Assembly (NCBI GenBank): GCA_951813065.1
Contig: CATOTH010000006.1
Location: 310,001-374,000, forward strand
Length of the DNA: 64,000 nt
Origin: an uncultured Bryobacterales bacterium
GTDB taxonomy: Bacteria > Acidobacteriota > Terriglobia > Bryobacterales > UBA6623
Direction of reading: 5' to 3'
Shown here: positions 1 through 64,000 of the stretch, piece after piece
How the letters are laid out: every line of letters begins with the position of its first letter
How positions within the stretch are numbered: position 1 is the first letter of the stretch
Made by a program: the position numbers and the translations under genes
The notes under the pieces: model-generated
Database searches by the model: none
The model's input: only the letters and a program-made list of their open reading frames with translations
Told to the model about the DNA's origin: nothing

Positions 1-407
1 AGCGTGCATCGCGTGCCTTTCAGTGCCTCGATGTAGCGCCGCGTCAGAGTCGCGACGCCACATGCCCTCTGAATCAGGTTCAATGCGGTGCGCTCTAGCG
101 TAAGCAGGCGCCGAGCCGAGCCCTCCACCCTTGCGAAGACGAATTCGGCCTCCAGTTCGCTCCCGTCCGGGAACAGCAATTCAACACGCTCTTCCTGGTA
201 CAGCATTTCCAGCAGCGGCGTGCCCGCGAGAACCAGCGACTCCCGCGTGAGAAAATACCCCCGGGCCTGAGCGTTCTCGGCTACGCACGCCTCCGTGGTG
301 AGGTCGCCGTCACCAACATCTTCTGCTAGTGCGAGTGCGATCAGGTTAGCTACTCTCGGATCTCTCCAGCCAGGCGATGTCACCAGGTGGTGCGGTGTGG
401 AAGGCAT
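1..407 (-). CDS. nadC: Nicotinate-nucleotide pyrophosphorylase (carboxylating), N-terminal part; truncated by the window edge
   Basis: The minus-strand translation from the ATG at 405-407 gives about 135 residues that read as the N-terminal domain of quinolinate phosphoribosyltransferase. An acidic 'ALAEDVGDGDLTT' segment is followed by the family core 'RTALNLIQRACGVATLTRRY' near the left edge. The enzyme makes nicotinate mononucleotide from quinolinate and PRPP in cytoplasmic de novo NAD synthesis. The catalytic C-terminal barrel lies outside the window. The start sits 9 bp after the stop of the upstream reductase gene, so the three minus-strand genes 417-2046 plus nadC look like one transcript. 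I see no defect in the visible part. Confidence 0.9.
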   Translation of the reverse strand, partial: MPSTPHHLVTSPGWRDPRVANLIALALAEDVGDGDLTTEACVAENAQARGYFLTRESLVLAGTPLLEMLYQEERVELLFPDGSELEAEFVFARVEGSARRLLTLERTALNLIQRACGVATLTRRYIEALKGTRCT

Positions 408-416
408 GGCTTCGAG

Positions 417-1403
417 CTACTGGCTAGTGCGGGGTCCTTCGGATCGCGGGGCGAAGAGAACGCGCGTTGCAGCGTCGATTGCGCGCAGCGTCGGAACGTC
501 GACATGGTTCCTGCCGGCAAGCTCGATGACGGCGCCAAGCAGCGCGTCCAACTCTGGATCTCGACCGCGTTCGAGATCTTGGAGCATGGAGGTCTTATGG
601 TACCCAGCGGCCCGAGCGCCCTCGATTCGACGCTCGTTGGAGATTGCGATCTGAACGCCCACGGCGGCGGCGACCTGCCGGATCTCGTCCATCATTGAGC
701 GAATCAGCCCGTGTCCGTCGGAGGAGTCGATCAAATCGCGCAAGGTCTTTCCAGTGAGTGCGCTCAGCGGGTTCAGAGCGCCGTTCCCCATCAACTTGAC
801 CCAGAGCTCGTGTCGGATATTATTGCGGACGGGTGCCTTGAGACCGACCGACTGGAAGGCTGAGGAAAGCGTCAGGATGCGCTCGGTCCTGCCACCCGCG
901 GGCTCCCCGAGAGGCAGGCGTGCGCCGGAGGAATGTACGACTTGACCGGGCTCGGCTAGCGCGCTTGAGAAGTACACGATGGACCCGATCACGAGCGAAC
1001 CCGGAATGTGGCGCTCAATCACGCCTCCGGGGTCCACGGCGGCTATTGGACTGTCTGCGCCTTCCACGCCGTGGAAATACCACCACGGCATCCCATTCTG
1101 CATGGAAACGAACGATGTATGTGGGCCTTTCAAGTGCTCGACCAGGGGCGCGATTTGTGTCAGAGAGCTTGCTTTTACCCCGAGCAAGACGTAGTCGACC
1201 GGTCCTATCTCAGCTGGTGACGAAGTGGCTCTGACCTGGTAGACGCGCTCCCCGAACAGGGCACTTCGAACCTGCAGTCCGCTAGTCTGTAGAGCCTCGA
1301 GATGCTTGCCCCGGGCAATGAACGCCACTTCATGGCCGCCTTCAAGCAGTCGTGTGCCAAGAAACCCGCCTACGGCCCCTGATCCATACACCGCGACTCT
1401 CAT
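417..1403 (-). CDS. Ketopantoate reductase-like (ApbA/PanE family) dehydrogenase
   Basis: The 328-residue protein starts at 'MRVAVYGSGAVGG', the NADP-binding Rossmann glycine motif. A longer reading to 1520 would overlap the upstream gene and lacks homology-like sequence, so the start at 1403 is preferred. Further family marks are 'QNGMPW' around residue 100 and the catalytic-lysine region 'ELWVKLMGNGALNPLSAL' near residue 190. Family members reduce 2-dehydropantoate to pantoate (CoA synthesis), but many ApbA/PanE homologues act on other 2-oxo acids, so the substrate is open. It lies 13 bp downstream of a hydrolase gene and 9 bp upstream of nadC, consistent with an operon. Confidence 0.85.
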   Translation of the reverse strand: MRVAVYGSGAVGGFLGTRLLEGGHEVAFIARGKHLEALQTSGLQVRSALFGERVYQVRATSSPAEIGPVDYVLLGVKASSLTQIAPLVEHLKGPHTSFVSMQNGMPWWYFHGVEGADSPIAAVDPGGVIERHIPGSLVIGSIVYFSSALAEPGQVVHSSGARLPLGEPAGGRTERILTLSSAFQSVGLKAPVRNNIRHELWVKLMGNGALNPLSALTGKTLRDLIDSSDGHGLIRSMMDEIRQVAAAVGVQIAISNERRIEGARAAGYHKTSMLQDLERGRDPELDALLGAVIELAGRNHVDVPTLRAIDAATRVLFAPRSEGPRTSQ

Positions 1404-1416
1404 GCAATAACGCCGA

Positions 1417-2046
1417 CTACCGCCAAGCAGCTCGGAGCGTGTCCTCGAGCGCGTCAAGGCGGTTTGCGAAGAAGTGGTCCTGCGCATCGATCCAAGTGAG
1501 TGTCTTGGGGCCCGCTGCAAACTCGAAGACTCGTTCCATCGCGGCGCGGCTTCCGAACTCGTCGTTGGTGCTGTGAATGAAGGCCTTCGGACACCCGCAC
1601 TGGCTCAGGAAGCTCCAGTCATGCGTGTTGACTGGCGTTCCGACCGCAAGGATTCGATCCACTCCCGGTTCGCCACAGCAGACCCGAAGCGAGACTCGCG
1701 ATCCGAAGGAGAATCCGCCAATGGCGATCGGTTTGCCGGGATACCGGTCCAGCATGTAGCGCATGGCCGCGCGCAAGTCATCCTGCTCGCCCCGACCGCC
1801 GTCGTATGTTCCAGCGCTCCGCCCGACACCCCGAAAGTTGAAGCGCAGAACAGCGGCAGCTGCGCTCCGGGCGGAGCGGGCCATTCTGTACACCACCTTG
1901 TTGTGCATGGTGCCCCCGTACTGAGGGTGCGGATGGCAGATGACCGCAGCTCGGTCGATCTTGTCGTGAGAGTCCGGCTCTTCCAAGAGGGCCTCCAGCG
2001 GACCCTCTGGTCCGCTGAGGAGAATCGAGTTGAGCTTGCGAGCCAT
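1417..2046 (-). CDS. Alpha/beta hydrolase, COG2945-type
   Basis: This is a 209-residue cytoplasmic alpha/beta hydrolase without signal peptide. 'CHPHPQYGGTMHNKVV' near the N terminus is the hallmark of the COG2945 hydrolase group. 'GGFSFGS' around residue 110 carries the serine nucleophile, 'STNDEFG' the probable acid and 'AQDHFF' the histidine. The length matches the compact group of about 200-220 residues. It is first in a minus-strand run with the reductase and nadC, and is divergent from the sulfatase gene starting at 2294, with about 250 bp between them that should hold both promoters. The physiological substrate is unknown. Confidence 0.8.
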   Translation of the reverse strand: MARKLNSILLSGPEGPLEALLEEPDSHDKIDRAAVICHPHPQYGGTMHNKVVYRMARSARSAAAAVLRFNFRGVGRSAGTYDGGRGEQDDLRAAMRYMLDRYPGKPIAIGGFSFGSRVSLRVCCGEPGVDRILAVGTPVNTHDWSFLSQCGCPKAFIHSTNDEFGSRAAMERVFEFAAGPKTLTWIDAQDHFFANRLDALEDTLRAAWR

Positions 2047-2293
2047 GTGGGATCGTCAATGCTGTGGAACCGAGCAGTTTGCCGGTTGACGCGAACGACC
2101 AAGCTAGAGGGCACGCCGAACCCGTCTACCGCTGAGCGGTGGGTAGTTCGCAACCGAAGGCTGCTTTCATTATGGGCGGACCCACGCCTCCCGATCCCTG
2201 TTGACGTTGCATGATCCCCGCGCAGCCCGTATCATGGGCGCGCCTGACCGGCCCATTCCATACCCGGCGGGACTGTCCGCGAGATTTGTGAGC

Positions 2294-3805
2294 ATGGCAA
2301 TCATGGACGGGCTGCCGAGACCGCTCCAGGCATTCTCCGGAGGGAGTGCCTGGGTGTGCGGGGTGTTCCTGTTGGCCGCGTCCTGCTCAGTTGAGCCGGC
2401 GAACAGCCCGCTGGAGCGCCCCAATGTGCTCTTCATTGCGGTAGACGATCTCAATGTTGCGCTCGGGACATACGGTGAGTATCCGACCGCCAAGACCCCC
2501 AATATCGACCGCTTGGCGGCCGAAGGAATTCGATTTGACCGAGCATACGCGCAGGATCCACTCTGCAACCCTTCGCGCACCTCATTCCTGAGCGGTAGAA
2601 GGCCCGCGTCAACGAACGTCTATGGAAATTTCAAGGCACCCCGGGACCACATGGGCGATGTTGTGATGCTTCCCGAGTATTTTCGTGCAAACGGCTATTT
2701 CACAGCACGGGTGGGTAAGATCGCCCATGGCCGCTACGAGGGCTCCGTGGAGTGGGACATTTCCGAGAACGCGGCTCGCAGGGAGCACTACCTTCCCGGG
2801 GCGGATCGATCGGAGGTTCGTGACAACTCGTGGATCGAAGGGGCTGAAGACGGACTGTCGAGAGCCGAGATACTCGGTCATTTGGGGCGCCCGACGGGGA
2901 TGCCGCTCACGTGGCGCGCCACGGATGAGACCGAAGACGAAACACCGGACGGTCAAACGACTCGCAGGGTGGTTGAAATCATGCGAGCGAACCGCGACAA
3001 GCCCTTCTTCATTGGCGCCGGTTTTCACAAGCCGCACCAGCCTTGGGTCGCACCGGCAACTTTCTTCGAACAGCACCCTGTTAGTGAAGTGGAGCTTCCC
3101 GGCGGGCCGCCGGACGACACCGAGGACATCCCGGCGCCCGCGCTCGGTGGCTACCCGGAGGATCCGGATCACAGCCAGGATCAACAGCGGCAGGCGATTG
3201 CCGCATACCACGCAACTGTGACCTTGATCGACGTCCAGGTTGGGTTGCTCCTGGATGCCTTGGTGGAACTCGAGCTGGAGAGGTCGACCATCGTCGTCTT
3301 CGTCAGCGACCACGGCTTCCACCTCGGCGAGCACGGCGGATTGTGGCGTAAGCACACCCAATTCGAAGAATCAACCCGAGTGCCGCTGATTCTGAGAGTG
3401 CCCGGAGGCACAGCGGGCACTCCAACGAGTGCGCTGGTCGAACTCGTGGACCTCTATCCAACCTTGACTGATTTGTGTGGATTGCCCGCGCCTGAAGGGC
3501 TCGAAGGGACGAGTTTCCGGCCGGTGCTTGAGGATCTTGGAAGACCGTGGAAGGAGGCGGTTTTTTCGGAAGCGAAGAGAAACGGGGCTCATGGTCGGTC
3601 GGTGCGTACCGCGCGGTACCGGTTTACGGAGTGGACGCCACTCGATGGAAATGGTCCGCCGGAGTTCGAGCTGTACGACGTCGAGAAGGACCCGAAGGAG
3701 TATGACAACCTGGCATCGACACCAGCAGGCATAGAGATCATTCACCACTTGGCGGAAACGCTCGAATCTGGCTGGCAGGCCGCGGTGCCGGGGGATAAGA
3801 ATTGA
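2294..3805 (+). CDS. Exported sulfatase, iduronate-2-sulfatase-like
   Basis: The sulfatase fold starts at 'RPNVLFIAVDDLN', with the first metal-binding aspartates. The catalytic motif C-N-P-S-R lies about 91 residues from the chosen ATG, where Cys would be converted to formylglycine. 'GKIAHGRYEG' and 'VSDHGFHLGEHGGLWRK' supply further active-site residues. The start at 2294 puts a hydrophobic stretch and a lipobox-like 'LLAASC' at the N terminus, so the product is probably a lipoprotein; a longer reading to 2201 would bury the signal. Residue order and spacing resemble iduronate-2-sulfatase/choline-sulfatase-like enzymes. The sulfated substrate cannot be told. No formylglycine-generating enzyme gene is in the window. 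Confidence 0.9.
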   Translation: MAIMDGLPRPLQAFSGGSAWVCGVFLLAASCSVEPANSPLERPNVLFIAVDDLNVALGTYGEYPTAKTPNIDRLAAEGIRFDRAYAQDPLCNPSRTSFLSGRRPASTNVYGNFKAPRDHMGDVVMLPEYFRANGYFTARVGKIAHGRYEGSVEWDISENAARREHYLPGADRSEVRDNSWIEGAEDGLSRAEILGHLGRPTGMPLTWRATDETEDETPDGQTTRRVVEIMRANRDKPFFIGAGFHKPHQPWVAPATFFEQHPVSEVELPGGPPDDTEDIPAPALGGYPEDPDHSQDQQRQAIAAYHATVTLIDVQVGLLLDALVELELERSTIVVFVSDHGFHLGEHGGLWRKHTQFEESTRVPLILRVPGGTAGTPTSALVELVDLYPTLTDLCGLPAPEGLEGTSFRPVLEDLGRPWKEAVFSEAKRNGAHGRSVRTARYRFTEWTPLDGNGPPEFELYDVEKDPKEYDNLASTPAGIEIIHHLAETLESGWQAAVPGDKN

Positions 3806-4060
3806 AGGCCAACTGCCATGCGGTCGAATCCCTGATTGTCTCGACCCTGCAGGCCTCGTCGAACGAATCAGACGGCACAAAGCCAGGACGAGGATTGGTT
3901 CCGAACACCAAGGCAGTCAAGCCAGCGCCCTAGGACACGAGTTCGAACCATCGTGCTGCCACATCGCCTATGAGGCCCGGCTTCACGACCCTTGTGAGCA
4001 TTCACGAATGCCAGGAGAGGGGAGTGGACCAGCAAAGGTCGATCCAGCGCTGCTCCGGGA

Positions 4061-5521
4061 TCAAGGAACCGTGTTAGCGAGTCGCTGCAGGGAAGACAGG
4101 AGTTGTGCCTCGATCCTCTCTGACGCCTGGATCTCGACCCGGCTGGTGCCGAGCCAGGTTTCGTAACCACCCAATGCGTGATGTTCTGGGGTGGGCAGGT
4201 ATCCTTCGGCACCGTTCGCAAGGCTGATGACGAACGTCTGTTGCAGGGGGCTGGCGCGCTTGATCGCGAGCCCAGTCTCGACGAATGTTTCGAATGGCAG
4301 GGCGGCAATGCCCAAGTCGCCAATGCGGACAGCTTGCAAGATCACGGAAACATCATCAGGCCCGTCATGCAGGTCGATCGCCCGCTGGGCATAGATGTGA
4401 CGCCTGGTGAGTTCGGACGGGGAGACGCCTTGGAGAATTGTCCTTGACTGCTCCAGAATCTGACGCGTGGGCTTGCGCCGAGTCAATGTCAGCTCGGTCT
4501 GCTCCATCGCGATTCTGGCCTCGCGCATGTGCTCGATTCCGCTATGGGCCTGAGCCACGGCATCGGCGAGTTTGCCCGCCACGTTGCGAACCTGCTCGAA
4601 GGGTTCCTTCCGCACACGGGGCGTCGAGAAATCGATGTTGTTGATGTTTCCGCTGGTCCCGTTGGAAAGGGCGCCAACGAAACCGTCGCCGCCATTGAGA
4701 CGCGTGGTGATCGCACGCGAGAACTCTCCGAAGTAGTCTGCGGACACCATTCCCGCAGGGATGTTCCCGACGTAGTGTAAGGAATAGTTGGCCAAGACGG
4801 CGAGCGGTTCCCCCGCGACTGACCTTATCGAGAGCGCGACGGCCTCAGTGTCTACCGGCCCAGACGGCTTGACGAGATCTGGGCTGGCGGCGGGAGGGTT
4901 CATCCGCACTTGGTCGGTCGTGCCGCCAAACGGGTCCGGAGGGATTGTTCCCTCCTTCATAAACCAGCGCCGGTTGAACACCTTGTCCGCAAGCTCGGTG
5001 CTGGCCCATCCGATCTCGACAGGCTCGAGTCTCTCGAAGGCTCTGGCGATCGACGCGGCGATACCGTCAATCAGTTGGCGGGAGTACCGCTCTTCGTTTT
5101 GCATGCTCGGGGCCGGTTCGGGGCCACGCAGCCCAACGCCCGGAGCCGGGGGCGGGGCGGTGTGAGTATGAGTCGCGGCAATCAGCATGCGATCAGCCGG
5201 GATGCCCGTCTCGGCTTGAGCTTGGCGCTTGGCTTCGTCGAGAGTCTCCCTGGGGACGTAGCAGCTGTCCACGATGGCAATCGCAACCGTCTCCGTGCCA
5301 TCGGCCAACACGAGTGCTCGGGAGTTCAGCGCGTCGTGGGCTCCGGTTGCGGGCCTATACCGGAATGAACCGATCAGCGGGAGGGGCAAGTCTCTCGGTG
5401 TGATGTCTACAGCCGCCGCACCAGCTTGGAGTTCCGAACGACTCTCGATGGCGCACGAAGGAGCTGCTAGCGCGATCCATCCGGCCGCAACCGCCACGAG
5501 GACTAGTTCAAGTTTTTTCAT
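4061..5521 (-). CDS. Neutral/alkaline ceramidase-like lipoprotein
   Basis: The 486-residue protein begins with a signal ending in 'LAAPSC' (lipobox-like). It continues with 'LQAGAAAVDITP', the opening of the neutral/alkaline non-lysosomal ceramidase N-terminal domain. 'AATHTHTAPP' around residue 115 provides the zinc-binding histidines, and 'LANYSLHYVGN' near residue 245 another conserved histidine segment. True ceramidases are longer (about 650 residues or more) and have a C-terminal Ig-like domain. This protein has only the N-terminal module, as in many bacterial homologues of unknown substrate. It converges on the sulfatase gene across 255 bp in which I see no gene or clear hairpin. Confidence 0.8.
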   Translation of the reverse strand: MKKLELVLVAVAAGWIALAAPSCAIESRSELQAGAAAVDITPRDLPLPLIGSFRYRPATGAHDALNSRALVLADGTETVAIAIVDSCYVPRETLDEAKRQAQAETGIPADRMLIAATHTHTAPPPAPGVGLRGPEPAPSMQNEERYSRQLIDGIAASIARAFERLEPVEIGWASTELADKVFNRRWFMKEGTIPPDPFGGTTDQVRMNPPAASPDLVKPSGPVDTEAVALSIRSVAGEPLAVLANYSLHYVGNIPAGMVSADYFGEFSRAITTRLNGGDGFVGALSNGTSGNINNIDFSTPRVRKEPFEQVRNVAGKLADAVAQAHSGIEHMREARIAMEQTELTLTRRKPTRQILEQSRTILQGVSPSELTRRHIYAQRAIDLHDGPDDVSVILQAVRIGDLGIAALPFETFVETGLAIKRASPLQQTFVISLANGAEGYLPTPEHHALGGYETWLGTSRVEIQASERIEAQLLSSLQRLANTVP

Positions 5522-5641
5522 CGGGTCTTGTCATCTGGGTCGGAGCCGCTGCCAGCGGCGCGTGTCTATCCCAAGGATGGGTATGGGAAGAATCCCGGCT
5601 AGGAGATCTGAATCCGGAGCCTGCCATATGGGATCTCCCGC

Positions 5642-5974
5642 TCAGCGCGACGCGCTGTTGTTCAGCACTCGGGTGATCCAGCTGTTGATACTCAGTCCGC
5701 TCTCCGATGCTGATCGGGCCACGCGCTGGTGCAGGTCCGGGCCAAGCCGAACATTGAGCTTGCCCGAGAATGGCTTCCTAGGTTCGACACCATCCTCTCG
5801 GCAAGACTCCAAGTATTCGTCGATGGATCGGTGGAACTCACTTCGAATCCCCTCGACATCGATTGCCTCAAAAGTGGCGATCGGATAGGGGCCGCTGTTG
5901 ACGACCCGTCCATGAAGACGCCCCACGGACTCGTCGAGTTCGACCTCGGCGGCATATCCCTTGTACTCCATCAT
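5642..5974 (-). CDS. hicB: HicB-family antitoxin
   Basis: The 110-residue protein opens with the HicB fold 'YKGYAAEVELDESVGRLHGR', followed by 'GIRSEFHRSIDEYLESCRE'. It ends with a ribbon-helix-helix-like DNA-binding segment, 'KLNVRLGPDLHQRVARSASE'. It would neutralise the HicA mRNA interferase and bind the shared promoter. Its ATG overlaps the hicA stop by 4 bp, so the pair is translationally coupled in the toxin-first order usual for hicAB. It ends in TGA, which shows that UGA is an ordinary stop in this genome. Confidence 0.85.
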   Translation of the reverse strand: MMEYKGYAAEVELDESVGRLHGRVVNSGPYPIATFEAIDVEGIRSEFHRSIDEYLESCREDGVEPRKPFSGKLNVRLGPDLHQRVARSASESGLSINSWITRVLNNSASR

Positions 5975-6324
5975 GGGCTGACTCCTATCGATTCCAGGAA
6001 AGCGGCGATGTCTCGCACCGTCGCTCTCCCGGTTTCCATCTCTGGGTGGGGGCGATGTACCACCATCCTGTCCGCTCCCTTCTTCAACAGCACACGCGAA
6101 CCCGAGCGCTGAGAGACCTCAATGCCTACCGCCTCAAGCATCGTGACAATGTCCGTCCACCGAATACCTGATGGCGTCGGCTTCTTGAACATGCTCTCCA
6201 AGATGCGGTGATGCTTCGCTCTCGTAACGAGGTAATAGTACCAAATACAGTACTGGCCTGCAAATTCGTCACACGTACCGCCACCCTTCCGAGTTTCTCC
6301 ATAGATCGGTGATCTCGAGAGCAA
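5971..6324 (-). CDS. hicA: HicA-family mRNA interferase toxin
   Basis: The HicA double-stranded-RNA-binding-like core is clear from 'KHHRILESMFKKPTPSGIRW' through 'VSQRSGSRVLLKKGADRMVVHRPHPE'. The last segment contains the conserved catalytic histidine (HRPHP). The long reading starts at 6324. An internal ATG at 6192 would cut off the conserved 'KHHRILESMF' part, so the true start is probably between them and is uncertain. HicA toxins cleave mRNA independently of the ribosome. The gene stands alone with hicB between metabolic genes, a common position for a stray toxin-antitoxin pair. Confidence 0.8.
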   Translation of the reverse strand: MLSRSPIYGETRKGGGTCDEFAGQYCIWYYYLVTRAKHHRILESMFKKPTPSGIRWTDIVTMLEAVGIEVSQRSGSRVLLKKGADRMVVHRPHPEMETGRATVRDIAAFLESIGVSP

Positions 6325-6345
6325 CCCGAAACTTCATTCTTCGTC

Positions 6346-6750
6346 ATGGCGCCCAGTACGCGCTATCAGAACAAGAGCTTTGACGAGTTTGAAGAGGGCT
6401 GGAAGACCATACACACCGCCGTTCACGGCATCATCGACGCCTTGCGCCAGGACTATCCGGAGACCACTTTTTTCTGCATCCCGCACGGACGAGTCTTGGT
6501 GGAACTGTGGCGCCGTTTCGACAACGGGAAGTTGCCGGAGGTCTCGGAGCTCAAGAGCCTCGACAACCCCAGCATCTTCAAAGACAATACGGGGCACGGA
6601 GGCGAAGTGGTCATGACGACAGGAACTTTGCTCTGGCTTGCGACGATTTACAAAGCTGATCTCGCCCAATACGAATGGGATCCCCAGACCAAGACCGACC
6701 TGAAAGCCCTGGCCAGAAGATCGCCCAAACCGATCCCTATACTGCACACT
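6346..6750 (+). pseudogene. C-terminal fragment of an SGNH-hydrolase-like exported protein
   Basis: An open plus-strand frame encodes a stretch that looks like real protein for about 130 residues: 'FFCIPHGRVLVELWRRFDNG', then a segment with 'NTGHGGEVV' and 'TTGTLLWLATIYKAD'. It then degenerates into low-complexity sequence antisense to the next gene. The pattern recalls the last third of SGNH-fold secreted proteins of PVC-type bacteria, in which a late Asp/His pair lies close to such a 'GH' motif. No N-terminal part or signal peptide precedes it, and a stop lies in frame at 6310. I read it as a truncated relic rather than a working gene. Confidence 0.45.
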
Positions 6751-6815
6751 AGGCGGCCAAGCAGTCGGGCGGCGCCGCCCGGCTCCCGGAGACTAGGATC
6801 ACGAGTCGCACTGAT

Positions 6816-9800
6816 TCACTGCAGGACCGACACCTGGGAAGGGCCCCTCTGCGTGCCTTCCAGGAATGCCAGCAAGTCGGCCAGCTCCTGCGTACTCAGC
6901 TCCGCATCGAGACCCGCAGGCATTACCGATACTCTCCCGGGACGCACCTCTTCAATCTGCGAGCGCTCAATCCGTTCGCGTTCCTCGGCGCCCGTCGCCA
7001 GTACGATCCAGTCCTCGGTCTCCTCCACTGTGACGCCGCTGTGGATGTCGAATTGCGTTTGGACGATCACCGGTTCGTAGCTGGTGACGAACGACGCGCT
7101 CGGATAGAGCACCGCCTCGAGCAGGTCGCGCCGCTCGCGAATCTGGCCGATCGTGGTCAAGCCAGGCCCGACCTTGCCACCCTGGAAGCCAATTGCATGG
7201 CACGAGATGCAGGCTGTCTTCTCAGCATTGAACACCGCCTGACCGCGACGCACGTCGCCCTCGGGAAGCGACGCCAGCAGGGACTCGAGCCGCTCGGTTT
7301 GTTCGGCCCGATCGGCGTCCAGCGAATTGGCAAAGGCCTTTGCTCGCTCTGCCAGAGATTCCGGGAACGCCGCAAAGAGCGTTTCTACGCTTCCGGCCTG
7401 CAACCCCGGACTCCCACGGCTTTGCTCGAGTGATTCGAGCAGAGCCTCTCCAAGCTCGGCGCTCCCTCCGGAAGCAAACGCGTCAAGAACCCGCGGGAGC
7501 TCCGCCGGTCCCGTCTCCTCGAGCGCCCTGGCCAACTCGAGACGCTGTGCGTCGTCGAGCGCAACACCAGCCAGCGCACGAGCGGCGGTCGCGCGCGTGT
7601 CCGCGTCTCGATCGGCGGCAAGGCTGTCCACCAAGAACGCGAAGGCGGACGAAGGCGTAGCTTCCGCGTCTGACAGCGCGGTTTCGAGCGCCTCGACCCT
7701 CGCGCGGGGCCCCAGGCCTTTGTTCTCGGAAACAGCTAGCAGCGATCTGCGCAACTGATCGCTCGGCCGCTTGAGCGTATTGGCCGCCCGCACGGCGGCC
7801 TTGGCGGTCTCGCCGGTCGCGTCACGCAGGATGCGAGTCAGCGCACTGTCCCATTCCTTAGGTCGCTCTTTGAGCAGCGCTCTGGACATGACTCTCACCG
7901 CGATACGCCGGGAAGCCGGGGAGCCCGACTCGGCAGCGCGCGCCACAACGGAGCGGATTTCCGGTGACTCGGCAAATCGGACAAGTTGGTCCTCAACCGC
8001 TTCCTCGCCCGCCCGCAGTCGTGCCTCAAACGGCCTCGCCAGTTCCGTGCCCCACTCCAGTCGTCGCCCCGCGATCCAAGAAGCCGTCTCGCGCAGCAGC
8101 TCGTCATTGGACGTGAGCAGCGGTACGACCGTGCGCGGTTTCAATGCACTCGGCCGCATCTGATCGAGCGCCAGCAGCGCTGCCCGTCGCGTACGCGCGG
8201 ATGCCGAACGCAGTCCCGTGCGGGTCGCTTCGGGATCAGCAATCTCGATCAGCGCGAACGTCAGCGAGTGAGCAAGGACCTGATCCTCGGCATCCGCCGC
8301 AGCCGCCAGCAACTCGCCTACCGCCTCGCTTTCGTGGATCCTCCCCAGCGCCTCGGCCGCAACGCGGGCCAGGGGTTTCGACTGCTCCAGCAAACCCAGT
8401 AGCGCCGGCGTCGCCTGCGCATCCCGCCAAAGCGATGCGCCATGCGCGGCTGCATGACGCACCGACTCGTCTTCGTCGGCAAGCGCCTGGCGCACCGCCG
8501 CGCGCGCTTCGGGCGTGTCGATCTGCGTGAGCGCCCAAACCGCATTCCTCTTCGCCGTGACCGAACCGTCGACAGTCGCCAGCACTGGTACAGCCGATTC
8601 GCCCATTCCCCCGAGCTCCCGCAGGGCGCGGTCGCGCACGAAGGGCCGCGGGTCGTCTAGCCTGTCGACTAGCTCTGAGGCCGCAACGTCCCAAGCAAGC
8701 TTGACCCCGCGGGGGTCTTCATCCGCCGTCATCCCCTTGCGGCGTATCCGATAGATGGCTCCGGGAACGTCGGCCTTGGCGAGTTGCGACGTCGGACAGC
8801 AGAGCTTGTACCAGCCCCCGGTATCGACTACCAAGAGGCTCCCGTCGGCGTCCTCCATCACGTCCGTCGGGTGAAAGTCCGCATCCGAGGAAACCAGCAG
8901 GTCCGAGTCCTCGCTCTCGAACGTCGCGCCGCTCGGCGACAGCCGATGCCGCAGCGCGCTGTGCGTGTTGAACGTCGTCGAGACCAAGTTCGTCCCCTCG
9001 AACCCAAGCGCTTCGGACTCGATCGCAGCCAACCCTACCGGCGCCGCCGGCCCAAGGTGCGAGATCGGATCGAGATACCCGCCCGTCATTGGATGGGCTT
9101 CGGCTGCGCGGTGCACCCTGCCATACACGCCGCCATAGATCGCGTGGATGACGCCGTCGCGGCGCCCCAACTCCGGAAACTGCAAGAACGTCGACGTCAA
9201 CATGCGCTCGCCCGTCGGCAGAAAGGCGACCTCCACCGGGTTGCTCATTCCGCCGGTCAGCACTGCCTCGATCGGCCCGCCCTCGGGCCGCCGCCTGAAG
9301 ACGTGCGCCGCTTTGGTGACCAGCGTCGAGCCGTCTGTGATCTCGTGCGTCTGCTCGGCGAAGGAGCCCTTGGTCCAGTAGATCCAGCCGTCCGGGCCCT
9401 CGTAGGGGCCGTGCAGATCGTTCGCACAGTTGGTCAGCGTCTTGGCGTCGTACCAAACCTCGCGATGCTCGGCGACGCCGTCGTCGTCGTCGTCCACCAA
9501 CTTCCAGATCACAGGCGGCGCGGTGACATAGACCGCTTCCTTGGTCCACAGCACACCCTCAGGAAACATCAGCTTGTCGGCGAAGACCGTCCGCGAATCG
9601 TAAACGCCGTCCCCGTCTCGATCCTCGAGCCGCAGAATGCTGTGGGGCTTCTCGGCGAGCTGCTCCTCCACAGGAGCGTTGGAACCCGAAGACTCGGCTA
9701 CGTAGAGCCGACCCGCGTCATCCATGTCGACAATCATGGGCCGCTCCACCAGCGGCGGCGCGGCTGCAACTACGACCTCGTAGCCCTCGGGGACGCTGAG

Positions 9801-9875
9801 GTGTGCGAGTCCTGGCGGATCCGGCGCGGAGCAGGCGCACCATGCGATCGCGACGGCCGCCAAGAAGTACCGCAT
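6816..9875 (-). CDS. PVC-type haem-binding (CxxCH) protein with beta-propeller-like and HEAT-repeat domains
   Basis: From the ATG at 9875 the product has 1019 residues, with a lipoprotein-like signal ('MRYFLAAVAIAWCACS'). An N-terminal propeller of the 'putative membrane-bound dehydrogenase' type follows ('DMDDAGRLYVAES', 'DRDGDGVYD', 'LVDDDDDGVAEHREV', 'NDLHGPYEGPDGWIYWTKGS'). A long alanine-rich helical region of HEAT repeats comes next. A C-terminal cytochrome c domain has haem site 'CISCH' near residue 887 and a late methionine ('VMPAGL'). Such proteins are secreted, and many are thought to couple oxidation of organic substrates to electron transport; the substrate is unknown. It begins 84 bp after the stop of the redoxin gene on the same strand. 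A 417-codon antisense frame is a shadow. Confidence 0.88.
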   Translation of the reverse strand: MRYFLAAVAIAWCACSAPDPPGLAHLSVPEGYEVVVAAAPPLVERPMIVDMDDAGRLYVAESSGSNAPVEEQLAEKPHSILRLEDRDGDGVYDSRTVFADKLMFPEGVLWTKEAVYVTAPPVIWKLVDDDDDGVAEHREVWYDAKTLTNCANDLHGPYEGPDGWIYWTKGSFAEQTHEITDGSTLVTKAAHVFRRRPEGGPIEAVLTGGMSNPVEVAFLPTGERMLTSTFLQFPELGRRDGVIHAIYGGVYGRVHRAAEAHPMTGGYLDPISHLGPAAPVGLAAIESEALGFEGTNLVSTTFNTHSALRHRLSPSGATFESEDSDLLVSSDADFHPTDVMEDADGSLLVVDTGGWYKLCCPTSQLAKADVPGAIYRIRRKGMTADEDPRGVKLAWDVAASELVDRLDDPRPFVRDRALRELGGMGESAVPVLATVDGSVTAKRNAVWALTQIDTPEARAAVRQALADEDESVRHAAAHGASLWRDAQATPALLGLLEQSKPLARVAAEALGRIHESEAVGELLAAAADAEDQVLAHSLTFALIEIADPEATRTGLRSASARTRRAALLALDQMRPSALKPRTVVPLLTSNDELLRETASWIAGRRLEWGTELARPFEARLRAGEEAVEDQLVRFAESPEIRSVVARAAESGSPASRRIAVRVMSRALLKERPKEWDSALTRILRDATGETAKAAVRAANTLKRPSDQLRRSLLAVSENKGLGPRARVEALETALSDAEATPSSAFAFLVDSLAADRDADTRATAARALAGVALDDAQRLELARALEETGPAELPRVLDAFASGGSAELGEALLESLEQSRGSPGLQAGSVETLFAAFPESLAERAKAFANSLDADRAEQTERLESLLASLPEGDVRRGQAVFNAEKTACISCHAIGFQGGKVGPGLTTIGQIRERRDLLEAVLYPSASFVTSYEPVIVQTQFDIHSGVTVEETEDWIVLATGAEERERIERSQIEEVRPGRVSVMPAGLDAELSTQELADLLAFLEGTQRGPSQVSVLQ

Positions 9876-9959
9876 AGAGGCATTGTGCGGCCGATCGAGC
9901 ACGCTCGGCGTGTCGTGACTTGGATAATTCAATATTTGCCCCGATCTGCCCAGAATCAA

Positions 9960-11201
9960 CTAAGGCGCCTGCTCTTTCCGGCCCCTACGGTTGCGGGTCG
10001 GCATCACATGCGAACCGATCGGCGCCTTGAGCACTAACTGCTTGCGCTGCGGTCGGAAGCAAACCTTCTCGCTACAGGCTTGGAAGACAACCTCGATGGG
10101 TAGCTCGATCTCGGTGGGTTTGTCTCGCAGGGACCAGTCGAGGACCTCCGACCCTAGGATTACCGGGATGGCGACGTCGGTCACGCCTTCGTAGACGTTG
10201 AGCGTGACGCCGAGCGCGGGAAACTCGCGTGCCGTCGTCCGCGGATACTTCGGTTCGCCGATCCGCACGCCTTTCGTCTGTGCCACGGTTGCCGTCGAGG
10301 CGATGAAACATTCAGGCAGTGGGGCACCATACATGTGGTAGCCGTCTGCAACTTCGAAGCGCACGTAGACCGTGCTCTCGGACTCGAACCTGAGCGCCTC
10401 GTCGGCTAGGAACGCCGAGACCTTGACGTGTTCGTCGCTGAGCTCGGCCATCGGCGTCTCGTGCTTCGAAAGGATGCGGCCGATCGCCGAGTTGCGAATG
10501 GTGCCAGCGGAGGTCCGCGTGGCGAAGTTTCGATGGAAGAACTTCTCGGTCACCCGGCCCTCGGCGTCAGTGACGTAGACACCAGGGAACGGCAGTCCAT
10601 AGAAGCCGCGATTCGTGCCCCGGTGAATCACGTCACTGTCGGGATCGATGGTGGTGTTGAGGATGCCGAAGCGCTTGATGACTTCGGAATCGTAGTCGGA
10701 GAGAAGGTCAAAGGCGATGTCGTGCCTGTCGGCGAATTGCTTGAGATGCTGCTGAGCGTCGTAGCTGACGCCGTAGACCTTGATGTTCTCGGCGGTGAAA
10801 ATGTCGAGGGCTTGTTGCAGCTCAACTAGCTGCGTGCGGCAGTACGGTCACCACACAGCCGATCGGAAAAAGACGACGACCGACTTCGAATCGCCTCGGT
10901 CGGCATGGTAGTCGACCGCCTCGCCGTTGTGGTTCGGCAGAGTGAAGTCGGGCAACCGTTCGCCGATGTCGGGCCCGGTTGGGAAGTCGTGAGTCGCCGG
11001 GTAGCGGCGCCCCGGGTGGTCCACGGGCACCCGACCGGTGATGCCGAGGTCGTCAACGCGCGAGCCTTCGGGTAGGGCCTCGTGGGCAGCGCGTACTGTG
11101 GCCTTCTTCTCCTCTTCGTTGGCCTCCGCCGGCAGCGCGAGAAAGAACAGGAACAGCAGCAGGATGAGGGGGGCGGCTTTTTCGGTGGTCGTCACATTCA
11201 T
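9960..11201 (-). CDS. Exported redoxin fused to a DsbD-alpha-like domain; predicted selenoprotein with in-frame UGA
   Basis: A 117-residue frame ends at a TGA (10848-10850). The same frame continues open for 295 more codons to TAG at 9960, giving 413 residues if UGA is read as selenocysteine (residue 118). Residues 1-27 are a signal peptide. The redoxin domain reads 'LPDFTLPNHNGEAV', then 'VVVFFRSAVW-U-PYCRTQL', where homologues normally have W-C-P-x-C. Sec thus replaces the redox-active Cys and Cys121 is kept. The coding sequence after UGA ('LQQALDIFTAENIKVYGVSY', 'FDLLSDYDSEVIKRFGILN') is intact redoxin. The C-terminal 160 residues resemble the N-terminal domain of DsbD, with the cysteine pair 'ACSEKVC'. 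A good SECIS-like hairpin follows the UGA. The alternative is a nonsense-mutated gene, but a UGA precisely at the catalytic Cys with no other decay argues against that. Confidence 0.85.
10817..10833 (-). promoter_or_regulatory. Candidate bacterial SECIS element
   Basis: On the coding (minus) strand, 14 nt after the UGA, a perfect 6-bp stem GCAGCT/AGCTGC closes a 5-nt loop AGTTG. The loop begins 20 nt after the UGA and has G in its second position. Known bacterial SECIS elements sit immediately downstream of UGA, with a small apical loop about 16-37 nt away and a G among the first two loop bases. This hairpin meets those rules. The stem is short, and functional proof would need SelB binding or expression data. 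Confidence 0.6.
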
Positions 11202-11208
11202 TTCTGTT

Positions 11209-12284
11209 CCTGATTACCCAGCAGTTCCAGCCAGAGTTAGGAGCCGGTCGGGCAAGGGCGGGGTGCGCACTGCAACATAGACGAGACGGGGCACGAGATC
11301 GGCCAACTCGTAGCGCCGATTGAAGCGATAGGCAAATTCGGCGAGATAGCGCCCCGCATAGCGTGCCTCGCAGGCATGGTAGGTTCCGTCGATCGCACGC
11401 TTGACGTTGCCCAGCAGGGTGTTCACCCAGCTCAACCCGGGCGTCTCGCAGCTGCCCTTGCCGCCTCCGGTCACCTGCGCCTGGTGCGCACAGCCAGCCG
11501 CCTGCACGCCCCGGAAACAAGCCAGCCCGTCCGAGCGCACCAGCGTGCCCGCTTGCAGATGCTGCTCGGCCCAAGCTTGCAGCGCCCGCTTGCGGAAGCC
11601 CACCACCGGGCTCAGCCGGAGCCGCTCCGGACGCCCGTCCGCACTCACCTGGGCCGCGGCCACAAAGGGCGTCTTGCGCGCCGCACCGCGCCCGCGCTTG
11701 CCCCCGCTGGTCTCGCCGCCCAGGTAGGCGTCATCGATTTCCACGATGCCGCGCAGCGGCTGGCTGTCGTCCCGCTCGCGCATCGTCTGCATGAGCTTGT
11801 GCTTCAACATCCAAGCCGTGTTGTAGCTCACCCCCAACTGGCGCTTGAGATCCATCGCCGAGATGCCGTTCTTGGACTGGCTGAGCAAGTAGATGGCCAA
11901 GAACCAAGTCGTCAAGGGCAGCTTGGTGTTGTCGAACAGCGTGCCGGCGGTGAGCGAGGCCTGATGCTTGCAGCGGATGCACTGGAAGACTTTGCGCTGG
12001 CGTAGTTGGCAGCTCTTGCGGTAGCCGCAGCTGGGGCAGAGGAAGCCCTCAGGCCAGCGCGCCGCGAACACGGCTTGCTCGCATTGTGCGACGGTACCGT
12101 AGAGTTCGAGGAACTCAGGCAGGCTCTGGTCTTTCTGGAACTGGACCTTGTTCTTAGGCATAGATAACTCCTTTCTGATCAGATACTTAGTATACATCAA
12201 GCTGTATTTTGTGTCAACTGTATCTGGCATTCAATCGACAAATATTCGCCTCCTAAACTTGGCTGTGACTTCGGGGTAATCAGG
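11209..12284 (-). mobile_element. IS1595-family insertion sequence (1076 bp) with 8-bp target duplication
   Basis: The element is bounded by an inverted repeat CCTGATTACCC (11209-11219) and GGGTAATCAGG (12274-12284). It is flanked on both sides by the identical 8-mer TTTCTGTT (11201-11208 and 12285-12292), as expected for IS1595-type transposition. It carries one transposase gene reading on the minus strand. It landed directly at the start codon of the redoxin gene: the A of that ATG is the last base of the duplication. On the other side, the upstream chimeric gene reads into the element and stops at 12197 inside it. Confidence 0.92.
11214..12161 (-). CDS. IS1595-family transposase
   Basis: The product has 315 residues from the ATG at 12161, which is preceded by a good AGGAG ribosome-binding site. 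An N-terminal zinc ribbon ('CPSCGYRKSC' ... 'CIRCKHQASLTAGT') recognises DNA. The ISXO2-like DDE domain follows: 'GIVEIDDAYLGGE' (first acidic residues), 'LVRSDGLACFRG' (second) and 'SWVNTLLGNVKRAIDGTYH' (asparagine/late catalytic region). The reading frame is complete and looks active. Its stop lies 5 bp inside the end of the element. Confidence 0.9.
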   Translation of the reverse strand: MPKNKVQFQKDQSLPEFLELYGTVAQCEQAVFAARWPEGFLCPSCGYRKSCQLRQRKVFQCIRCKHQASLTAGTLFDNTKLPLTTWFLAIYLLSQSKNGISAMDLKRQLGVSYNTAWMLKHKLMQTMRERDDSQPLRGIVEIDDAYLGGETSGGKRGRGAARKTPFVAAAQVSADGRPERLRLSPVVGFRKRALQAWAEQHLQAGTLVRSDGLACFRGVQAAGCAHQAQVTGGGKGSCETPGLSWVNTLLGNVKRAIDGTYHACEARYAGRYLAEFAYRFNRRYELADLVPRLVYVAVRTPPLPDRLLTLAGTAG

Positions 12285-13936
12285 TTTCTGTTTATCCTTT
12301 CGGCTAGATAGACGCCGCTCAACCGGTCGTCGGGAATCTCAAACTCGACCGACGGTTCCCACTTGCATTCCCGTAGGCGCTTCTCGCCGATCGGCGGATC
12401 GGGTTGGGCTTGGCCCTGCAGCGAATCAAACCGCTTCATGAGCCGCCCGCCGTCGCCGCCGTAGTAGCCGGTACGGAAGATTTTCAGGCTGAACTCCGAA
12501 ACCGGATTCGTGCTCACCATGATCTTGAGCGTGTCGCCGGCGCGCACGCTCGCCTTGGAGCAGTAGCCTTCGATTCGCGGGGAACGCCACCAGGTATCCG
12601 GGTCGATGTAGGTATTGGTGAGCATCCAGTCCCGCGTTCCGGGCTTGGCGTTTTCTTGCTCGATCAAGTTCGGCGCGGCCGAAGCAGAACGGGGCGGGGC
12701 CTTAAGGGCTGTTCGCCCGGCTGTGAACGGATGCGGCGGGTCAGCCAACAGAACCTGACTGATGAAGTCGTCGACGATGTCGTTGGCCACGCCCGGTTTA
12801 TTGGTCGGCGAATGGCCGGCGGCATCGATAACCGAGACTTTGTGGGGGCTGTCGGGCTGATTGGCGACGGCCTGGCGGATCCCGTCGTATACCCAGTCGA
12901 CATTATTCAATCCGGCGGCCGCGGCTTCGGCGATCGGCGGTTGATTGCCGCCCAAGGCCCGCGGATCAGCCTTGCTGGCGATGAAGAGTGCCGGCACGTC
13001 ATCGAAGCCGGTGCTCACCTGCGCTTCGGGATGAAACTGAAACCTATGATCGGCAAAGGCCCCGATCTTGTTGACTACGCCATCAAAGTCGAAGTCGGCG
13101 GCATAAGGGTACCTGGGCGTCCCGGAGAATGCGGCGAAGATCAACCGGCTCCGCGGCGTGCTTAGGCCGGAGTCCGAGACGACGCCCGTCAGCGGCTTCC
13201 CGTCGGCCGCGAATCCGACGGCCAGTCCCCACACGCCGAGCCCTCCCGCACTAGTTCCGTGTGCAAACACATGGGTCGTCGGATAGTTCGCGACCGTGTA
13301 GTCGATAGCGGCCATCGTCGCCTGGAGGCCGGTCACCTCGCCGCCCTTGGGGTTGTTGGGGTACGGCGTGCCGAGTCCGAGGTACAGGTCGTAGTCAGAC
13401 ATGGACACCACGAGCAGGCGGTATCCTTCCTTGATGCGTCGGGTGACCGTGTTATCGATTGGCTGCCCGTTCTTGTCGATGATGGGGCGGAGGCCGATCT
13501 TCCGGAGGCCCTCAAAGGTCTCCTCGTTATTCCACGTGTCCTGGGTCTGATTCCCCGTCGCGTGGTACACGCCCTGCTCGTCGAAGTAGCCGATGCCTCC
13601 TCCATGGAGGTACACCCACAGCGGGGCCTCAGCGTCAGGATTGTCCAGGGGCTCCGCGACAAGGACGGTGTAGTTGCCCGACAGGCCGGCGTTGTAGCCA
13701 AGATTGCGGCAAGAATCGAATTTCCACTCGCTACCGACGAAACTGACAGTTTCTTTGTGGGCAAGGACCACCTTGTTGCTGTCTCGAACGACAATCGGCG
13801 GCGAAGGCTGCGCTGCGGCCTGACCGTAGACTGAGCCGGTTGTGATCAAGAGGGCCATAGGGAACAGGCACTTCACCCATCGACTCGTCACGAAGGAACT
13901 CTCTCCACAGTTCAGTGCGTGGCGCTTCTGATTCAT
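12197..13936 (-). CDS. Chimeric exported alpha/beta hydrolase fused to the start of a dimethylformamidase-like domain
   Basis: The ATG at 13936 has an AGGAG site just upstream and opens a signal peptide ('VKCLFPMALLITTGSVYGQA'). Residues about 30-400 form an alpha/beta hydrolase with nucleophile 'HGTSAGG' and a late histidine in 'DAAGHSP'. After about residue 415 the sequence changes abruptly to 'ENAKPGTRDWML ... IEGYC', about 110 residues matching the front of the dimethylformamidase-like proteins at 18550 and 20172. That match breaks at 'LSGVYL'. The last 30-odd residues are encoded by the tail of the broken gene plus IS DNA. It looks like a deletion fusion of two neighbouring exported enzymes; the hydrolase half could still work. 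Confidence 0.7.
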   Translation of the reverse strand: MNQKRHALNCGESSFVTSRWVKCLFPMALLITTGSVYGQAAAQPSPPIVVRDSNKVVLAHKETVSFVGSEWKFDSCRNLGYNAGLSGNYTVLVAEPLDNPDAEAPLWVYLHGGGIGYFDEQGVYHATGNQTQDTWNNEETFEGLRKIGLRPIIDKNGQPIDNTVTRRIKEGYRLLVVSMSDYDLYLGLGTPYPNNPKGGEVTGLQATMAAIDYTVANYPTTHVFAHGTSAGGLGVWGLAVGFAADGKPLTGVVSDSGLSTPRSRLIFAAFSGTPRYPYAADFDFDGVVNKIGAFADHRFQFHPEAQVSTGFDDVPALFIASKADPRALGGNQPPIAEAAAAGLNNVDWVYDGIRQAVANQPDSPHKVSVIDAAGHSPTNKPGVANDIVDDFISQVLLADPPHPFTAGRTALKAPPRSASAAPNLIEQENAKPGTRDWMLTNTYIDPDTWWRSPRIEGYCSKASVRAGDTLKIMVSTNPVSEFSLKIFRTGYYGGDGGRLMKRFDSLQGQAQPDPPIGEKRLRECKWEPSVEFEIPDDRLSGVYLAERINRNLITPKSQPSLGGEYLSIECQIQLTQNTA

Positions 13937-13951
13937 GATGTTACTCCTTTC

Positions 13952-13984
13952 GTAAATGGCTCTCAATGGGTTCCCGTAGGTCAG
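13952..13984. repeat. 33-bp direct repeat, copy 1
   Basis: A 33-bp block beginning GTAAATGGCTCTCAATGGG and ending CGTAGGTCAG is identical to the block at 15677-15709, in the same orientation. Copy 1 lies just upstream of the ribosome-binding site of the chimeric hydrolase gene (minus strand). On its other side a plus-strand transposon-associated gene fragment begins. The two copies bracket a 1.7-kb segment with a fragmentary transposon gene, a tandem repeat and a low-GC membrane-protein gene. Confidence 0.85.
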
Positions 13985-14314
13985 CGCGCAGGACTGTCGC
14001 TGGCAACGGTGCAGCGGGCAATTCTGCTGGGCAGTGTGCGCAAATCGATGAGCCTGCTCGATCGGCCAGACGGGGAGCTGGTGCGCAGTCTGCGCTACTT
14101 CGCCAGCTTGCTGGAGGAGGTGCGGACAGAGTCGTTCCCGGCATCGTACTGGCAGCACTTGGAGTTCAATCTGCGCCGCTGCGAGCGGATCGCGGAGGTC
14201 CGGCGGGCGGAAGCTGCCAAAGGTGCCTGTCCAGATTTGGCACAGGCAGACCCGCCTCGAGTGGTCCGGAGACCTTCATCTGCCACTGGCGAAGCCAGAA
14301 AGGTGACGGGATGA
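13985..14314 (+). pseudogene. 3' fragment of a transposon-associated gene
   Basis: The plus-strand frame encodes about 100 residues, including 'SLATVQRAILLGSVRKSMSL' and 'LVRSLRYFASLLEEVRTESF', then 'YWQHLEFNLRRCE'. This resembles the C-terminal part of helper proteins found beside transposases ('...RSLxYF.PVIEEVL.....YxxYLRxKL'). Nothing upstream of 13985 continues the gene; the break coincides with the 33-bp repeat. I call it a relic of a transposon passenger gene. The family assignment is tentative. Confidence 0.4.
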
Positions 14315-14380
14315 TGATGACCTGATCTTGAGGTACAATCACTGCGCTCGGTAGTTCAGAGTAGTAGCGGAGTCCACCTT

Positions 14381-14420
14381 ATATTCACCGACCAGTGGTC
14401 ATATTCACCGACCAGTGGTC
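14381..14420. repeat. Perfect 20-bp tandem duplication with internal palindromes
   Basis: ATATTCACCGACCAGTGGTC occurs twice back to back (14381-14400 and 14401-14420). Each unit ends in the palindrome GACC-AGT-GGTC, so two dyads are spaced one full 20-bp repeat (about two helical turns) apart. This is how paired binding sites for a regulator or transposase look. The stretch 14315-14519 holds no gene that I can see apart from this. Confidence 0.7.
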
Positions 14421-14519
14421 TAAAGACATCGGACCACCTCAGGCGGTTCATGTGAAACGGGGCGGACCATCCCATTACTACCTGACGCAAAGTGCCGCGG
14501 CGGCACCATTAACGCCTTG

Positions 14520-15653
14520 CTACGCGTGATCGCCAATCAATTCAAACAATGACGACACTGCCGTTACTACAGCATCGTCTATACCAACTGAGTCTAGTCG
14601 ATCCGCTTCCGGCGGAAGTCGTTGTTTGATTTCATCGAGCGGAAACCAAGAGGCATAGTGATGGCTTGCCAGCTCGCAGTACGACTTGGCAGAACCTTCG
14701 GGCCCATAACGCTCAAGATCACCCAAGTAGGTGCGAACGACACTAGACATCATGGTCACTTTGATTTGCAAGCGTACTAGCGTGTCCCAATAGGCTGGAA
14801 TATACAAAGGGCCGCTGAAGCAAGCCAACAATTGCTCGACTTCAATTTTCGCTTCGCTCGCATGTAGCTCAACGACATGCTCATCAGCTATGTTAGTGAC
14901 GTTTGCCAAGATAATAGCGTACACATCCAAAACAAAGAACCGAAACATCACTGCGGCAACGCCAAATGTGACGGCAAATAAACCCGAATACACAGCAGGG
15001 TTAAATAAGACAGAGTCGAATATAAGTGAGGGGAGAAACAACAACAAAATGAACAACGTGGCCAAAGTTGCCAACGTGACTAAGGAAAAAATGAAAAACC
15101 CTATGATGAAGTAGAACATACTCCACAACACAAAGAACAAGTCTGCTTTCGATAAGTCATAACCTCTATTGAGTACGAACTTGATAGGACTATAGTTAAG
15201 TTTAAGAGGCAAATGAGACAGAGATACGTTCGGATACATCCGTGTGGCTTGCTCAAGTATCCACATCGGTGGTATTAGGGCCAATCCAGCTATCGGAAGC
15301 ACTAATGGCAACGATATAGAGATTAGAAGAAGGTTTCTGAGAATATCGGTAGCACTATGATTGAAATCAATCGCCGTACTCAGAGGGATCAATGTAACAG
15401 TTAGACTCGCGACGTTCGCTAAGTACTTGATCGGTGTCTTGTAGATGGTTGCTTTCTTGCCCGCTAGGATCAGAGGGAGTCTTCTATAGAAGTGACGAGG
15501 ATGACACAGCGAAACGCACAGGGTCGGTACAATCTCTAGAAAATTCACCCAGGACAAGAGCCTCAAGAAATCGGTCCCCCAGTGCGGGAAACCAGCCGGG
15601 AACTTTCTCCTGAACCACACTCTTGTACGCCGAAGAATCATGAGAGAAAACAT
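14520..15653 (-). CDS. Multi-pass membrane protein of unknown function
   Basis: The 377-residue protein starts at the ATG at 15653, which has AGGAA 8 nt upstream; a longer reading to 15737 runs into the 33-bp repeat. About five to six hydrophobic segments occur in the first 270 residues (for example 'LLLISISLPLVLPIAGLALI', 'FFVLWSMFYFIIGFFIFSLV', 'SGLFAVTFGVAAVMFRFFVL'). A soluble C-terminal region of about 110 residues follows. I do not recognise a family. The DNA is visibly richer in A+T than its surroundings, and it sits between direct repeats beside transposon debris, so recent transfer is likely. Confidence 0.65.
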   Translation of the reverse strand: MFSLMILRRTRVWFRRKFPAGFPHWGTDFLRLLSWVNFLEIVPTLCVSLCHPRHFYRRLPLILAGKKATIYKTPIKYLANVASLTVTLIPLSTAIDFNHSATDILRNLLLISISLPLVLPIAGLALIPPMWILEQATRMYPNVSLSHLPLKLNYSPIKFVLNRGYDLSKADLFFVLWSMFYFIIGFFIFSLVTLATLATLFILLLFLPSLIFDSVLFNPAVYSGLFAVTFGVAAVMFRFFVLDVYAIILANVTNIADEHVVELHASEAKIEVEQLLACFSGPLYIPAYWDTLVRLQIKVTMMSSVVRTYLGDLERYGPEGSAKSYCELASHHYASWFPLDEIKQRLPPEADRLDSVGIDDAVVTAVSSLFELIGDHA

Positions 15654-15676
15654 GAGTGGTTCCTCATATAGAATGT

Positions 15677-15709
15677 GTAAATGGCTCTCAATGGGTTCCC
15701 GTAGGTCAG
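15677..15709. repeat. 33-bp direct repeat, copy 2
   Basis: This is identical to 13952-13984 and in the same orientation. Here it joins the upstream side of the membrane-protein gene to the broken dimethylformamidase-like gene, whose homology stops exactly at this boundary. Confidence 0.85.
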
Positions 15710-15954
15710 GGCTGGCGCTCTTCGCGCGGATCGCCACCAGGTATCCGGGTCGATGTAGGTATTGGTGAGCATCCAGTCCCGCGTGCCGGGCTTGGCATTT
15801 TCCTTTCGTATCGCTTTAGAACCGGAAGCCGTTGCCGCTTGGGCGGCATTTGTCTGGGTGTTCGCGAGGGCTGAAAATCCCATGCCGGCCGCAGCGCGCC
15901 TTTGAGCACATCGCGGCGAGGCAGTTCGTCAGGCTGATGGGCCGCTTTGTTCAT
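15710..15954 (-). pseudogene. 5' fragment of a dimethylformamidase-like gene, frameshifted
   Basis: From the ATG at 15954 the frame reads a Tat signal ('DELPRRDVLKGA'). It loses one base near 15897 and continues in the next frame as 'GMGFSALANTQTNAAQAATA', then 'ENAKPGTRDWMLTNTY' and 'DPDTWWRS'. This matches the start of the intact paralogues at 20130 and 21761. Homology ends at the 33-bp repeat. The frameshift and the truncation make it a clear pseudogene. An IS1595-like element is inserted 20 bp upstream of its start. Confidence 0.8.
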
Positions 15955-15974
15955 GGTGTGTCCTCTTTTCGGAT

Positions 15975-17012
15975 GGCTCAATTAGCGAAACGTATGCATT
16001 TGGGTGCCATAGAGGCCACCAAGCAGCTACGCGGGGACGCCTCGCGCACCAATCCGACTTGCTGAAACCAGCGCAGGTAGCTGTCCAGGTACTTGGTCGC
16101 TACCCCCCGGAACGGTTGCAGAAACGCTTTGAACTGTTGGTGCCGATTGTTCACCGTTTGGATGTGATAGCTCCCGCGCACCCGCCGGCCCGCCGACACA
16201 TTCACCGCCTCGTGCTGGACCCCCAGCCGCCGCGCACAGCCCGGATACGCCCGACCACCGTCGCTCAGCAGTACCGCGTCGCTGGCCAGCAGCGGCTCCA
16301 GCGCAGCCTGCAAACTCGCTTGGCTCACGCTCGCCAACACTTGACCCGCCGTCGCACCCCCGCGCGCCGTCGCCAGCAGCACCGGCACCTGCTGCTTGGA
16401 CAGGCCCCGCTGCCGCGCACGTCCGCCCCGCCGGCGCGCCTTCCGCGCCAGCTGCCTTTGGCCCTTGCGGCTCTGCAGGACATACGTTTCGTCCGCTTCC
16501 ACCAGCCCTTCCAGCCGCCCCTGTAACTGGCCCGCCTGCGCCATGAAGCGATGCCGCCAGCGGAAGGCTGTCGTGACCGCCACCCCGCAACGCCGCGCCG
16601 ATTCGCGCACCGACTCCCGCTCCACCAACGAGCGCCCCAACGCCAGCCAGCGCTGCTTGTGATGCAATCCAGACAGCGCCGTGCCGCTCAAGGCATTGAA
16701 CGTCTTGCCGCACTGCTTGCAACTGTAACGGCGTAATCCGCGCGTCTTGCCGCGGCGCACCGCCCCGCCCGCCTGACAGTGCCGACAGCGTCGCTCGGCG
16801 TCAATTTGCAGTTCAATCGCGGCCACCGCCGCAGCTCCTTCGCTGCGCTCTTGCACGGCCTGCGCGAGTTGCGACCACTGCGCTTCGGTCAAGCGGTCCA
16901 AGCCCGCCAGCCAACTCTGGAAACTCTCGTTCGTCATCGGGCACTATCCTCCTGCACCTAAAGGAATTATACCAAATATCGAACAAAATGCATATATTTC
17001 GCTAATTGAGCC
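15975..17012 (-). mobile_element. IS1595-like insertion sequence (1038 bp) with 8-bp target duplication
   Basis: Terminal inverted repeats begin GGCTCAATTAGCGAAA at 15975 and are mirrored at 16997-17012. Similarity extends over about 25 of 27 bp, through TATGCATTT. The 8-mer TTTCGGAT flanks both ends (15967-15974 and 17013-17020). The element is distinct from the one at 11209 in its ends and transposase, so two different IS1595-type elements have jumped into this cluster. Confidence 0.92.
15978..16937 (-). CDS. IS1595-like transposase
   Basis: The 319-residue protein has an N-terminal zinc ribbon ('CRHCQAGGAVRRGKTRGLRR', 'SCKQCGKTFNALSGT') and a helix-turn-helix-like segment ('RESARRCGVAVTTAFRWRHR'). 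The ISXO2-like catalytic domain contains 'GLVEADETYVLQS', 'VLLSDGGRAYPG' and 'HIQTVNNRHQQFKAFLQPFRGV', followed by 'TKYLDSYLRWF'. The frame is intact and its stop codon lies inside the terminal repeat. The product would move this element. Confidence 0.88.
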   Translation of the reverse strand: MTNESFQSWLAGLDRLTEAQWSQLAQAVQERSEGAAAVAAIELQIDAERRCRHCQAGGAVRRGKTRGLRRYSCKQCGKTFNALSGTALSGLHHKQRWLALGRSLVERESVRESARRCGVAVTTAFRWRHRFMAQAGQLQGRLEGLVEADETYVLQSRKGQRQLARKARRRGGRARQRGLSKQQVPVLLATARGGATAGQVLASVSQASLQAALEPLLASDAVLLSDGGRAYPGCARRLGVQHEAVNVSAGRRVRGSYHIQTVNNRHQQFKAFLQPFRGVATKYLDSYLRWFQQVGLVREASPRSCLVASMAPKCIRFAN

Positions 17013-17078
17013 TTTCGGATGGATAGCGCGCTGGATAGCTTGTTGGGCCCTGGCGCTCGGGATCATGGCCAGTTGGGC

Positions 17079-18497
17079 TCATTGCATAGCGCCAATGGGT
17101 TCATGATGCGTGGGGATCGCTTTGCGCATCTTGGTTTTGATAGCCGCGTATTCAGGATCATTCGCGAGGTTGTGCCATTCCCACTGGTCGACTTGGTGGT
17201 CGTACAATTCTTCCGAGCCATCCTCGTATATGATATATCGATACCGTTCGGAGCGAACGCCGTAGTTCTTGAAGCCAAAGGTAGTCAAAGAGACTTTGTC
17301 CCAGGCGGCGTCAGGGTCTTTCATCAAGACAGAGAGGTCGTTCCCTTCCAGCTGTCCCTCAGGCGGATCGATTGCAGTCAGTGAGGCCAAGGTCGGATAA
17401 ATATCCAACAGGTTCGCCGGCTTGGCCGTCGTCGAGCCAGGCGTGGTCACGCCCGGTGCCACCCATATCATATTGACCCGCGTGGCCCTTTCCCAGAGGG
17501 AGTATTTTGCCCAACGTTCTTTTTCGCCCAGCTGAAAGCCATGGTCGCTCCACAACACAATAATCGTATTGTCGGCGTACTGTGACTTCTCGAGCGCCCC
17601 GACCATCTGACCAATCAGCTCATCGGTCATGGCACTGGACGCTAGGTAAGCCTGAATGGCGTGCTTCCACTGACCCGCAGCCCTGATCGCCTTGGCCCAC
17701 GCAATATGCCGCTGCTTTGAACTCGCTGCAGGCACATCTTCCAAGTCATCTTCCAGGTAGCCTTCCGGGATCTCTATCTCATCCAGAGGGAATCGATCGA
17801 AATATTCCTGAAGTGCGTAGTTGGGCAGATGTGGCTGGAAGATGCCGGCGCCTACGAAAAAGGGTTCTTTCAGCTCACCTCCCAGCAGTGTCTCTGCCGC
17901 CCATTTCGCAGTTCTCCCATCGTTGATTTCCTCCAGGGTGACATCGGGAGCATAGGGGCCCCAGTCGGCGTATCTTGCGACTCCCTTCGTCATCCCATTG
18001 AGAGGTCTCGGAGATGCGAATCTGTCTATGAACGGGAATAGGTCCTGCGTCTTGCTCGGGTAATAGTCATCAAAGCCCCGACCCTGTACTTCATTCTTAA
18101 AATGAGCGCCGTGAAACAACTTGCCGGAGCCGGCTACATAGTAGCCATTCTGTTGCAACAACTCAGTCAAGAGCACTGAGCGATTCAGGATGGGGTTCTT
18201 GGTGAACGAATTTTGATTCACGTAATTTCCCGACGTCGAAGGGCGCATCCCAGTCATAAGGGCAGACCTTGAAGGACCGCAAGCTGGAGCCGCGCAGTGC
18301 GCATTGGTGAACACCATGCCCTTGGAAGCCAGCTTGTCCATGTGCGGCGTCCGGGCCTGAGGGTTGCCCTCAAGGGCGCCCGTCCAGTCATTCAAATCAT
18401 CGATCGCGATGAAGAGGACATTGGGTCGGTCGATCTGTCCCTGAACCGCATCGGCAGACGAGAGCAGAGCGAGGACCAGCGCGGCTAAGGCGACCAT
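17079..18497 (-). CDS. Exported sulfatase, iduronate-2-sulfatase/choline-sulfatase-like
   Basis: The 472-residue protein carries a signal peptide (residues 1-20) and 'RPNVLFIAIDDLNDW' with metal-binding Asp. The catalytic motif C-G-P-S-R has its Cys at residue 73, the residue oxidised to formylglycine. Further sites are 'GSGKLFHG', 'FQPHLPN' and 'LWSDHGFQLGEKERWAKYSLWE'. Length and motif order fit the group that includes the protein at 2294. It is the next minus-strand gene after the dimethylformamidase-like pair, with only about 50 bp between stop and start. A joint transcript, and joint action on a sulfated and amidated substrate, is possible but unproven. Confidence 0.9.
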   Translation of the reverse strand: MVALAALVLALLSSADAVQGQIDRPNVLFIAIDDLNDWTGALEGNPQARTPHMDKLASKGMVFTNAHCAAPACGPSRSALMTGMRPSTSGNYVNQNSFTKNPILNRSVLLTELLQQNGYYVAGSGKLFHGAHFKNEVQGRGFDDYYPSKTQDLFPFIDRFASPRPLNGMTKGVARYADWGPYAPDVTLEEINDGRTAKWAAETLLGGELKEPFFVGAGIFQPHLPNYALQEYFDRFPLDEIEIPEGYLEDDLEDVPAASSKQRHIAWAKAIRAAGQWKHAIQAYLASSAMTDELIGQMVGALEKSQYADNTIIVLWSDHGFQLGEKERWAKYSLWERATRVNMIWVAPGVTTPGSTTAKPANLLDIYPTLASLTAIDPPEGQLEGNDLSVLMKDPDAAWDKVSLTTFGFKNYGVRSERYRYIIYEDGSEELYDHQVDQWEWHNLANDPEYAAIKTKMRKAIPTHHEPIGAMQ

Positions 18498-18549
18498 CGC
18501 GGCCCCCTTTGAAACTTCACTGCAAGTTTCCCCACGATCGTTTCCTTCC

Positions 18550-20130
18550 CTATGCTGTGAATCGCTTGAACAAGTTTTCCGTCATGCGCTGCACGCGCGA
18601 ATCCACACCTTGCGGCTGAGCGGCCTTGTGGGCGGGAAGCAGGTGGCCTGGGGGCGATGACAAACCTTGCGCCCACCAGATGGTCCCGGCGTTGAAGACG
18701 ACGTTGCCTTTGGGGCCGTCGTAGATCGTTGCCTCATGAGGCGTTCCGGGCGCTCTGCCGGCTTTCGTCTCACCATGAGTCAGGACTTCCATGCCGGGCA
18801 GGTCGAGGAGAGGATAGCCGTGCCACTCCCAGCCCACGAGGCCTTTGATTGCGTCGCCTTCCTTCATGCCCGTGCCTTCACACAGCCAGTGATCGGGCTT
18901 GGTACAAACCCAGTCGCCGCCGCCGACGCCGCCGGTCCGTCCACCCATGAGCAGCGCCCCGTCCGGTCCGGGTTGGTTATTGAACTCAAAGCCTCGTCGC
19001 TTGTAGAACATCTGGGCGAGTTTCTTGCCAAGAAAATGGCTTTCCCGTCGAATCACCCGACAGGACTGGCCCTCCGCGGAGGGCAGTAAGGGCACAACGC
19101 CCCATACCGAATTGCCGCTTACGAACGCGAGATTGACCCCGGCGTCGCGGGCCGCGCTGACGTTGTCGTACATCTCGCGCGTCCAATACTCGTCATGCCC
19201 CACTGAGATGAAGCCCTTTGCGCGCTGTAGTCCCGGCCCATCCGTATGCGTGTCGACGTTTGATATGTACGACACGTCGTAGCCATGCTGCTCGATCCAA
19301 TAGGAAAGAGGGAATTCCCAAAGAAGAAATTCGCTCGAACCCACCGAAGAGGGTCTGTCGATCAGGTGATCCTGGCAGTACTGCGCGTAGGGACGGTCAA
19401 AGCTCACCCACCCGGTGTCGCTGGGATCGGTACTCCACTTTTTCCTTTTCTTGTATCCGGTGTAGCCATTCTTGTCGTTGTGATAAAGAGAGAACTCGTT
19501 ATTCGGCCAGGTGTTGTAGGCGGCCCAAGTCATGTCGCTGCATTGGAAGAGCAGGTCGCAGGCACGGTCGTCTCGCACGATGAAGATGACGTAGCTCTGT
19601 AGGCCCTCTTTCTTGGCAGTGAGCTTGCCGAGGTAGACGCCGCTCAACCAGTCGTCTGGAATCTCAAATTCCACTGACGGCTCCCACTTGCATTCGCGCA
19701 GGCGGTCGGCGCCGATCGACGGATCGGGTTGAGTCTTGCCTTGCAATGAACGGAACCGCTTCATGCTCCGCCCGCCGTCTCCCCCGTAGTAACCGGTCCG
19801 GAAAATTTCCAAATCGAATTCCGACACGGGGTTCGTGCTCACCATCACTTTCAATGTGTCGCCGGCGCGAACGCTCGTCTCGGAGCAGTAGCCCTCGATC
19901 GCGGGTGAACGCCACAAAGAGTCCGGCTCGACGTGGGTGATGTTTGTTTTGGTGAGCATCCAGTCCCGCGTACCGGGCTTGGCGTTCTCCTGGCGAATGA
20001 GATCCGATGCGGCTCGGGCGGCGTTCGGGACGCGCCCGAGTGCAGACAATCCCAATCCCGCCGCTGCAACGCCTTTGATGACGTCGCGACGAGGGAGCCC
20101 TCTCGGTTGATCGATTGGCTGTTTCCGCAT
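18550..20130 (-). CDS. Tat-exported N,N-dimethylformamidase large-subunit-like protein
   Basis: The 526-residue protein has a twin-arginine leader ('GLPRRDVIKGVAAAGLGLS'), then 'ENAKPGTRDWML' and a beta-rich domain ('GDTLKVMVSTNPVSEF', 'IFRTGYYGGDGGR'). The large-subunit core follows with 'YVIFIVRDDR', 'SFDRPYAQYC', 'GYDVSYISNVDTH', 'GFISVGHDEYW' and 'DAGVNLAFVSGNSVWG'. The family is named after the iron-dependent enzyme that hydrolyses N,N-dimethylformamide. Members without the small subunit are common in Acidobacteriota and PVC bacteria and their substrates are unknown. No small-subunit gene is seen. It is followed by the sulfatase and preceded by a close paralogue. Confidence 0.82.
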   Translation of the reverse strand: MRKQPIDQPRGLPRRDVIKGVAAAGLGLSALGRVPNAARAASDLIRQENAKPGTRDWMLTKTNITHVEPDSLWRSPAIEGYCSETSVRAGDTLKVMVSTNPVSEFDLEIFRTGYYGGDGGRSMKRFRSLQGKTQPDPSIGADRLRECKWEPSVEFEIPDDWLSGVYLGKLTAKKEGLQSYVIFIVRDDRACDLLFQCSDMTWAAYNTWPNNEFSLYHNDKNGYTGYKKRKKWSTDPSDTGWVSFDRPYAQYCQDHLIDRPSSVGSSEFLLWEFPLSYWIEQHGYDVSYISNVDTHTDGPGLQRAKGFISVGHDEYWTREMYDNVSAARDAGVNLAFVSGNSVWGVVPLLPSAEGQSCRVIRRESHFLGKKLAQMFYKRRGFEFNNQPGPDGALLMGGRTGGVGGGDWVCTKPDHWLCEGTGMKEGDAIKGLVGWEWHGYPLLDLPGMEVLTHGETKAGRAPGTPHEATIYDGPKGNVVFNAGTIWWAQGLSSPPGHLLPAHKAAQPQGVDSRVQRMTENLFKRFTA

Positions 20131-20171
20131 TTTTTGTTTTCGTTGCAGATTCCTTTCGGGAGCAAACTAGC

Positions 20172-21761
20172 TCAAGCCTTTTGACCAACAATGCGCCTAA
20201 ACAGGTTGTGGGTGATTCGCTGCACTCGCTCGTCTACGCCTTGTTGCGTCACCCCGTGTCTCACGGGAGTGGCGTGACCCGGCGGGCTCGACAGACCGTT
20301 GGCCCACCAGATGGTCGCGGCATTGAAGATGATGTTGCCCTTGGGTCCGTCGTAAATCGTAGCGGTGTAGTGGCCCGGCTGCTTTCCATTGATTCGCGTC
20401 TCGCCTTCGGCAACGATCTGCATGCCGGGCAGGTCCATCATCGGGGCGCCGTGCCACTCCCAGCCGATTAGGCCTTTGACCGAATCCCCCTTCTTCATCC
20501 CGGTCCCCTCAAACAGCCAGTGCTCCGGCAGGGCGCACGTCCAATCGCCGGCGCCCCTGACGGGCGGGGTCGTCCGCGCTCCCATCAGCAGGGCGCCGTC
20601 GCGCCCCAAGGTGGGTTTAAACCCTTTCTCATAGGGCGACTCCATCCGGCCCCTGTCGCCGAACTCGGATTGCTCAGGGAAGAACCAGCCTTCCCGGCGC
20701 GTGGTGCGATAAGGCCTACCGCTGCTGGACGGATGTAGCGGTACGACACACAAGACGGCATTGGCGCTCAGGAACGCGAGGTTCACGCCTTCATTGCGTG
20801 CGTGCATCACGTTGTCGTACATGTCCTCGGTCCAGTACTCGTCGTGGCCGACCGAGATGAATCCCTTCGTACGCAGCAAGCCCGCTGGGTCGGCGTGCGT
20901 GTCGATGTTGGAGATGTAGGAGACGTCGTACCCGTGCTGCTCCAGCCAAAACGCCAATGGGAACTCCCAGGGCAAGTATTCGCCCGAACCGCCTGACTTC
21001 TCGATCTTGTTGACGGGGTGCGTGAACAAGGCGTAAGGACGATCGAAGCTCACCGTGCCGCTGGGCGCGGTCGTGCTGGGGCGTCCCTCATGCTTTGTAT
21101 AGATGCAATAGTCGGTTGGCCAGCGGTTGTAGGCCGTCCACGTCAGTTCGCTGCACTGGAACAGCAAGTCGCAGGGGCGGTCATCGCGGACGATGAAGAT
21201 GACGTAGCTTTGGATCCCGCTGATCTCAGCGGTCAGCTTGCCCAGGTAGACGCCGCTGAGCCAATCGTCGGGGATCTCGAACTCCACCGAAGGCTCCCAC
21301 TGGCATTCGCGGATGTAGTTTTCACCAATGGACGGTTCCGGCTGTACGACGCCTGAAAGCGATTCATACGTTCTGACAAGCCGGGCGCCATCCCCGTTGT
21401 AGTAGCCCGTCCGGAAGATCTCCAGCTTGAACGCGGACATCGGGTTCGTGCTGACCATGACCTGCAACGTCTCGCCGGCCCGTACGCTGTTCGCGGAGCA
21501 GTAGCCTTCGATCCACGTGCTGCGCCCGCTAGGCAGCACATTCACCTTCCCAGGGACGGTGCGTGTCTTGGTGAGCAACCAGTCGCGCGTGCCAGGCTTG
21601 GCGTTTTCTTGGCTGACGAGGTTGGAGCGTGACTGAGCGTTGGCTTGTTTCGCGCCGGTGGCAGCCGATAGCCCCAAGGCGGTCGCGGCGGCGCCGCGGA
21701 GCAGGTCACGTCGGGGCAGCTCGCGCCGGGGAAAGCCTGATGGGGAATTCGATTCGTTCAT
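20172..21761 (-). CDS. Tat-exported N,N-dimethylformamidase large-subunit-like protein (paralogue)
   Basis: The 529-residue product shares domain order and most motifs with its neighbour: a twin-arginine leader ('ELPRRDLLRGAAATALGLS'), 'ENAKPGTRDWLL', 'TGYYNGDGARLV', 'FDRPYALFTHP', 'GYDVSYISNIDTH', 'GFISVGHDEYW' and 'LFEGTGMKKGDS'. The two differ in the lid-like middle part, so they probably arose by tandem duplication and diverged in specificity. Only 41 bp separate the two genes. Together with the fragments at 12.3-12.7 kb and 15.7-15.95 kb, this makes four copies within 10 kb. Confidence 0.82.
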   Translation of the reverse strand: MNESNSPSGFPRRELPRRDLLRGAAATALGLSAATGAKQANAQSRSNLVSQENAKPGTRDWLLTKTRTVPGKVNVLPSGRSTWIEGYCSANSVRAGETLQVMVSTNPMSAFKLEIFRTGYYNGDGARLVRTYESLSGVVQPEPSIGENYIRECQWEPSVEFEIPDDWLSGVYLGKLTAEISGIQSYVIFIVRDDRPCDLLFQCSELTWTAYNRWPTDYCIYTKHEGRPSTTAPSGTVSFDRPYALFTHPVNKIEKSGGSGEYLPWEFPLAFWLEQHGYDVSYISNIDTHADPAGLLRTKGFISVGHDEYWTEDMYDNVMHARNEGVNLAFLSANAVLCVVPLHPSSSGRPYRTTRREGWFFPEQSEFGDRGRMESPYEKGFKPTLGRDGALLMGARTTPPVRGAGDWTCALPEHWLFEGTGMKKGDSVKGLIGWEWHGAPMMDLPGMQIVAEGETRINGKQPGHYTATIYDGPKGNIIFNAATIWWANGLSSPPGHATPVRHGVTQQGVDERVQRITHNLFRRIVGQKA

Positions 21762-21823
21762 AGCGGGCGCCTCCTTGGCTGCGGCGTGTCGGGGCCGTGG
21801 GTGTCGGTGATGCTAATCAATCG

Positions 21824-21883
21824 CTATTTGACGCTCTTGAGGTAAGCCACCAGGTCGGCGATCTTTTCGGGATTCAGTGTAAA
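21824..21883 (-). pseudogene. Remnant of a cytochrome c C terminus
   Basis: About 19 codons read 'TLNPEKIADLVAYLKSVK' followed by TAG, the typical last helix of small c-type cytochrome domains. No haem motif or upstream coding continues it. The rest of 21762-22069 (about 300 bp) shows no gene that I can support. Confidence 0.45.
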
Positions 21884-22069
21884 GGATCTTGTAGTTGGCT
21901 ATCACGCTGAGAACGCCTGATGCGGATTCTTTGCGTTGACCAGAGCTTCTTTGTGGCGCTGTGAAGACCATAGATGGGCTCAGGGGCTTTCCATGGAGGG
22001 CTCCCGCCAGTGTGACGGCCCCGACCGCGCGTGGAACGAGACGATTCGATGCCTAGCGACGCGCTCTGA

Positions 22070-22642
22070 CTAGGAGCGAACCCGAAACTCTTCAAGAGCG
22101 TCGGCGTCGACATCGAGACCCAATCCTGGGATCTCAGGCAGCTTCACGTACCCGTCCTCGATTTCGAAGACATGCTTGGTCCGCAAGACTTTCAACGCCG
22201 GCGACCATTGCTCCTCAGGCAAGTTCGGCTGGCCGATCATTTCCTGGTACTCGGAATTCGGCATCGCGCAGCCGGCCTGGATGTAGCCGGCGAGCGACAG
22301 GCCTTGCGTACCTTGCTGTATGCAGGGGACGTGGAACGCCTCGGCAAGGATGCTGATCTTACGGGCGTTGAGACTGCCTCCGCAAATCCGCGTGTCGGGT
22401 TGGAGCACGTCGTAGGTCTTGTGAGTCAAGAAGGCCAGGAACTGGTGGATGCTCTTACCTAGCTCGCCGCCGGTGATGGGGATATCGACTTCGTCGGCCA
22501 GCCGGGCCGGGCCTTCGAGGTCGTGTCCGTCGAAGGACTCTTCGAGCCAGCGCGCGTTGTAGCGCTCCATCCCGCGCGCGACCTCGAGTGCCGTGTCGTA
22601 GTCCCACACCCAGCCGGGCCGCACTGCGGTCCGGTCGAACAT
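22070..22642 (-). pseudogene. C-terminal half of a mandelate racemase / muconate lactonising-type enzyme (5' truncated)
   Basis: The 190-residue frame begins in mid-barrel ('IMFDRTAVRPGWVWDYDTAL'). It shows the enolase-superfamily metal-ligand order 'RWLEES', 'ITGGELGKS' and 'DTRICGG', and ends with the usual 'EIPGLGLDVDADALEEF'. Intact members have about 360-400 residues, with an N-terminal capping domain before this point. Here the first half is missing and upstream DNA (22643-22928) shows no related coding. The protein could not fold as a normal enzyme. The truncation lies at the left border of the mobile-element-rich region. Confidence 0.75.
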
Positions 22643-22928
22643 AATTTGGAAAAGGGCATGGTGACGGCGCTGTCGCCCTGCGCGGCGCCGGCGTTCTAGT
22701 GTTCAGCTGAAATGGGAATATGCACTTGCTTCAGATAGCCACTACCTATACCCCATCGCACACGAAGCACAGGCAATTGCGTTTGGTCTACGCCAAGATT
22801 CCGGTAGCGGTAGCGCCAAATCGAATTGCAGGACGCCATAGACCCGACGCGCTACGGCCAAGCTAGGCGTAGAGCGAATTCAACAGAATCTGGAGAACCA
22901 GTCGTTCGATGTGGACCGCTCCCGAAGG

Positions 22929-23747
22929 CTAGTTAAGGCGGTCCTCTAAGGCGCTCAAGAAGGCTGCCCGGACTTTGGATTTCTGCGATGAATCCAGATC
23001 TTTGCCGAGTACACGTCCCGACATCGCTAGAAGCTTCGCGTCCTTGTCCCGCGGTCGCAGATTCGTCTGACGGATACTGCCAACGAGTGCGGCGATCTCT
23101 GATTTGGGCACCTCGTCAGCAACCTGTCTCGCAACGTCCTCGAGGGAGGCTGCGACCCCTTGAGAATCAGGAGTTCCGACATGCTCGGAGGATGCTGAGC
23201 CGGGTTCCTGATGAGGACTGCACTGCAAGAAACTACCTATATCCGAGGCGTCCCACTCATGGGTTACATCAGCTTCGTGAAGAAGGAAAAGAGACTGGCT
23301 CCCGCGTGCGGGCTTGATGCCTAGCAAGTGAACTCGAACACCGTACTCTTGCGCCTGCTGGACTCCTACTCTGAGGTCTTCATCGCCAGAAAGCAGCACA
23401 CACTCCGCCATGGCCCCGTTCCGCGCGAGCGTGATCATGTCAGTCACGATGAGAGAATCGACACCCTTTTGCTGGCCTTGCGAGTTCACAAAGCCTAGTC
23501 GGACCTTAACGTTTGTTTGTCCGGCGAGCGTAATGTGCTGAGAGGTCGGTCCTTGGGAAGTACCGTCGTACCAGCAAATTCTTAGTAACGGTAGCTTTGA
23601 GGCGGCTTCAGCGAACGTCTTCAACTTGGCCGTTACAGCATCATGGTCGAGGGTGATCTCCCCGCGAGCCAGTTTAGTGCCGCAGAGTTCAATGGAACCC
23701 TGCGCGAACAGATAACCAGCGTCGACGAAAACCGCGACGCGGTCCAT
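22929..23747 (-). CDS. NYN-domain (PIN-like) predicted ribonuclease
   Basis: The 272-residue protein starts 'MDRVAVFVDAGYLFAQG', the first catalytic aspartate of the NYN/LabA-like fold. It continues with 'KGVDSLIVTDMITLARNGAM' and 'CVLLSGDEDLRVGVQQAQEY', then 'GVRVHLLGI': the second and third acidic clusters of a PIN-like nuclease. The C-terminal 90 residues form a separate helical segment. NYN proteins are thought to cut RNA; several occur in defence islands. Here it neighbours nested transposons and an integrase island. A strong hairpin lies in its 5' untranslated region. Function beyond nuclease fold is not known. Confidence 0.78.
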   Translation of the reverse strand: MDRVAVFVDAGYLFAQGSIELCGTKLARGEITLDHDAVTAKLKTFAEAASKLPLLRICWYDGTSQGPTSQHITLAGQTNVKVRLGFVNSQGQQKGVDSLIVTDMITLARNGAMAECVLLSGDEDLRVGVQQAQEYGVRVHLLGIKPARGSQSLFLLHEADVTHEWDASDIGSFLQCSPHQEPGSASSEHVGTPDSQGVAASLEDVARQVADEVPKSEIAALVGSIRQTNLRPRDKDAKLLAMSGRVLGKDLDSSQKSKVRAAFLSALEDRLN

Positions 23748-23766
23748 CTAGAGATTGTTGGAAAAG

Positions 23767-23788
23767 AAAGGCTCCCGCAGGAGCCTTT
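23767..23788. terminator. Strong stem-loop just upstream of the NYN gene
   Basis: AAAGGCTCC (23767-23775) pairs perfectly with GGAGCCTTT (23780-23788) around a 4-nt loop. On the minus strand the stem is followed by CTTTTC. It lies 20 bp upstream of the NYN start codon. It could insulate the gene from transcription entering from the right, or act as an attenuator if the promoter is further upstream. Confidence 0.6.
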
Positions 23789-23917
23789 TAGTAAGCCGCC
23801 CATTTATTCTATCTCTAGTTCGGGCGACTGTCGGTAGTTTACCGACATCTGAGGACCTTGTCAACTCTCTGCCTTAAACCGGGTGCGCGACATTTCTGTG
23901 AATACGGCGCTACGCTT

Positions 23918-26160
23918 CCAGGGCTATTTTATTGTCCGTGGTTGAGGCGGCGCACAGCCGTGGGTGAGGGGCTGAGCGGGCTTTCCTGCTAGACGCTGCG
24001 ATTCTCGGTTCCTCGCAGTCCGGTCCGCAGGGGCTGGACATTTTGTTGTCGATCTGTCACTCTGGGTCCGATGGGGCCGTTGCCGACCCAGCGCCGCGCT
24101 GTGGACGTGCGCACCGTCACCGTGCGCCCGACCTTCGGCGCCCAGGAACACCGGCACTGGGACCGGCTGGTCGCGGCCCATCACTACCTGGGGTTTGGGG
24201 GCCTGTTCGGCAAGGGCTTGCGGCATGTGGCGACGCGGGGCTCGACGTGGGTCGCGCTGGTGGGCTGGCAGGCGGCCGCGCTCAAGCTCACGGCCCGTGA
24301 CCGCTGGATCGGCTGGACCCTGGAGCAGCAGTTGCAGCGCCTGCATCTGGTGGCCCAGAACTCCCGCTTTGTGATCCTGCCGGACTACCAGGGGGTGCCC
24401 AATCTGGCCTCGCGGGTGCTGGGGCTGAGCCTGCGGCGGCTGAGCGGCGACATGCAACGCGAGCACGGATTTCCGATCCTGCTGGCGGAGTCATTCGTGG
24501 ACCGGGCACTCTTCGCTGGGACCTGCTATCGGGCGGCGAACTGGCGTTCGCTGGGGTTCACCGGCGGCTACGCACGCCAGCCGGCTGCGGTGCCGGAGTG
24601 GCGCCATCACGGCCAACCCAAGGAGGTGCTTGTGTACGAATTGGAAGCGCATGCGAGGGCGGCCCTGGGCCAGCCCGAGGAGGATCCGGCCTGGCAGGGC
24701 CCGGCGCGGACCGCGCCGCCGTCCGCGCCGCAGTTGCGCAGCATGTTCGAGTGCCTGGGCGAGGTGCCGGACTACCGTTGCGCGCGGGGCCAGCGTTACC
24801 GCCTGCGCACGGTGCTGGTGCTGGCCATGGCGGCGCGGCTGGCCGGCTACCGCGGGGTGACCGCGTTCGCCCAGTTCGCGGCCCTGCTGGACCCGGCGCA
24901 GCGCCAGGCGGTGGGCTGTTTCTACAGTCCCAGCCGGCAGCGCTACACGACCCCGTCGATCACCACGTTCCACAACATCCTGGCCACCCTGCCGCCGGAG
25001 ACGCTGGAGCAGGCGGTGGCGGCTTGGACCTGGCAGCAGAACGGGCAAGTCCCGCCGGATGAGGAGGATAGCAGCTCGCAGGAGGCGGCCGGGCGGGTCC
25101 CCGGGGAGGACGCCCGGCCCACGGTCCTGACGGGTATCGCGATGGACGGGAAGGATGTCCGCGGGGCCTCGAAGCAGACGCCGGACGGCCGCCGCATGCT
25201 GGTCGCGGCCGTGGAGCACTCCCCCACGCGGGTGCTGGGACAGGTCGCGGTCGCCTCCAAGACCAACGAGATCCCGGCGGTGCGCGAACTGGCCGCGGGG
25301 TTGGACCTGGCCGGATGCGCCGTCACCCTCGACGCGCTGCACGCGCAGCAGGAGACGGCGCGCAGCCTGCTCGAGGACTGCGCTGCCGACTACCTGATCA
25401 CCAGCATCAAGGACAACCAGCCAACGATCCTGGACGACCTCCAGCACATGCTGTTCCCGGACGCTCCCGACCACGAGACCCTCGACAAGGAGCACGGCCG
25501 CATCGAGCGCCGCCGCTACTGGGTGAAGGATCTCAGCGACCCGGACTGGGACGGCTATGCCGACCTGTACGGCCGCCAGCAGGCCATCCGCATCGAGCGC
25601 GAGCGGCATGTGGTCAAGACCGGAGAGACCAGCACCGCAGTGAGCTACGCGCTGACCTCGCTGACGGCGGAGCAGGCCACGCCCGCGCAGCTGGCGGCGC
25701 TGATCCGCAACCACTGGCACATCGAGAACCGCCTGCACTACGTGCGGGACTTCACCTACGACGAGGACCGCTGCCGGGTGTGGGTGCGCGACCTGCCACG
25801 CAATCTGGCCTGCCTGACCAACGCGGCGATCTCGATCATCCGCTGCCAGCCCGAGTTCCGCTGGGTGCCGGAGGCCAACCGCCATTACGCGGGCCGTCCG
25901 CAGGAGGCGCTGGACCTGCTGCTGGCCCCGCCCCGGAGCTAGCCTGGCCGGCGCGCTGGCCAGCGCGCCGTGTTCCGCCGGACCCGGCGGAGCCGTACCG
26001 CTGTGTCCGCGCTTGCGATCCAGCCGTCGCAGCCGCCCGAGGCGCCTGCCCGGGCCTCTCGTGGCTGGCCCTCGGGGCCGTGTCCAGCGACTGCACAGGA
26101 CGTGGAAGCAGGCATCAACCTCTCTGAAACCGCCTCAACAGGACAAAAAAATGTGCCTGG
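23918..26160 (+). mobile_element. ISAs1-like element (2243 bp) nested in the ISKra4-like element
   Basis: The ends CCAGGGC...TTTATTGTCC...TTGAGGCGG (from 23918) and the mirrored CCGCCTCAACAGGAC...GTGCCTGG (to 26160) are imperfect inverted repeats. The 8-mer CTACGCTT flanks both sides (23910-23917 and 26161-26168). This shows that the element jumped into the left end of the older ISKra4-like element. It is longer than usual for ISAs1 (about 1.2-1.3 kb) because its transposase gene has an extra N-terminal domain. Confidence 0.88.
24071..25942 (+). CDS. ISAs1-family transposase with N-terminal DruA/DUF4338 domain
   Basis: The product has 623 residues. Residues about 10-180 match the DUF4338 (DruA-like) domain: 'HHYLGFGGLFGKGLRHVATR', 'WRSLGFTGGYAR'. 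Residues about 215-620 are a complete ISAs1 transposase: 'VPDYRCARGQRYRLRTVLVL', 'GIAMDGKDVRGA', 'VTLDALHAQ', 'DYLITSIKDNQP' and 'RNHWHIENRLHYVRDFTYDE'. These include the DDE acidic residues. DruA is otherwise known as a Druantia defence component. Fusion to a transposase suggests the domain can serve transposition, perhaps in DNA binding or target selection. The frame is intact. Confidence 0.88.
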   Translation: MGPLPTQRRAVDVRTVTVRPTFGAQEHRHWDRLVAAHHYLGFGGLFGKGLRHVATRGSTWVALVGWQAAALKLTARDRWIGWTLEQQLQRLHLVAQNSRFVILPDYQGVPNLASRVLGLSLRRLSGDMQREHGFPILLAESFVDRALFAGTCYRAANWRSLGFTGGYARQPAAVPEWRHHGQPKEVLVYELEAHARAALGQPEEDPAWQGPARTAPPSAPQLRSMFECLGEVPDYRCARGQRYRLRTVLVLAMAARLAGYRGVTAFAQFAALLDPAQRQAVGCFYSPSRQRYTTPSITTFHNILATLPPETLEQAVAAWTWQQNGQVPPDEEDSSSQEAAGRVPGEDARPTVLTGIAMDGKDVRGASKQTPDGRRMLVAAVEHSPTRVLGQVAVASKTNEIPAVRELAAGLDLAGCAVTLDALHAQQETARSLLEDCAADYLITSIKDNQPTILDDLQHMLFPDAPDHETLDKEHGRIERRRYWVKDLSDPDWDGYADLYGRQQAIRIERERHVVKTGETSTAVSYALTSLTAEQATPAQLAALIRNHWHIENRLHYVRDFTYDEDRCRVWVRDLPRNLACLTNAAISIIRCQPEFRWVPEANRHYAGRPQEALDLLLAPPRS

Positions 26161-26185
26161 CTACGCTTCTGAGCGGGCCTGCCAT

Positions 26186-26212
26186 GTCTGAGTGTCTTTG
26201 ATACACTCAGAC
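26186..26212 (+). promoter_or_regulatory. Perfect 10-bp inverted repeat directly before the ISKra4 ribosome-binding site
   Basis: GTCTGAGTGT (26186-26195) and ACACTCAGAC (26203-26212) pair perfectly around CTTTGAT. AAAGGAG and the ATG at 26225 follow at once. In an RNA that enters from outside, this hairpin would sit next to the ribosome-binding site and could limit transposase expression; it could also be a repressor site. Confidence 0.6.
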
Positions 26213-26224
26213 AAAGGAGCGCCT

Positions 26225-27941
26225 ATGTCCGAACCCCTGCCCAACCTCGAATCGCGCCGTTCCCAGATCCTGCTCGAAATCGCCCACCTCGGCGACTTCC
26301 GGCGCGGTTCGGTGCATGCCACCTTCCGCCGCTGCGGCAAGCCCAACTGCGCCTGCGCCAGCGACGACCATCCCGGCCACGGTCCCCAGGTCCGCCTCTC
26401 CTTCAAGCGCCACGGCAAGACCGTCCAGCAGACGCTCTCCGACCCCGCCCAGATCCGCAAGGCCGAGCGCGAGGTGGCCGCCTTCCGCAGCTTCCAGCAG
26501 CTCAGCGCCGAACTGGTCGCGGTCAATGAGCGCATCTGCCAGCTGCGCCCGCCGGCGACCCACGATCTGGAGCCAGCCTCCGCAGCGCCGAAAAAAAACG
26601 CTACGCGCGATCCAGAACGCCGTCCAGGCCGAGGTCGCGAGCCTGCTGAGAGTGATCGTCAACGCCCGGCGCAAGCTCGGCGCGGTCGACCTCGAAGCCC
26701 TGGAACTGGCGACCCGCACAGCCCTGCACAGGGCCGGGGCACGGCTGCTGGAGGCGCTGCTGGAGGACACCGCCGACGAGCACCAGCCGCCGCTGTGCAC
26801 CTGTGGCAACCCCATGCGCTGCGAGGGGCCACGCCCCAAGCAATTGGTCAGCCTGCTCGGCACAGTGAGCCTGCGACGGCCCTACTATCACTGCCGGCAC
26901 TGCTGGCGGGGCGTGGCCCCGCTCGACCGTGACCTCGACATCGAGGGCACGCAGTACTCCCCGGGCGTGCGCCGTCTGCTCGCCGTGGTCGGCGGCGAAA
27001 CCGCGTTCGCGCGTGGTCGCGTGCTGCTGGCAGAGCTGACGGGCGTCGAGGTGACCGTCAAGGCGGTCGAGCGGCAGGCCCGCGCGATCGGCGCCGACGT
27101 GGCGGCGCGGGCTGAGTCGGACCGCCTCCAAGCGGCCCTGCGGGGCTTCCCGCCCCAGCCGGGCGAGCCCCTGGGCACGCTCTACATCGAAATGGACGGC
27201 ACCGGCATTCCGGTCACCGCCGCAACCTCCGCTGGCCGCCCCGGCAAAGACGGCGCCCCGGCGCGCACCCGCGAGGTCAAGCTGGGCTGTGTCTTCACGC
27301 AGACCGCTCTGGACGCCGCGGGCCGACCGGTCCGGGACGCGCGCTCGACCACCTACACGGGCGCGATCGAGAACGCCGAGGCCTTCGGGCGGCGCATCTA
27401 CCACGAGGCCTGGCGGCGCGGCCTGCACCGCGCCGAGCGCCACGTCGTGATCGGGGACGGCGCGGCATGGATCTGGAATGTGAGCCACAGCTACTTCCCC
27501 GACGCCATCGAGATCGTCGACATTTACCACGCCCGCGAGCATCTGTGGGAGCTGAGCCGCCAGCTGTTCCCGCTGGACCGCAAGCAGCGCCGGCACTGGG
27601 TGCGCCGACGCCAGAAGCAGCTCGACGAGGGTCGCATCGAGCATTTGGTCCGCTCACTACGAGGCATCTAGGCCGAGACACCCGAACTGGCCGAGACGCT
27701 GCGGATCCAGGCCGCCTACTTCGAGGGGCATGCCGAGCGCATGCGCTACGCCGAGTTCCGCCGCCAAGGTCTCTTTGTCGGCTCGGGAGTGATTGAGGCG
27801 GGCTGCCGGACAGTGGGCGGCCGTCTGAAGCGCTCGGGGATGTTCTGGACCGTGGACGGAGCCAATGCGATCACTGCCCTCCGCTGCGCCCATCTCTCCA
27901 ACCGCTTCGACGACTACTGGGAAGACCGGGCCGCAGCGTAG
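26225..27941 (+). pseudogene. ISKra4-family transposase gene, frameshifted at an A8 run and broken by an amber codon
   Basis: The first frame (from ATG 26225) encodes a DUF6788-like start: 'RRGSVHATFRRCGKPNCACA'. At AAAAAAAA (26591-26598) coding moves by +1 (equivalently -2) into the frame carrying 'LCTCGNPMRCEGPRP', 'RRPYYHCRHCWRG', 'LYIEMDGTGIPV', 'VVIGDGAAWIWN' and 'IVDIYHAREHLWE', the ISKra4 transposase core. The A run may be a genuine slippage site. A TAG at 27669 then interrupts the frame ('RSLRGI-stop-AETPEL'), after which coding resumes to 27941 ('GLFVGSGVIEAGCRTVGGRL'). CAG to TAG is the simplest origin. With the nested element upstream as well, this copy is probably inactive. Confidence 0.75.
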
Positions 27942-27974
27942 GTTTCACAGAATTGTCGCGCACCCCCTTAAACC

Positions 27975-28707
27975 CTTAAACCAGAGCAGGCGACGTAGTA
28001 GTCGGCGTAGTCGGCCAGTCGGCACGATGGGGGAAGCTGCTCGGCGACAACTACTTTGCCGCCCGTGGCGTTCATTCTAGTGGTCGTCGGCCTGAAAGCG
28101 CCCTTGCGTGCCCTTGGGTTCTCCTCTTCCGTCAGAATGACCGGTCTAGAAGGGCAGTCATCTGACGTCAAGTTTGTCTGCTCGGTTCTGTGCTCCAAGA
28201 GCTGTGTAAAGACGGCGTGACCTAGATACGATGACCTACACTGAGCCCGAGAATTCCAACACGCACCGGAAACAACCAAGTCATGAATCCACTTCGCGAC
28301 ACTAGTGTCGCGTTAGAAATCGTCAAATTCTTGGGGTATGCAGTTGCCTCAGTTGTCCACCATATATTGTGGTCGGCGGAGCCGAGATTGCCGGTTGCTT
28401 GATTGACTGCATCGCGCTGCAAACGAACACATTCGGGGCTTGCTTTCTCGAATGCCGCCCACGATCGACTGATAGGGTGTCGGCTCTGCGGCAGCCATCC
28501 GGTGAACCAGCCTGTAGAAGGGATTGCCCCGGCACTAGCAACCCCGATCACTCTCGGCAGGCTTGGTCGCTGGCGAACCGGGCCTCAAAATTCAAGCTAA
28601 GTCCACCGGCAATCCTCCAGTGCCCTCAATCACCAGATGTGGTGGCTACTTGAGGCAACTAGATACCCCCATCAGCTGAATTCAAATGTTATGTCTGGTT
28701 ACCCAAA
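27975..28707. other. Region without a recognisable gene
   Basis: About 730 bp between the ISKra4-like element and the first integrase copy. Several frames of 70-110 codons are open on both strands. One minus-strand frame (27968-28279) ends with protein-like 'KVVVAEQLPPSCRLADYADY', but it runs into the transposon's target duplication and I recognise no family. It may be debris of the gene hit by the ISKra4-like element. Confidence 0.4.
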
Positions 28708-29715
28708 CAGACACACCGAATGTTGTGGGGTTATCGGGTGGCGTCAGTCAGCGGAAAGGAAATCTGCCCACTGCTGCATCAGTTTCCGCCGCCGGCCCAG
28801 CAAGTCGCTACGCGCATACGCTTGCTCGACCGCCGTGCCGACCGCATGGGCGAGACTCAGTTCCATGACGGCGTGTGGCGCGTCCGTCTGTTCGCTAGCC
28901 CACGTTCGGAAGGAGGACCGGAACCCATGAACGGTCGCGCGGGCCGCGAGTCCCGTGTCCCTCATCACACCTTGGTCAGCGTCATATCACTCATGGGTCG
29001 TCGCGGGCGAGCCGGAGAGGGAAAGATCAGGCCCGATTCGTCGCGAAGCGAGCGAACGCGCTCCAGCACCGCCAGCGCCGCGTCGCTGAGCGGGACGCGA
29101 TGCTCGATTCCGGCTTTCATGCGCGAGCCGGGAATGCGCCATTCTCGCGCTTCGGATTGGACCTCGTCCCACTTCGCAAGGCGCGCCTCGCCCGAGCGGC
29201 ACGCAGTCAGCACCACGAACCGCAGGCAAGCCTTTGCAGACGGCGAGGCCCGCGAGGCTTCGACGGTGTCGAGCGCGGCCGCGACATCTCGGTAGGGCAG
29301 GGCGCAGAGGTGCGCCTTCACGGCTGGCATTGCGGGCAACGCGCCATCAATGGCCTCTCCCGCGACGTTCTCGGTTACGAACCCATGCGCCCAGGCCCAG
29401 CGCAGGACCGCGCGGATCCTCTGCCGGACCCGCCGGGCCGTTTCCGGGCGGGTTCCCCATATTGGCGTCAGGACGGCCAGCACGTGGACACGCTCAATGC
29501 GGTCGACGCTCAAGTCGCCGAGGACCGGGAAGGCGTGGCGCTCGAGCGTCTGCATCCAGGAGTCCGCGTGCTTGTCATTCCTCCAGCGCGGCTTGAGCAT
29601 CGCGTGGGTCCGGCGGGCGGCAACTGAGAAGGTTGGAATGACGTACCGCCGCTTTTCCGCGAGCGGGTCACGTCCTGCCGCGATCGCCGTGCGATTAGCC
29701 GTTTGGCGAGCAGCC
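28708..29715. repeat. 1-kb direct repeat, copy 1 (integrase gene)
   Basis: This stretch is essentially identical to 35883-36896, offset by 7175 bp in the same orientation. Differences are two substitutions at the left edge and, near the right end, a 6-bp deletion (ATGGCC missing after 29700) plus a substitution. Sequence diverges completely after 'GCAGCC' at 29715. The pair encloses the segment 29716-35882. Confidence 0.92.
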
Positions 29716-29717
29716 AC
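28744..29717 (-). pseudogene. Tyrosine integrase, 5'-truncated and frameshifted copy
   Basis: The first frame (28965-29717) reads a P4-type tyrosine recombinase from 'NRTAIAAGRDPLAEKRRY' through the first catalytic arginine in 'LTACRSGEARLAKWDEV' to 'MSDMTLTKV-stop'. The second frame (28744-28968) continues with 'GLAARATVHGFRSSFRTWAS' (H-x-x-R) and 'AVEQAYARSDL' (probable catalytic Tyr). Two extra bases at 'GTGTGATGAGG' separate them. The N-terminal arm-binding domain present in copy 2 is missing. The second frame could be reached by reinitiation at the overlapping GTG/ATG, but one-piece protein cannot be made. Confidence 0.85.
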
Positions 29718-29834
29718 TGCCTATCAAGCTATCTCATCCGTCCACGAAATCACGGCCACTCCATGTGGTCACGCGCCGGAGCCGCGTACGGGTGCCCCGG
29801 TTCAGGCGTCGGTGCGCCGTGCCTCTGATGCGAA

Positions 29835-32077
29835 CTAGCCCTGATTCCCAACGGTCAGGAAAAATGTGACGATTCTGCCCTTAGAAGAAGCGTAGCCGGA
29901 GGGTGCGGTTGTCGAGCCAGGGGAGGGGCTCGCGCAGGTCCGCGTATCCGGCGGCGAGTAGCAGCGGGTTGTTGGCCCGCCGTCCGAGGCTGACGACAAT
30001 CTCGGTGGCGGTGATCTCAATGTGGCCCGTGGCGCGCACCAGCTTGTCGAAAATGGTGCGGGCCTTGGCGGTGGCGAAGCCTTCGCCGACCCGCAGCCCG
30101 AGCAGGCGGTACAGCGAGCTGGCCATCAGGGTGAGCTGGACGTCGAAGTCGACCCTCAGCGGCACGGCGGCCGAGAGGGCGTCCATGTGGAAGAAGTCGA
30201 TCGCATCGGCGATGGTGTTCTCGATCACCATGCGGCGGGCATAGCGGTCGATCAGGGGGGCGACCGGGCAGTCCATCTGGTTGGTCAGCAGCAGGGTGGG
30301 CTTCTCGTGGCCGAGGTCGGTGACGGCGATCTGGCGGATCGGTTGGGGGTAGCCGCGGAGCCGGACCGTGCTGTTGAGGATGCGCGGGGTACGGTAGATG
30401 CGGCCGACATTGGAAAGCGTCACCTGGCGCCATTGGGAGGCCGGGGCGGCCAGCAGCTCGTTGACCAGCTTGGGGCTGCGGCGGCGCAGGGTGAGGAAGT
30501 CGATGCCGAGCTGGTCGAGCCGGGCGAGGTAGGCGTAGGTGGTCAGGCGGGAGTCGAAGACGAGTTCGGCCGGGTACTGGCCGGTGCGGTCCTTCCAGGC
30601 TTCGGCGAAGCGCAGGATGGCGGCGTTCTGGTCGGCCTTGCGCAGGCTGGCATCGGCCCAGGCGAACAGGCGCGAGTCGGCGTCGCGGGCGAGGAAGGCG
30701 AGGATGCCTTTCTGGCGGCGGCTGCGCTTGGAGACGTAGTGGCGCTCGATGAGCGCGTCGTGCCCGTGGAAGGGAATGGTGTGGAAGTCGAGGTCGAAGG
30801 ATTGGCCGAGGCCGAGCGGGGGCTCGAGGGTGCGGATGGCGTGGTGGAAGGCATCCATCAGGGCGGGGCCGTGGCGCGGATCAGTGCGGCAGGAGTATTC
30901 GGTCAGGGAGGAGCGCTTGGGGACGGCGTTGAGGCCGGCGAAGAGGGCGAGGCCCTGATCGAGGGTCTCGGGCATGACGCGGGAGGGGCGGCCGATACCC
31001 CACAGCTTGAGGGCGAGCAGGGAGCGGACGGCGCAGCCGGCCGGGAGCATGGAGCTGGAGGGCAGGTGGTGGCGCGCGAGCAGGGAGTCGAGGCCGAGGC
31101 GGGCCAGGTCGGCAGCGAACAGGAAGAGGCCCCCGAAGTCGGTGCGGAAGCGGCGGGGAGCGAGGTCGAGGAGGCGACGGTCGGCGACGGGCGCGGGGGT
31201 GGGGAGGGCGCGTTGGGCGAGTTGGTCAGCGGTGCGGCGCCAGAGCTTGGGCACCCCGTGCCGGTGGAGCACGCGGGAGACAGTGGTAGCGCTGACGGGG
31301 AGCTGTTCGTGGGCGCTGAGGTGCTGGGCGATTTCGGCGGCGGAGAGGTCGCGTTCCGAGCGCAGGGCGAGGATGCGCTGGTCGCGGTCGGGGCCGGGCG
31401 GAGGCTTGCGACGGCCGCGCGGGTCGGGCAGGAAGAAGGGCTGGTCGGGGTGCTGGAGGAAGGCGGAGCGGAGGTTGCGCAGGGAGCCCGGGGCGTAGCC
31501 GAAGCGGCGGGCGGCCTCGGGGAGGGGGGTGCGCTCGACGAAGAGGCAGCGCAAGGCTTCGTAGCGGCGGTGGGTGGGATTGGAGGGGACGAGGAAGTGC
31601 TGAGCGGGGTTCTGCATGTCTAACTGCATGTTAGCATGCAATGACCACTATATGTCAACATGTCATGGAGGGGGGCATGAAGGGGCTGCGTGGAAGGTTC
31701 AGCCAGCGGGAGGGGGCAGGTGTGGTGGCGCATCAGGCAGCCCGCGGGGAGTGAGCGGACACAAGTCGGCGTCTGAGCTATAAAGTATTGATATACAGAT
31801 GGATATGCTCATGGAATGGGATTTGTAAAGCACAGGGTCAGTGCCCGGAAAGTGGGTTGCGAGGTCTTCGCCGACGCAGTCCTCGGCATGGATTCGGAGG
31901 CGCCCAGAGTTCGTCAAGCGAACTGGGGGATTTCACACATAAAATATTGGTAGTGACATGCAAATTTGCACAAATAGATTCAGATTCTGATTGGTAAGTG
32001 CCTATTGCACATTGCCTTCAGCCCCAACAAGCCGCTCAAGTCTCACATGTGGAATCCTAGTTGGTAATCAAGGCTAG
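29835..32077 (-). mobile_element. Possible insertion sequence around an IS4-type transposase
   Basis: An imperfect inverted repeat starts CTAGCCCTGATTCCCAAC at 29835 and is mirrored at 32060-32077; 16 of 18 bp match. The transposase gene lies near the left end. I see no flanking target duplication, and about 440 bp on the right side carry no recognisable gene, so the right boundary is uncertain. Confidence 0.45.
29881..31641 (-). CDS. DDE transposase, IS4/IS1380-like superfamily
   Basis: The 586-residue protein has an N-terminal helix-turn-helix region ('LPEAARRFGYAPGSLRNLRS', 'LPVSATTVSRVLHRHGVPK') and a DDE_Tnp_1-like catalytic part. That part contains 'SFDLDFHTIPFHGHD' (first Asp), 'AELVFDSRLTTYAYLARL' (second Asp) and 'YARRMVIENTIADAIDFFHM' (the Y-x2-R-x3-E signature). 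The gene is intact. Several Met codons near the N terminus ('MHANMQLDMQNP') make the exact start uncertain by up to 8 codons. The antisense 533-codon frame (30022-31623) is a shadow of its high GC. Confidence 0.8.
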   Translation of the reverse strand: MHANMQLDMQNPAQHFLVPSNPTHRRYEALRCLFVERTPLPEAARRFGYAPGSLRNLRSAFLQHPDQPFFLPDPRGRRKPPPGPDRDQRILALRSERDLSAAEIAQHLSAHEQLPVSATTVSRVLHRHGVPKLWRRTADQLAQRALPTPAPVADRRLLDLAPRRFRTDFGGLFLFAADLARLGLDSLLARHHLPSSSMLPAGCAVRSLLALKLWGIGRPSRVMPETLDQGLALFAGLNAVPKRSSLTEYSCRTDPRHGPALMDAFHHAIRTLEPPLGLGQSFDLDFHTIPFHGHDALIERHYVSKRSRRQKGILAFLARDADSRLFAWADASLRKADQNAAILRFAEAWKDRTGQYPAELVFDSRLTTYAYLARLDQLGIDFLTLRRRSPKLVNELLAAPASQWRQVTLSNVGRIYRTPRILNSTVRLRGYPQPIRQIAVTDLGHEKPTLLLTNQMDCPVAPLIDRYARRMVIENTIADAIDFFHMDALSAAVPLRVDFDVQLTLMASSLYRLLGLRVGEGFATAKARTIFDKLVRATGHIEITATEIVVSLGRRANNPLLLAAGYADLREPLPWLDNRTLRLRFF

Positions 32078-32627
32078 GACCGGTCGGTCCAACGTTGCCG
32101 CTCGCGGTGGAGCGGGCTTGGTAGTGGGTGGGATTATCGGGGAAAGCGGCGGCCTTTGGCAACGCCTGGGGGGTGGTGCGGCTGGAAACTGCGCGAACGC
32201 CGGGAGTGCGCGCCATGTCGTCGGGTTGGCGTCGGAGGTCTCGGGAAACGGCACGCTGGTAGCCTTCTTGATGTGGCGGGAGCGCCCAGGTGCGGGCAAG
32301 CGGAGCGCGTCAGGCGCCAGCGATCGTGACCCGAATGGGCCGAGACCGCTTGCGGGCTCGGTCGCCGAAGGCGATAGAGCGCGGGCCCGAAGGGCGGCAC
32401 TATAGAGATAGGGACGGATCATAAACCGGGACCGAAGACGAGGCGCAAGGCGAACCTTGGAGCGCGGGCGGCAAGCCGTCGCCCGCCGGCCCAATCCGGT
32501 TCCGGGAGTCCAGGCGGGACGGCGCGGTGGCCGACGTGCGCGATGCGACGGCGACCATTACGCTTCGCGTTGAACGTCGAACGAGCTTTGGGGCGGCGTC
32601 GGCAGCGCCCCGAGGAGTGAACTGGAG
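31642..32627. other. Region without a recognisable gene
   Basis: Nearly 1 kb between the transposase and the AbiV-like gene. The left part (31780-32000) is noticeably A+T-rich. The right part carries long open frames on both strands (32057-32494 minus; 32061-32405 plus) with low-complexity, Pro/Arg/Gly-rich translations that I take as chance. A GAGGAG ribosome-binding site at 32612-32616 precedes the next gene. Confidence 0.4.
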
Positions 32628-33944
32628 TTGCTGCAACTGACACGCGAACTGTTGAGCTTAGCCGGATTTCCGGATGGACATCTATTTGAAGAGATCGCCG
32701 CCGGGGTTCCGCTTATCGTCGAAAACGCCGAGGGGCTGGACGCAGCGGCGCGCCGGCTCTTCGAGGCCGGGGAACACGGGGCGAGCGACATCATTCGTGG
32801 TTTCGCCGAGGAAGAGGCCGCGAAAGTGCCGGTCCTACTCGACGCGGTGCGGTGTGAGCCGAGCCGACGGCTGGACGTGCTGCAGTGCTTCTACAGCCAT
32901 CTGGCGAAGCGCATCTATGCGTTGACCTGCACGTTCCCGAACATCCAGACGTTCGGTGAGCTGGGCGAGCTCGTGGCACGGGAGCGCCATCCCTACTATC
33001 TGGATGGCCCGAACTCGGAGGACTGGATATTCCGGAACTCGATCATGGCGGAGAGGGAGATGACGATCTACGTGGACTACGTGAGGAACCTCACAGCGGA
33101 ATCCGGCGGCTACGGGTGGAGCACGCCGGGGGACGGCTGGGCACCCTCCGGGCCATACAGGCCACCCGAGTCCGTTGAGCTTTGTCGGGCGCTGGGGGAG
33201 GCGGGAGCGAAGTCGAGCAGCGGTCTGGCGGTTATCGCGGAAACGTGGCGGGGCTTCGAGCCGCAGGAAGATACGAGCCGGTCGGAGCTGAGACAGTTGA
33301 TCGTAACCATGCTGACACGGTTGGAAGTCTGCGGCCATTGCGACCTGGACCAGGCTGGAGTCAATCGGATCGTCGGCAGCTGGTCGTTTCCCCTTTGGCC
33401 GTTCGGGCTGTCGGCTCGCCCGGACGCCAAGACCATCGAAGAGTTGCGGGAGGAACGGAAGCTGACAATCGATTGGATCGAGAGGACGGAGGCGGTGCGT
33501 GACCCGCCGCCCGCGATCAGTCGGGCGAAGGTGGAGGAGATGAGCGCAGCCTATGCTGCCTGGGAGGACGAGTGCGACAGGGAGGACAGGCGGCTGGGTC
33601 AAGGCAAGTACAGTTCGTCCCCGTTTCGCCCCTCCAGCGAGCTCGCCGTGCACGGCCGGTTGCCGACGTACAGGCGGCTAGAGTCGATGTTCATGGAACT
33701 GCCCGACAGCGAGCGGACGGCGTTGCTTGCGCTCGGGTGGTTCACCGTGGATAGGGTTGCCGACTGGCCCAGGGTCTACGAACGGGCGAGGGCGACTGCT
33801 CGCAATCCAGACTACGAGATCAGCTACGGCCCTCGTTGGCTCCTGGGTCTGGAGTTGTGGGAGGCGACGCCGAAACCGTTCGAGGCAGGGCGGTGGTACC
33901 GGGCGGATCGGGGACGGGGCTGGACCGGTCGCCGTCGCGGGTGA
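32628..33944 (+). CDS. AbiV-like protein with C-terminal DUF3775-like region
   Basis: The 438-residue protein is read from a TTG at 32628, with GAGGAG about 10 nt upstream; the start is tentative. Residues about 25-75 ('VENAEGLDAAARRLFEAGEH' then 'SDIIRGFAEEEAAKVPVLLD') have the helical Asn-Ala / Glu-Glu-x-x-Lys pattern of AbiV abortive-infection proteins. The C-terminal part ('ERTALLALGWFTVDRVADWP' ... 'YLLG'-like) recalls DUF3775. Both assignments are by eye. It lies 34 bp upstream of a DUF429 gene with its own ribosome-binding site, so the two form an operon inside the integrase-flanked segment. A role in phage defence is inference from the family resemblance and the island context. Confidence 0.55.
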   Translation: MLQLTRELLSLAGFPDGHLFEEIAAGVPLIVENAEGLDAAARRLFEAGEHGASDIIRGFAEEEAAKVPVLLDAVRCEPSRRLDVLQCFYSHLAKRIYALTCTFPNIQTFGELGELVARERHPYYLDGPNSEDWIFRNSIMAEREMTIYVDYVRNLTAESGGYGWSTPGDGWAPSGPYRPPESVELCRALGEAGAKSSSGLAVIAETWRGFEPQEDTSRSELRQLIVTMLTRLEVCGHCDLDQAGVNRIVGSWSFPLWPFGLSARPDAKTIEELREERKLTIDWIERTEAVRDPPPAISRAKVEEMSAAYAAWEDECDREDRRLGQGKYSSSPFRPSSELAVHGRLPTYRRLESMFMELPDSERTALLALGWFTVDRVADWPRVYERARATARNPDYEISYGPRWLLGLELWEATPKPFEAGRWYRADRGRGWTGRRRG

Positions 33945-33978
33945 TCGAGGGCACGGCTCGGATGGATGGAGGTGGGAC

Positions 33979-34581
33979 ATGAGGGGAATTTGGGCCGGTG
34001 CCGACCCCGGCGGGATCGGGGCGTTCGGCGTCGCCGTAGTCGACGAGTCAGGGGCGACCCGCTGCGCAACGGTCTCGTCGGTGAGCGAGGCGGCGACGTG
34101 GGTACGCGCGCAAGGGAAGCCGCTCGGCATCGGGATCGACGCACCGATGTGGTGGTCCGCCGGACCCGGCGGAGGACGCGTGGCGGACCACAGGCTGCGA
34201 AAGGCGTACCCGCGGATTCACTCGGGGACTGTGCAGTCGGTGAACTCCTTGAGAGGCGCGGCGCTTGCCGGCGGGGCATTGCTGGCCTCGTGGATGAGAG
34301 AGCAGGACCCGGGATTGCGAATCACCGAGGCGCACCCCAAAGCGCTGCTCCTGGCGCTGGACATGGACGGCGCGACCTTCGCGGAACGATTCGGCATCCG
34401 GAACGTTTGGGGCGACGAGGAGCACCAGCGGGATGCGGCGATCGCGGCCGTTCGCGCCCGGGAGGGCTTCCAGGGCAATTGGCCGCTTGATCTAGCGGAT
34501 CATCGGGAAAGGCTGGAGCAGAATCCCAAGAGCTACTGGCTTGCGCCCGTCTCCTACTGGTGGCCGCAGCAAATCGAATAG
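33979..34581 (+). CDS. DUF429-family predicted nuclease (RNase H-like fold)
   Basis: The 200-residue protein starts at the ATG at 33979, which is preceded by GGAGGTGGG; a longer frame from 33727 overlaps the upstream gene. Acidic positions expected for the fold are 'WAGADPGGIGAFGVAVVDE', 'LGIGIDAPMWW', 'LRITEAHPKALLLAL' and 'EHQRDAAIAAV'. Together they suggest a metal-dependent RNase H-like active site (Asp, Asp, Glu, Asp). DUF429 proteins are of unknown biological role. The pairing with an AbiV-like gene and a following toxin-antitoxin pair suggests an accessory or defence function. Confidence 0.72.
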   Translation: MRGIWAGADPGGIGAFGVAVVDESGATRCATVSSVSEAATWVRAQGKPLGIGIDAPMWWSAGPGGGRVADHRLRKAYPRIHSGTVQSVNSLRGAALAGGALLASWMREQDPGLRITEAHPKALLLALDMDGATFAERFGIRNVWGDEEHQRDAAIAAVRAREGFQGNWPLDLADHRERLEQNPKSYWLAPVSYWWPQQIE

Positions 34582-34700
34582 ATGGAGCCGCGGGCACGTC
34601 ACCGCTGTTTGACCCATTGGGACGAGCGGGCAAACTGGTCGCGACTGTAACTAGTCGGTGCTTCTTGCCTCCCTTTCGGGACGCGATCAGCTACCATTTG

Positions 34701-34718
34701 GGTAACCCGCCGGTTACC
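34701..34718. promoter_or_regulatory. Palindromic operator-like site before the toxin-antitoxin pair
   Basis: GGTAACC (34701-34707) and GGTTACC (34712-34718) form a perfect 7-bp dyad around CGCC. It ends 8 bp before the GTG start of the toxin gene. Type II antitoxins of the HigA group repress their own operon through such dyads. Confidence 0.65.
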
Positions 34719-34726
34719 ATTGGCCA

Positions 34727-35053
34727 GTGGTCCAAGTCACCGAGTACGTTGATGCCCAAGGTCGCCGCCCGTTTGAACGTTGGTTCAACCGCCTCGGTGC
34801 CCAAGCAGCGATCAAGGTCACGGCGGCATTGGACCGCATGGGCCGAGGCATCGTGTCCAACGCCAAGAGCGTTGGCGCGGGAGTTCTGGAATACCGCATC
34901 GACTCTGGGCCGGGATACAGGATCTACTTCGGTCGGGACGGCGAGACCGTGATCGTCCTGCTCGGGGGCGGCACAAAACGCCGCCAGCAGGCGGACATTG
35001 AGACGGCGAGGCGGCTTTGGCGCGACTACCGGCGCAGGCGGCAGGAGGATTGA
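34727..35053 (+). CDS. RelE/HigB-superfamily toxin (addiction-module killer protein)
   Basis: The 108-residue protein uses a GTG start at 34727. 'RRPFERWFNRLGAQAAIKVT' and 'AKSVGAGVLEYRIDSGPGYR' followed by 'IYFGRDGETVIVLLGGGTKR' are the standard core of the COG3657 killer proteins. These are ribosome-dependent mRNA cleaving toxins of the RelE fold. The toxin precedes its antitoxin by 4 bp, the usual gene order in this group. Confidence 0.88.
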   Translation: MVQVTEYVDAQGRRPFERWFNRLGAQAAIKVTAALDRMGRGIVSNAKSVGAGVLEYRIDSGPGYRIYFGRDGETVIVLLGGGTKRRQQADIETARRLWRDYRRRRQED

Positions 35054-35057
35054 GACG

Positions 35058-35375
35058 ATGGCATTGACCCGGGATTTTAAGGTGACGGTGCGGGAACGGC
35101 TCCAGCGCGATCCGGGCTTCCGCGAAGCCCTCCTGACGGAGGCGGTCGACTGCCTGCTGTCCAGCGACATGGAGACAGGTAAATCGCTGCTGCGCGACTA
35201 CGTCAATGCGACAATCGGATTCGGCGAACTCGGAGGACTCACGGACAAGTCGCCAAAGAGCCTGATGCGCATGCTCAGTGCGAACGGCAATCCGCACGCG
35301 CGGAACCTGTTCGAGATCATCGATTGCCTGCAGCAACGGGAAGGCGTTCACCTAAGGGTTCAGGCGATCCGTTGA
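35058..35375 (+). CDS. HigA-like antitoxin (addiction-module antidote protein)
   Basis: The 105-residue protein starts at the ATG at 35058, downstream of AGGAGGAT overlapping the toxin's end. 'LLRDYVNATIGFGELGGLTD' followed by 'SPKSLMRMLSANGNPHARNL' is the Xre-like helix-turn-helix of the COG3636 antidote family. It would bind the toxin and the palindrome upstream. The pair may stabilise the island. Confidence 0.88.
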   Translation: MALTRDFKVTVRERLQRDPGFREALLTEAVDCLLSSDMETGKSLLRDYVNATIGFGELGGLTDKSPKSLMRMLSANGNPHARNLFEIIDCLQQREGVHLRVQAIR

Positions 35376-35440
35376 CCAGGGCCAATGGCTAGTCGTATGG
35401 CATCGGGAAGCCTGGAGAACTGCCACAAGAGGGACATCCC

Positions 35441-35740
35441 ATGCCGACCTTGAATTGGCTCACGCGAGACGAGGACATCGGTGCCGCCAAACGCGTGCCA
35501 TATCGTCTGCTGGAAGAGGTGCCCGATCAATCAAGCGGCGAGCTCGACACCGGGAACATGCTCATTCAGGGGGACAACCTCGAAGCCCTGAAGGCGTTGC
35601 TGCCATTCTTTGCCGGGCGGGTGAAGTGCATCTACATCGATCCGCCCTTCAACACTAGGCAAGCGTTCGAAAACTACGACGACAACATGGAGTACACGCT
35701 CTGGCTTGGCCTCATGTACGCGAGATTCGAGCTGCTTCGC
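35441..35740 (+). pseudogene. N-terminal fragment of a type III restriction-modification methyltransferase (mod)
   Basis: About 100 residues match the start of type III Mod subunits: 'VPYRLLEEVPDQSSGELDTG', 'NMLIQGDNLEALKALLPFFA' and the catalytic motif IV 'CIYIDPPFNT' in 'GRVKCIYIDPPFNTRQAFEN'. The frame is good up to 'MYARFELLR'. It then passes into antisense IS66 sequence and stops at 35839. The rest of mod and the whole res gene are absent, so the restriction system was destroyed by the insertion or deletion that brought in the IS66 scrap and the integrase copy. Confidence 0.85.
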
Positions 35741-35883
35741 CGCTGGCGTGGTGGCCTCGCTCTTGCGTCCGAACAGCGCCTGTTGCAACTGCGCCAGCTG
35801 GGCTTGCAGCTGCGCTTTCTGGGCCTGCGCGGCCTGTAATTCGAATGCGGTCGCCTGTAATTGCGCCTTGGTCTCGGCCGATC
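35741..35883 (-). pseudogene. Scrap of an IS66 transposase (TnpC N terminus)
   Basis: The minus-strand translation reads 'AETKAQLQATAFELQAAQAQ' then 'KAQLQAQLAQLQQALFGRKS', the coiled-coil plus 'LFGRKSE' signature of the IS66 TnpC N terminus. Only about 48 codons remain. It sits between the truncated mod gene and integrase copy 2. Confidence 0.75.
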
Positions 35884-36896
35884 AGACACACGGAATGCTG
35901 TGGGGTTATCGGGTGGCGTCAGTCAGCGGAAAGGAAATCTGCCCACTGCTGCATCAGTTTCCGCCGCCGGCCCAGCAAGTCGCTACGCGCATACGCTTGC
36001 TCGACCGCCGTGCCGACCGCATGGGCGAGACTCAGTTCCATGACGGCGTGTGGCGCGTCCGTCTGTTCGCTAGCCCACGTTCGGAAGGAGGACCGGAACC
36101 CATGAACGGTCGCGCGGGCCGCGAGTCCCGTGTCCCTCATCACACCTTGGTCAGCGTCATATCACTCATGGGTCGTCGCGGGCGAGCCGGAGAGGGAAAG
36201 ATCAGGCCCGATTCGTCGCGAAGCGAGCGAACGCGCTCCAGCACCGCCAGCGCCGCGTCGCTGAGCGGGACGCGATGCTCGATTCCGGCTTTCATGCGCG
36301 AGCCGGGAATGCGCCATTCTCGCGCTTCGGATTGGACCTCGTCCCACTTCGCAAGGCGCGCCTCGCCCGAGCGGCACGCAGTCAGCACCACGAACCGCAG
36401 GCAAGCCTTTGCAGACGGCGAGGCCCGCGAGGCTTCGACGGTGTCGAGCGCGGCCGCGACATCTCGGTAGGGCAGGGCGCAGAGGTGCGCCTTCACGGCT
36501 GGCATTGCGGGCAACGCGCCATCAATGGCCTCTCCCGCGACGTTCTCGGTTACGAACCCATGCGCCCAGGCCCAGCGCAGGACCGCGCGGATCCTCTGCC
36601 GGACCCGCCGGGCCGTTTCCGGGCGGGTTCCCCATATTGGCGTCAGGACGGCCAGCACGTGGACACGCTCAATGCGGTCGACGCTCAAGTCGCCGAGGAC
36701 CGGGAAGGCGTGGCGCTCGAGCGTCTGCATCCAGGAGTCCGCGTGCTTGTCATTCCTCCAGCGCGGCTTGAGCATCGCGTGGGTCCGGCGGGCGGCAACT
36801 GAGAAGGTTGGAATGACGTACCGCCGCTTTTCCGCGAGCGGGTCACGTCCTGCCGCGATCGCCGTGCGATTAGCCATGGCCGTTTGGCGCGCAGCC
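35883..36896. repeat. 1-kb direct repeat, copy 2 (integrase gene)
   Basis: This is the partner of 28708-29715. It retains the six bases (36876-36881) lost in copy 1. Beyond 36896 it continues into the integrase N terminus, which copy 1 lacks, so this copy is the likely source. Confidence 0.92.
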
Positions 36897-37081
36897 GCGA
36901 GGCCGACATACGGATATCCTCCGAGACCGATATCGTGGCGCTTGCCGTCGATGGTGACTCGCTGGACCCAGCTCTTGGAGCCGCCCTTGGCGACGGCCAG
37001 GTAGAGCGTCCCGCCGTCTCCGTGCAGCCCCCGTTTCGTGATGGATCTGACTTTCGCTGCAGTAAGTTTCCACACGCTCAC
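35919..37081 (-). pseudogene. P4-type tyrosine integrase next to ssrA, frameshifted
   Basis: The frame from 37081 starts with an arm-binding (DUF4102-type) domain ('TLYLAVAKGGSKSWVQRVTI', 'GLGGYPYVGLAAARQTAMAN'). The core-binding domain and the catalytic Arg region follow, then TGA at 36140. A second frame (35919-36143) carries H-x-x-R and the tyrosine. The two-base insertion at the junction is identical to that in copy 1. The gene begins 153 bp from the 3' end of the tmRNA gene and is transcribed away from it, the classic position of an island integrase that uses ssrA as its attachment site. It is likely inactive unless the two parts are produced by coupled translation and assemble. Confidence 0.85.
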
Positions 37082-37234
37082 CCAACGTTCTATTTTGGGT
37101 TATACGGGACTCGAACTGAACATGCAAGTCCTTGGGAGACTTGCTTTCAGTCTGTAACCACTTTATACTCAGTAGCTTATGAGACCAGTTTAGAAGCAGT
37201 TGGAACACACGGAACCATGGGACACTACAAGGGG

Positions 37235-37588
37235 TGGTGGAGGCGGCGGGAATCGAACCCGCGTCCGAAAAAGACCACCGAAAAGAGACTACATGCTTAG
37301 TCCATTCGTGAATCTCGACCGCAGACTGGGAATGAACAAGCCGACTGCGGTCCAGCTCGATTGATCTCGGCTCCTGAACTCCGAGCAGAAGTCCCGAGGC
37401 CTATCCCGCAAAATGACACCTATGACTTGCGTGCGAGCCCACCAGTCTAGGCGGCTGCCTAAAGCTTAGGCAGCGTGTGCAAACTGCATGTTGTTGGCAG
37501 TTCTTGTGTTCCGATCGTTTAACGGGTGCTCGGAGCCCGGCATGCCTCTTAGCAGCAATTACGATTTCGTCGAATCCTGTACGCCCCC
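37235..37588 (-). ncRNA. ssrA: Transfer-messenger RNA
   Basis: The minus strand from 37588 starts GGGGGCGTACAGGATTCGAC and ends with a T-arm (GGTTCGATTCCCGCC), CGCCTCC and an encoded ACCA at 37235. The 5' GGGGGCG pairs with the 3' CGCCTCC. The tag reading frame (37466-37498) starts at GCC and encodes ANNMQFAHAA followed by TAA. It is a one-piece tmRNA of 354 nt. The RNA rescues stalled ribosomes with SmpB. The tag ends AHAA, a slight variation on the common ALAA. Its 3' end is the presumed integration target of the adjacent island. Confidence 0.95.
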
Positions 37589-37747
37589 TCTCTTCAATGC
37601 AGGCACTGGCAGGTGACTGCTTGTTCTTAGCTTATACCCATCGGGAGTTTACTGCGAGCCGTCGTGAGGGTCGGCAAGAAGAAGGGCAACAAGACCAACT
37701 ATTACGCCGCCACTTCGGGCCGCGTCGACGGCAATTCCCGGATTGTC

Positions 37748-37912
37748 ATGCAAGCGCTCCAACTAGTCGCTCGTCGTCAAGTAGAAGTCCGCGAAATTCC
37801 GGACCCGCCGGATCCGGGACCGGGCGAAGTCGCGGTTTGGGTTCGCGCCGTCGGCGTGTGCGGGTCGGACACGCACTTCCACCTCGAACTAACCAAGAAG
37901 GGCGAATGGTAG
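37748..37912 (+). pseudogene. N-terminal fragment of a zinc-type alcohol dehydrogenase
   Basis: From the ATG at 37748 the frame reads 'MQALQLVARRQVEVREIPDP' and 'GEVAVWVRAVGVCGSDTHFH', the catalytic-zinc cysteine region of the MDR superfamily. It stops after 55 residues. No continuation is found downstream. The next 150 bp on the opposite strand contain an open, protein-like stretch ('LLEDIVENIKVPNAAEVERS') that I cannot assign. Confidence 0.75.
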
Positions 37913-38067
37913 GTGATCCGCAGGTCGGGGAGTAGGGGCATTGCATCGACCAGTCGATCGGCGCCGCCGAGGAAGGTAATGTCGGAACGTTCAACTTCAG
38001 CTGCGTTAGGGACTTTGATGTTCTCGACGATGTCTTCTAGGAGACGTTCCGTCGTCGTGCTTCCTGG

Positions 38068-38979
38068 CTACCCCGATGGCTTGTGCGAGACGGACGGCTC
38101 GAGCCACCCGAGCGACACGAAGAATTCGTCCATCCGGCTGACCGTGTCGGTATAGGCCGAGCCATCGCCGCGACCGTAGTTGAAGAACCCGTGGTTTGCT
38201 CCCTCGTAGCCGACCAACTCGCATCGGCTGCCGACGGATTTGACTTTCTCGGCAAAAAGCTCGGCCGTCTCATACGGGACAGTCGTATCAGCTTTCCCGT
38301 GAAAGATGATTGCCGGTGGGAAGCCGGACTTGACGTGATGGTACGGCGAGATCGACTCCGGTTCGACGCCCACCCGTTCGGCTAGTAAGGCGGTTCGTTC
38401 CTTGTCGAATTCGATTTTTCCCGGCACGCTGGCCGTCACGGTTCCGGGATTGAAGAGCGCCAGCGCGTTGGGCTTCGAACTGATCGACTTGTCGCCGGCC
38501 GGATCATCGTGGTCGGGGAGGGTAGCCGTCGATGCGGCCAAGTGTCCACCCGCAGAGCCCCCACCGGCGGCGATGCGGTTCGGATCGATGCCGAGCCGCT
38601 TCGCGTTGGCGCGGGCCCACCTGATCGCGGACTTTGCGTCCTGCACGCATTTGTGGACTTTCACGCCTTGACGATTGAGAACGCGATAGTCCGCCGCCAT
38701 CGCCACCATGCCCCGAGCTGCGAGGTGCTTGGCTTGATGGTGAAACTGTCCCGGAGTGCCGCTGCGCCAGCCGCCGCCAAAGAAAAACACGACCGCCGAC
38801 CGGCTGTCGGACGCCTTGTGCTCTTGCGGTTCGAAGATCCAAATCTTGAGGTCGGTTCCTTCGACGGACTTATACGTCTCGATCCGGGCCTCCGGCATAT
38901 TCGGAGGGTAGTTCGATTGCTGTTGCGCAACAGCAATCGAGAAAAGAACTGTCGCGGCGAGCAAGGTGCGGAGTAGCAT
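38068..38979 (-). CDS. Secreted alpha/beta-hydrolase esterase (acetylesterase-like)
   Basis: The 303-residue protein has a clear signal peptide ('LLRTLLAATVLFSIAVAQQQ'), an oxyanion-hole segment 'VVFFFGGGWRSGTPGQF' and the nucleophile 'AAGGGSAGGH' near residue 145. The acid is in 'HGKADTTVPYE' and the histidine in 'YEGANHGFFNYG'. This layout is typical of BD-FAE/acetyl-xylan-esterase-like hydrolases secreted by Acidobacteriota and PVC bacteria. It would release acetyl or other acyl groups from polysaccharides or similar molecules. It is the only intact gene between 37.6 and 39.8 kb. Confidence 0.85.
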   Translation of the reverse strand: MLLRTLLAATVLFSIAVAQQQSNYPPNMPEARIETYKSVEGTDLKIWIFEPQEHKASDSRSAVVFFFGGGWRSGTPGQFHHQAKHLAARGMVAMAADYRVLNRQGVKVHKCVQDAKSAIRWARANAKRLGIDPNRIAAGGGSAGGHLAASTATLPDHDDPAGDKSISSKPNALALFNPGTVTASVPGKIEFDKERTALLAERVGVEPESISPYHHVKSGFPPAIIFHGKADTTVPYETAELFAEKVKSVGSRCELVGYEGANHGFFNYGRGDGSAYTDTVSRMDEFFVSLGWLEPSVSHKPSG

Positions 38980-39110
38980 TGGTGCCTCCTTGGGCGGGGT
39001 ATCGTTTCAAACGCCGTGCAGATTATACACTGCAGCGTCGGCCGACCCACGGCAGGAGGCGCCAGCAGCACGCCCTCCGCCGCACCACTCTTCACGATGC
39101 CTATCGAGCA

Positions 39111-39491
39111 CTAGCGGACTGGGCGGGAGACGTTTTCTGCGACTGGCTTCCGGGCGGTTGGCCACCTGCCTCCTGCGCCGGTCGCCGGCAGGATCCGGAA
39201 CAGTGCCGAGTTCCGCCCTCCAGTCCTAAGCTCGGGCAGCATGCCGGAGCCTGAGCACCACAGCACTTGAACCACAAGTGCTGGCCTGATGCCCCAGCGG
39301 TCTGCGATCCGCCCGCCGACGTTGCAGAAGATGAAATAGCCGAGCTGGACCGCATTCACGGCGCAGACGAAGGCGCTGCTCGACATGCCAGAATCGTCGG
39401 GCAGCATGGTTGCCAAGACCGATTTCGAGATGCGATCTGTGTAGTGGGTCGGCGGCGGACACGGCACTTCTTCCGCGGGCTCATCCTGCAT
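39111..39491 (-). pseudogene. Fragment of an MFS transporter (hexuronate-type)
   Basis: The frame encodes 'SSSAFVCAVNAVQLGYFIFC' and 'NVGGRIADRWGIRPALVVQV', the first two helices and the G-x3-D-R-x-G loop of an MFS transporter. A degraded 'ALFRILPATGAGGRWPTARK' follows, matching the third-helix pattern. It ends after about 126 residues, where an intact protein would have over 400. Confidence 0.7.
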
Positions 39492-39543
39492 CCGAGCGGG
39501 CCATTGTACGGCAACCTCGTGATACTATCGCAGGCAAGTTCGC

Positions 39544-39831
39544 ATGTCCTCTGCCGTTGCGACTGACCGCCCGCCGTTGACATCCGATCTTGAACCGCGA
39601 AGGGCCGACCTCGACCGTTTCGGTCGCTGCTACATCGAGAACGCCTTGCCGCCCGATCAGCTCGAGGCGACGTGGTGTCGCCTCGAAGGGCAAGCTGCCG
39701 CCGAACTCGAACTCGGTCACGCCTACGAAGATGCGGGCGAAGGCGAGACCCTAGTATGGTACGTGGGACAAGACCGTAGAGTTGGCCTAACCGACTCTCC
39801 GAAACGGACTAGCCTTCAGAGGTCCTTTTGA
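39544..39831 (+). pseudogene. N-terminal fragment of a phytanoyl-CoA-dioxygenase-like gene
   Basis: The frame reads 'LDRFGRCYIENALPPDQLEA' and 'HAYEDAGEGETLVWYVGQDR', the usual start of PhyH-family 2-oxoglutarate/Fe oxygenases. It then loses similarity and stops after 95 residues. The iron-binding H-x-D region is missing. The next gene starts 3 bp after the stop. Confidence 0.65.
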
Positions 39832-39834
39832 AGC

Positions 39835-41802
39835 ATGGCCCCTTCCAACTGGATCCAGGGTGTTTCAAACGCGCCCCTGCTCCTTGGCTTATACGTGATC
39901 TTGTGTCTAGCCTCGCCCTGCGGGGCGCGGGCCGATTCCGGCGGCGCTGACCATGAAGCGCTGAAGGCCGATTCCGAGGCGTTCTTTAGCGATCGCGTAA
40001 CGCCGTTCATCAAGAACTATTGCATCTCTTGCCACCAGAACAGGCGGCCCACGCAAGCGGGGGTCAATTTTTCGCCCGCGCTCAAGGACCCAAGTCACGC
40101 TGCCTTTCACGATCAGTGGAAGAGAGCGGTCGCTAGGGTGAGAGCGCATGACATGCCGCCGAAAGGTGCGCCCCAACCGAGCGATGTGGATCGGCGGATG
40201 TTCGTCGATTGGATTACAAAGCTCAAGTACCTCAGCGAGAAGGATCCCGGGCATTTCGTCATTCGGCGGCTGACCAAGACCGAATACGGCAACACCCTGC
40301 ATGATCTCTTCGGTGTCGAGCCGTCGATAGCCGACGGACTGCCGGAAGAAGTCAGCGGCGAGGGGTATCTCAATTCGCTTTCGCCTCTCCAGCTCGAGCA
40401 GTATCTGACGATCGCTGATCGGGTATTGGATCGGATTGTGGCGCCGGAAGACGCCCCGCCCACCGAAGTCCAGGAGCGGCTGTTCGGCGGACCTTCCGCG
40501 CCGGGGCCAGGCACCCCAGAAGCGGCGCGAGAGGTCGCCCGGTCCCTTGCGAAGAAGGCTTATCGCCGGCCTCCAACCGAGACGGAGCTGGATGCCTTGG
40601 TGGAAGCGTTCGAGTTGGGAAGGCAGAACGACCTCGGTTACGAGCAGTCACTTCACTTGATGCTCAAGGCCGTCCTGGTTTCTCCCCAGTTTCTCTTCAT
40701 TACTCCGGTTGGAAAACTCGAGTCGAGCACGGGCATCGTTCCGTTGGACGACTATCAACTCGCTTCGCGCTTGTCATATTTGCTGTGGGCCACCATGCCC
40801 GATGACGAGCTGATGGCCCTCGCTGATAGCGGGACGCTGCATGAGCCAGAGATTCTCGAAGCGCAGGTCAAGCGATTGCTGCAGGATCGTCGCTCCCGCG
40901 CTCTGTTTGACGGGTTTGGCGCACAGTGGCTGGGCGTCGGCGGCTTGGAGAGCCAGGTCTTTGATCCTGCGGTGTTTCCGCAGATGACCGCCGAAATGCG
41001 CGAGGCGATGTACGACGAGGCCCGCCTGTTCTTCGAAAGCATTGTGCGTGAGAACAGGAGGGTCATCAATTTCGTCGATAGCGATTACACCTATCTCGAC
41101 GGGACACTGGCCTCGATCTACGGCCTGGAAGACACTGTCACGGGACCCGAGATGCGGAGGGTCCGGCTGAGCGATGGCAATCGCGGGGGAGTTTTGGGGA
41201 TGCCCGGAGTTCTCGCGGCGACCTCCTTCCCCAACCGCACCAGCCCGGTCAAGCGCGGCGTGTGGGTACTGGAGCAGGTGCTCGGAGACCATGTGCCGTC
41301 CGCCCCTCCAAACGTTCCGGCGCTGGACGAACAGGACCAGGGGACGGTCACGAACCTGTCCCTGCGTGAGCGCACCGAGCTACACCGCACGAACACCGTC
41401 TGCGCCAACTGTCATGAATTACTCGACCCGATTGGATTCGGCCTGGAGAACTTCGACGCCATCGGCCGATGGCGCGACCGGGACGACAATGGCGAGGCGA
41501 TTGATGCAGCGGGCGAGCTTCCGGGTGGAGAACGTTTCTCGGGCCCCCAAGACCTGAAAGCCATCATCGCCGGACGAAGCGATGATTTAGCCCGCAACCT
41601 AGTGGAGAAGCTGCTAGCCTACGCCTTGGGCCGAAGGCTGGAAGGCTACGACGAAATCGTGGTGGACGATTTGATGCAGGAAGTCGCCGGCGACGGCTAC
41701 CGCATGCAGACGCTCGTCAACGCGGTCGTCAGCAGTTATCCCTTTACGCATCGTCGAATCGAAGAAGAGAGGAGTTCCAATGAGAAAAAGCGCGCTGATT
41801 GA
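39835..41802 (+). CDS. DUF1587/DUF1592/DUF1588/DUF1585-type exported cytochrome c protein
   Basis: The 655-residue protein has a signal peptide followed by haem site 'NYCISCHQN' near residue 65. The DUF1587 block '[18 protein letters not shown]', the DUF1595 block '[18 protein letters not shown]' and the DUF1592 block '[18 protein letters not shown]' come next. The DUF1588 part holds a second haem-like motif '[20 protein letters not shown]', and a C-terminal DUF1585 domain closes the protein. Such proteins are abundant in Acidobacteriota and PVC bacteria and nearly always come with a DUF1552 gene. The reading frame of that partner overlaps here by 23 bp. Biochemical role is unknown; an electron-transfer role in the envelope is likely. 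Confidence 0.88.
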
Positions 41803-43165
41803 CCGACGAGCCTGCCTGAAGGGGTTGGGCGTCTCACTTGCCCTGCCACTCATGGACTCGATGGGTTGGGCCGACACCGCGAAGGGCCGGGCGTACAAAC
41901 CGCCGGTGCGCCTTGGATTCATGTACATGCCTCATGGGGTGATCATGGATCAGTTCTGGCCTGCGGATGCGGAGAGCTTTCTTTCGTCCCCGCCGCCCGC
42001 GTTTGAATCGCTGCGTCCGGTTCTCGATCAATGTCTGACGATGAAGGGGATTTCCGGCGTCCCCATCGCTCCCTTTAACGGGGCGCCGCACGCACTCGAG
42101 CTATCCACTTGGCTCACTGCGACATTGCCGGCTGCCGACAAGCGCAACGAGATCCACATCGCAATCTCTGCGGACCAGATTGCCGCCAACCACGTGGGAG
42201 CCTTCACCACGCTGCCGTCGTTAGAACTGGCCACGATGCCTCAGAACTGGAAGGAAAACCAGGAGGGGCTCAACGAAGGGTACTATTCGCACTGCAGCTT
42301 TCGTTCCCCGACCCAGGTGGCCCCTGCCGAGATCAATCCACGGAACGTGTTCAATCGCCTGTTCCGCGAACCGGAGCAGCACGGCGATGGGCGCGAGTCG
42401 ACGCGAGTGAACGCTCTGGATCGAAGCCTATTGGACATCGTGCTGGGTGGCGCGAGGGATTTGCGGCGTACCTTGCCTGGATCCGACCAGCGGAAACTGG
42501 ACGAATACTTGGACAGCGTTCGCTCCGTCGAACGACGCATCGCCGCCATCGAGTACCGCCAGAAAGAGGCGGCACTGGAAAAGGCCGGCGTCCGCGCGAG
42601 CAAACGTCACGCCACCGATTCGCCGCCGATCGAGATCAAGGTCCCGGAGGGAGACAAGCGGAGCGAGTACATGCAGGTGATGTGCGACCTGAACGTGCTG
42701 GCGTTCCAAACCGACACGACTCGCGTCTCCACCTACATTGGATCGAGACCGAACGGCGCCTCTTACCCGGAACTTGGGTTTAGCGATCAGCATCACTCGC
42801 AAACCCATCACCAGAACGATCCGGAAATGGTTGCCAAGGTCGCCAAGATCACGGAGTTCAATATCGCCCAGTTCGCTTACATGGTGAAGAAGATGCACGG
42901 CCTCCGTGAAGCCGAGGGGAGCTTACTCGACAACTGCATCATGATGTGGGGGTCCGGCCTTGAAGATGGGAACGAGCATACGCGCGAGAACCTCCCCTTC
43001 GTGGTCGCCGGCAGCGGAGGCGGTTCCATCAAGACGGGACGCTTCCTAGCCAATACCAAGGGAAATCAGGGAGATCTGCTGACCACGTTGCTCGCTTGCG
43101 CCGGCATTCCGCTGGACCGTCCCGTTGGGATCGCGACGAAGCAGTTTGAGGAGATCAAGGCCTGA
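41780..43165 (+). CDS. DUF1552 (Tat-exported) protein
   Basis: The 461-residue protein has a twin-arginine-like leader ('[20 protein letters not shown]') and a DUF1552 body: '[18 protein letters not shown]', '[20 protein letters not shown]', '[15 protein letters not shown]', '[15 protein letters not shown]' and '[20 protein letters not shown]'. The histidines and the late Asp/Gly-rich segment recall the alkaline-phosphatase-like/DUF1501 fold. It is translationally coupled to the cytochrome gene through a 23-bp overlap. Function unknown; the two products presumably act together in the periplasm. Confidence 0.88.
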
Positions 43166-43314
43166 AGATCTCAAAGACGCCGTTAGGTGAATGCCGGCAC
43201 GGCACTTAGTCGACGGCGGTTCTTTCGCAACGCCTTGGCGGGGGTTTGCTGAGCACGAAGTCGAAACGCTTGTAGGGGATTGATTCCGCCAGATCTACGC
43301 TGCGGCGTCACGTA

Positions 43315-43680
43315 TTACCCATGCGGCTTGCTGAGGCTTTCGATCAACTCCTCCAAATCCAGCGCTTGCACTAAGGTTTGCTGCACCAAGTTCCGTTTCG
43401 ATGCGATGCTGACCACCCGTGGCGGCCCCTTCTGGCCTTGGCGGGGGTACAGCAGCTCGACCTGTTGGATCCCGCCCAGTTGCTGCTTGAGCTCCTCCAT
43501 GCTCAGGCCTAGCCAGACCTTGGCGGCGCGCTGCCACACGTGCTGCAGCAGCGACACGCCCAGCATGCAGGTGAAGGCATGCACCCGGATCTTGTCGTCG
43601 GTCCAATGGTGCATCGGCCCCCAGCCCAGCCAATCACCGCCCTTCAAGCCCCGGAAGCTAGCTTCTCGATCGTTCCTGGC
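43315..43680 (-). pseudogene. C-terminal fragment of an IS1634-like transposase
   Basis: The minus-strand frame reads 'DREASFRGLKGGDWLGWGPM', 'HHWTDDKIRVHAFTCMLGVS' and 'LLQHVWQRAAKVWLGLSMEE', the end of IS1634-type transposases. Nothing of the catalytic N-terminal part precedes it. It is a scrap between the DUF1552 gene and the next sulfatase gene. Confidence 0.78.
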
Positions 43681-43949
43681 AGGCCCATGGCACTGGGCAT
43701 TAACTCCTTGGCCCTCGAGCGGAGGACAGGGTAGAGAGCATAGTTTCGGGGGCGGACTCGGAATCGGGGTCGGAAAACAGCTGCTCTTGGTCGGCCGCTG
43801 ACGATCATCGGCAGCTACCCTGTAGAATCTCTGGTGGTGACCGGACGTGCCTGGGTGATGACCTTGGCTCGGCCGAGGGCAGCGTTTGGATCGGCAAATA
43901 CGGTTGCTTCGTGCTCGCTGCAGCGATCGCCCGGAATTGGAAGGTCTTC

Positions 43950-45311
43950 ATGAACACCGCATACGCAGTGCTTGCTCGTTCTGCACTTCTTGTCACATTG
44001 ATCGTGACGTCAGCGACGGCGCAGGGAAAGCCAAACTTCATATTCATCCTGAGCGACGATCACGGCTGGACCCAACTCTCCTTCGCAATGGATCGAGAGG
44101 TTTCTGGTTCCGCTTCGTCGTATCTTGAAACGCCGAACATGGCGCGGTTGGCTCAGCGGGGAATGCGCTTTGTGAGCGGCTACTCGCCGGCACCGCTGTG
44201 CACCCCAACCCGCCGAAGCATTTTTTGTGGCATGACTCCGGCGCGACAGCGGGGAACGGAGTTCAAGTCGGAATTCGACTGGACAGGACGCTTGACCCTT
44301 CCGAAAGCGCTCAAACAAGCCGACCCGAACTATCGCTCGGCACATTTCGGGAAATTCGGTAACGATATGGGAGCCAGCCCAGACGATGTCGGATTCGATG
44401 AGAGCGACGGCTGGACGACAAATGCTACCGGGGGCATGGGAGCCTCCCTGCAAGAACGCGGCGAAAGCGTGGTCAAGGCCGACCCGAAGTTGGTATTTGC
44501 CATTACGGACCGGGCAATTGATTTCATTGAGCGGCATTCCGGGACTCATGGGTTCTATGTGCAGGTCAGTCACTACGCTACGCACCTGCAGGTGCAGACC
44601 CGCCAGTCCTCGCTGGACATGTTTGAGGCAAAGGGCCCTCCGGATCGCGCGGTCACCCACGCGTTCGCTGGAATGCTCTTCGACTTGGATCAATCAGTAG
44701 GCCTGTTGCTCGATGCCGTGGACCGGCTTGGCCTGACGGACAACACCTACATAATCTTCATGGCGGACAACGGTGGGCGCGGGACCATCCCCGGCGCACA
44801 GCGGTCGTTGTCACCGCCGAACCGGCCACTCAACGGAGCGAAGCATACGCTCTACGAGGGCGGGATCCGCGTTCCGTTCTTGGTCGCTGGCCCCGGGGTG
44901 GAGCCGAACTCGGTCTCGCAGGTCCCAGTCACGGGATACGACCTGCTTCCGACCCTGTATGACCTTGCCGGTGGCGAAGCTCCGCTGCCGGATGAGATCG
45001 ATGGCGGTAGCTTTCGAACGGTGATCGAGAATGGGGGGATGGGGGAAGTCCGGCGTGGATTCGAAGGTCTCGTATTCCACCGTCCGTTGCGCCGGAATGC
45101 TCCTTCCTCCGCTATCCGAGTCGGAGATTACAAGCTCCTGCTGAATTATGAAACCGCAACGCGCCCCCGACAAAGCCTGCTATTTGATTTGGCACGGGAT
45201 GTTGGCGAGCAGCGCGACGTTAGTACGGAAATGCCGGGTAAGGCCGAGGAATTGGAGGCATTGCTGGTCGGGTACCTGAAATCGGTAGGCGCCGAAACCC
45301 CTGCCAGATAG
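43950..45311 (+). CDS. Exported sulfatase (C-T-P-T-R type)
   Basis: The ATG at 43950 opens a signal peptide ('LARSALLVTLIVTSATAQG'); a frame from 43911 adds only 13 charged residues before it. The 453-residue protein has 'KPNFIFILSDDHGWTQL' (metal site) and catalytic C-T-P-T-R, with Cys at about residue 84. 'AHFGKFGNDMGAS', 'HYATHLQVQT' and 'FMADNGGRGT' carry later active-site residues. C-x-P-T-R is a normal variant of the formylglycine motif. The gene stands alone behind an IS scrap. Substrate unknown. Confidence 0.88.
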   Translation: MNTAYAVLARSALLVTLIVTSATAQGKPNFIFILSDDHGWTQLSFAMDREVSGSASSYLETPNMARLAQRGMRFVSGYSPAPLCTPTRRSIFCGMTPARQRGTEFKSEFDWTGRLTLPKALKQADPNYRSAHFGKFGNDMGASPDDVGFDESDGWTTNATGGMGASLQERGESVVKADPKLVFAITDRAIDFIERHSGTHGFYVQVSHYATHLQVQTRQSSLDMFEAKGPPDRAVTHAFAGMLFDLDQSVGLLLDAVDRLGLTDNTYIIFMADNGGRGTIPGAQRSLSPPNRPLNGAKHTLYEGGIRVPFLVAGPGVEPNSVSQVPVTGYDLLPTLYDLAGGEAPLPDEIDGGSFRTVIENGGMGEVRRGFEGLVFHRPLRRNAPSSAIRVGDYKLLLNYETATRPRQSLLFDLARDVGEQRDVSTEMPGKAEELEALLVGYLKSVGAETPAR

Positions 45312-45436
45312 CGCCTTGGCAGTTGTCCCGTAGCCTGATGGCCATAGGCTGCCTCCTGGGGCGGATCCTCAACCTCGTCCAGTGTGCCCCATGCTTTGGG
45401 CTAACGGGGGCGTTCGGTGATTGATAGACTCGGTGC

Positions 45437-45838
45437 TTGCGCGCTAAGACACGGGTGCTCCTGGCAGTCGTAATCGTTTCCAATGCCCTCGGGAACGTCT
45501 CGCTGGGCTATGGAATGCGAGAGATCGGGGATATCAGTTCGTACTCTCCGGTCGATCTGGTCAGCTCGGGCATTGCGGGCCTTGCCAATCCGTGGGTCCT
45601 CACAGGTGTGTTGTTGCTATGCCTGTTCTTTGCGGCTCACACACTGTTGCTTAGCTGGGCCGACCTCAGTTACGTCCTTTTGGTGACCTCGCTCGGCTAC
45701 GTAGTGGTCGCGATCATGAGCGCGGCGATCCTCGACGAGGCGATTACGCCGGCCCGCTGGGTGGGAACGCTGCTCATCGCTCTTGGCGTCGGAGTTGTCG
45801 GTTCGACTCCCGTGTCCACTCTCAGGGGTGGAGAATGA
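45437..45838 (+). CDS. Small DMT/SMR-like membrane transporter subunit A
   Basis: The 133-residue protein is read from TTG at 45437 (or GTG at 45455). It has four hydrophobic helices ('VLLAVVIVSNALGNVSLGYG', 'VLTGVLLLCLFFAAHTLLLS', 'LLVTSLGYVVVAIMSAAILD', 'WVGTLLIALGVGVVG'), the layout of an EamA half or small multidrug-resistance-type protein. It overlaps the next gene by 4 bp, suggesting a heterodimer. Substrate unknown. Confidence 0.72.
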   Translation: MRAKTRVLLAVVIVSNALGNVSLGYGMREIGDISSYSPVDLVSSGIAGLANPWVLTGVLLLCLFFAAHTLLLSWADLSYVLLVTSLGYVVVAIMSAAILDEAITPARWVGTLLIALGVGVVGSTPVSTLRGGE

Positions 45839-46194
45839 CAGCGTTCCTGCTCGGACTTGTCATTGGCGGCAGCGTTCTGGGAGACCTGTTGAAGGCCCAT
45901 GGCATGCGTCGCCAGGGTGCGCCCGGCTCGTTTGGCGGCCCGGAGTTGCTGCGGTTTGGCGCCGCCACGTTTAGAAATCTCTGGTTCTTGTTGTCTTTGG
46001 TGGCCTATGCCATTTCATTCTTTGGGTTTATGGCTTTGGTCTCGATCGAGGACGTGAGTTTTGCCGTGCCTGCGACGGCGCTCGGCTACGCCTTGGAGAC
46101 CCTGCTTTCTCGGACAGTCTTGGGCGAGGTTGTGAGCGGGAGGAGGTGGGTTGGCGCTTTCCTGGTGATTGCCGGGGTTTGTCTGATCGTCTGA
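45835..46194 (+). CDS. Small DMT/SMR-like membrane transporter subunit B
   Basis: The 119-residue protein also has four helices ('FLLGLVIGGSVLGDLLKAHG', 'FLLSLVAYAISFFGFMALVS', 'DVSFAVPATALGYALETLLS', 'WVGAFLVIAGVCLIV'). It shares the ending pattern 'G.RWVG..L...GV..V' with its partner, so the pair probably arose by duplication. Its 3' 167 bp overlap the 3' end of rluB on the opposite strand. Confidence 0.72.
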   Translation: MTAFLLGLVIGGSVLGDLLKAHGMRRQGAPGSFGGPELLRFGAATFRNLWFLLSLVAYAISFFGFMALVSIEDVSFAVPATALGYALETLLSRTVLGEVVSGRRWVGAFLVIAGVCLIV

Positions 46195-47128
46195 GACGAC
46201 CAGTTGGTGCCCGGCCCCGTCGTGAGTCACCATCTCGGGAGCGGGACGCTTCAAGGCTCCTGGACGATGGCACGGCACTTCGCTCGGACCTTCCCCGTCG
46301 GAGCGCGGGGCCTTTGTCTCCTGCACCGCGCTCGGGGCGTCCGGTAGGTCGGCGCTTTCGAAAAAGAGTTCTTCTGGGTGGGCCTGCGGTGTCGGCCAAT
46401 CCAGCTGGGACTGGCGGAGGGTTGAGCAACTGCTGAACCTCTTTCGGCTTCAATTCCTTAACCTGGCGTGGCTCGAGACCGCGTAATGAAAGGTTTCCAA
46501 TCCGGACGCGACGGATCTTTTCGACTAGGAATCCGATGCGCTCGAACATCCGGTGGATCTGTCGGTTCCGACCCGTCACGAGCGTCACCTCGTACCACGG
46601 GTTGTCCCTGTCGCGCAGCAGCCGGATGGACTCGGCCCTGGCAGGCCGGCCGTCGATCTTGATGCCGGAGCGCAATTTGTCGATGGCTTCACTGGACGGC
46701 CGCCCACTGACCTTGACCTCATAGACCTTGATGATGTTGTTCTTGGCGCTTGTGACTCGGTTCGCGAAATCCCCGTCGTCAGTCAGGATCAGCAGGCCCT
46801 CAGTGTTGTAGTCCAGGCGACCCACGGGGAAGATGCCCCTCGATGCCTCCTTGCCAAGCAGGTCCATGACGGTGGGTCGACCTTCTGGGTCGTGAGTGCT
46901 TGTGATACAGCCCTTGGGCTTGTTCAACGCCAGGTATCGCCGAACCCCGGGGCTCTGCAAAGCCTTGCCATCAACACAAACCGTGTCGTGAACCGGGTCT
47001 GCTTGGGACCCGAGTTCTCGGACTGCCCGACCGTTGACAGTAACCCGACCGGAGGTGATCAGCTCTTCTGCCTTGCGGCGGGATGTGATTCCGGCGCGCG
47101 CGATGATCTTCTGTAGGCGTTCAGGCAT
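46028..47128 (-). CDS. rluB: 23S rRNA pseudouridine synthase, RluB family
   Basis: The 366-residue protein starts with an S4 RNA-binding domain ('LQKIIARAGITSRRKAEELI'). The RsuA/RluB catalytic domain follows: 'FPVGRLDYNTEGLLILTDDG', whose aspartate is the nucleophile, 'VYEVKVSGRPS' and 'VTLVTGRNRQIHRMFERIGF'. About the last 120 residues are a disordered Arg/Ser/Pro-rich tail, longer than usual, which probably helps bind RNA. It follows scpA-scpB, a conserved gene order. The end of the tail is encoded antisense to the transporter gene. Confidence 0.9.
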   Translation of the reverse strand: MPERLQKIIARAGITSRRKAEELITSGRVTVNGRAVRELGSQADPVHDTVCVDGKALQSPGVRRYLALNKPKGCITSTHDPEGRPTVMDLLGKEASRGIFPVGRLDYNTEGLLILTDDGDFANRVTSAKNNIIKVYEVKVSGRPSSEAIDKLRSGIKIDGRPARAESIRLLRDRDNPWYEVTLVTGRNRQIHRMFERIGFLVEKIRRVRIGNLSLRGLEPRQVKELKPKEVQQLLNPPPVPAGLADTAGPPRRTLFRKRRPTGRPERGAGDKGPALRRGRSERSAVPSSRSLEASRSRDGDSRRGRAPTGRLRRSDKPRQSPGKRQPTSSRSQPRPRLSEKAGSPRRSRAPSQARQNSRPRSRPKP

Positions 47129-47183
47129 TGGAAAACGGTTTCGTTTGGGCAGCAGGGCGGGCGTAGAGGCCTGTCAGGTCGAT

Positions 47184-47897
47184 TCAGTCGGGCGGCTCGG
47201 TGTCGAGGATGGCCGCGTTCTCGTCTCCCGAACTGTCGCCAGCTTGCTCGTCGTCGGGTTTCTGGACAACCTGGAGATCCTCGTCGAGCGCGGCGAGACT
47301 GAGCTCTTCCATTTCCTTGAGGGTTGGCAACTCGCCCAAGTCGTTCAACCCGAAGTGAACGAGAAAATCATTCGTCGTCTTGTACTGCATCGGTCGCCCG
47401 ATGACCTTTTTCCGGCCAGCTGTGGTAACCAGCTTGTGGCGAAGCAGGGTGTGGATCACGCTGGATGCGTGGGCTACCCCCCGAATCGATTGGATTTCCG
47501 GAATTGTCACGGGCTGCCTGTATGCCACCACTGCGAGCGTTTCCAGCGCAGCCAGAGACAGCTTCAGGCGGGGTTGCTGGGACTTCGATAGAGCCTTGAC
47601 AGCTTCATGGTGCTGTGGCTTTGTGAACATCCGGTAGCCGCCCCCAACCGCTCGGATCTCCACACCCCTTGCCTCGGAAGCGTAGGACTTGCAAAGCGAA
47701 TCGATGTCCGACCGCACATCTTCGATGGGAATGCCGAGGGCTGTAGCCAATTGTTCGACAGTGGGCGGGTCCTCGGCCGCGAAGATCACAGCCTCCAGGA
47801 TCCCCATTCGTTGCTCCGGGGAGACGTCTGGCTCGACGATTCGGACTTGCTCCGATTTCTCGGCCAGGTCGGGGAAGGTGACGACAGAATCGCTCAC
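47184..47897 (-). CDS. scpB: Segregation and condensation protein B
   Basis: The 237-residue protein contains the two winged-helix domains of ScpB: 'GILEAVIFAAEDPPTVEQLA', 'VEIRAVGGGYRMFTKPQHHE', 'LSLAALETLAVVAYRQPVTI' and 'RPMQYKTTNDFLVHFGLNDL'. It has an acidic C-terminal tail. ScpB dimers bind the kleisin ScpA and the SMC ATPase in chromosome condensation. Its start codon overlaps the scpA stop by 4 bp. Confidence 0.95.
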   Translation of the reverse strand: MSDSVVTFPDLAEKSEQVRIVEPDVSPEQRMGILEAVIFAAEDPPTVEQLATALGIPIEDVRSDIDSLCKSYASEARGVEIRAVGGGYRMFTKPQHHEAVKALSKSQQPRLKLSLAALETLAVVAYRQPVTIPEIQSIRGVAHASSVIHTLLRHKLVTTAGRKKVIGRPMQYKTTNDFLVHFGLNDLGELPTLKEMEELSLAALDEDLQVVQKPDDEQAGDSSGDENAAILDTEPPD

Positions 47898-48760
47898 TGA
47901 GAATACTCCAGATCGGAATCGGATTCCGGGAGAAGGTCTCCGTGCTGGAAAGCCTCGTCAAACATTGTGTGCCTTTCGATGAGGATCTCGCCGAACAGCT
48001 CGTGCTGCCGTAGGGCTACCGCTTGGGCCTTGACCATCTCAAGCAGTGCCAGGAAAGTCGCGATGACTGCGCCGGCCGACCGCTGCCTCAGCAGGACTTG
48101 GCGAACCTGCACGGGGCCCTCTTCGCTGAGTAGTAAGTTCTTCAGGTAACGGATTCGATTTCCGACCGTAACTGTTTCTTGACTAAGCTCGACGACTGGC
48201 TGGCTTTCCAAGCGTTCCAGGACGTCGCCGAAAGTCTTCACCAGGTCGAACAAGCTGACCTGCAGCTCCGCTGGGTCGGACTTGTCACCTTCCAGCGACT
48301 GCTGCACGCCCGCAGTCCAGACGTTTTCCTCCACGATTCGCTTCTCCTTGAGCATCTGGGCGGCCTGAAGGAACTTCTCGCGCTCAAGAAGACGCTGGAC
48401 AAGATCCTCTCGGGGATCTTCTGCGCTCTCTGCTTCCGCGACGGTTGGTGTGACTGGCAAGAGCATCTTCGACTTGATGTGAATCAGAGTGGAGGCCATC
48501 AACACGAACTCCGAACTCAACTCGAAGTTGAGCGATTCCGCGCGCCTGACAGACGCCAGGTATTGTTCCGTGATGCGGGCGATGGGAATGTCCAGGATGT
48601 CGAGCCGTTGCTTCTTCACCAGGTCGAGAAGGGCATCCAGCGGGCCTTCGTATTGCTCTAGGCGGACCTGGAACGAGTCCGCTGTTTCTTCATGCGACTC
48701 TGGCTCGTCTCCCGAGGTCGCTTGGGGCTCCCGTGCTGGCCTTGCTGAATTCGATGGCAT
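47894..48760 (-). CDS. scpA: Segregation and condensation protein A (kleisin)
   Basis: From the ATG at 48760 (AGGTGA 7 nt upstream) the product has 288 residues: 'FQVRLEQYEGPLDALLDLVK', 'ARITEQYLASVRRAESLNFE' and 'EFVLMASTLIHIKSKMLLPV' form the N-terminal SMC-neck-binding part. 'ERHTMFDEAF' belongs to the C-terminal winged helix. The longer frame from 48961 adds unrelated residues and is rejected. scpA, scpB and rluB form an operon. Confidence 0.93.
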   Translation of the reverse strand: MPSNSARPAREPQATSGDEPESHEETADSFQVRLEQYEGPLDALLDLVKKQRLDILDIPIARITEQYLASVRRAESLNFELSSEFVLMASTLIHIKSKMLLPVTPTVAEAESAEDPREDLVQRLLEREKFLQAAQMLKEKRIVEENVWTAGVQQSLEGDKSDPAELQVSLFDLVKTFGDVLERLESQPVVELSQETVTVGNRIRYLKNLLLSEEGPVQVRQVLLRQRSAGAVIATFLALLEMVKAQAVALRQHELFGEILIERHTMFDEAFQHGDLLPESDSDLEYSQ

Positions 48761-49179
48761 CGCCAAATCACCTGCCAAGCACCAGGACAATCGGCTGCCG
48801 TCCGCACAGCCGTCAGCATTGACCGACCCGTAGCACCACTGTAGCATCAGCCTCGCATGGGCTTTCCTGTCCAAGGGTTGGGGTAACGCCAGGACGAGGA
48901 TGTTCAGCAATGGTTGACGAGCATTCCCGCGCCGCCTGCGAGGGAGGTGGATTTGTGACACCCGTTCGCGATTTGTTTCAAAGCCGGCCTCGTTTCTTCA
49001 GGGATCTCAAGAGCGTGCCCATCCGGCACATGCCGCAAGACTTTGAACCGCTTCAAGAGGTCCGCATTCCTGGCCGATTGACTGATTCCGGCAATAGCTA
49101 CGCGGTAGTCCCAAGACGCTTGATTGCGACCGCCGGGTCCCGCATTCAGGCATGGGAGGACGCGAATAACACGGCGCGA
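48761..49179. other. Intergenic region, promoter side of scpA
   Basis: About 420 bp between the scpA start and the oxidoreductase stop. A plus-strand frame (48910-49281) is open for 123 codons but runs into the oxidoreductase on the opposite strand and matches nothing that I recognise, so it is not called. The scpA promoter should lie in the left half. Confidence 0.4.
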
Positions 49180-50475
49180 TCAAACGCGCGGCAACGTCCA
49201 GGGGCTTCGGTACTCGCGGCCGAGAAGTTGATTCGCTTGTTCATCCGATCCAAATCTCTCGGAAACCGCGTCGAACTGTAGCTTGCGGTCAGTGCGCCAC
49301 GCGATATTTCCAAGATGGATCAGTCCTGACGCGCAATGGCCGATCTCGATGTCGCAGGCAGGGTGCCTGCCATTCCTGATCGCGGCCAACATGTCACGCT
49401 TGTGCCGGGCGTCGTCATCGTCCTTGGTGCTCGACCCGGAGGCGACGATCTTGTTGCGCTCGTCGAATGCCCGCCAGCTACCGTTCCCGATCACCACGTA
49501 GCCATTCTCCCCGTACACGGCAGAGCCCTCAGCCTCCCCATCCATGGGTGTCGGCTGCCAGTTGCGCATCTCGTACATCAGTGTCGCGCCCGGGTAATCC
49601 CACGTGACAATGAGCGTGTCGGGCCATTGCTGCGCATCGTCGAAAAAGAACTTGCCTCCTGCCGACGAGACCGCTGACGGCCAGTCGGGCAGCTTCTTGC
49701 CCATCGCCTCGAATCCGGCTGCGAGACCCCGCCGGGCGTAGTCGACACGATGGACGCCGTCGTTACCCAGATCACCGGTTCCGTAGTCGAAGAACCAGCG
49801 CCAACTCCCGTGGAAACGGCTTTTGTTGAACGGGCGTTTCGGCGCGGGACCCAGCCACATGTCGTAGTCGACACCCTCTGGCACGGCCTCGTCGGAAGGG
49901 TACCCGATTCCTTTTTGCTTCGCGCTTTCCCATCCCTTGGCGAAGGCGACTTTTCCCAACGCTCCGGTCCGGATGTATTCGCAGGCCTCTTCGTAGTTTC
50001 GACCGCTTCGCGACTGGATTCCGACCTGCACGACTCGGCTATACTTGCGAGCCGCTTGCAGCATCGCGCGGCCTTCGGCAATGTTGTGGCCCGCTGGCTT
50101 CTCGACATACACGTGCTTGCCCGCCTGGCATGCCAGGATCGTCGGTATCGCGTGCCAGTGAGTTGGAGTGCCCATCACGACTGCGTCGATGTCGGGATCC
50201 TCCAGAAGGCGTCGGAAATCAGTCTCCACGCCCGGAGCGTGTCCTTGTCTTTCGCCGACGGAGGCAACCGCCTGGTCGAACAATCGGTGGTCCACATCGC
50301 AGATTGTCTTGACCCGCACCTCGGGCATTTCGGCGAACCCATGGAGCAGTTGTCGGCCCCGGCCGCGAAAGCCCATCATCGCCACAGTGAAGCGCTCGTT
50401 GACACTCGCCCCGCTCAAGAAGGCGGGCGCCGACGAACCTGCAGCGGCCAGCATGAAGGTGCGTCGTGTCGTCAT
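49180..50475 (-). CDS. Exported Gfo/Idh/MocA-family oxidoreductase
   Basis: The start at 50475 gives a Tat-like leader ('TTRRTFMLAAAGSSAPAFLS'). The 431-residue protein shows a Rossmann start 'FTVAMMGFRGRGRQLLHG', the conserved 'GKHVYVEKPAGHNIAEGRAM' with the catalytic EKP lysine, and a C-terminal sugar-binding-type domain. Members oxidise or reduce sugars and related alcohols with NAD(P); exported forms are frequent in Acidobacteriota and PVC bacteria. It is the last gene of a minus-strand series with the BNR-repeat and the large secreted protein genes. Confidence 0.88.
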   Translation of the reverse strand: MTTRRTFMLAAAGSSAPAFLSGASVNERFTVAMMGFRGRGRQLLHGFAEMPEVRVKTICDVDHRLFDQAVASVGERQGHAPGVETDFRRLLEDPDIDAVVMGTPTHWHAIPTILACQAGKHVYVEKPAGHNIAEGRAMLQAARKYSRVVQVGIQSRSGRNYEEACEYIRTGALGKVAFAKGWESAKQKGIGYPSDEAVPEGVDYDMWLGPAPKRPFNKSRFHGSWRWFFDYGTGDLGNDGVHRVDYARRGLAAGFEAMGKKLPDWPSAVSSAGGKFFFDDAQQWPDTLIVTWDYPGATLMYEMRNWQPTPMDGEAEGSAVYGENGYVVIGNGSWRAFDERNKIVASGSSTKDDDDARHKRDMLAAIRNGRHPACDIEIGHCASGLIHLGNIAWRTDRKLQFDAVSERFGSDEQANQLLGREYRSPWTLPRV

Positions 50476-50547
50476 GATCGAGATTCCCGCTGCCACATTA
50501 GCGCGAACTCCCGACCCAAGTCGAGGCCTGATGAGAAAGCGACGATC

Positions 50548-51531
50548 CTATTGTCTCAGGGGGCCAGTCACGTCCCACCACTCTCCACCGCTGGTTGTCT
50601 TGAGCACGCCGCCCTCACCTCCGTAGTAGAGGGTTGGCGGACTCGTCTTCGCATCGAAGACCAAGGTCCACGTTCTGTTGGACCATTGCAGGCCAGCCGG
50701 CTGAAATCTGCGGCCGCCGTCGATGCTGCGAAAGACGCCCTTCGTCGTGCCTGCGTACACGTGACTCGGCTCAGTTGGATCGACTGCAAGTGCAAGGATT
50801 TCTCCGGCAAGCGGCACTTGCCCCAATGCCCAGCTCCGGCCCCCGTCCGTGGACTTGAACACCCCGGCCGGGCTAGTCGCTGCGTACAGGACGCTGGGAT
50901 TCGACGGATCGATCGCGATCGCTCGCACATCGATGTCGTACAGGCCCTCCGGATCCACTGACCAGGATTGTCCCCCGTCCACGGACTTGTACACTCCGTG
51001 CCAGGTGCCGGCGTATAGGATCTCCGGCTTGCTGGGGTTTGCGACCAGACACCGCACGGTCTTGTCGATCAAACCCCGGTTCGCCTCATCCCATGTCTTA
51101 CCGCCATCCGCAGTCTTGAAGACGCCTCCTCCGTCCGTGCCTGCGTAGACGACCTGACTATTGCTCGGATCGATTATCAATCCTCGGATTCTCCCATTGG
51201 TGACTCCGGAACTGGCCCGCGTCCAGGAGATAGCCCCATCCGTCGACTTGTACACTCCCATTTCGTAGGTGCCGGCGTAGACCACATCGGGATTCGAGCG
51301 GTCCAGTACGATGGCGCGCGGAGACAGCGCCTCGAGACCGGTGGAGGGCCAGTTGTCCTTGCCTCCCGAACTTGTCTTGCAGAGACCCTTGGCAGCACCG
51401 ACGAAGACGATCAGGGGATCCGTAGGGTGCAACGCGATCGCCTGCGTCTCTCCACCTCCGGGCGAGCCCATCTGAGCCAGTCCACCCGCTTGCGGGCAAA
51501 CAATGGCGAGGATGACTAGCAGCGCTCTCAT
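50548..51531 (-). CDS. Secreted BNR/Asp-box-repeat beta-propeller protein
   Basis: The 327-residue protein has a signal peptide and six to seven repeats of the form 'VVYAGT..GVYKSTDGG.SW' (for example 'VVYAGTDGGGVFKTADGGKT' and 'ILYAGTWHGVYKSVDGGQSW'), the Asp-box signature of Ycf48/sialidase-like propellers. No catalytic residues of sialidases are evident, so a binding or assembly role is more likely. Its ATG follows the TAG of the upstream gene without a gap, indicating translational coupling. Confidence 0.85.
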   Translation of the reverse strand: MRALLVILAIVCPQAGGLAQMGSPGGGETQAIALHPTDPLIVFVGAAKGLCKTSSGGKDNWPSTGLEALSPRAIVLDRSNPDVVYAGTYEMGVYKSTDGAISWTRASSGVTNGRIRGLIIDPSNSQVVYAGTDGGGVFKTADGGKTWDEANRGLIDKTVRCLVANPSKPEILYAGTWHGVYKSVDGGQSWSVDPEGLYDIDVRAIAIDPSNPSVLYAATSPAGVFKSTDGGRSWALGQVPLAGEILALAVDPTEPSHVYAGTTKGVFRSIDGGRRFQPAGLQWSNRTWTLVFDAKTSPPTLYYGGEGGVLKTTSGGEWWDVTGPLRQ

Positions 51532-53484
51532 CTAACGATCGTTCCGGCTATCCCACGGGAAAGCGTACCGAGGCGATGACGCGAATCGCTCGAGCCCGAT
51601 CACCAGGGTAATTCCCGCGCCAGGCTCGAGAGCGATCTCGAAATACGTTCCGTCCACCCGCCTGATGCGGCGTTCGGATGCGCCGGCGTCCGGCGGATTG
51701 GAGCCCGGAGTCCATTCGGGGACTGCCGCTTGGTGCGACACATCCCTGATGCGATGCTCGCCATACGCTCCTCCTTGGACGATGAGTCTCCGCCTCTCGA
51801 ACAGGTTGGTGTTGACGAACTCGACCGTGACCGAATCCGCTGCGATCTCCGTGACCAGCGCAGCGACACCTTGCGGCAGTCCGGCTTGGCGCCTTTCGAG
51901 GTCGAAGTACCGGAGGTACGAATGCAGCATCTCGCCGCGCTTGTGCACGGGAAGTCCAGCGATCGTGAGTCGAACCAGGTTGTCTGTGGGTATGGGATCC
52001 AGCGCCAGCCAGTGTGCGTCGTACCAGGTTTCCGGGTCACCGTGCTCGTTGAGGATCCGCGCAAGCTTGCGATGAACGAACTGCAGGTCCCGGCGGAACG
52101 CCTCAACAGGAAACTGCGGGTTTGCCCCTCGAACGAAGTAGGCCCATCCGAGGTCCGGGTCTCTCACTCCGCCGCGTATCTTTTCCAGTTCCCCTAATCG
52201 CTCCACGTGCTCCCAGTCTTGCGCGGACTGCGACATATGCCAGAGGTGCACGTACGGATACGGCGACTCCCGAGTGAAGTGGTGCCATTTGCGAGAGCTG
52301 TCATACCGAATGGGCACTATCGAGACTCCGTCGCGAATCTCACCTCGCGCAAGCATCACCTGTGCTTGGCTCCTCGGCAGGTCCAGCCAGTGGTCCTCTC
52401 CGGTCACCAGAAGAGCCACCTTGGCAGCGGTCAGCGTTGCCAAAACGATGTCTGTGCCGCCCCGAGGCCACTTCCAGCCGTAGTATCCGCCCCACCAGTG
52501 GCCCCCGTTATGCTCCCCGATTCTCCCGCTCAGACCGACGTTGTCAGGAGTGATCCCTCCGTTCTGTCTCGTGAGGTCGGTCCACTTGCCCAGGTAGTCG
52601 ACAATCCACTGCCGGTACTTCTCATCTCCCGTGTATAGGAACGCATTCGCGATCAACGGCGCGGCGGTGAGGTTGATCGGCACGTCTCCCCTGGCCATCC
52701 GTTCGCTCATGGCCTGCACGATCCGCGCGAACTGGTCGTCGTTCGGATGATCGTTGATCCACCCGCTGGGCGAGCTCACTCCCGGGATATCGTCGAATGG
52801 TAGGTGGTAGTAGGCGAGGTTCGCGTTCGTCGGAATCCAGTCGCGCTTCGTCCATTGCATTTTCGGTCCGCGGCTGCCCGTCATCGAGGCCCGCATTAGC
52901 CTTCGTTCAGGGTCATAGTTGGGGGCTTCAGGATCCTCGCCGGTATACATTGCTGCGAATCGAATCGACCGGTCCCGGAACGCCTTGTCATGCGGATCCG
53001 CCATTCCCATGGGGTAGAACGAGACGTAGCCCTCCCCGTGGTGCATCCAGTCCCAGTTGCTGTCGAATTCGCGATAGATCTGGCCGTACCGCGTGAACTG
53101 GCGTGTGATGCCCTCCCAGACTCTGCGGTGGAGGGTGTCCAGGTCTTTCGAGCCCCCAAGCACGTGGTGAAGCGAGAAGCCGCGGAATCCCTCGTAGGCA
53201 TCGTCGGAGGAGTTCATTCCGCCCTCGTAGCGCTCTTTCCATCGCAATGTCGCGTCAGGTAGCGTGTAGGTCCTGTAGAACTCGACCCCGGCACGGTCCA
53301 GGGTTTCGATCAGGTGACGTTGCAGCACGGCCCATGCCGGAGCTGCGCGCGGAATCTCCGCGACGATCACAGGAACCCCGGGAAGGGGATTGCCTCGGCT
53401 ATCGACTGCAATGGCTCGCGGCGCGAGTGCTCCAAGGGCGATTGCCAAGGCAGTCGGTACAAGAACGCATCGCCGACTTGCCAT
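51532..53484 (-). CDS. Large secreted protein of unknown function
   Basis: The 650-residue protein has a signal peptide ('VLVPTALAIALGALAPRAIA'). Its middle part is helical and rich in Trp, Tyr and His ('NWDWMHHGEGYVSFYP', 'GEHNGGHWWGGYYGWKW', 'TLTAAKVALLVTGEDHWLDL'), followed by a beta-rich C-terminal domain. The composition and spacing suggest an (alpha/alpha)6-barrel of the glycosidase/lyase or linalool-isomerase type, but I do not recognise a family. It is coupled to the BNR-repeat gene, so the two may act together at the cell surface. Confidence 0.6.
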   Translation of the reverse strand: MASRRCVLVPTALAIALGALAPRAIAVDSRGNPLPGVPVIVAEIPRAAPAWAVLQRHLIETLDRAGVEFYRTYTLPDATLRWKERYEGGMNSSDDAYEGFRGFSLHHVLGGSKDLDTLHRRVWEGITRQFTRYGQIYREFDSNWDWMHHGEGYVSFYPMGMADPHDKAFRDRSIRFAAMYTGEDPEAPNYDPERRLMRASMTGSRGPKMQWTKRDWIPTNANLAYYHLPFDDIPGVSSPSGWINDHPNDDQFARIVQAMSERMARGDVPINLTAAPLIANAFLYTGDEKYRQWIVDYLGKWTDLTRQNGGITPDNVGLSGRIGEHNGGHWWGGYYGWKWPRGGTDIVLATLTAAKVALLVTGEDHWLDLPRSQAQVMLARGEIRDGVSIVPIRYDSSRKWHHFTRESPYPYVHLWHMSQSAQDWEHVERLGELEKIRGGVRDPDLGWAYFVRGANPQFPVEAFRRDLQFVHRKLARILNEHGDPETWYDAHWLALDPIPTDNLVRLTIAGLPVHKRGEMLHSYLRYFDLERRQAGLPQGVAALVTEIAADSVTVEFVNTNLFERRRLIVQGGAYGEHRIRDVSHQAAVPEWTPGSNPPDAGASERRIRRVDGTYFEIALEPGAGITLVIGLERFASSPRYAFPWDSRNDR

Positions 53485-53598
53485 GAGGGAATTTGTCCGC
53501 CACGCTACCACGTTTGCGCGGCGCGTTGCCTAGCCTTCCCCGGGGCGTTCGCGAAGGGGCCCGCTAGCCGGACGCACCCTCTTGGAACATGGCACGTT

Positions 53599-54942
53599 CT
53601 AGCGGCCATCCATGACGACCTCGAGTTCCCATGAACGTAGTGCCCGGGAGAGCTCTTCGAGGATCTCTGGGCGCTCAACCGCCAAGTCAACAGACTCCCC
53701 AATATCACGTTCCAAATCATATAGCTCCAGCGATTTGTTTGCGTTTCGCACGAGCTTCCATTGGTTCCGCCTAACGGCTGCCTTCGTGCGCATCCTCCAG
53801 AAGAGCGTGCGCGGGGCTGGATCGCGGCCCTCCAGCAGGAGCGGTGCCAAGCTGGCGCCGTCATGGGCGGGTACGTTCGTGTCGACCTCGGCAAGTTCCG
53901 CAAGGGTCGGGAAGAGGTCGAAACTGGCGCCGAGTGCGTCGGTCACTCCGGGCTGGATTCGGCCAGGCCACCACGCAATCGCCGGCACACGATGGCCGCC
54001 CTCGTAGATGTCGCCCTTCTGTCCGCGGAGCGGGCCGTTCTCGGAAATGTTGTGGTATCCGCCTTGGTATGTGAGGTAGCCGCCATTATCCGAAGTGAAA
54101 ACCACGAACGTGTTGCTCTCAAGTCCGTGCTCCCGGACGGCTCCCAGGATCGCACCCACGCTGCCGTCCACGGCCTCAACCATTTCGTTCACCTTGGCAG
54201 AAACGTCCGTTCCGTCCAGCTGGCCGAGCTTTGTGAGGTTGTGGTAGTCTCCGCCTTCCACGCGATAGCCCGGGTCGTCAGGCCCCTGCCAGGGGAAGTG
54301 GATTGCGAGGTGCGCCACGTACAGGAAGAACGGCTTGTCCCGATGCCGGTTGATGAATTCCACGCTGTGTCGGGTGATCAGGTCGACGCTGTAGCCGCGT
54401 TCCATGTCGAGCTGCGAGTTGTGCCACCAGTCCGGGCGGCCCGACCGATCGATGTGGGAGTGATGGTCGCCGCCACCGCTACCCAGGCCTCGAAAATCAT
54501 CGAATCCCTGGTTTGTTGGCATGAACGGCGGGTGATAGCCGAGATGCCATTTGCCATACATGCCCGTCGCATAGCCTTCGTTCCGCAGGACCTCGGCAAT
54601 CGTGACCGCGTCCAGCGGGAGGCCGGTGTCGTAATCGTCGACGCCCGAGATGGCGCTCTCAAACTGCTCGCCGAAACGTTGGGGATACCGTCCCGTCAGC
54701 AGAGCCGCCCGTGTCGGTGTGCACATCGGGCCGTTTGAGTGGAAGTCTGTGAAGCGCAGGCCCTCGGCAGCCATCCTGTCGATATGGGGGGTGCGATTGC
54801 GCTCGCTGCCATAGACGCCGACATCGGCGTAGCCCAGGTCATCGATCATGATCACGACAAAGTTGGGCGGTTGCTCCGCGGGTCGCCCGCAAGCCATTGA
54901 AGCGAGCACCACGAGGAAGCCGAGGATCCTTGACGTCGTCAT
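53599..54942 (-). CDS. Sulfatase lipoprotein (arylsulfatase type)
   Basis: The 447-residue protein has a lipoprotein signal ('FLVVLASMAC'), 'PPNFVVIMIDDLGYADVGVY' with the paired metal Asp, catalytic C-T-P-T-R with Cys at residue 74, 'GMYGKWHLGYHPPFMPTNQG', 'HLAIHFPW' and 'FTSDNGGYLTYQGGYH'. These are the full arylsulfatase A-type signatures. Its length is typical. The next minus-strand gene starts about 115 bp downstream, so the relation to that operon is open. The divergent fatty-acid transporter starts about 200 bp away. Confidence 0.92.
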   Translation of the reverse strand: MTTSRILGFLVVLASMACGRPAEQPPNFVVIMIDDLGYADVGVYGSERNRTPHIDRMAAEGLRFTDFHSNGPMCTPTRAALLTGRYPQRFGEQFESAISGVDDYDTGLPLDAVTIAEVLRNEGYATGMYGKWHLGYHPPFMPTNQGFDDFRGLGSGGGDHHSHIDRSGRPDWWHNSQLDMERGYSVDLITRHSVEFINRHRDKPFFLYVAHLAIHFPWQGPDDPGYRVEGGDYHNLTKLGQLDGTDVSAKVNEMVEAVDGSVGAILGAVREHGLESNTFVVFTSDNGGYLTYQGGYHNISENGPLRGQKGDIYEGGHRVPAIAWWPGRIQPGVTDALGASFDLFPTLAELAEVDTNVPAHDGASLAPLLLEGRDPAPRTLFWRMRTKAAVRRNQWKLVRNANKSLELYDLERDIGESVDLAVERPEILEELSRALRSWELEVVMDGR

Positions 54943-55148
54943 CGAGCGCAGTGTAGTCCAATACGGTGGCTTGGGACAGGGCGGAAAGCGTTCGTCGTGG
55001 GAAAACCGCTATCCGGTCGCCATCGAAGGGCGACTCATGGAGTCGAATTTCCCGCGGCGATTTCGGGTTCTAGGCCCATCGCTGAAGTCCGGTATACTCT
55101 CGCCAACTGAATCACACCGCGCCACCAGACCGCGGCGTGCTGATCCCC

Positions 55149-56543
55149 ATGGAGACCCGAACCGAGCCCACCCCGCAGGAAGCGCCACCGCCGGACCGCC
55201 TCTATCGAATCGCGCAAACGATCGGGGCGTGGATACCGGATGCAATGACGACCGCCATCCTCCTGATGATGGTACTCGCCGTCGCGGCCATGGCGATAGG
55301 CAATTCGGTCCTCGAGGTGATGGACGCCTACTACGTCGGGCTGTGGATGCTCCTCCCGTTCACGATGCAGATGACACTGATCCTCGTTCTGGGTTCGGCC
55401 CTGGCATCGACGAGATTCTTTCGCCGAATGGTGCTGACTCTGTCCCACCTGCCGCGAAGCGAGGGCCAGACGATCGCGCTTTCGATGGCTACCACCTGCT
55501 GTCTCGCGTACTGCTTCTGGGGACTGAGTCTTGCCTTGGCACCCCTGGTCGCAGTGAGCTATGCGCGCCAGTCGGAGAGGAAGGGATTTCCTGTCGACTT
55601 TCCGTTTCTGCTCTCTGCGAACGCCGCCGCGGGAGCAATCTGGCAGTTCGGGTTCTCGGCCAGCGCACCACTAATGATGAACACGCCGGGCCACTTCCTC
55701 GAGGCTGAGACCGGCTTGATGCCGCTGTCCACGACCATCTGGGCACCGGCGACCCTGATGTTTCTGGGGATCTACCTGAGCTGCGTTTTCGTCACAGCGC
55801 GTGTGCTAATGCCCAAGAAACCGCGTCCGATCTCCATGTTTCCCGAGTCGTGCGAGCTGGCAGAGGCTACGCTGAGCGCCGCGGCTGAGCCAGAAGAAAA
55901 GCCGGAACGCTCGGACCGCTTTGCCGAGCGGCTCGAAGCCTCGCGCTGGCCCTGCACAGTCCTCACGCTGGTGCTCATTTGCTGGCTCGTTTACCACGTT
56001 GTCATCAAGGGAGGAGGGTTGCAGTTGAACTCCCTGATCACGATCCTGCTCACCTTGGGGCTGCTTCTGCACGGCAGCGTGCTGAATTTCACGAAATCAC
56101 TTCCCAGGGCGGTCGTCACGGCATGGCCGGTGATCGTGCTGTACCACCTGTACGCGGGGGTTGCAGGGTTGTTGCAACACACATCCCTCGGGGACGACAT
56201 CGCCTTGTACTTCGCGTCGATCTCGACGGAGCATTCATTCCCGCTCCTCACACTGTTTGCTGCCGCGGTGGTTTCGGTGTTCGTGCCGTCCAGCGGCGGC
56301 CAGTGGGTGATTCAGGGGTTCATCACCACGCAGGCTTCTGTGCAGGTTGGGGTGACTGCGCAGAGAGGGTTGCTGGCGCTGAGTGTGGGCGACCACGTTG
56401 GCAATCTCGTTTCGCCGTTCTGGGCGGTCATCGCGGCCGGAATCGCAAGGATGGACTTCCGAACCTACATTGGCTACAACTACGTTTGGGTCTTGTACTG
56501 GGTCGGACTTGGTGCGCTCTGCTTCACGTTCCTGCCGGCTTGA
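55149..56543 (+). CDS. Short-chain fatty acid transporter, AtoE family
   Basis: The 464-residue membrane protein has about 10-12 helices. 'AQTIGAWIPDAMTTAILLMM' near the N terminus, 'FGFSASAPLMMNTPGHFLE', 'FVPSSGGQWVIQGF' and 'SVGDHVGNLVSPFWAV' are characteristic of the short-chain fatty acid (AtoE/SCFA) transporters. It would import butyrate- or acetate-sized acids. The start at 55149 is chosen because the residues before it are not conserved in style; 55137 is also possible. A sulfatase-fold gene follows after 36 bp, suggesting a plus-strand operon through 59074. Confidence 0.88.
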   Translation: METRTEPTPQEAPPPDRLYRIAQTIGAWIPDAMTTAILLMMVLAVAAMAIGNSVLEVMDAYYVGLWMLLPFTMQMTLILVLGSALASTRFFRRMVLTLSHLPRSEGQTIALSMATTCCLAYCFWGLSLALAPLVAVSYARQSERKGFPVDFPFLLSANAAAGAIWQFGFSASAPLMMNTPGHFLEAETGLMPLSTTIWAPATLMFLGIYLSCVFVTARVLMPKKPRPISMFPESCELAEATLSAAAEPEEKPERSDRFAERLEASRWPCTVLTLVLICWLVYHVVIKGGGLQLNSLITILLTLGLLLHGSVLNFTKSLPRAVVTAWPVIVLYHLYAGVAGLLQHTSLGDDIALYFASISTEHSFPLLTLFAAAVVSVFVPSSGGQWVIQGFITTQASVQVGVTAQRGLLALSVGDHVGNLVSPFWAVIAAGIARMDFRTYIGYNYVWVLYWVGLGALCFTFLPA

Positions 56544-56579
56544 GCCGGGTGCCACTTGTATGTGGTAGGCTTCGCAGGT

Positions 56580-58148
56580 ATGGCGGATTCCAAGCCTGAC
56601 AAGCTTTCTCGCAGGGGGTTTCTTGCCGGAACATCGACAGCCGCGGCTGGCGCTTCGGCGGGGTTGGCCGGATGTGCGACTGCACCCCCCGCTGAGTTGT
56701 CGGGCGGGGAGTGGGAGCGGCCTCCCAACCAGCGAGGCAGGGGTAACCGCCAGAACCTGATCTTCCTCAACACCGACACGTTCCGTGCTGACAACCTCCA
56801 GGCGTATGGGGGCAACGGTCTCGTCAAGTGCCCGGAGCTGGACAGGTTCGCCGAGGACTGCGTGATCTTCGACGACTGCTATCCGGAAGGGATGCCGACC
56901 ATTCCGATCCGGCGCGTGTTGATGACGGGTCGGCGGATCGTGCCATACCACTATTTCCACCAGCACGAACCGGTCCAGACTCCGGGCTGGCACGAGTTGT
57001 ACTACGAAGACCAGACAATGTCGGAGACGCTGCTCGAGGCCGGCTACAACACCGCTCTGATCGCCGACATACCTCATCTGCAGAGGCCAAGCAAGAACTT
57101 CCATCGGGGCTACCGGTACTACGAGTGGTCGCGTGGCCATGAGGTCGACTACTACGAACAGGCACCCGCGGACCTGCAGGACATCGTTCCGGAGCATTAT
57201 CCCAAGGAGTTTTGGGATCGCTGGGTGGAAATGAATCCGGGGCGCCCGGACTTCATGCGGCAGTTCTTGGCCAATCGCAACCGATACGAGCAAGAGTGTG
57301 AAGCGGTCATCGAACTCACCGCGAAGAACGTGATCAATTGGCTGCGTCGGAACCACGACAAGCAGCCGTTCTTCCTGCATTTGGAAGCGTTCGATCCGCA
57401 TGAGCCGTGGGATCCCCCCAAGCGCTTCTTGGACGAGTACATGCCGGACGCCACAGGGCCGAAATGGTGGGAACCGCCATATGCGGACATTGAGGTGCCA
57501 CAGTCCGGCATCGATCGTCTGCGGGCGAACTACGCCGGAGAGTCGATGTGCGTTGACTATTGGATCGGCGAAATCCTCGCCACGATCGAAGAGCTGGGCC
57601 TGTACGACAACTCGGTAGTGGTCTTCTTCTCCGACCACGGCACGTTGCTCGGTGAGCAAGGTGTCTTCCTCAAGGGACCCACCCGCATCCGACGTCAAGT
57701 CACCCACAACCCGTTCCTAGTGCGGCTGCCCGGAAAGGAGAAGGCCGGCACACGGGCTTCTGGGTTCATCCACCATCCCGACGTGCTGCCGACGCTGTTC
57801 AATCTGCTGGAACTGGATCCACCGCCCCGCGCAACCGGAAAGAACCTCTGGGGTCTCGCCAGCGGCGAGGCAAGCCCTCACGACGGGCTCGTGCAGGTTT
57901 ACGGCTGGATCGGGGCTATTCGCACGAAGGATTGGCAGCTGTCCAAGGTCGTCGATCGCGAGCGACTTGGATATGACTACGAAACGCAGCTATACAGCCT
58001 TGCGGGCGATCCCGACGAACTCACGAACGTCGCGGCTCAGCATCCCGAGGTCGTCGCAGATCTGGGTGCGCGGATAGACAGCTATCTTGCGTCCGGAACG
58101 GAAATCACCAAGGGCCACTTCCACGCGAAGGAAGACTACAGTCCGTAA
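56580..58148 (+). CDS. Tat-exported sulfatase-fold protein with Thr at the catalytic Cys position
   Basis: The 522-residue protein starts at 56580 with a twin-arginine leader ('DKLSRRGFLAGTSTAAAG') and a lipobox-like Cys. The fold is clear: 'NLIFLNTDTFRADNLQAYGG', 'FFSDHGTLLGEQGVFLKGPT', and a C-terminal 'TQLYSLAGDPDELTNVA'. At the position of C/S-x-P-x-R it reads 'PTIPIRRVLMTG', so Thr stands where Cys or Ser is converted to formylglycine. The enzyme therefore cannot use the normal sulfatase mechanism. Thr is the nucleophile in other alkaline-phosphatase-superfamily phospho-transfer enzymes, so phosphodiesterase or phosphatase activity is possible. The stop overlaps an alternative ATG of the next gene. 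Confidence 0.82.
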   Translation: MADSKPDKLSRRGFLAGTSTAAAGASAGLAGCATAPPAELSGGEWERPPNQRGRGNRQNLIFLNTDTFRADNLQAYGGNGLVKCPELDRFAEDCVIFDDCYPEGMPTIPIRRVLMTGRRIVPYHYFHQHEPVQTPGWHELYYEDQTMSETLLEAGYNTALIADIPHLQRPSKNFHRGYRYYEWSRGHEVDYYEQAPADLQDIVPEHYPKEFWDRWVEMNPGRPDFMRQFLANRNRYEQECEAVIELTAKNVINWLRRNHDKQPFFLHLEAFDPHEPWDPPKRFLDEYMPDATGPKWWEPPYADIEVPQSGIDRLRANYAGESMCVDYWIGEILATIEELGLYDNSVVVFFSDHGTLLGEQGVFLKGPTRIRRQVTHNPFLVRLPGKEKAGTRASGFIHHPDVLPTLFNLLELDPPPRATGKNLWGLASGEASPHDGLVQVYGWIGAIRTKDWQLSKVVDRERLGYDYETQLYSLAGDPDELTNVAAQHPEVVADLGARIDSYLASGTEITKGHFHAKEDYSP

Positions 58149-58189
58149 TGGGCAGCAAGGCCTCAGAACAACCGAAAGGAATCGAAATC

Positions 58190-59074
58190 ATGCAACGGAG
58201 CACCGCAAGCGACTACCACCCGGAGGTAGTGCGCCTGTTCGATGCCTATGTCCACGGAGGGCTCAGCCGGCGGGACTTCATTGACCGCGCGGGGCCATTC
58301 ACTGCTGGAGCCGGCGGAGCGGCCGTGCTGGCCAGCCTGAGCCCGAACTACGCGCTTGCACAGCAGGTTGCCGAAGATGACTCTCGCATTCGCACTGAAC
58401 GGGTCACCTATGATTCGCCCCAAGGGCACGGTGCCATCAAGGCCTACTTGGTCCGGCCGTCTGCGGCGCAGGGCAAGCTCCCGGGCGTTGTAGTGGTGCA
58501 CGAGAACCGTGGCCTGAACCCGTACATCGAGGACGTGGCCCGACGCTTGGGGACGGCCGGCTACCTGGCTCTGGCTCCTGACGGCCTCACTCCGAAGGGT
58601 GGATATCCCGGCAACGACAACGATGGCCGGCGGCTGCAGGCCGAACTGGATCGCGACAAGCTCGTCGAGGACTTCGCGGCTGCGGTCGAGCACTTGCAGG
58701 GACATGCCGAATGCACGGGCAAGGTCGGTGTAGTCGGATTCTGTTTCGGCGGATTCGTGGTCAACGTGCTGGCGGTGCGCATCTCGGATCTCGCCGCCGG
58801 CGTCTCGTTCTATGGCAGGCAACCTGCGGAGCAGGCAGTTGCACGCATCGCGGCCCCGATGCTGCTGCACTATGCCGAACTCGACACGCGAATCAATGAG
58901 GGCTGGCCAGCCTACGAAAGCGCCTTGAAAGCGAATGGCAAGACATATGAGGCGCATATGTATGCAGGTGCCAATCACGGTTTCCACAATGACTCCACTC
59001 CCAGGTACGATGCGGATGCCGCCGGCCTGGCTTGGAAGAGATCGCTCGACTTCTTCGCCGCTCATTTGAAGTGA
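58190..59074 (+). CDS. Exported dienelactone hydrolase-family protein
   Basis: The ATG at 58190 has AAAGGAA upstream and precedes 'HPEVVRLFDAYVHGGLSRRD', the usual N terminus of exported DLH proteins with a Tat-like motif. The catalytic residues are visible: Glu in 'VVVHENRGLNP', Cys in 'GFCFGG', Asp in 'HYAELDTRINE' and His in 'GANHGFHND'. The 294-residue protein probably hydrolyses lactones or esters; substrate unknown. A 58148 start coupled to the upstream stop is possible but would put charged residues before the leader. Confidence 0.87.
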   Translation: MQRSTASDYHPEVVRLFDAYVHGGLSRRDFIDRAGPFTAGAGGAAVLASLSPNYALAQQVAEDDSRIRTERVTYDSPQGHGAIKAYLVRPSAAQGKLPGVVVVHENRGLNPYIEDVARRLGTAGYLALAPDGLTPKGGYPGNDNDGRRLQAELDRDKLVEDFAAAVEHLQGHAECTGKVGVVGFCFGGFVVNVLAVRISDLAAGVSFYGRQPAEQAVARIAAPMLLHYAELDTRINEGWPAYESALKANGKTYEAHMYAGANHGFHNDSTPRYDADAAGLAWKRSLDFFAAHLK

Positions 59075-59243
59075 AGGTTTTCTTGCTCAACGCTCCGTCC
59101 CAGTGACCGCCCGTAGCTGGCACTGCATCGATAGAGTTTGGGCGCAAGTGCCGGGCGCTGCGGGCGGCCGGGCAGACTCCAGCGCACGGGGCCGAACGGG
59201 GGGCAGATTGACCGGGAATTGCTAAACTTCCAGCAGGCCATTC

Positions 59244-62200
59244 ATGCAAGAACAGGCGTGTTTGAGGGTTTCGACGCTTCTATTCCTGGCTGTGTCCAGC
59301 CTCGGTGCTGAGAGCGCGGAGGTCGATTTTTTTGAACGGCACGTTCGCCCGGTTCTGGCGAACCAGTGCTACGCGTGCCACGGCGCCCAGTTGTCCCAGC
59401 CTCAGGCCGGATTGCGTGTGGATTCGCGGGAAGCACTGCTGATGGGAGGAAAGAGCGGCCCGGCTCTGGTGCCCGGCGATCCGGATGGAAGCCTCCTGCT
59501 CCAGGTGCTCCGCCATACAGGCGAGATCCGCATGCCTCCGACCGGTAGGCTCACCGACACGCAAGTGGACCGAATCGCGTCTTGGGTCCGCATGGGGGCT
59601 CCGTTCCCCTCGGCGATCGATAGCACGGTGACGGCTGGTGACGTGGGCGGTAACCGCCACTGGGCTTTCGCACTGCCGGCGAAGGCGGACCTTCCCGAGT
59701 CGCGAACTGATTGGGCGCAGACGCCCATCGATCAGTTCGTCGAGGCCCGACTTGTCCAAGCCGGCCTTGGGCCTTCTCCAGAAGCGCATCCGCGCACCCT
59801 CTTGCGAAGGGTCTATTACGATCTGATCGGCCTCCCGCCAAGTGCGGATGAAATTGATGCCTTCGTTCGCTCCCCTACAAGGGAAGCTTACGCAGCGATT
59901 GTCGAGTCATTGCTGGCGTCCCCGCACTTCGGCGAGCGTTGGGCCCGCCATTGGCTCGATATCGTCCGGTACTCTGACGAGGGTTTTCAGGCCCGTCCGT
60001 TTGCGATTTCCTGGACGTATCGCGACTGGGTCGTCAGTGCATTCAACCGGGACCTACCATACGACCAGTTCATCCTTCGGCAACTGGCGGCTGACCTGAT
60101 CGATAGCGATAGGCGCGATCTCGCGGCGCTGGGGATGCTAACAGTAGGCATCAATCTGCCTCGTCCGACGGATGTTCCCGAGAATCTCGATGACCGGATC
60201 GATGTTGTCACGCGAGGGTTCTTGGGCCTCTCGGTCGCGTGCGCACGGTGCCACGACCACAAGTTCGACCCGATCCCCCAAGCCGACTATTACTCGCTCT
60301 ACGGTGTCTTCTTGAATTCCCCGGATGTGCTCGATCCTGTGCCAATTGAGGCTTTTCCGCCCGGTCGGGATACCGAGTTTTTCCGCAACAAGCTGTCCAT
60401 GCGCCGAGAATGGCTCGACCGCTACCGCTCCGAGCGCCTACAGGACCATGTGCGGGAGTTCCGCGCTCCCGAAACACTAGCCCGGTATCTTGAGAATGCT
60501 TGGAAGTCCCGCGAGTATTCCAATCGTGACGTTGAGGCTCTATCGAAGGAGCAGGATCTGAATCTCTACGTCCTGAATCGATGGCGCGCGTACCTAAGCG
60601 GACTGGTTGGTCCGTCCGTGGAGGCCTTCGCGATGCTCGATTCTCCGGGCGGCGCGGCGGCGCTGGCTGATCGGATCGCCGAGGCCGACAGTGCATACCG
60701 CTGGCCCGACCCTGAACGCGAGGCCTTCCGCTTGGCTCTGAGGGGCAACGGCTCTCCGACCGACATTCCGATCCACGACTTCTGGTGGGTTCAGAACGAA
60801 GGCGACAGCAACGTGATGAAGTCCTTGAAATGGCAACACGACGCGGTGATGCGTGATTGGGGCGCCAGAGGAGGGCCCGAGCACGCGATGGTGGTCGAGG
60901 ATGCGAGGACATTGCGGCCCGCGTTTGTCTTCCAGCGTGGAAACCAGCATGACAAAGGCGAACGGGTGCGGCGGCGGTTCCTTTCGGCGCTGCCAGGTCC
61001 GTCAGAGTTCGACGATGGCAGTGGCCGCCTCGAGCTGGCTCGGGCGATCGCTACCGCAGGCAATCCGCTGACGGTGCGGGTGCTGGTGAATCGCGTGTGG
61101 GGCCATCTTCTCGGAGAGGGGATTGTTCGGACGCCGAGCGACTTTGGCTTGCGTGGGGACGCCCCCTCCCATCCTGAACTGCTCGATCACCTCGCTGTTG
61201 AGTTCGTTGAGAACGGTTGGTCAGTCAAGGACCTTGTGCGCCGAATCGTTCATTCGCAGACCTACCGGCAGGACAGCGTCAATTCCGAAACCGGCTTCGA
61301 GACGGACCCGGACAATCGCCTGCTTTGGCGCCAGAACCCGGTGCGCCTTGACTTCGAAGCGCTTCGCGATTCGATGCTTGCCGTTGCGGGCGAGCTTGAT
61401 GGCAGCGTCGGCGGAGCGCCATTCGACCTGACCGCCAGTCCGACGTCGCGCCGCCGCACGCTCTACGCCTATGTGTCACGGGAAGAGCCCTCGGCATTGA
61501 TGCGAACCTTTGACTTTTCGAATCCCGAGGAGCACACGCCGAAGCGACAGCTCACGACCGTCCCGCAACAAGCGTTGTTTTTCATGAACAACTCGTTTCT
61601 CGCAGAGCGGGCTCGTGCCTTGGCTCAAGCGTGTCCGGACGAAGACCGCTGCATTGAAAGGCTTCACCGGAGAATTCTCGGGAGGCCTCCAACGCAGGAC
61701 GAATTGCGGGATGCGAGGGCATTCTTGGCAGGGCCGAACGCAGAGCTGCCCGCGTCTACCGGGGGGCCAGCGGCAAGCGGGGCGTGGATGCATGGCACGG
61801 CCAAGCTGGATGCAGCCAAGGGCATGGTTCGGAATTTCCGGGTGATGCAGTACCGGGTTGAAGACCGTCTCCAGCCTGCGCCAATGCTACCGGCCCCCCG
61901 ATCAGGGCATGCGAGTCTATCTGCCGTTGGAGGCCACCCTGGTGACAGTCTCGACAGCGCGGTGGTCCGCCGCTGGACTGCGCCAGAAGCGATTCGCGTC
62001 TCCGTACAAGGGGAACTCAAGCACTCCATGGGCGACCAAGCGAGACGTTTCGAGTTCTCGAACGGCGTTCGGGGATGGATCGTTTCGAGTGAGCACGGAG
62101 TGTTGGCGAGCTGGAGCGTCAAGGGCTTCGATGTGGACACCGGTGTCCGGAATCTTGACCTGGGTGCAGGCGGGCATCTCGATTTTGCGGTTGATGCCCT

Positions 62201-62402
62201 GGGTGACTACGAATCGGACTCGTTTCAGTGGTCTCCTGAGATCGTTGAGACTCTGACTCCTCAGCAGCAGAGCGCCGGAATGGAGCCGCGGCGATGGAGC
62301 GCCGAGGACGATTTCCCGGACCCGAGTATCGTACCGCTCGGGCCCCTTGAGCGATACGCGCAGGTGTTGCTGATGACGAATGAATTCGCCTTTCGCGATT
62401 AG
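59244..62402 (+). CDS. PSCyt1/DUF1549/DUF1553 exported cytochrome c protein
   Basis: The 1052-residue protein has a signal peptide followed by the planctomycete-type cytochrome domain with haem site 'NQCYACHGAQ' near residue 42 and 'GEIRMPPTGRLTD'. The DUF1549 block 'RRVYYDLIGLPPSADEIDAF' and 'SPHFGERWARHWLDIVRYSD' come next, with a second CxxCH in 'SVACARCHDHKFDPIPQADY'. The DUF1553 block includes 'NRVWGHLLGEGIVRTPSDFG', 'WSVKDLVRRIVHSQTYRQ' and 'VPQQALFFMNNSFL'. A C-terminal jelly-roll-like domain ends the protein. It is thought to take part in envelope electron transfer linked to polymer degradation, usually with a DUF1501 partner; none is adjacent here. Confidence 0.9.
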   Translation: MQEQACLRVSTLLFLAVSSLGAESAEVDFFERHVRPVLANQCYACHGAQLSQPQAGLRVDSREALLMGGKSGPALVPGDPDGSLLLQVLRHTGEIRMPPTGRLTDTQVDRIASWVRMGAPFPSAIDSTVTAGDVGGNRHWAFALPAKADLPESRTDWAQTPIDQFVEARLVQAGLGPSPEAHPRTLLRRVYYDLIGLPPSADEIDAFVRSPTREAYAAIVESLLASPHFGERWARHWLDIVRYSDEGFQARPFAISWTYRDWVVSAFNRDLPYDQFILRQLAADLIDSDRRDLAALGMLTVGINLPRPTDVPENLDDRIDVVTRGFLGLSVACARCHDHKFDPIPQADYYSLYGVFLNSPDVLDPVPIEAFPPGRDTEFFRNKLSMRREWLDRYRSERLQDHVREFRAPETLARYLENAWKSREYSNRDVEALSKEQDLNLYVLNRWRAYLSGLVGPSVEAFAMLDSPGGAAALADRIAEADSAYRWPDPEREAFRLALRGNGSPTDIPIHDFWWVQNEGDSNVMKSLKWQHDAVMRDWGARGGPEHAMVVEDARTLRPAFVFQRGNQHDKGERVRRRFLSALPGPSEFDDGSGRLELARAIATAGNPLTVRVLVNRVWGHLLGEGIVRTPSDFGLRGDAPSHPELLDHLAVEFVENGWSVKDLVRRIVHSQTYRQDSVNSETGFETDPDNRLLWRQNPVRLDFEALRDSMLAVAGELDGSVGGAPFDLTASPTSRRRTLYAYVSREEPSALMRTFDFSNPEEHTPKRQLTTVPQQALFFMNNSFLAERARALAQACPDEDRCIERLHRRILGRPPTQDELRDARAFLAGPNAELPASTGGPAASGAWMHGTAKLDAAKGMVRNFRVMQYRVEDRLQPAPMLPAPRSGHASLSAVGGHPGDSLDSAVVRRWTAPEAIRVSVQGELKHSMGDQARRFEFSNGVRGWIVSSEHGVLASWSVKGFDVDTGVRNLDLGAGGHLDFAVDALGDYESDSFQWSPEIVETLTPQQQSAGMEPRRWSAEDDFPDPSIVPLGPLERYAQVLLMTNEFAFRD

Positions 62403-62494
62403 AGCGAACGCAGCCCTTTTCTTGGTGGTGCCGCGAATCTTGCTAGGAATCCGTCAATCGTGTCTTTATACTCAAGGTGGGCTTGGGCTAGATA

Positions 62495-64000
62495 GTGCGG
62501 AATTGGGTAAGCCGGAAGACTGGCGTCATCGTCCCGGTGGTGACGGCGTCTGTTCTATCCGCTCCGGGCTGGGCACAGCAACGGCCGATACCGTCGCCGG
62601 ATTCTGTCGTCGAGTATCGTGCGGTCTTGAGCCAGTATTGCCTCGCATGTCACGGAGCGGCTACCAGGACGGCGGGTCTAGACCTGGAGACACTGCTTGG
62701 AACCGACCCGTCGGACCACGCAGAGACATGGGAAGCGGTCGTCAGCAAGCTTCGGGGTCGGCAAATGCCGCCGGTTGGACTGCCGAGGCCGGATGAGGCA
62801 ACCTACGACGCGACGGTTACCACGCTGGCGGATTCCCTGGACCGGTATGCAGAATCGAATCCCAATCCCGGGCGAACCGCAACTTTTCGAAGGCTGAATC
62901 GAAGCGAGTACGGCAATTCGATCCGCGATCTCCTTGCACTGGATGTCGACGTGAGTTCGCTGTTGCCAGGTGATGAGGCAAGCCACGGATTCGACAACAT
63001 CACAGTCGGTGACCTGCCTCCGATGCTCTTGGAGCGGTATGTATCGGCCGCGGAAAAGATCAGCCGGCTTGCTGTGGGCCGCACAGGTCGGTTGCCGGAA
63101 GCCAAAGAGGTTCGCGTCCCCCCGGATCTGACGCAGGAAGGCCACATTGCTGGGCTTCCGATCGGTACGCGAGGCGGGGCACTTGTGCCGTACACCTTCC
63201 CGGTGGACGGAGAGTACGACATCACAGTGCGATTGGCCCGGGACCGGAACGAAGACGTGGAGGGGTTGAACCGAGCCCACCAGCTGGAACTCCTTGTGGA
63301 CCGGGAGAGAGTGGCGCTCTTCGATGTGAAACCGCCGCCAAGAGGGCTCGATCACCGCAATGTCGACAGCCACCTCACGTCGCGCGTGAAGGTTACTGCA
63401 GGGCCGCGCCGGGTTGGGGCCACGTTCTTGAAAGACGCGACGACGCTGCTCGAGACTCAGCGGCAGCCATATCAGGCGCGCTTCAATTTCTATCGGCATC
63501 CTCGCACCCAGCCAGCCATCTTTTCGGTCACGATCATGGGCCCCTACGATTCGGCTGGAACTGGCAGCACTCCGAGTCGCGAGCGTATCTTCGTTTGCGA
63601 GCCAGCTAGCGTTGTCGCGGAGGAGGAGTGTGCTCGACAGATAGTTCGGACACTGGCGAGAAGGGCTTTCCGGAGACCGGTGGACGACGCCAGCATCGAC
63701 GGTCCGCTGCGTTTCTACCGCACGGCACGGGCCGAGGGCGGGGAAGAGCGAGGATTCGACGAAGGCATCGAGCGAGCGCTCGCGGCGATTCTGGTGAGCC
63801 CTCAGTTCTTGTTCAGGATAGAGCGGGACCCGCCCGCCCCGGAAGCCAACACGGCTTATCGGATCAGTGATCTTGAACTCGCTTCGAGGCTCTCCTTCTT
63901 CCTGTGGAGCAGCATTCCGGACGACATCTTACTGGAGGCCGCTGTTCGTGGGGATCTGAGCAGTTCCGACGGTTTGGATCGCCAAGTTCGGAGGATGCTG
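62495..64000 (+). CDS. DUF1587/DUF1592-type exported cytochrome c protein, cut by the window edge
   Basis: An open frame from GTG at 62495 (a TAG in frame lies at 62489) runs without stop to the window end, 502 codons. It has a short signal peptide ending 'APGWAQQ' and haem site 'QYCLACHGAAT' near residue 50. 'LRGRQMPPVGLPRP', the DUF1587 block 'RRLNRSEYGNSIRDLLALD', the DUF1595 block 'TLARRAFRRPVDDASIDGPL' and the start of DUF1592 ('LASRLSFFLWSSIPDDILLE') follow. It is a longer relative of the protein at 39835, with an inserted carbohydrate-binding-like domain in the middle. A DUF1552 partner would be expected just beyond the window. Confidence 0.9.
   Translation, partial: MRNWVSRKTGVIVPVVTASVLSAPGWAQQRPIPSPDSVVEYRAVLSQYCLACHGAATRTAGLDLETLLGTDPSDHAETWEAVVSKLRGRQMPPVGLPRPDEATYDATVTTLADSLDRYAESNPNPGRTATFRRLNRSEYGNSIRDLLALDVDVSSLLPGDEASHGFDNITVGDLPPMLLERYVSAAEKISRLAVGRTGRLPEAKEVRVPPDLTQEGHIAGLPIGTRGGALVPYTFPVDGEYDITVRLARDRNEDVEGLNRAHQLELLVDRERVALFDVKPPPRGLDHRNVDSHLTSRVKVTAGPRRVGATFLKDATTLLETQRQPYQARFNFYRHPRTQPAIFSVTIMGPYDSAGTGSTPSRERIFVCEPASVVAEEECARQIVRTLARRAFRRPVDDASIDGPLRFYRTARAEGGEERGFDEGIERALAAILVSPQFLFRIERDPPAPEANTAYRISDLELASRLSFFLWSSIPDDILLEAAVRGDLSSSDGLDRQVRRML

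Follow-up and report, generated by a model that had tools for sequence, protein, structure and literature searches.

A predicted selenoprotein uniting redoxin and DsbD_N domains in an uncultured Bryobacterales bacterium and its relatives

The minus strand of the stretch of Bryobacterales DNA analysed here (64,000 nucleotides in length, henceforth the window) carries a frame of 413 residues, 11201-9960, which opens with an ATG at 11201, closes with a TAG stop at 9960-9962, and contains a sole TGA, at codon 118 (10850-10848). This raises the question of whether the codon is a stop or is decoded as selenocysteine (Sec) and, in the latter case, of what the resulting protein might do. The first-pass annotation of the locus had described the UGA as the only interruption of the frame, and the translation agrees with this. 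A 413-residue reading with one TGA lies far beyond chance expectation. The predicted Sec118 is situated in a W-U-P-Y-C motif (FFRSAVW-U-PYCRTQLVEL), and its partner Cys121 (10839..10841, minus strand) is invariant in both alignments A1 and A2; the U-x-x-C center originally assigned to the protein is supported.

Decoding of the in-frame UGA

The codon at the Sec118 column was scored in 176 genes, drawn from the 257-genome set of the host's order and from named genomes, and was found to be TGA in 166, TGC in 7 and TGT in 3, with no residue besides Sec or Cys at this position; these are the Sec/Cys pairs that had been anticipated for this column. The TGA-bearing homologues span Acidobacteriota, Chloroflexota and about 8 further groups, and at least 8 Sec/Cys state changes can be mapped on the tree (180 rows). 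A misread TGC or TGT had been named as a possible source of the TGA, but the independent genome of another member of the genus, G256, also has the TGA in its copy, whose product is 98% identical, which rules out a local sequencing error. The absence of all Sec machinery had likewise been named as a result that would speak against a selenoprotein. The genome contains all four components sought, namely selA (509 bits) and selD (296 bits), both above the curated cut-offs, selB (358 bits, cut-off 242), and a tRNA-Sec (72 bits, cut-off 47), for which ARAGORN reports the anticodon tca (UCA).

Comparison across genes also revealed, at 10833-10817, an element absent from the first-pass annotation, namely a hairpin (GCAGCT-AGUUG-AGCUGC; 10817..10833, minus strand) with a 6-bp stem and a 5-nt loop, located 17-33 nt past the first base of the UGA and bearing GU at apical loop positions 2-3 in all Sec genes. 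Of the 159 distinct Sec genes, 145 form all six pairs, against 1 of the 10 Cys genes, and the position of the stem is unique in that 91% of the Sec genes are fully paired there, as against less than 2% at the next best non-overlapping position. RNAalifold returns exactly the same hairpin from the Sec genes and not from the Cys genes. Within the stem, the third base of a Gln codon covaries with the first base of a Leu codon, a synonymous site pair that occurs among the distinct Sec genes as CAG/CTG (107), CAA/TTR (47) and mixed combinations (5, i.e. 2 + 3). In about 18 of 20 independent cases on the tree, a switch at one site is accompanied by a switch at the other, and in 0 the change runs in the opposite direction (median p 8e-6); the outer pair (C-G/G-C) follows the same covariation pattern with too few switches for significance. 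Since the covariation is synonymous, it is not accounted for by coding constraint, and the hairpin is to be regarded as a bacterial SECIS. Minimum free energy folds of the window sequence yield the hairpin when 36-45 nt are folded and prefer a different structure at 60 nt, and an Rfam scan of the window reports no SECIS, its only hit being a tmRNA; it is the cross-gene comparison that establishes the element.

Taken as the standard code would have it, UGA118 would be a true stop, leaving either a pseudogene or a product that stops after 117 residues, while the downstream ORF, which opens with the GTG at 10631, would be translated on its own; this is formally the default reading, and the presence of an IS element at the 5' end of the gene (see below) could be cited in its favor. 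However, the TGA is kept across phyla with Sec/Cys exchange, the covarying hairpin lies just 3' of it in a genome with complete Sec machinery, and coding constraint persists past codon 118. Downstream of the UGA, dN and dS are 0.19 and 0.81 between the window gene and L085, and 0.0075 and 0.044 between the window gene and the sister species, values that point to purifying selection; together with the two Pfam domains scoring above their gathering cut-offs, they uphold the earlier description of the post-UGA frame as intact. A true stop is, in light of the above, extremely improbable, and a pseudogene or a sequencing error is ruled out by this selection and by the TGA in G256 and the other homologues. 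Decoding of UGA118 as Trp or Cys, whether through general recoding or mis-reading, is scarcely credible either and has no observation in its favor: UGA is the terminator of 13 of the 27 long window ORFs checked, including the sulfatase gene ending at 3805, which rules out genome-wide recoding, as had been held from the start; all ten non-TGA genes have Cys at the column; and the SECIS hairpin, present here, is mostly lost from the Cys genes. With the Sec machinery, the Sec/Cys pairs and the covarying SECIS in hand, the initial selenoprotein call is borne out, and we consider it virtually certain that the gene at 9960..11201 (minus strand) encodes a selenoprotein with redoxin and DsbD_N domains. 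No finding of the analysis speaks against Sec. On the sequence evidence, the host reads UGA118 as Sec by means of SelA, SelB, SelD and tRNA-Sec of its own, using the hairpin right after the codon.

Domain architecture and predicted redox chemistry

The N-terminal half of the protein harbors a redoxin domain of the AhpC-TSA family (residues 79-219; 10545..10967, minus strand), which matches PF00578 with 102 bits (gathering cut-off 26; E 2.4e-29). An AlphaFold2 model of the whole protein, built with 61 sequences, has a mean pLDDT of 91 and a pTM of 0.87, and in it the redoxin half is predicted to adopt the PrxQ/Bcp/AhpE fold (Z up to 18.9), making it a PrxQ/Bcp-fold domain with a W-U-P-Y-C motif. 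By sequence, it is assignable to the known "Prx-like UxxC" class of selenoproteins. In the alignment to 2cx3, the peroxiredoxin signature PxxxTxxC is replaced by SxxxUxxC (SAVWUPYC), with Sec118 occupying the Thr/Ser site of PrxQ, Cys121 the peroxidatic site, and Ser114 the position of the Pro. The C-terminal half contains a DsbD N-terminal-like domain (residues 272-389; 10035..10388, minus strand), matched by DsbD_N (PF11412) with 44.1 bits (gathering cut-off 25; E 2.5e-11) and recovered in 61 of 61 members of alignment A2. When predicted alone (pLDDT 91), this domain has as its first eleven fold matches the structures of the ScsB N-terminal domain and nDsbD (Z 10.2-11.9, with unrelated folds from 8.7 down); complexes of nDsbD with thioredoxin-fold partners (1z5y, 1jzd) also occur among its fold matches. 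Sequence and model concur in portraying it as an immunoglobulin-fold domain of the nDsbD/ScsB type bearing a C-x4-C pair, C376-SEKV-C381 (10059..10076, minus strand), and the original assignment of a DsbD-alpha-like domain is upheld. Residues U/C118, C121, C376 and C381 are invariant in all 61 sequences of A2. A further cysteine of this domain, Cys298 (TGT), is found in the host genome alone among the 61 aligned sequences, the sister species and 55 of the 61 having Gly, and is possibly a recent substitution.

The protein begins with a hydrophobic segment (approximately residues 1-29; 11115..11201, minus strand), recognized by eye as a probable Sec signal peptide; this terminus has low pLDDT in the structure model, with a predicted helix at residues 10-20. 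Export to the periplasm, which the first-pass annotation had deemed likely, can be inferred from this segment. The Chloroflexota members (L109-L126) possess both domains and have no N-terminal hydrophobic segment, which suggests that they constitute a cytoplasmic version served by another electron donor, so that DsbD cannot be the universal donor in this family.

In DsbD itself, the N-terminal domain conveys electrons from the C-terminal domain (cDsbD) to periplasmic thioredoxin-fold partners such as CcmG and DsbC. The protein described here could be viewed as a covalently fused version of such an nDsbD-CcmG/DsbC electron-transfer pair. It lacks the features of a whole DsbD, i.e. the transmembrane core and the C-terminal thioredoxin domain, and with no membrane electron channel of its own it would depend on an external donor, for instance the single full-length DsbD of the genome (G000:C9), in which an N-terminal, a membrane and a C-terminal Cys domain are all present, those outside the membrane core being assigned by reading the sequence. 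For the same reason, the self-contained relay originally envisaged has to be given up, as is further indicated by the Chloroflexota members without a signal sequence. In the mechanism that we propose, the C-terminal thioredoxin domain of the host DsbD would reduce the C376/C381 pair, from which the electrons would travel intramolecularly to the Sec118-Cys121 selenenylsulfide, and the reduced Sec118 selenolate would then reduce an oxidised substrate, be it a protein disulfide, a sulfenate or a peroxide. We give this specific route, from DsbD via C376/C381 and Sec118/Cys121 to the substrate, an even chance of being correct. The neighborhoods of homologues show no conserved neighbor tying the selenoprotein to DsbD or CcdA; the recurrent genes, namely sulfatase (9 loci), GST (7) and homogentisate dioxygenase (5), come mostly from close relatives and do not amount to a consistent partner. 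A precedent for routing electrons in this manner is provided by the transfer from ScsB via TlpA to the envelope peroxiredoxin PprX and by the DsbD-fed PilB (PMC5403849).

It is conceivable, if unlikely, that the DsbD-like domain is instead a structural or docking module that takes no part in a relay, the redoxin being fed by some other thioredoxin-like protein. The signal-less Chloroflexota members would fit such a role, as they carry both domains and cannot use a periplasmic cDsbD, but the C-x4-C pair is invariant in all 61 sequences, these very members included, which argues for redox work. With regard to the substrate, the Sec redoxin might be an envelope peroxidase, in which H2O2 or organic hydroperoxides would be attacked by the Sec118 selenolate, Cys121 would act as the resolving residue, and the DsbD-like domain would re-reduce the center. 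The top fold matches of the redoxin domain are PrxQ/Bcp and AhpE peroxiredoxins, Sec is frequent in place of the peroxidatic Cys in general, and the genome has two UGA-bearing PrxQ-type genes besides; yet the canonical peroxide site is altered to a thioredoxin-like UxxC, and we hold a peroxidase to be a possibility of less than even standing. Given the loss of PxxxTxxC, a thiol-disulfide reductase is slightly preferred over a peroxidase; the early suggestion of a peroxidase or reductase survives in the sense that thiol-disulfide chemistry is no less likely than peroxidase activity. The most likely function is accordingly worded broadly, as a thiol-disulfide/peroxide reductase that carries its own electron-delivery domain, which would be fed by DsbD. 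A two-domain selenoprotein and a redox-enzyme role, taken jointly, are highly probable.

The two PrxQ-type genes are found elsewhere in the same genome. One of them (L028; G000:C5:584525-584839) reads AFTGG-U-TREMKGY and keeps PxxxTxxU, the other (L026; G000:C1:99635-100063) reads ALSGG-U-GLELKGY, and each is followed by a predicted hairpin after its UGA. By sequence, the host genome probably encodes at least four selenoproteins.

Phyletic distribution and comparison with known systems

Hundreds of bacteria from soil, sponges and the sea share this two-domain design, which was found in 95 of the 257 genomes of the host's order, where a single internal TGA is the usual state. Its spread in sequence data marks the redoxin-DsbD_N fusion as an old and widespread architecture that is not peculiar to the host genome. 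The window copy belongs to a strongly supported clade of 24-26 rows, comprising sequences from Thermoanaerobaculia, Holophagales, Vicinamibacterales and gammaproteobacteria, and is separate from the usual paralogue of the genus (G000:C10:115472), itself a UGA gene. Within the genus, a window-type copy was detected only in the host genome (G000) and G256 at the E-value used, a pattern that fits either horizontal gain or repeated loss. Certain genomes carry multiple copies: a record titled uncultured Pseudohongiella has tandem redoxin-DsbD_N selenoprotein genes (L107:5911-7095 and 7373-8581), and another locus, L105, also has two UGA-bearing copies.

A search of the open-licence literature and curated families uncovered no family or paper naming a redoxin-DsbD_N selenoprotein, and no NCBIfam model matches the 413-residue protein at the cut-off, suggesting that these proteins apparently form a fusion family without a name so far. 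The architecture had been billed as new; this is right as far as curated models and papers are concerned and wrong as regards its occurrence, in view of its presence across the order and in many phyla. UxxC Prx-like selenoproteins have already been listed (PMC2398784, PMC9312934, PMC13188914), with no DsbD_N-redoxin fusion mentioned in these lists. The closest entries, compared by description only, are the Prx-like thiol:disulfide oxidoreductase (PF00578, UxxC/UxxU; PMC9312934, PMC13188914) and Prx-like 1 (PMC2398784), which share the AhpC-TSA domain, a Sec-first UxxC and the existence of Cys homologues, but are listed by their redoxin domain with no mention of DsbD_N or export. The DsbD/ScsB N-terminal domain (nDsbD, PF11412) shares the predicted fold and a close Cys pair facing thioredoxin-fold partners, whereas in the present protein the domain is C-terminal, has C-x4-C spacing, is accompanied by no transmembrane part, and is fused to a thioredoxin-fold partner. 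PrxQ/Bcp and AhpE peroxiredoxins share the redoxin fold and differ from it in having PxxxTxxC where it has SxxxUxxC, as well as in its predicted export and fusion. The Caulobacter ScsB-TlpA-PprX system and Neisseria PilB (PMC5403849) are alike in bringing DsbD-family electrons to a periplasmic reductase; however, the former consists of separate proteins, the latter has another enzyme domain (Msr), and neither contains Sec. Prx-like 3/Unknown_3 and the rhodanese/DsbD-like TsoB (PMC2398784, PMC13188914) resemble it as selenoproteins fused to a Cys-bearing domain, but Unknown_3 is listed as having three Cys, a CxxC among them, and TsoB combines a rhodanese domain with two Sec.

That these proteins represent an envelope selenoenzyme family with its own DsbD-alpha domain, through which electrons from membrane DsbD reach Sec in one chain, is in our estimate an evenly balanced proposition. 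If true, a reductase-plus-donor unit, covalently fused and selenium-powered, would operate in the periplasm of Acidobacteriota and their relatives as a distinct, unnamed selenoprotein family. The architecture points to a place for selenium in redox processes of the cell envelope in Acidobacteriota, Chloroflexota, and bacteria from sponges and marine habitats. The donor-acceptor fusion would also offer one purified protein for the direct study of DsbD-type electron transfer to a selenol. Standard annotation is expected to split the gene at the UGA, so that this large and old architecture may be broken in many genomes.

The upstream insertion and other features of the window

An IS1595-type element (11209..12284, minus strand; Pfam DDE_Tnp_IS1595) is inserted just upstream of the start codon and is flanked by an 8-bp target duplication, TTTCTGTT, at 11201-11208 and 12285-12292. 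The sister genome has no IS at this site and is collinear up to 11208. The element now separates the start codon from the native GAAAGGAT ribosome-binding site, which it has displaced, and the IS end together with the duplication supplies an AGGA near the ATG. Translation downstream of the IS may thereby survive, and a promoter within the IS could drive expression; because the IS has cut the gene off from its original upstream sequence, expression in the present strain is uncertain. Comparison with the sister genome (L081) shows that, ahead of the selenoprotein gene, approximately 4 kb with a sulfatase in it is absent or differently arranged. A 653-residue ORF at 12197-14158 has a truncated DMFA2_C match and ends inside the IS. 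The tmRNA gene of the window is located at 37235-37588 on the minus strand (Rfam, 178 bits).

Follow-up and report, generated by a model that had tools for sequence, protein, structure and literature searches.

An ISAs1-type insertion sequence whose transposase carries a DruA domain with predicted kinship to phage Mu Mom

Why should a domain named after the phage-defence system Druantia form the N-terminal part of a transposase? The question is raised by an insertion sequence from an uncultured Bryobacterales bacterium (Acidobacteriota), located in a window of 64,000 nucleotides (by which we mean the whole stretch of DNA analysed, i.e., positions 310,001 to 374,000 of contig CATOTH010000006.1). 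The original prediction had taken this fusion to link phage defence to transposition and had suggested DNA recognition or strand handling as the role of the domain. The features of the locus, in window coordinates, are:

23909..23918, no strand: left target duplication GCTACGCTTC, 10 bp
23919..26159, + strand: insertion sequence of 2241 bp encoding the DruA-ISAs1 fusion, its limits set by comparison with a second copy and by the inverted ends and the target duplication
23919..23950, no strand: left terminal inverted repeat CAGGGCTATTTTATTGTCCGTGGTTGAGGCGG, an imperfect match to the right end
24071..25942, + strand: fused transposase, 623 aa, stop-free ORF of 623 codons
24140..24571, + strand: DruA domain (PF14236) as matched by Pfam, residues 24-167, E 5.2e-23
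24182..24184, + strand: codon of H38, aligned with the invariant Mom H48
24410..24412, + strand: codon of S114, whose counterpart in the Mom alignment is the serine changed in 8bv8 (S124A)
24749..25030, + strand: DDE_Tnp_1_assoc domain, residues 227-320, Pfam E 2.2e-14
25130..25777, + strand: DDE_Tnp_1 catalytic domain, residues 354-569, Pfam E 1.3e-11, with D359, D421 and E552
26130..26159, no strand: right terminal inverted repeat, reading CAGGCACATTTTTTTGTCCTGTTGAGGCGG on the opposite strand
26160..26169, no strand: right target duplication GCTACGCTTC, 10 bp

The element opens with CAGGGCTATTTTATTGTCC and closes with GGACAAAAAAATGTGCCTG, its termini forming an imperfect inverted repeat of about 30 bp in which, when the left and right ends are compared, CAGGGCTATTTTATTGTCC pairs imperfectly with CAGGCACATTTTTTTGTCC. 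A second copy, 99% identical, lies at a different site (G000:C1:882735-884600) and has its own target duplication, GACATGGGCC, which bears out the claim that the element carrying the fusion is mobile. Because this copy contains the same fusion, an assembly join or a local frameshift is ruled out as the source of the latter, as it is by the relatives of the element. The clear ends announced at the outset are real, but the 8-bp duplication announced with them is only the inner part of the 10-bp GCTACGCTTC. Taken alone, the two copies of the window element fit an 8-bp reading with ends CCAGG...CCTGG too; the duplication is nevertheless best read as 10 bp, because related DruA-ISAs1 elements that occupy numerous insertion sites, both here and in a Verrucomicrobiae genome, Acidithiobacillus and others, show 10 bp. 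The neighbours of the element are a gene with an NYN domain and an ISKra4-like element.

Within the protein, the DruA domain (82 bits against a Pfam gathering cut-off of 27) is directly followed by the associated domain and then by the DDE domain, while the NCBIfam model for ISAs1 transposases is matched with an E-value of 6.4e-54 (183 bits, cut-off 70). DruA (DUF4338) and a complete ISAs1 DDE transposase do therefore share a single continuous protein of 623 residues, as had been proposed. Since the open frame runs on upstream, reaching 649 codons, the start codon is not certain. D359, D421 and E552 are unchanged in all 15 full-length fusions and likely constitute the DDE triad; a model of the full-length protein (pLDDT 83.6, pTM 0.60) does not fix the arrangement of the domains. 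Like the rest of the ISAs1 family, the element combines DDE_Tnp_1_assoc and DDE_Tnp_1 domains scoring over the NCBIfam cut-off with CAGG...CCTG ends and a single long ORF, and it has terminal inverted repeats (imperfect, about 30 bp) and a target duplication (10 bp), as members of the family do. It departs from the family by an additional N-terminal domain of about 200 aa (for 623 aa in total), and the fusions reach a far lower NCBIfam family score (about 160-183 bits) than ISAs1 transposases devoid of DruA (>400 bits). The best explanation of the window element is an insertion sequence from a DruA-bearing subgroup of ISAs1, active or recently active.

The genome to which the window belongs contains 32 DruA domains, in insertion sequences of the ISAs1, Tn5 and IS66 types, and each of its full-length ISAs1 transposases bears one. 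Its mobile families, delimited by comparing copies, and its other DruA lineages are:

Family A: 2416 bp, DruA with a Tn5-type transposase (Tnp_DNA_bind + DDE_Tnp_1), 790 aa, 8-bp duplications; five full near-identical copies, one at 92% and fragments
Family B: 2150 bp, the second of the DruA-ISAs1 fusions, with a protein of 614 aa; nine copies, eight of them complete and flanked by 10-bp duplications, one truncated
Family C: the window element, two copies
Family D: 3518 bp, IS66 transposase with a separate 307-aa DruA gene immediately after it; three full copies with 8-bp duplications
Family E, L064 element: additional fusions of DruA to Tn5-type transposases
L066: third DruA-ISAs1 lineage

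The length of the duplication thus goes with the family of the transposase (ISAs1-type: 10 bp; IS66-type and Tn5-type: 8 bp). Copies of the 2416-bp Tn5-type element (L042:4019-6434, L041, L044, L045, L047 and L049, with 8-bp duplications) favour GC-rich targets, with GGTGCGGG/CCCGCACC at four of the six sites that are duplicated in full and GC at the centre of the other clear ones. No common sequence emerged when the insertion sites of DruA-ISAs1 elements were compared, so that target preference is not a general property of DruA, and the domain was rejected as a target-site selector. One Tn5-type copy is split by about 11 kb (G000:C10:300977-302759 and 313830-314467), with GGCGCGCC at both outer ends. 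In an IS66-type element (L050:2495-6012), TnpC and the DruA gene are the only genes, and no ORF for TnpA or TnpB was seen, from which DruA may substitute for an accessory protein.

Beyond this genome, DruA is present in 19 of 199 genomes of the phylum Acidobacteriota, and it is fused to, or directly beside, a transposase at 14 of the 20 loci examined, these neighbourhood statistics covering a single phylum. The transposases at the 14 loci are of the IS66, ISAs1, Tn5, other DDE_Tnp_1, DUF772 and DUF4277 types. Among the six remaining loci, three (L101-L103) match the PADLOC DruA strongly, one (L108) combines an incomplete DruA with a stretch resembling DruE, and two are unassigned. Scanning GTDB genomes with the ISAs1-type domain returned at least 552 relatives, of which 80 were kept, a selection that favours ISAs1-type matches and is not a random sample. 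These 80 spread over about ten phyla (Acidobacteriota, Pseudomonadota, Verrucomicrobiota, Thermodesulfobacteriota, Bacillota, Nitrospirota, Planctomycetota, Chlorobiota, Myxococcota and Eisenbacteria, plus one archaeal MAG), and nearly all have DruA ahead of an ISAs1 transposase. Altogether, the partners of what we call here IS-type DruA are ISAs1, Tn5-type, IS66, DUF772, DUF4277 and other DDE_Tnp_1 transposases; the search for DUF4338-DDE fusions and their ends, proposed from the start, hence yielded several transposase families and a wider association than first supposed. In plasmid records, the DDE half of the window protein has 788 matches and the DruA half only two. ISAs1 transposases without DruA being so common, the domain must be an accessory that ISAs1 chemistry does not require, and the objection foreseen for the fusion, that similar elements might do without DUF4338, applies in part. 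No close IS-type DruA was found in the phage records searched.

The coupling of DruA to the transposase can also take another form. In at least ten taxa, the DDE frame opens, in -1, before the frame encoding DruA and the associated domain has ended, and the stretch shared by the two includes an invariant CAA AAA AAG, which contains the slippery heptamer A_AAA_AAG, the first ORF stopping 8-65 bases beyond. This invariant slippery site, CAAAAAAAG, lies in the ORF overlap of L171, L173, L177, L180, L181, L182, L187, L190, L193, L194 and L196-L201. The sequences concerned come from many taxa and form a single clade (SH-aLRT support of 100%) in a tree where the positions of long rows are unsure, and the A7G run is scarce in the surrounding DNA (21 in 200 kb, both strands). 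The simplest reading of these sequences is that DruA and the associated domain are joined to the DDE domain at this run, either by programmed -1 frameshifting or by slippage of the transcript, in which case the clade would make both the shorter protein and the full fusion. This apparent frameshift sets the clade apart from the ISAs1 family at large. A second type of split was observed in L145, L147, L148, L149, L150 and L165. Here the overlap is +1 and falls on a TTCCCCC(C) run further downstream, towards the last third of the transposase, which in some cases TGA follows immediately; this run may serve +1 frameshifting or be a hot spot for mutation.

What, then, is the IS-type DruA domain? The structure prediction suggested for the N-terminal domain gave an AlphaFold model (residues 1-217, pLDDT 94.3), in which a GNAT fold spans residues 10-202 or so. 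Its best PDB match according to Foldseek is the phage Mu protein Mom (8bv8, E 1.5e-6), which VIA-align also ranks first (Z 15.3, rmsd 3.8 over 174 residues; next entry at 13.2). Weak matches to the Mom family of Pfam (PF25680) had prompted a test of this relation on a diverse set of 61 IS-type domains: 33 of them are recognised by the Mom model at E<=0.1 (the best reaching 2.9e-8), and no classical acetyltransferase family is matched by any. In a comparison of profiles, hhalign aligns the IS-type DruA profile with that of the Mom family over 170 columns (probability 95.9, E 5.5e-9), at an identity to Mom of 17-18%. The window domain itself has no match to PF25680 at E<=0.1 and lies under the Pfam reporting level, so that the link to Mom rests on family and structure.

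Residue conservation points in the same direction. H38, R99, E140, G150, G162 and K184 are unchanged in the 61 IS-type domains, and Y153, A155 and N157 are near-invariant; besides the serine discussed next, several positions that never vary in Mom are thus kept. The structure 8bv8 is that of an inactive Mom mutant (S124A), and the serine changed in it, which is serine 114 after aligning the Mu protein, pairs with S114 of the window protein, a position occupied by serine in 60 domains and by threonine in the last one. As in Mom, N-x-x-S stands in place of the usual acetyl-CoA loop: the Q/R-x-x-G-x-G/A pyrophosphate loop occurs, in loose form, in 3/61 domains, the window protein not being among them. 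From these models and alignments, the view that IS-type DruA is a divergent GNAT and a homologue of Mom is well supported. The two have in common the fold, pocket residues including an essential serine, the lack of the usual acetyl-CoA loop and, in the case of Mu, carriage by an element that transposes DNA. They differ in that IS-type DruA is joined to, or encoded beside, the transposases of small insertion sequences, has other flanking conserved residues (W82, E140, K184) and is a putative enzyme. Mom modifies the DNA of Mu and shields it from restriction (PMC6483171); the PDB calls it a methylcarbamoylase. DUF4338 has been called a GNAT domain and found fused to the defence protein DndF, in a passage that states neither a transposon association nor a link to Mom (PMC10853773). 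Likewise, in the papers we searched, we found no report of the Mom relation, of the association with insertion sequences or of any link between DUF4338 and transposases, and those found assign no biochemical role to DruA/DUF4338.

We thus read the window protein, with a probability of about one half, as a transposase equipped with a Mom-type, probably catalytic, DNA-modifying module and carried by an active or recently active insertion sequence. The C-terminal DDE transposase would perform cut-and-join chemistry at the CAGG...CCTG ends and produce the 10-bp target duplication, while the N-terminal Mom-like GNAT would probably modify bases (adenine in Mu) in, or close to, the stretch of DNA bound by the transposase, whether this is the element ends, the target or an intermediate of transposition. 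What the element likely gains is protection of its moving copy against restriction or repair nucleases of the host; alternatively, the new copy might be marked in a way that controls further transposition. Catalysis, DNA as the substrate, the group transferred and this benefit are what we infer. That the domain serves the element is argued by its conserved pocket, its repeated association with different transposases and the purifying selection acting on it in the family (NG86 dN/dS of 0.15-0.40, close to the transposase half). Several points count against such a module: D144 (D139 in Mom) is kept in 49 of the 61 domains and in none of the four Tn5-type ones, Y153 is replaced by leucine in two of these four, GNAT folds do many jobs, and most ISAs1 elements do without DruA. 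Moreover, transposases are made in small amounts, which makes a bulk protection of DNA as in Mu unlikely.

A domain retaining the GNAT fold without catalysis, and serving the transposase in DNA recognition or architecture (binding of ends or target, synapsis), is doubtful, yet it is the strongest of the alternatives. Many DDE transposases carry N-terminal DNA-binding domains, and DruA does stand at the N-terminus, directly ahead of the associated and DDE domains; the -1 frameshift clade, by analogy with the OrfA regulators of IS3, could yield a DruA protein with the associated domain and without DDE. Against this, the pocket, including the serine essential in Mom, is conserved across insertion sequence families with unrelated ends, DruA is a separate protein in the IS66-type elements, and both the ends and the duplication length (10 versus 8 bp) track the transposase family rather than DruA. 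The nearest characterised relative being Mom, modification of bases offers a better lead than strand handling, and the role first suggested for the domain is not supported as it was put.

GNATs mostly acylate proteins or small molecules, so that DruA might owe its fold to an activity of this kind, for example in an auto-acylating transposase or one hitting a host factor. This appears improbable, because the closest relative in both structure and sequence is Mom, and not a protein or amine acetyltransferase, and because nearly all members lack the usual acetyl-CoA loop.

At face value, the Pfam name and the existence in the phylum of Druantia-type DruA, at loci with NurA and HerA, might suggest a passenger defence gene carried for the benefit of the host, but this is very improbable for a one-gene element of 2.2 kb without partner genes (neither the helicase druE nor the others), whose DruA matches no PADLOC model and whose fusion in a single polypeptide, along with the frameshift coupling, indicates a role in transposition. 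IS-type and Druantia DruA (PADLOC DruA1) do belong to the same Pfam family (PF14236), both over its cut-off; nevertheless, PADLOC recognises no defence protein in the 623-aa sequence, the tree sets Druantia-type proteins apart in a clade of their own with a very long branch, and the two are different throughout. In an alignment of three sequences, Druantia DruA lacks the Mom-like H38, R99, E140 and S114, and a search with the Druantia type gave no Mom match even at E 10. The label "Druantia domain" is therefore misleading for IS-type DruA, and the fused domain is not the version that serves defence in Druantia. Two loci (L101:4914-9052 and L103:4721-9197) have a Druantia-type DruA beside HerA-type ATPases, with a NurA-domain protein in the former, and likely represent a defence unit other than classical Druantia.

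A broader claim, which we put forward tentatively and with the odds slightly against it, is that a widespread class of bacterial transposons, spanning several unrelated transposase families, marks the DNA it moves with a Mom-type base-modifying enzyme of its own, fused to the transposase or expressed along with it. Phage Mu transposes and carries Mom; if the claim were true, very small elements would, like Mu, count DNA modification among their tools for transposition. Druantia DruA would then be a divergent relative of the same module. The Mom-like domain and its conserved candidate serine raise a direct question, namely whether DNA is modified. In practice, Pfam DruA matches are often parts of transposons (14 of 20 loci in the phylum) and should not be scored as Druantia defence.

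Finally, two observations concern the rest of the window. The ISKra4-like element lies directly to the right of the DruA-ISAs1 element (26192-27941), and its DUF6788 ORF overlaps the next ORF around an A8 run near 26592-26599, a possible frameshift site. A tmRNA gene is found at 37235-37588, with the tag ANNMQFAHAA.
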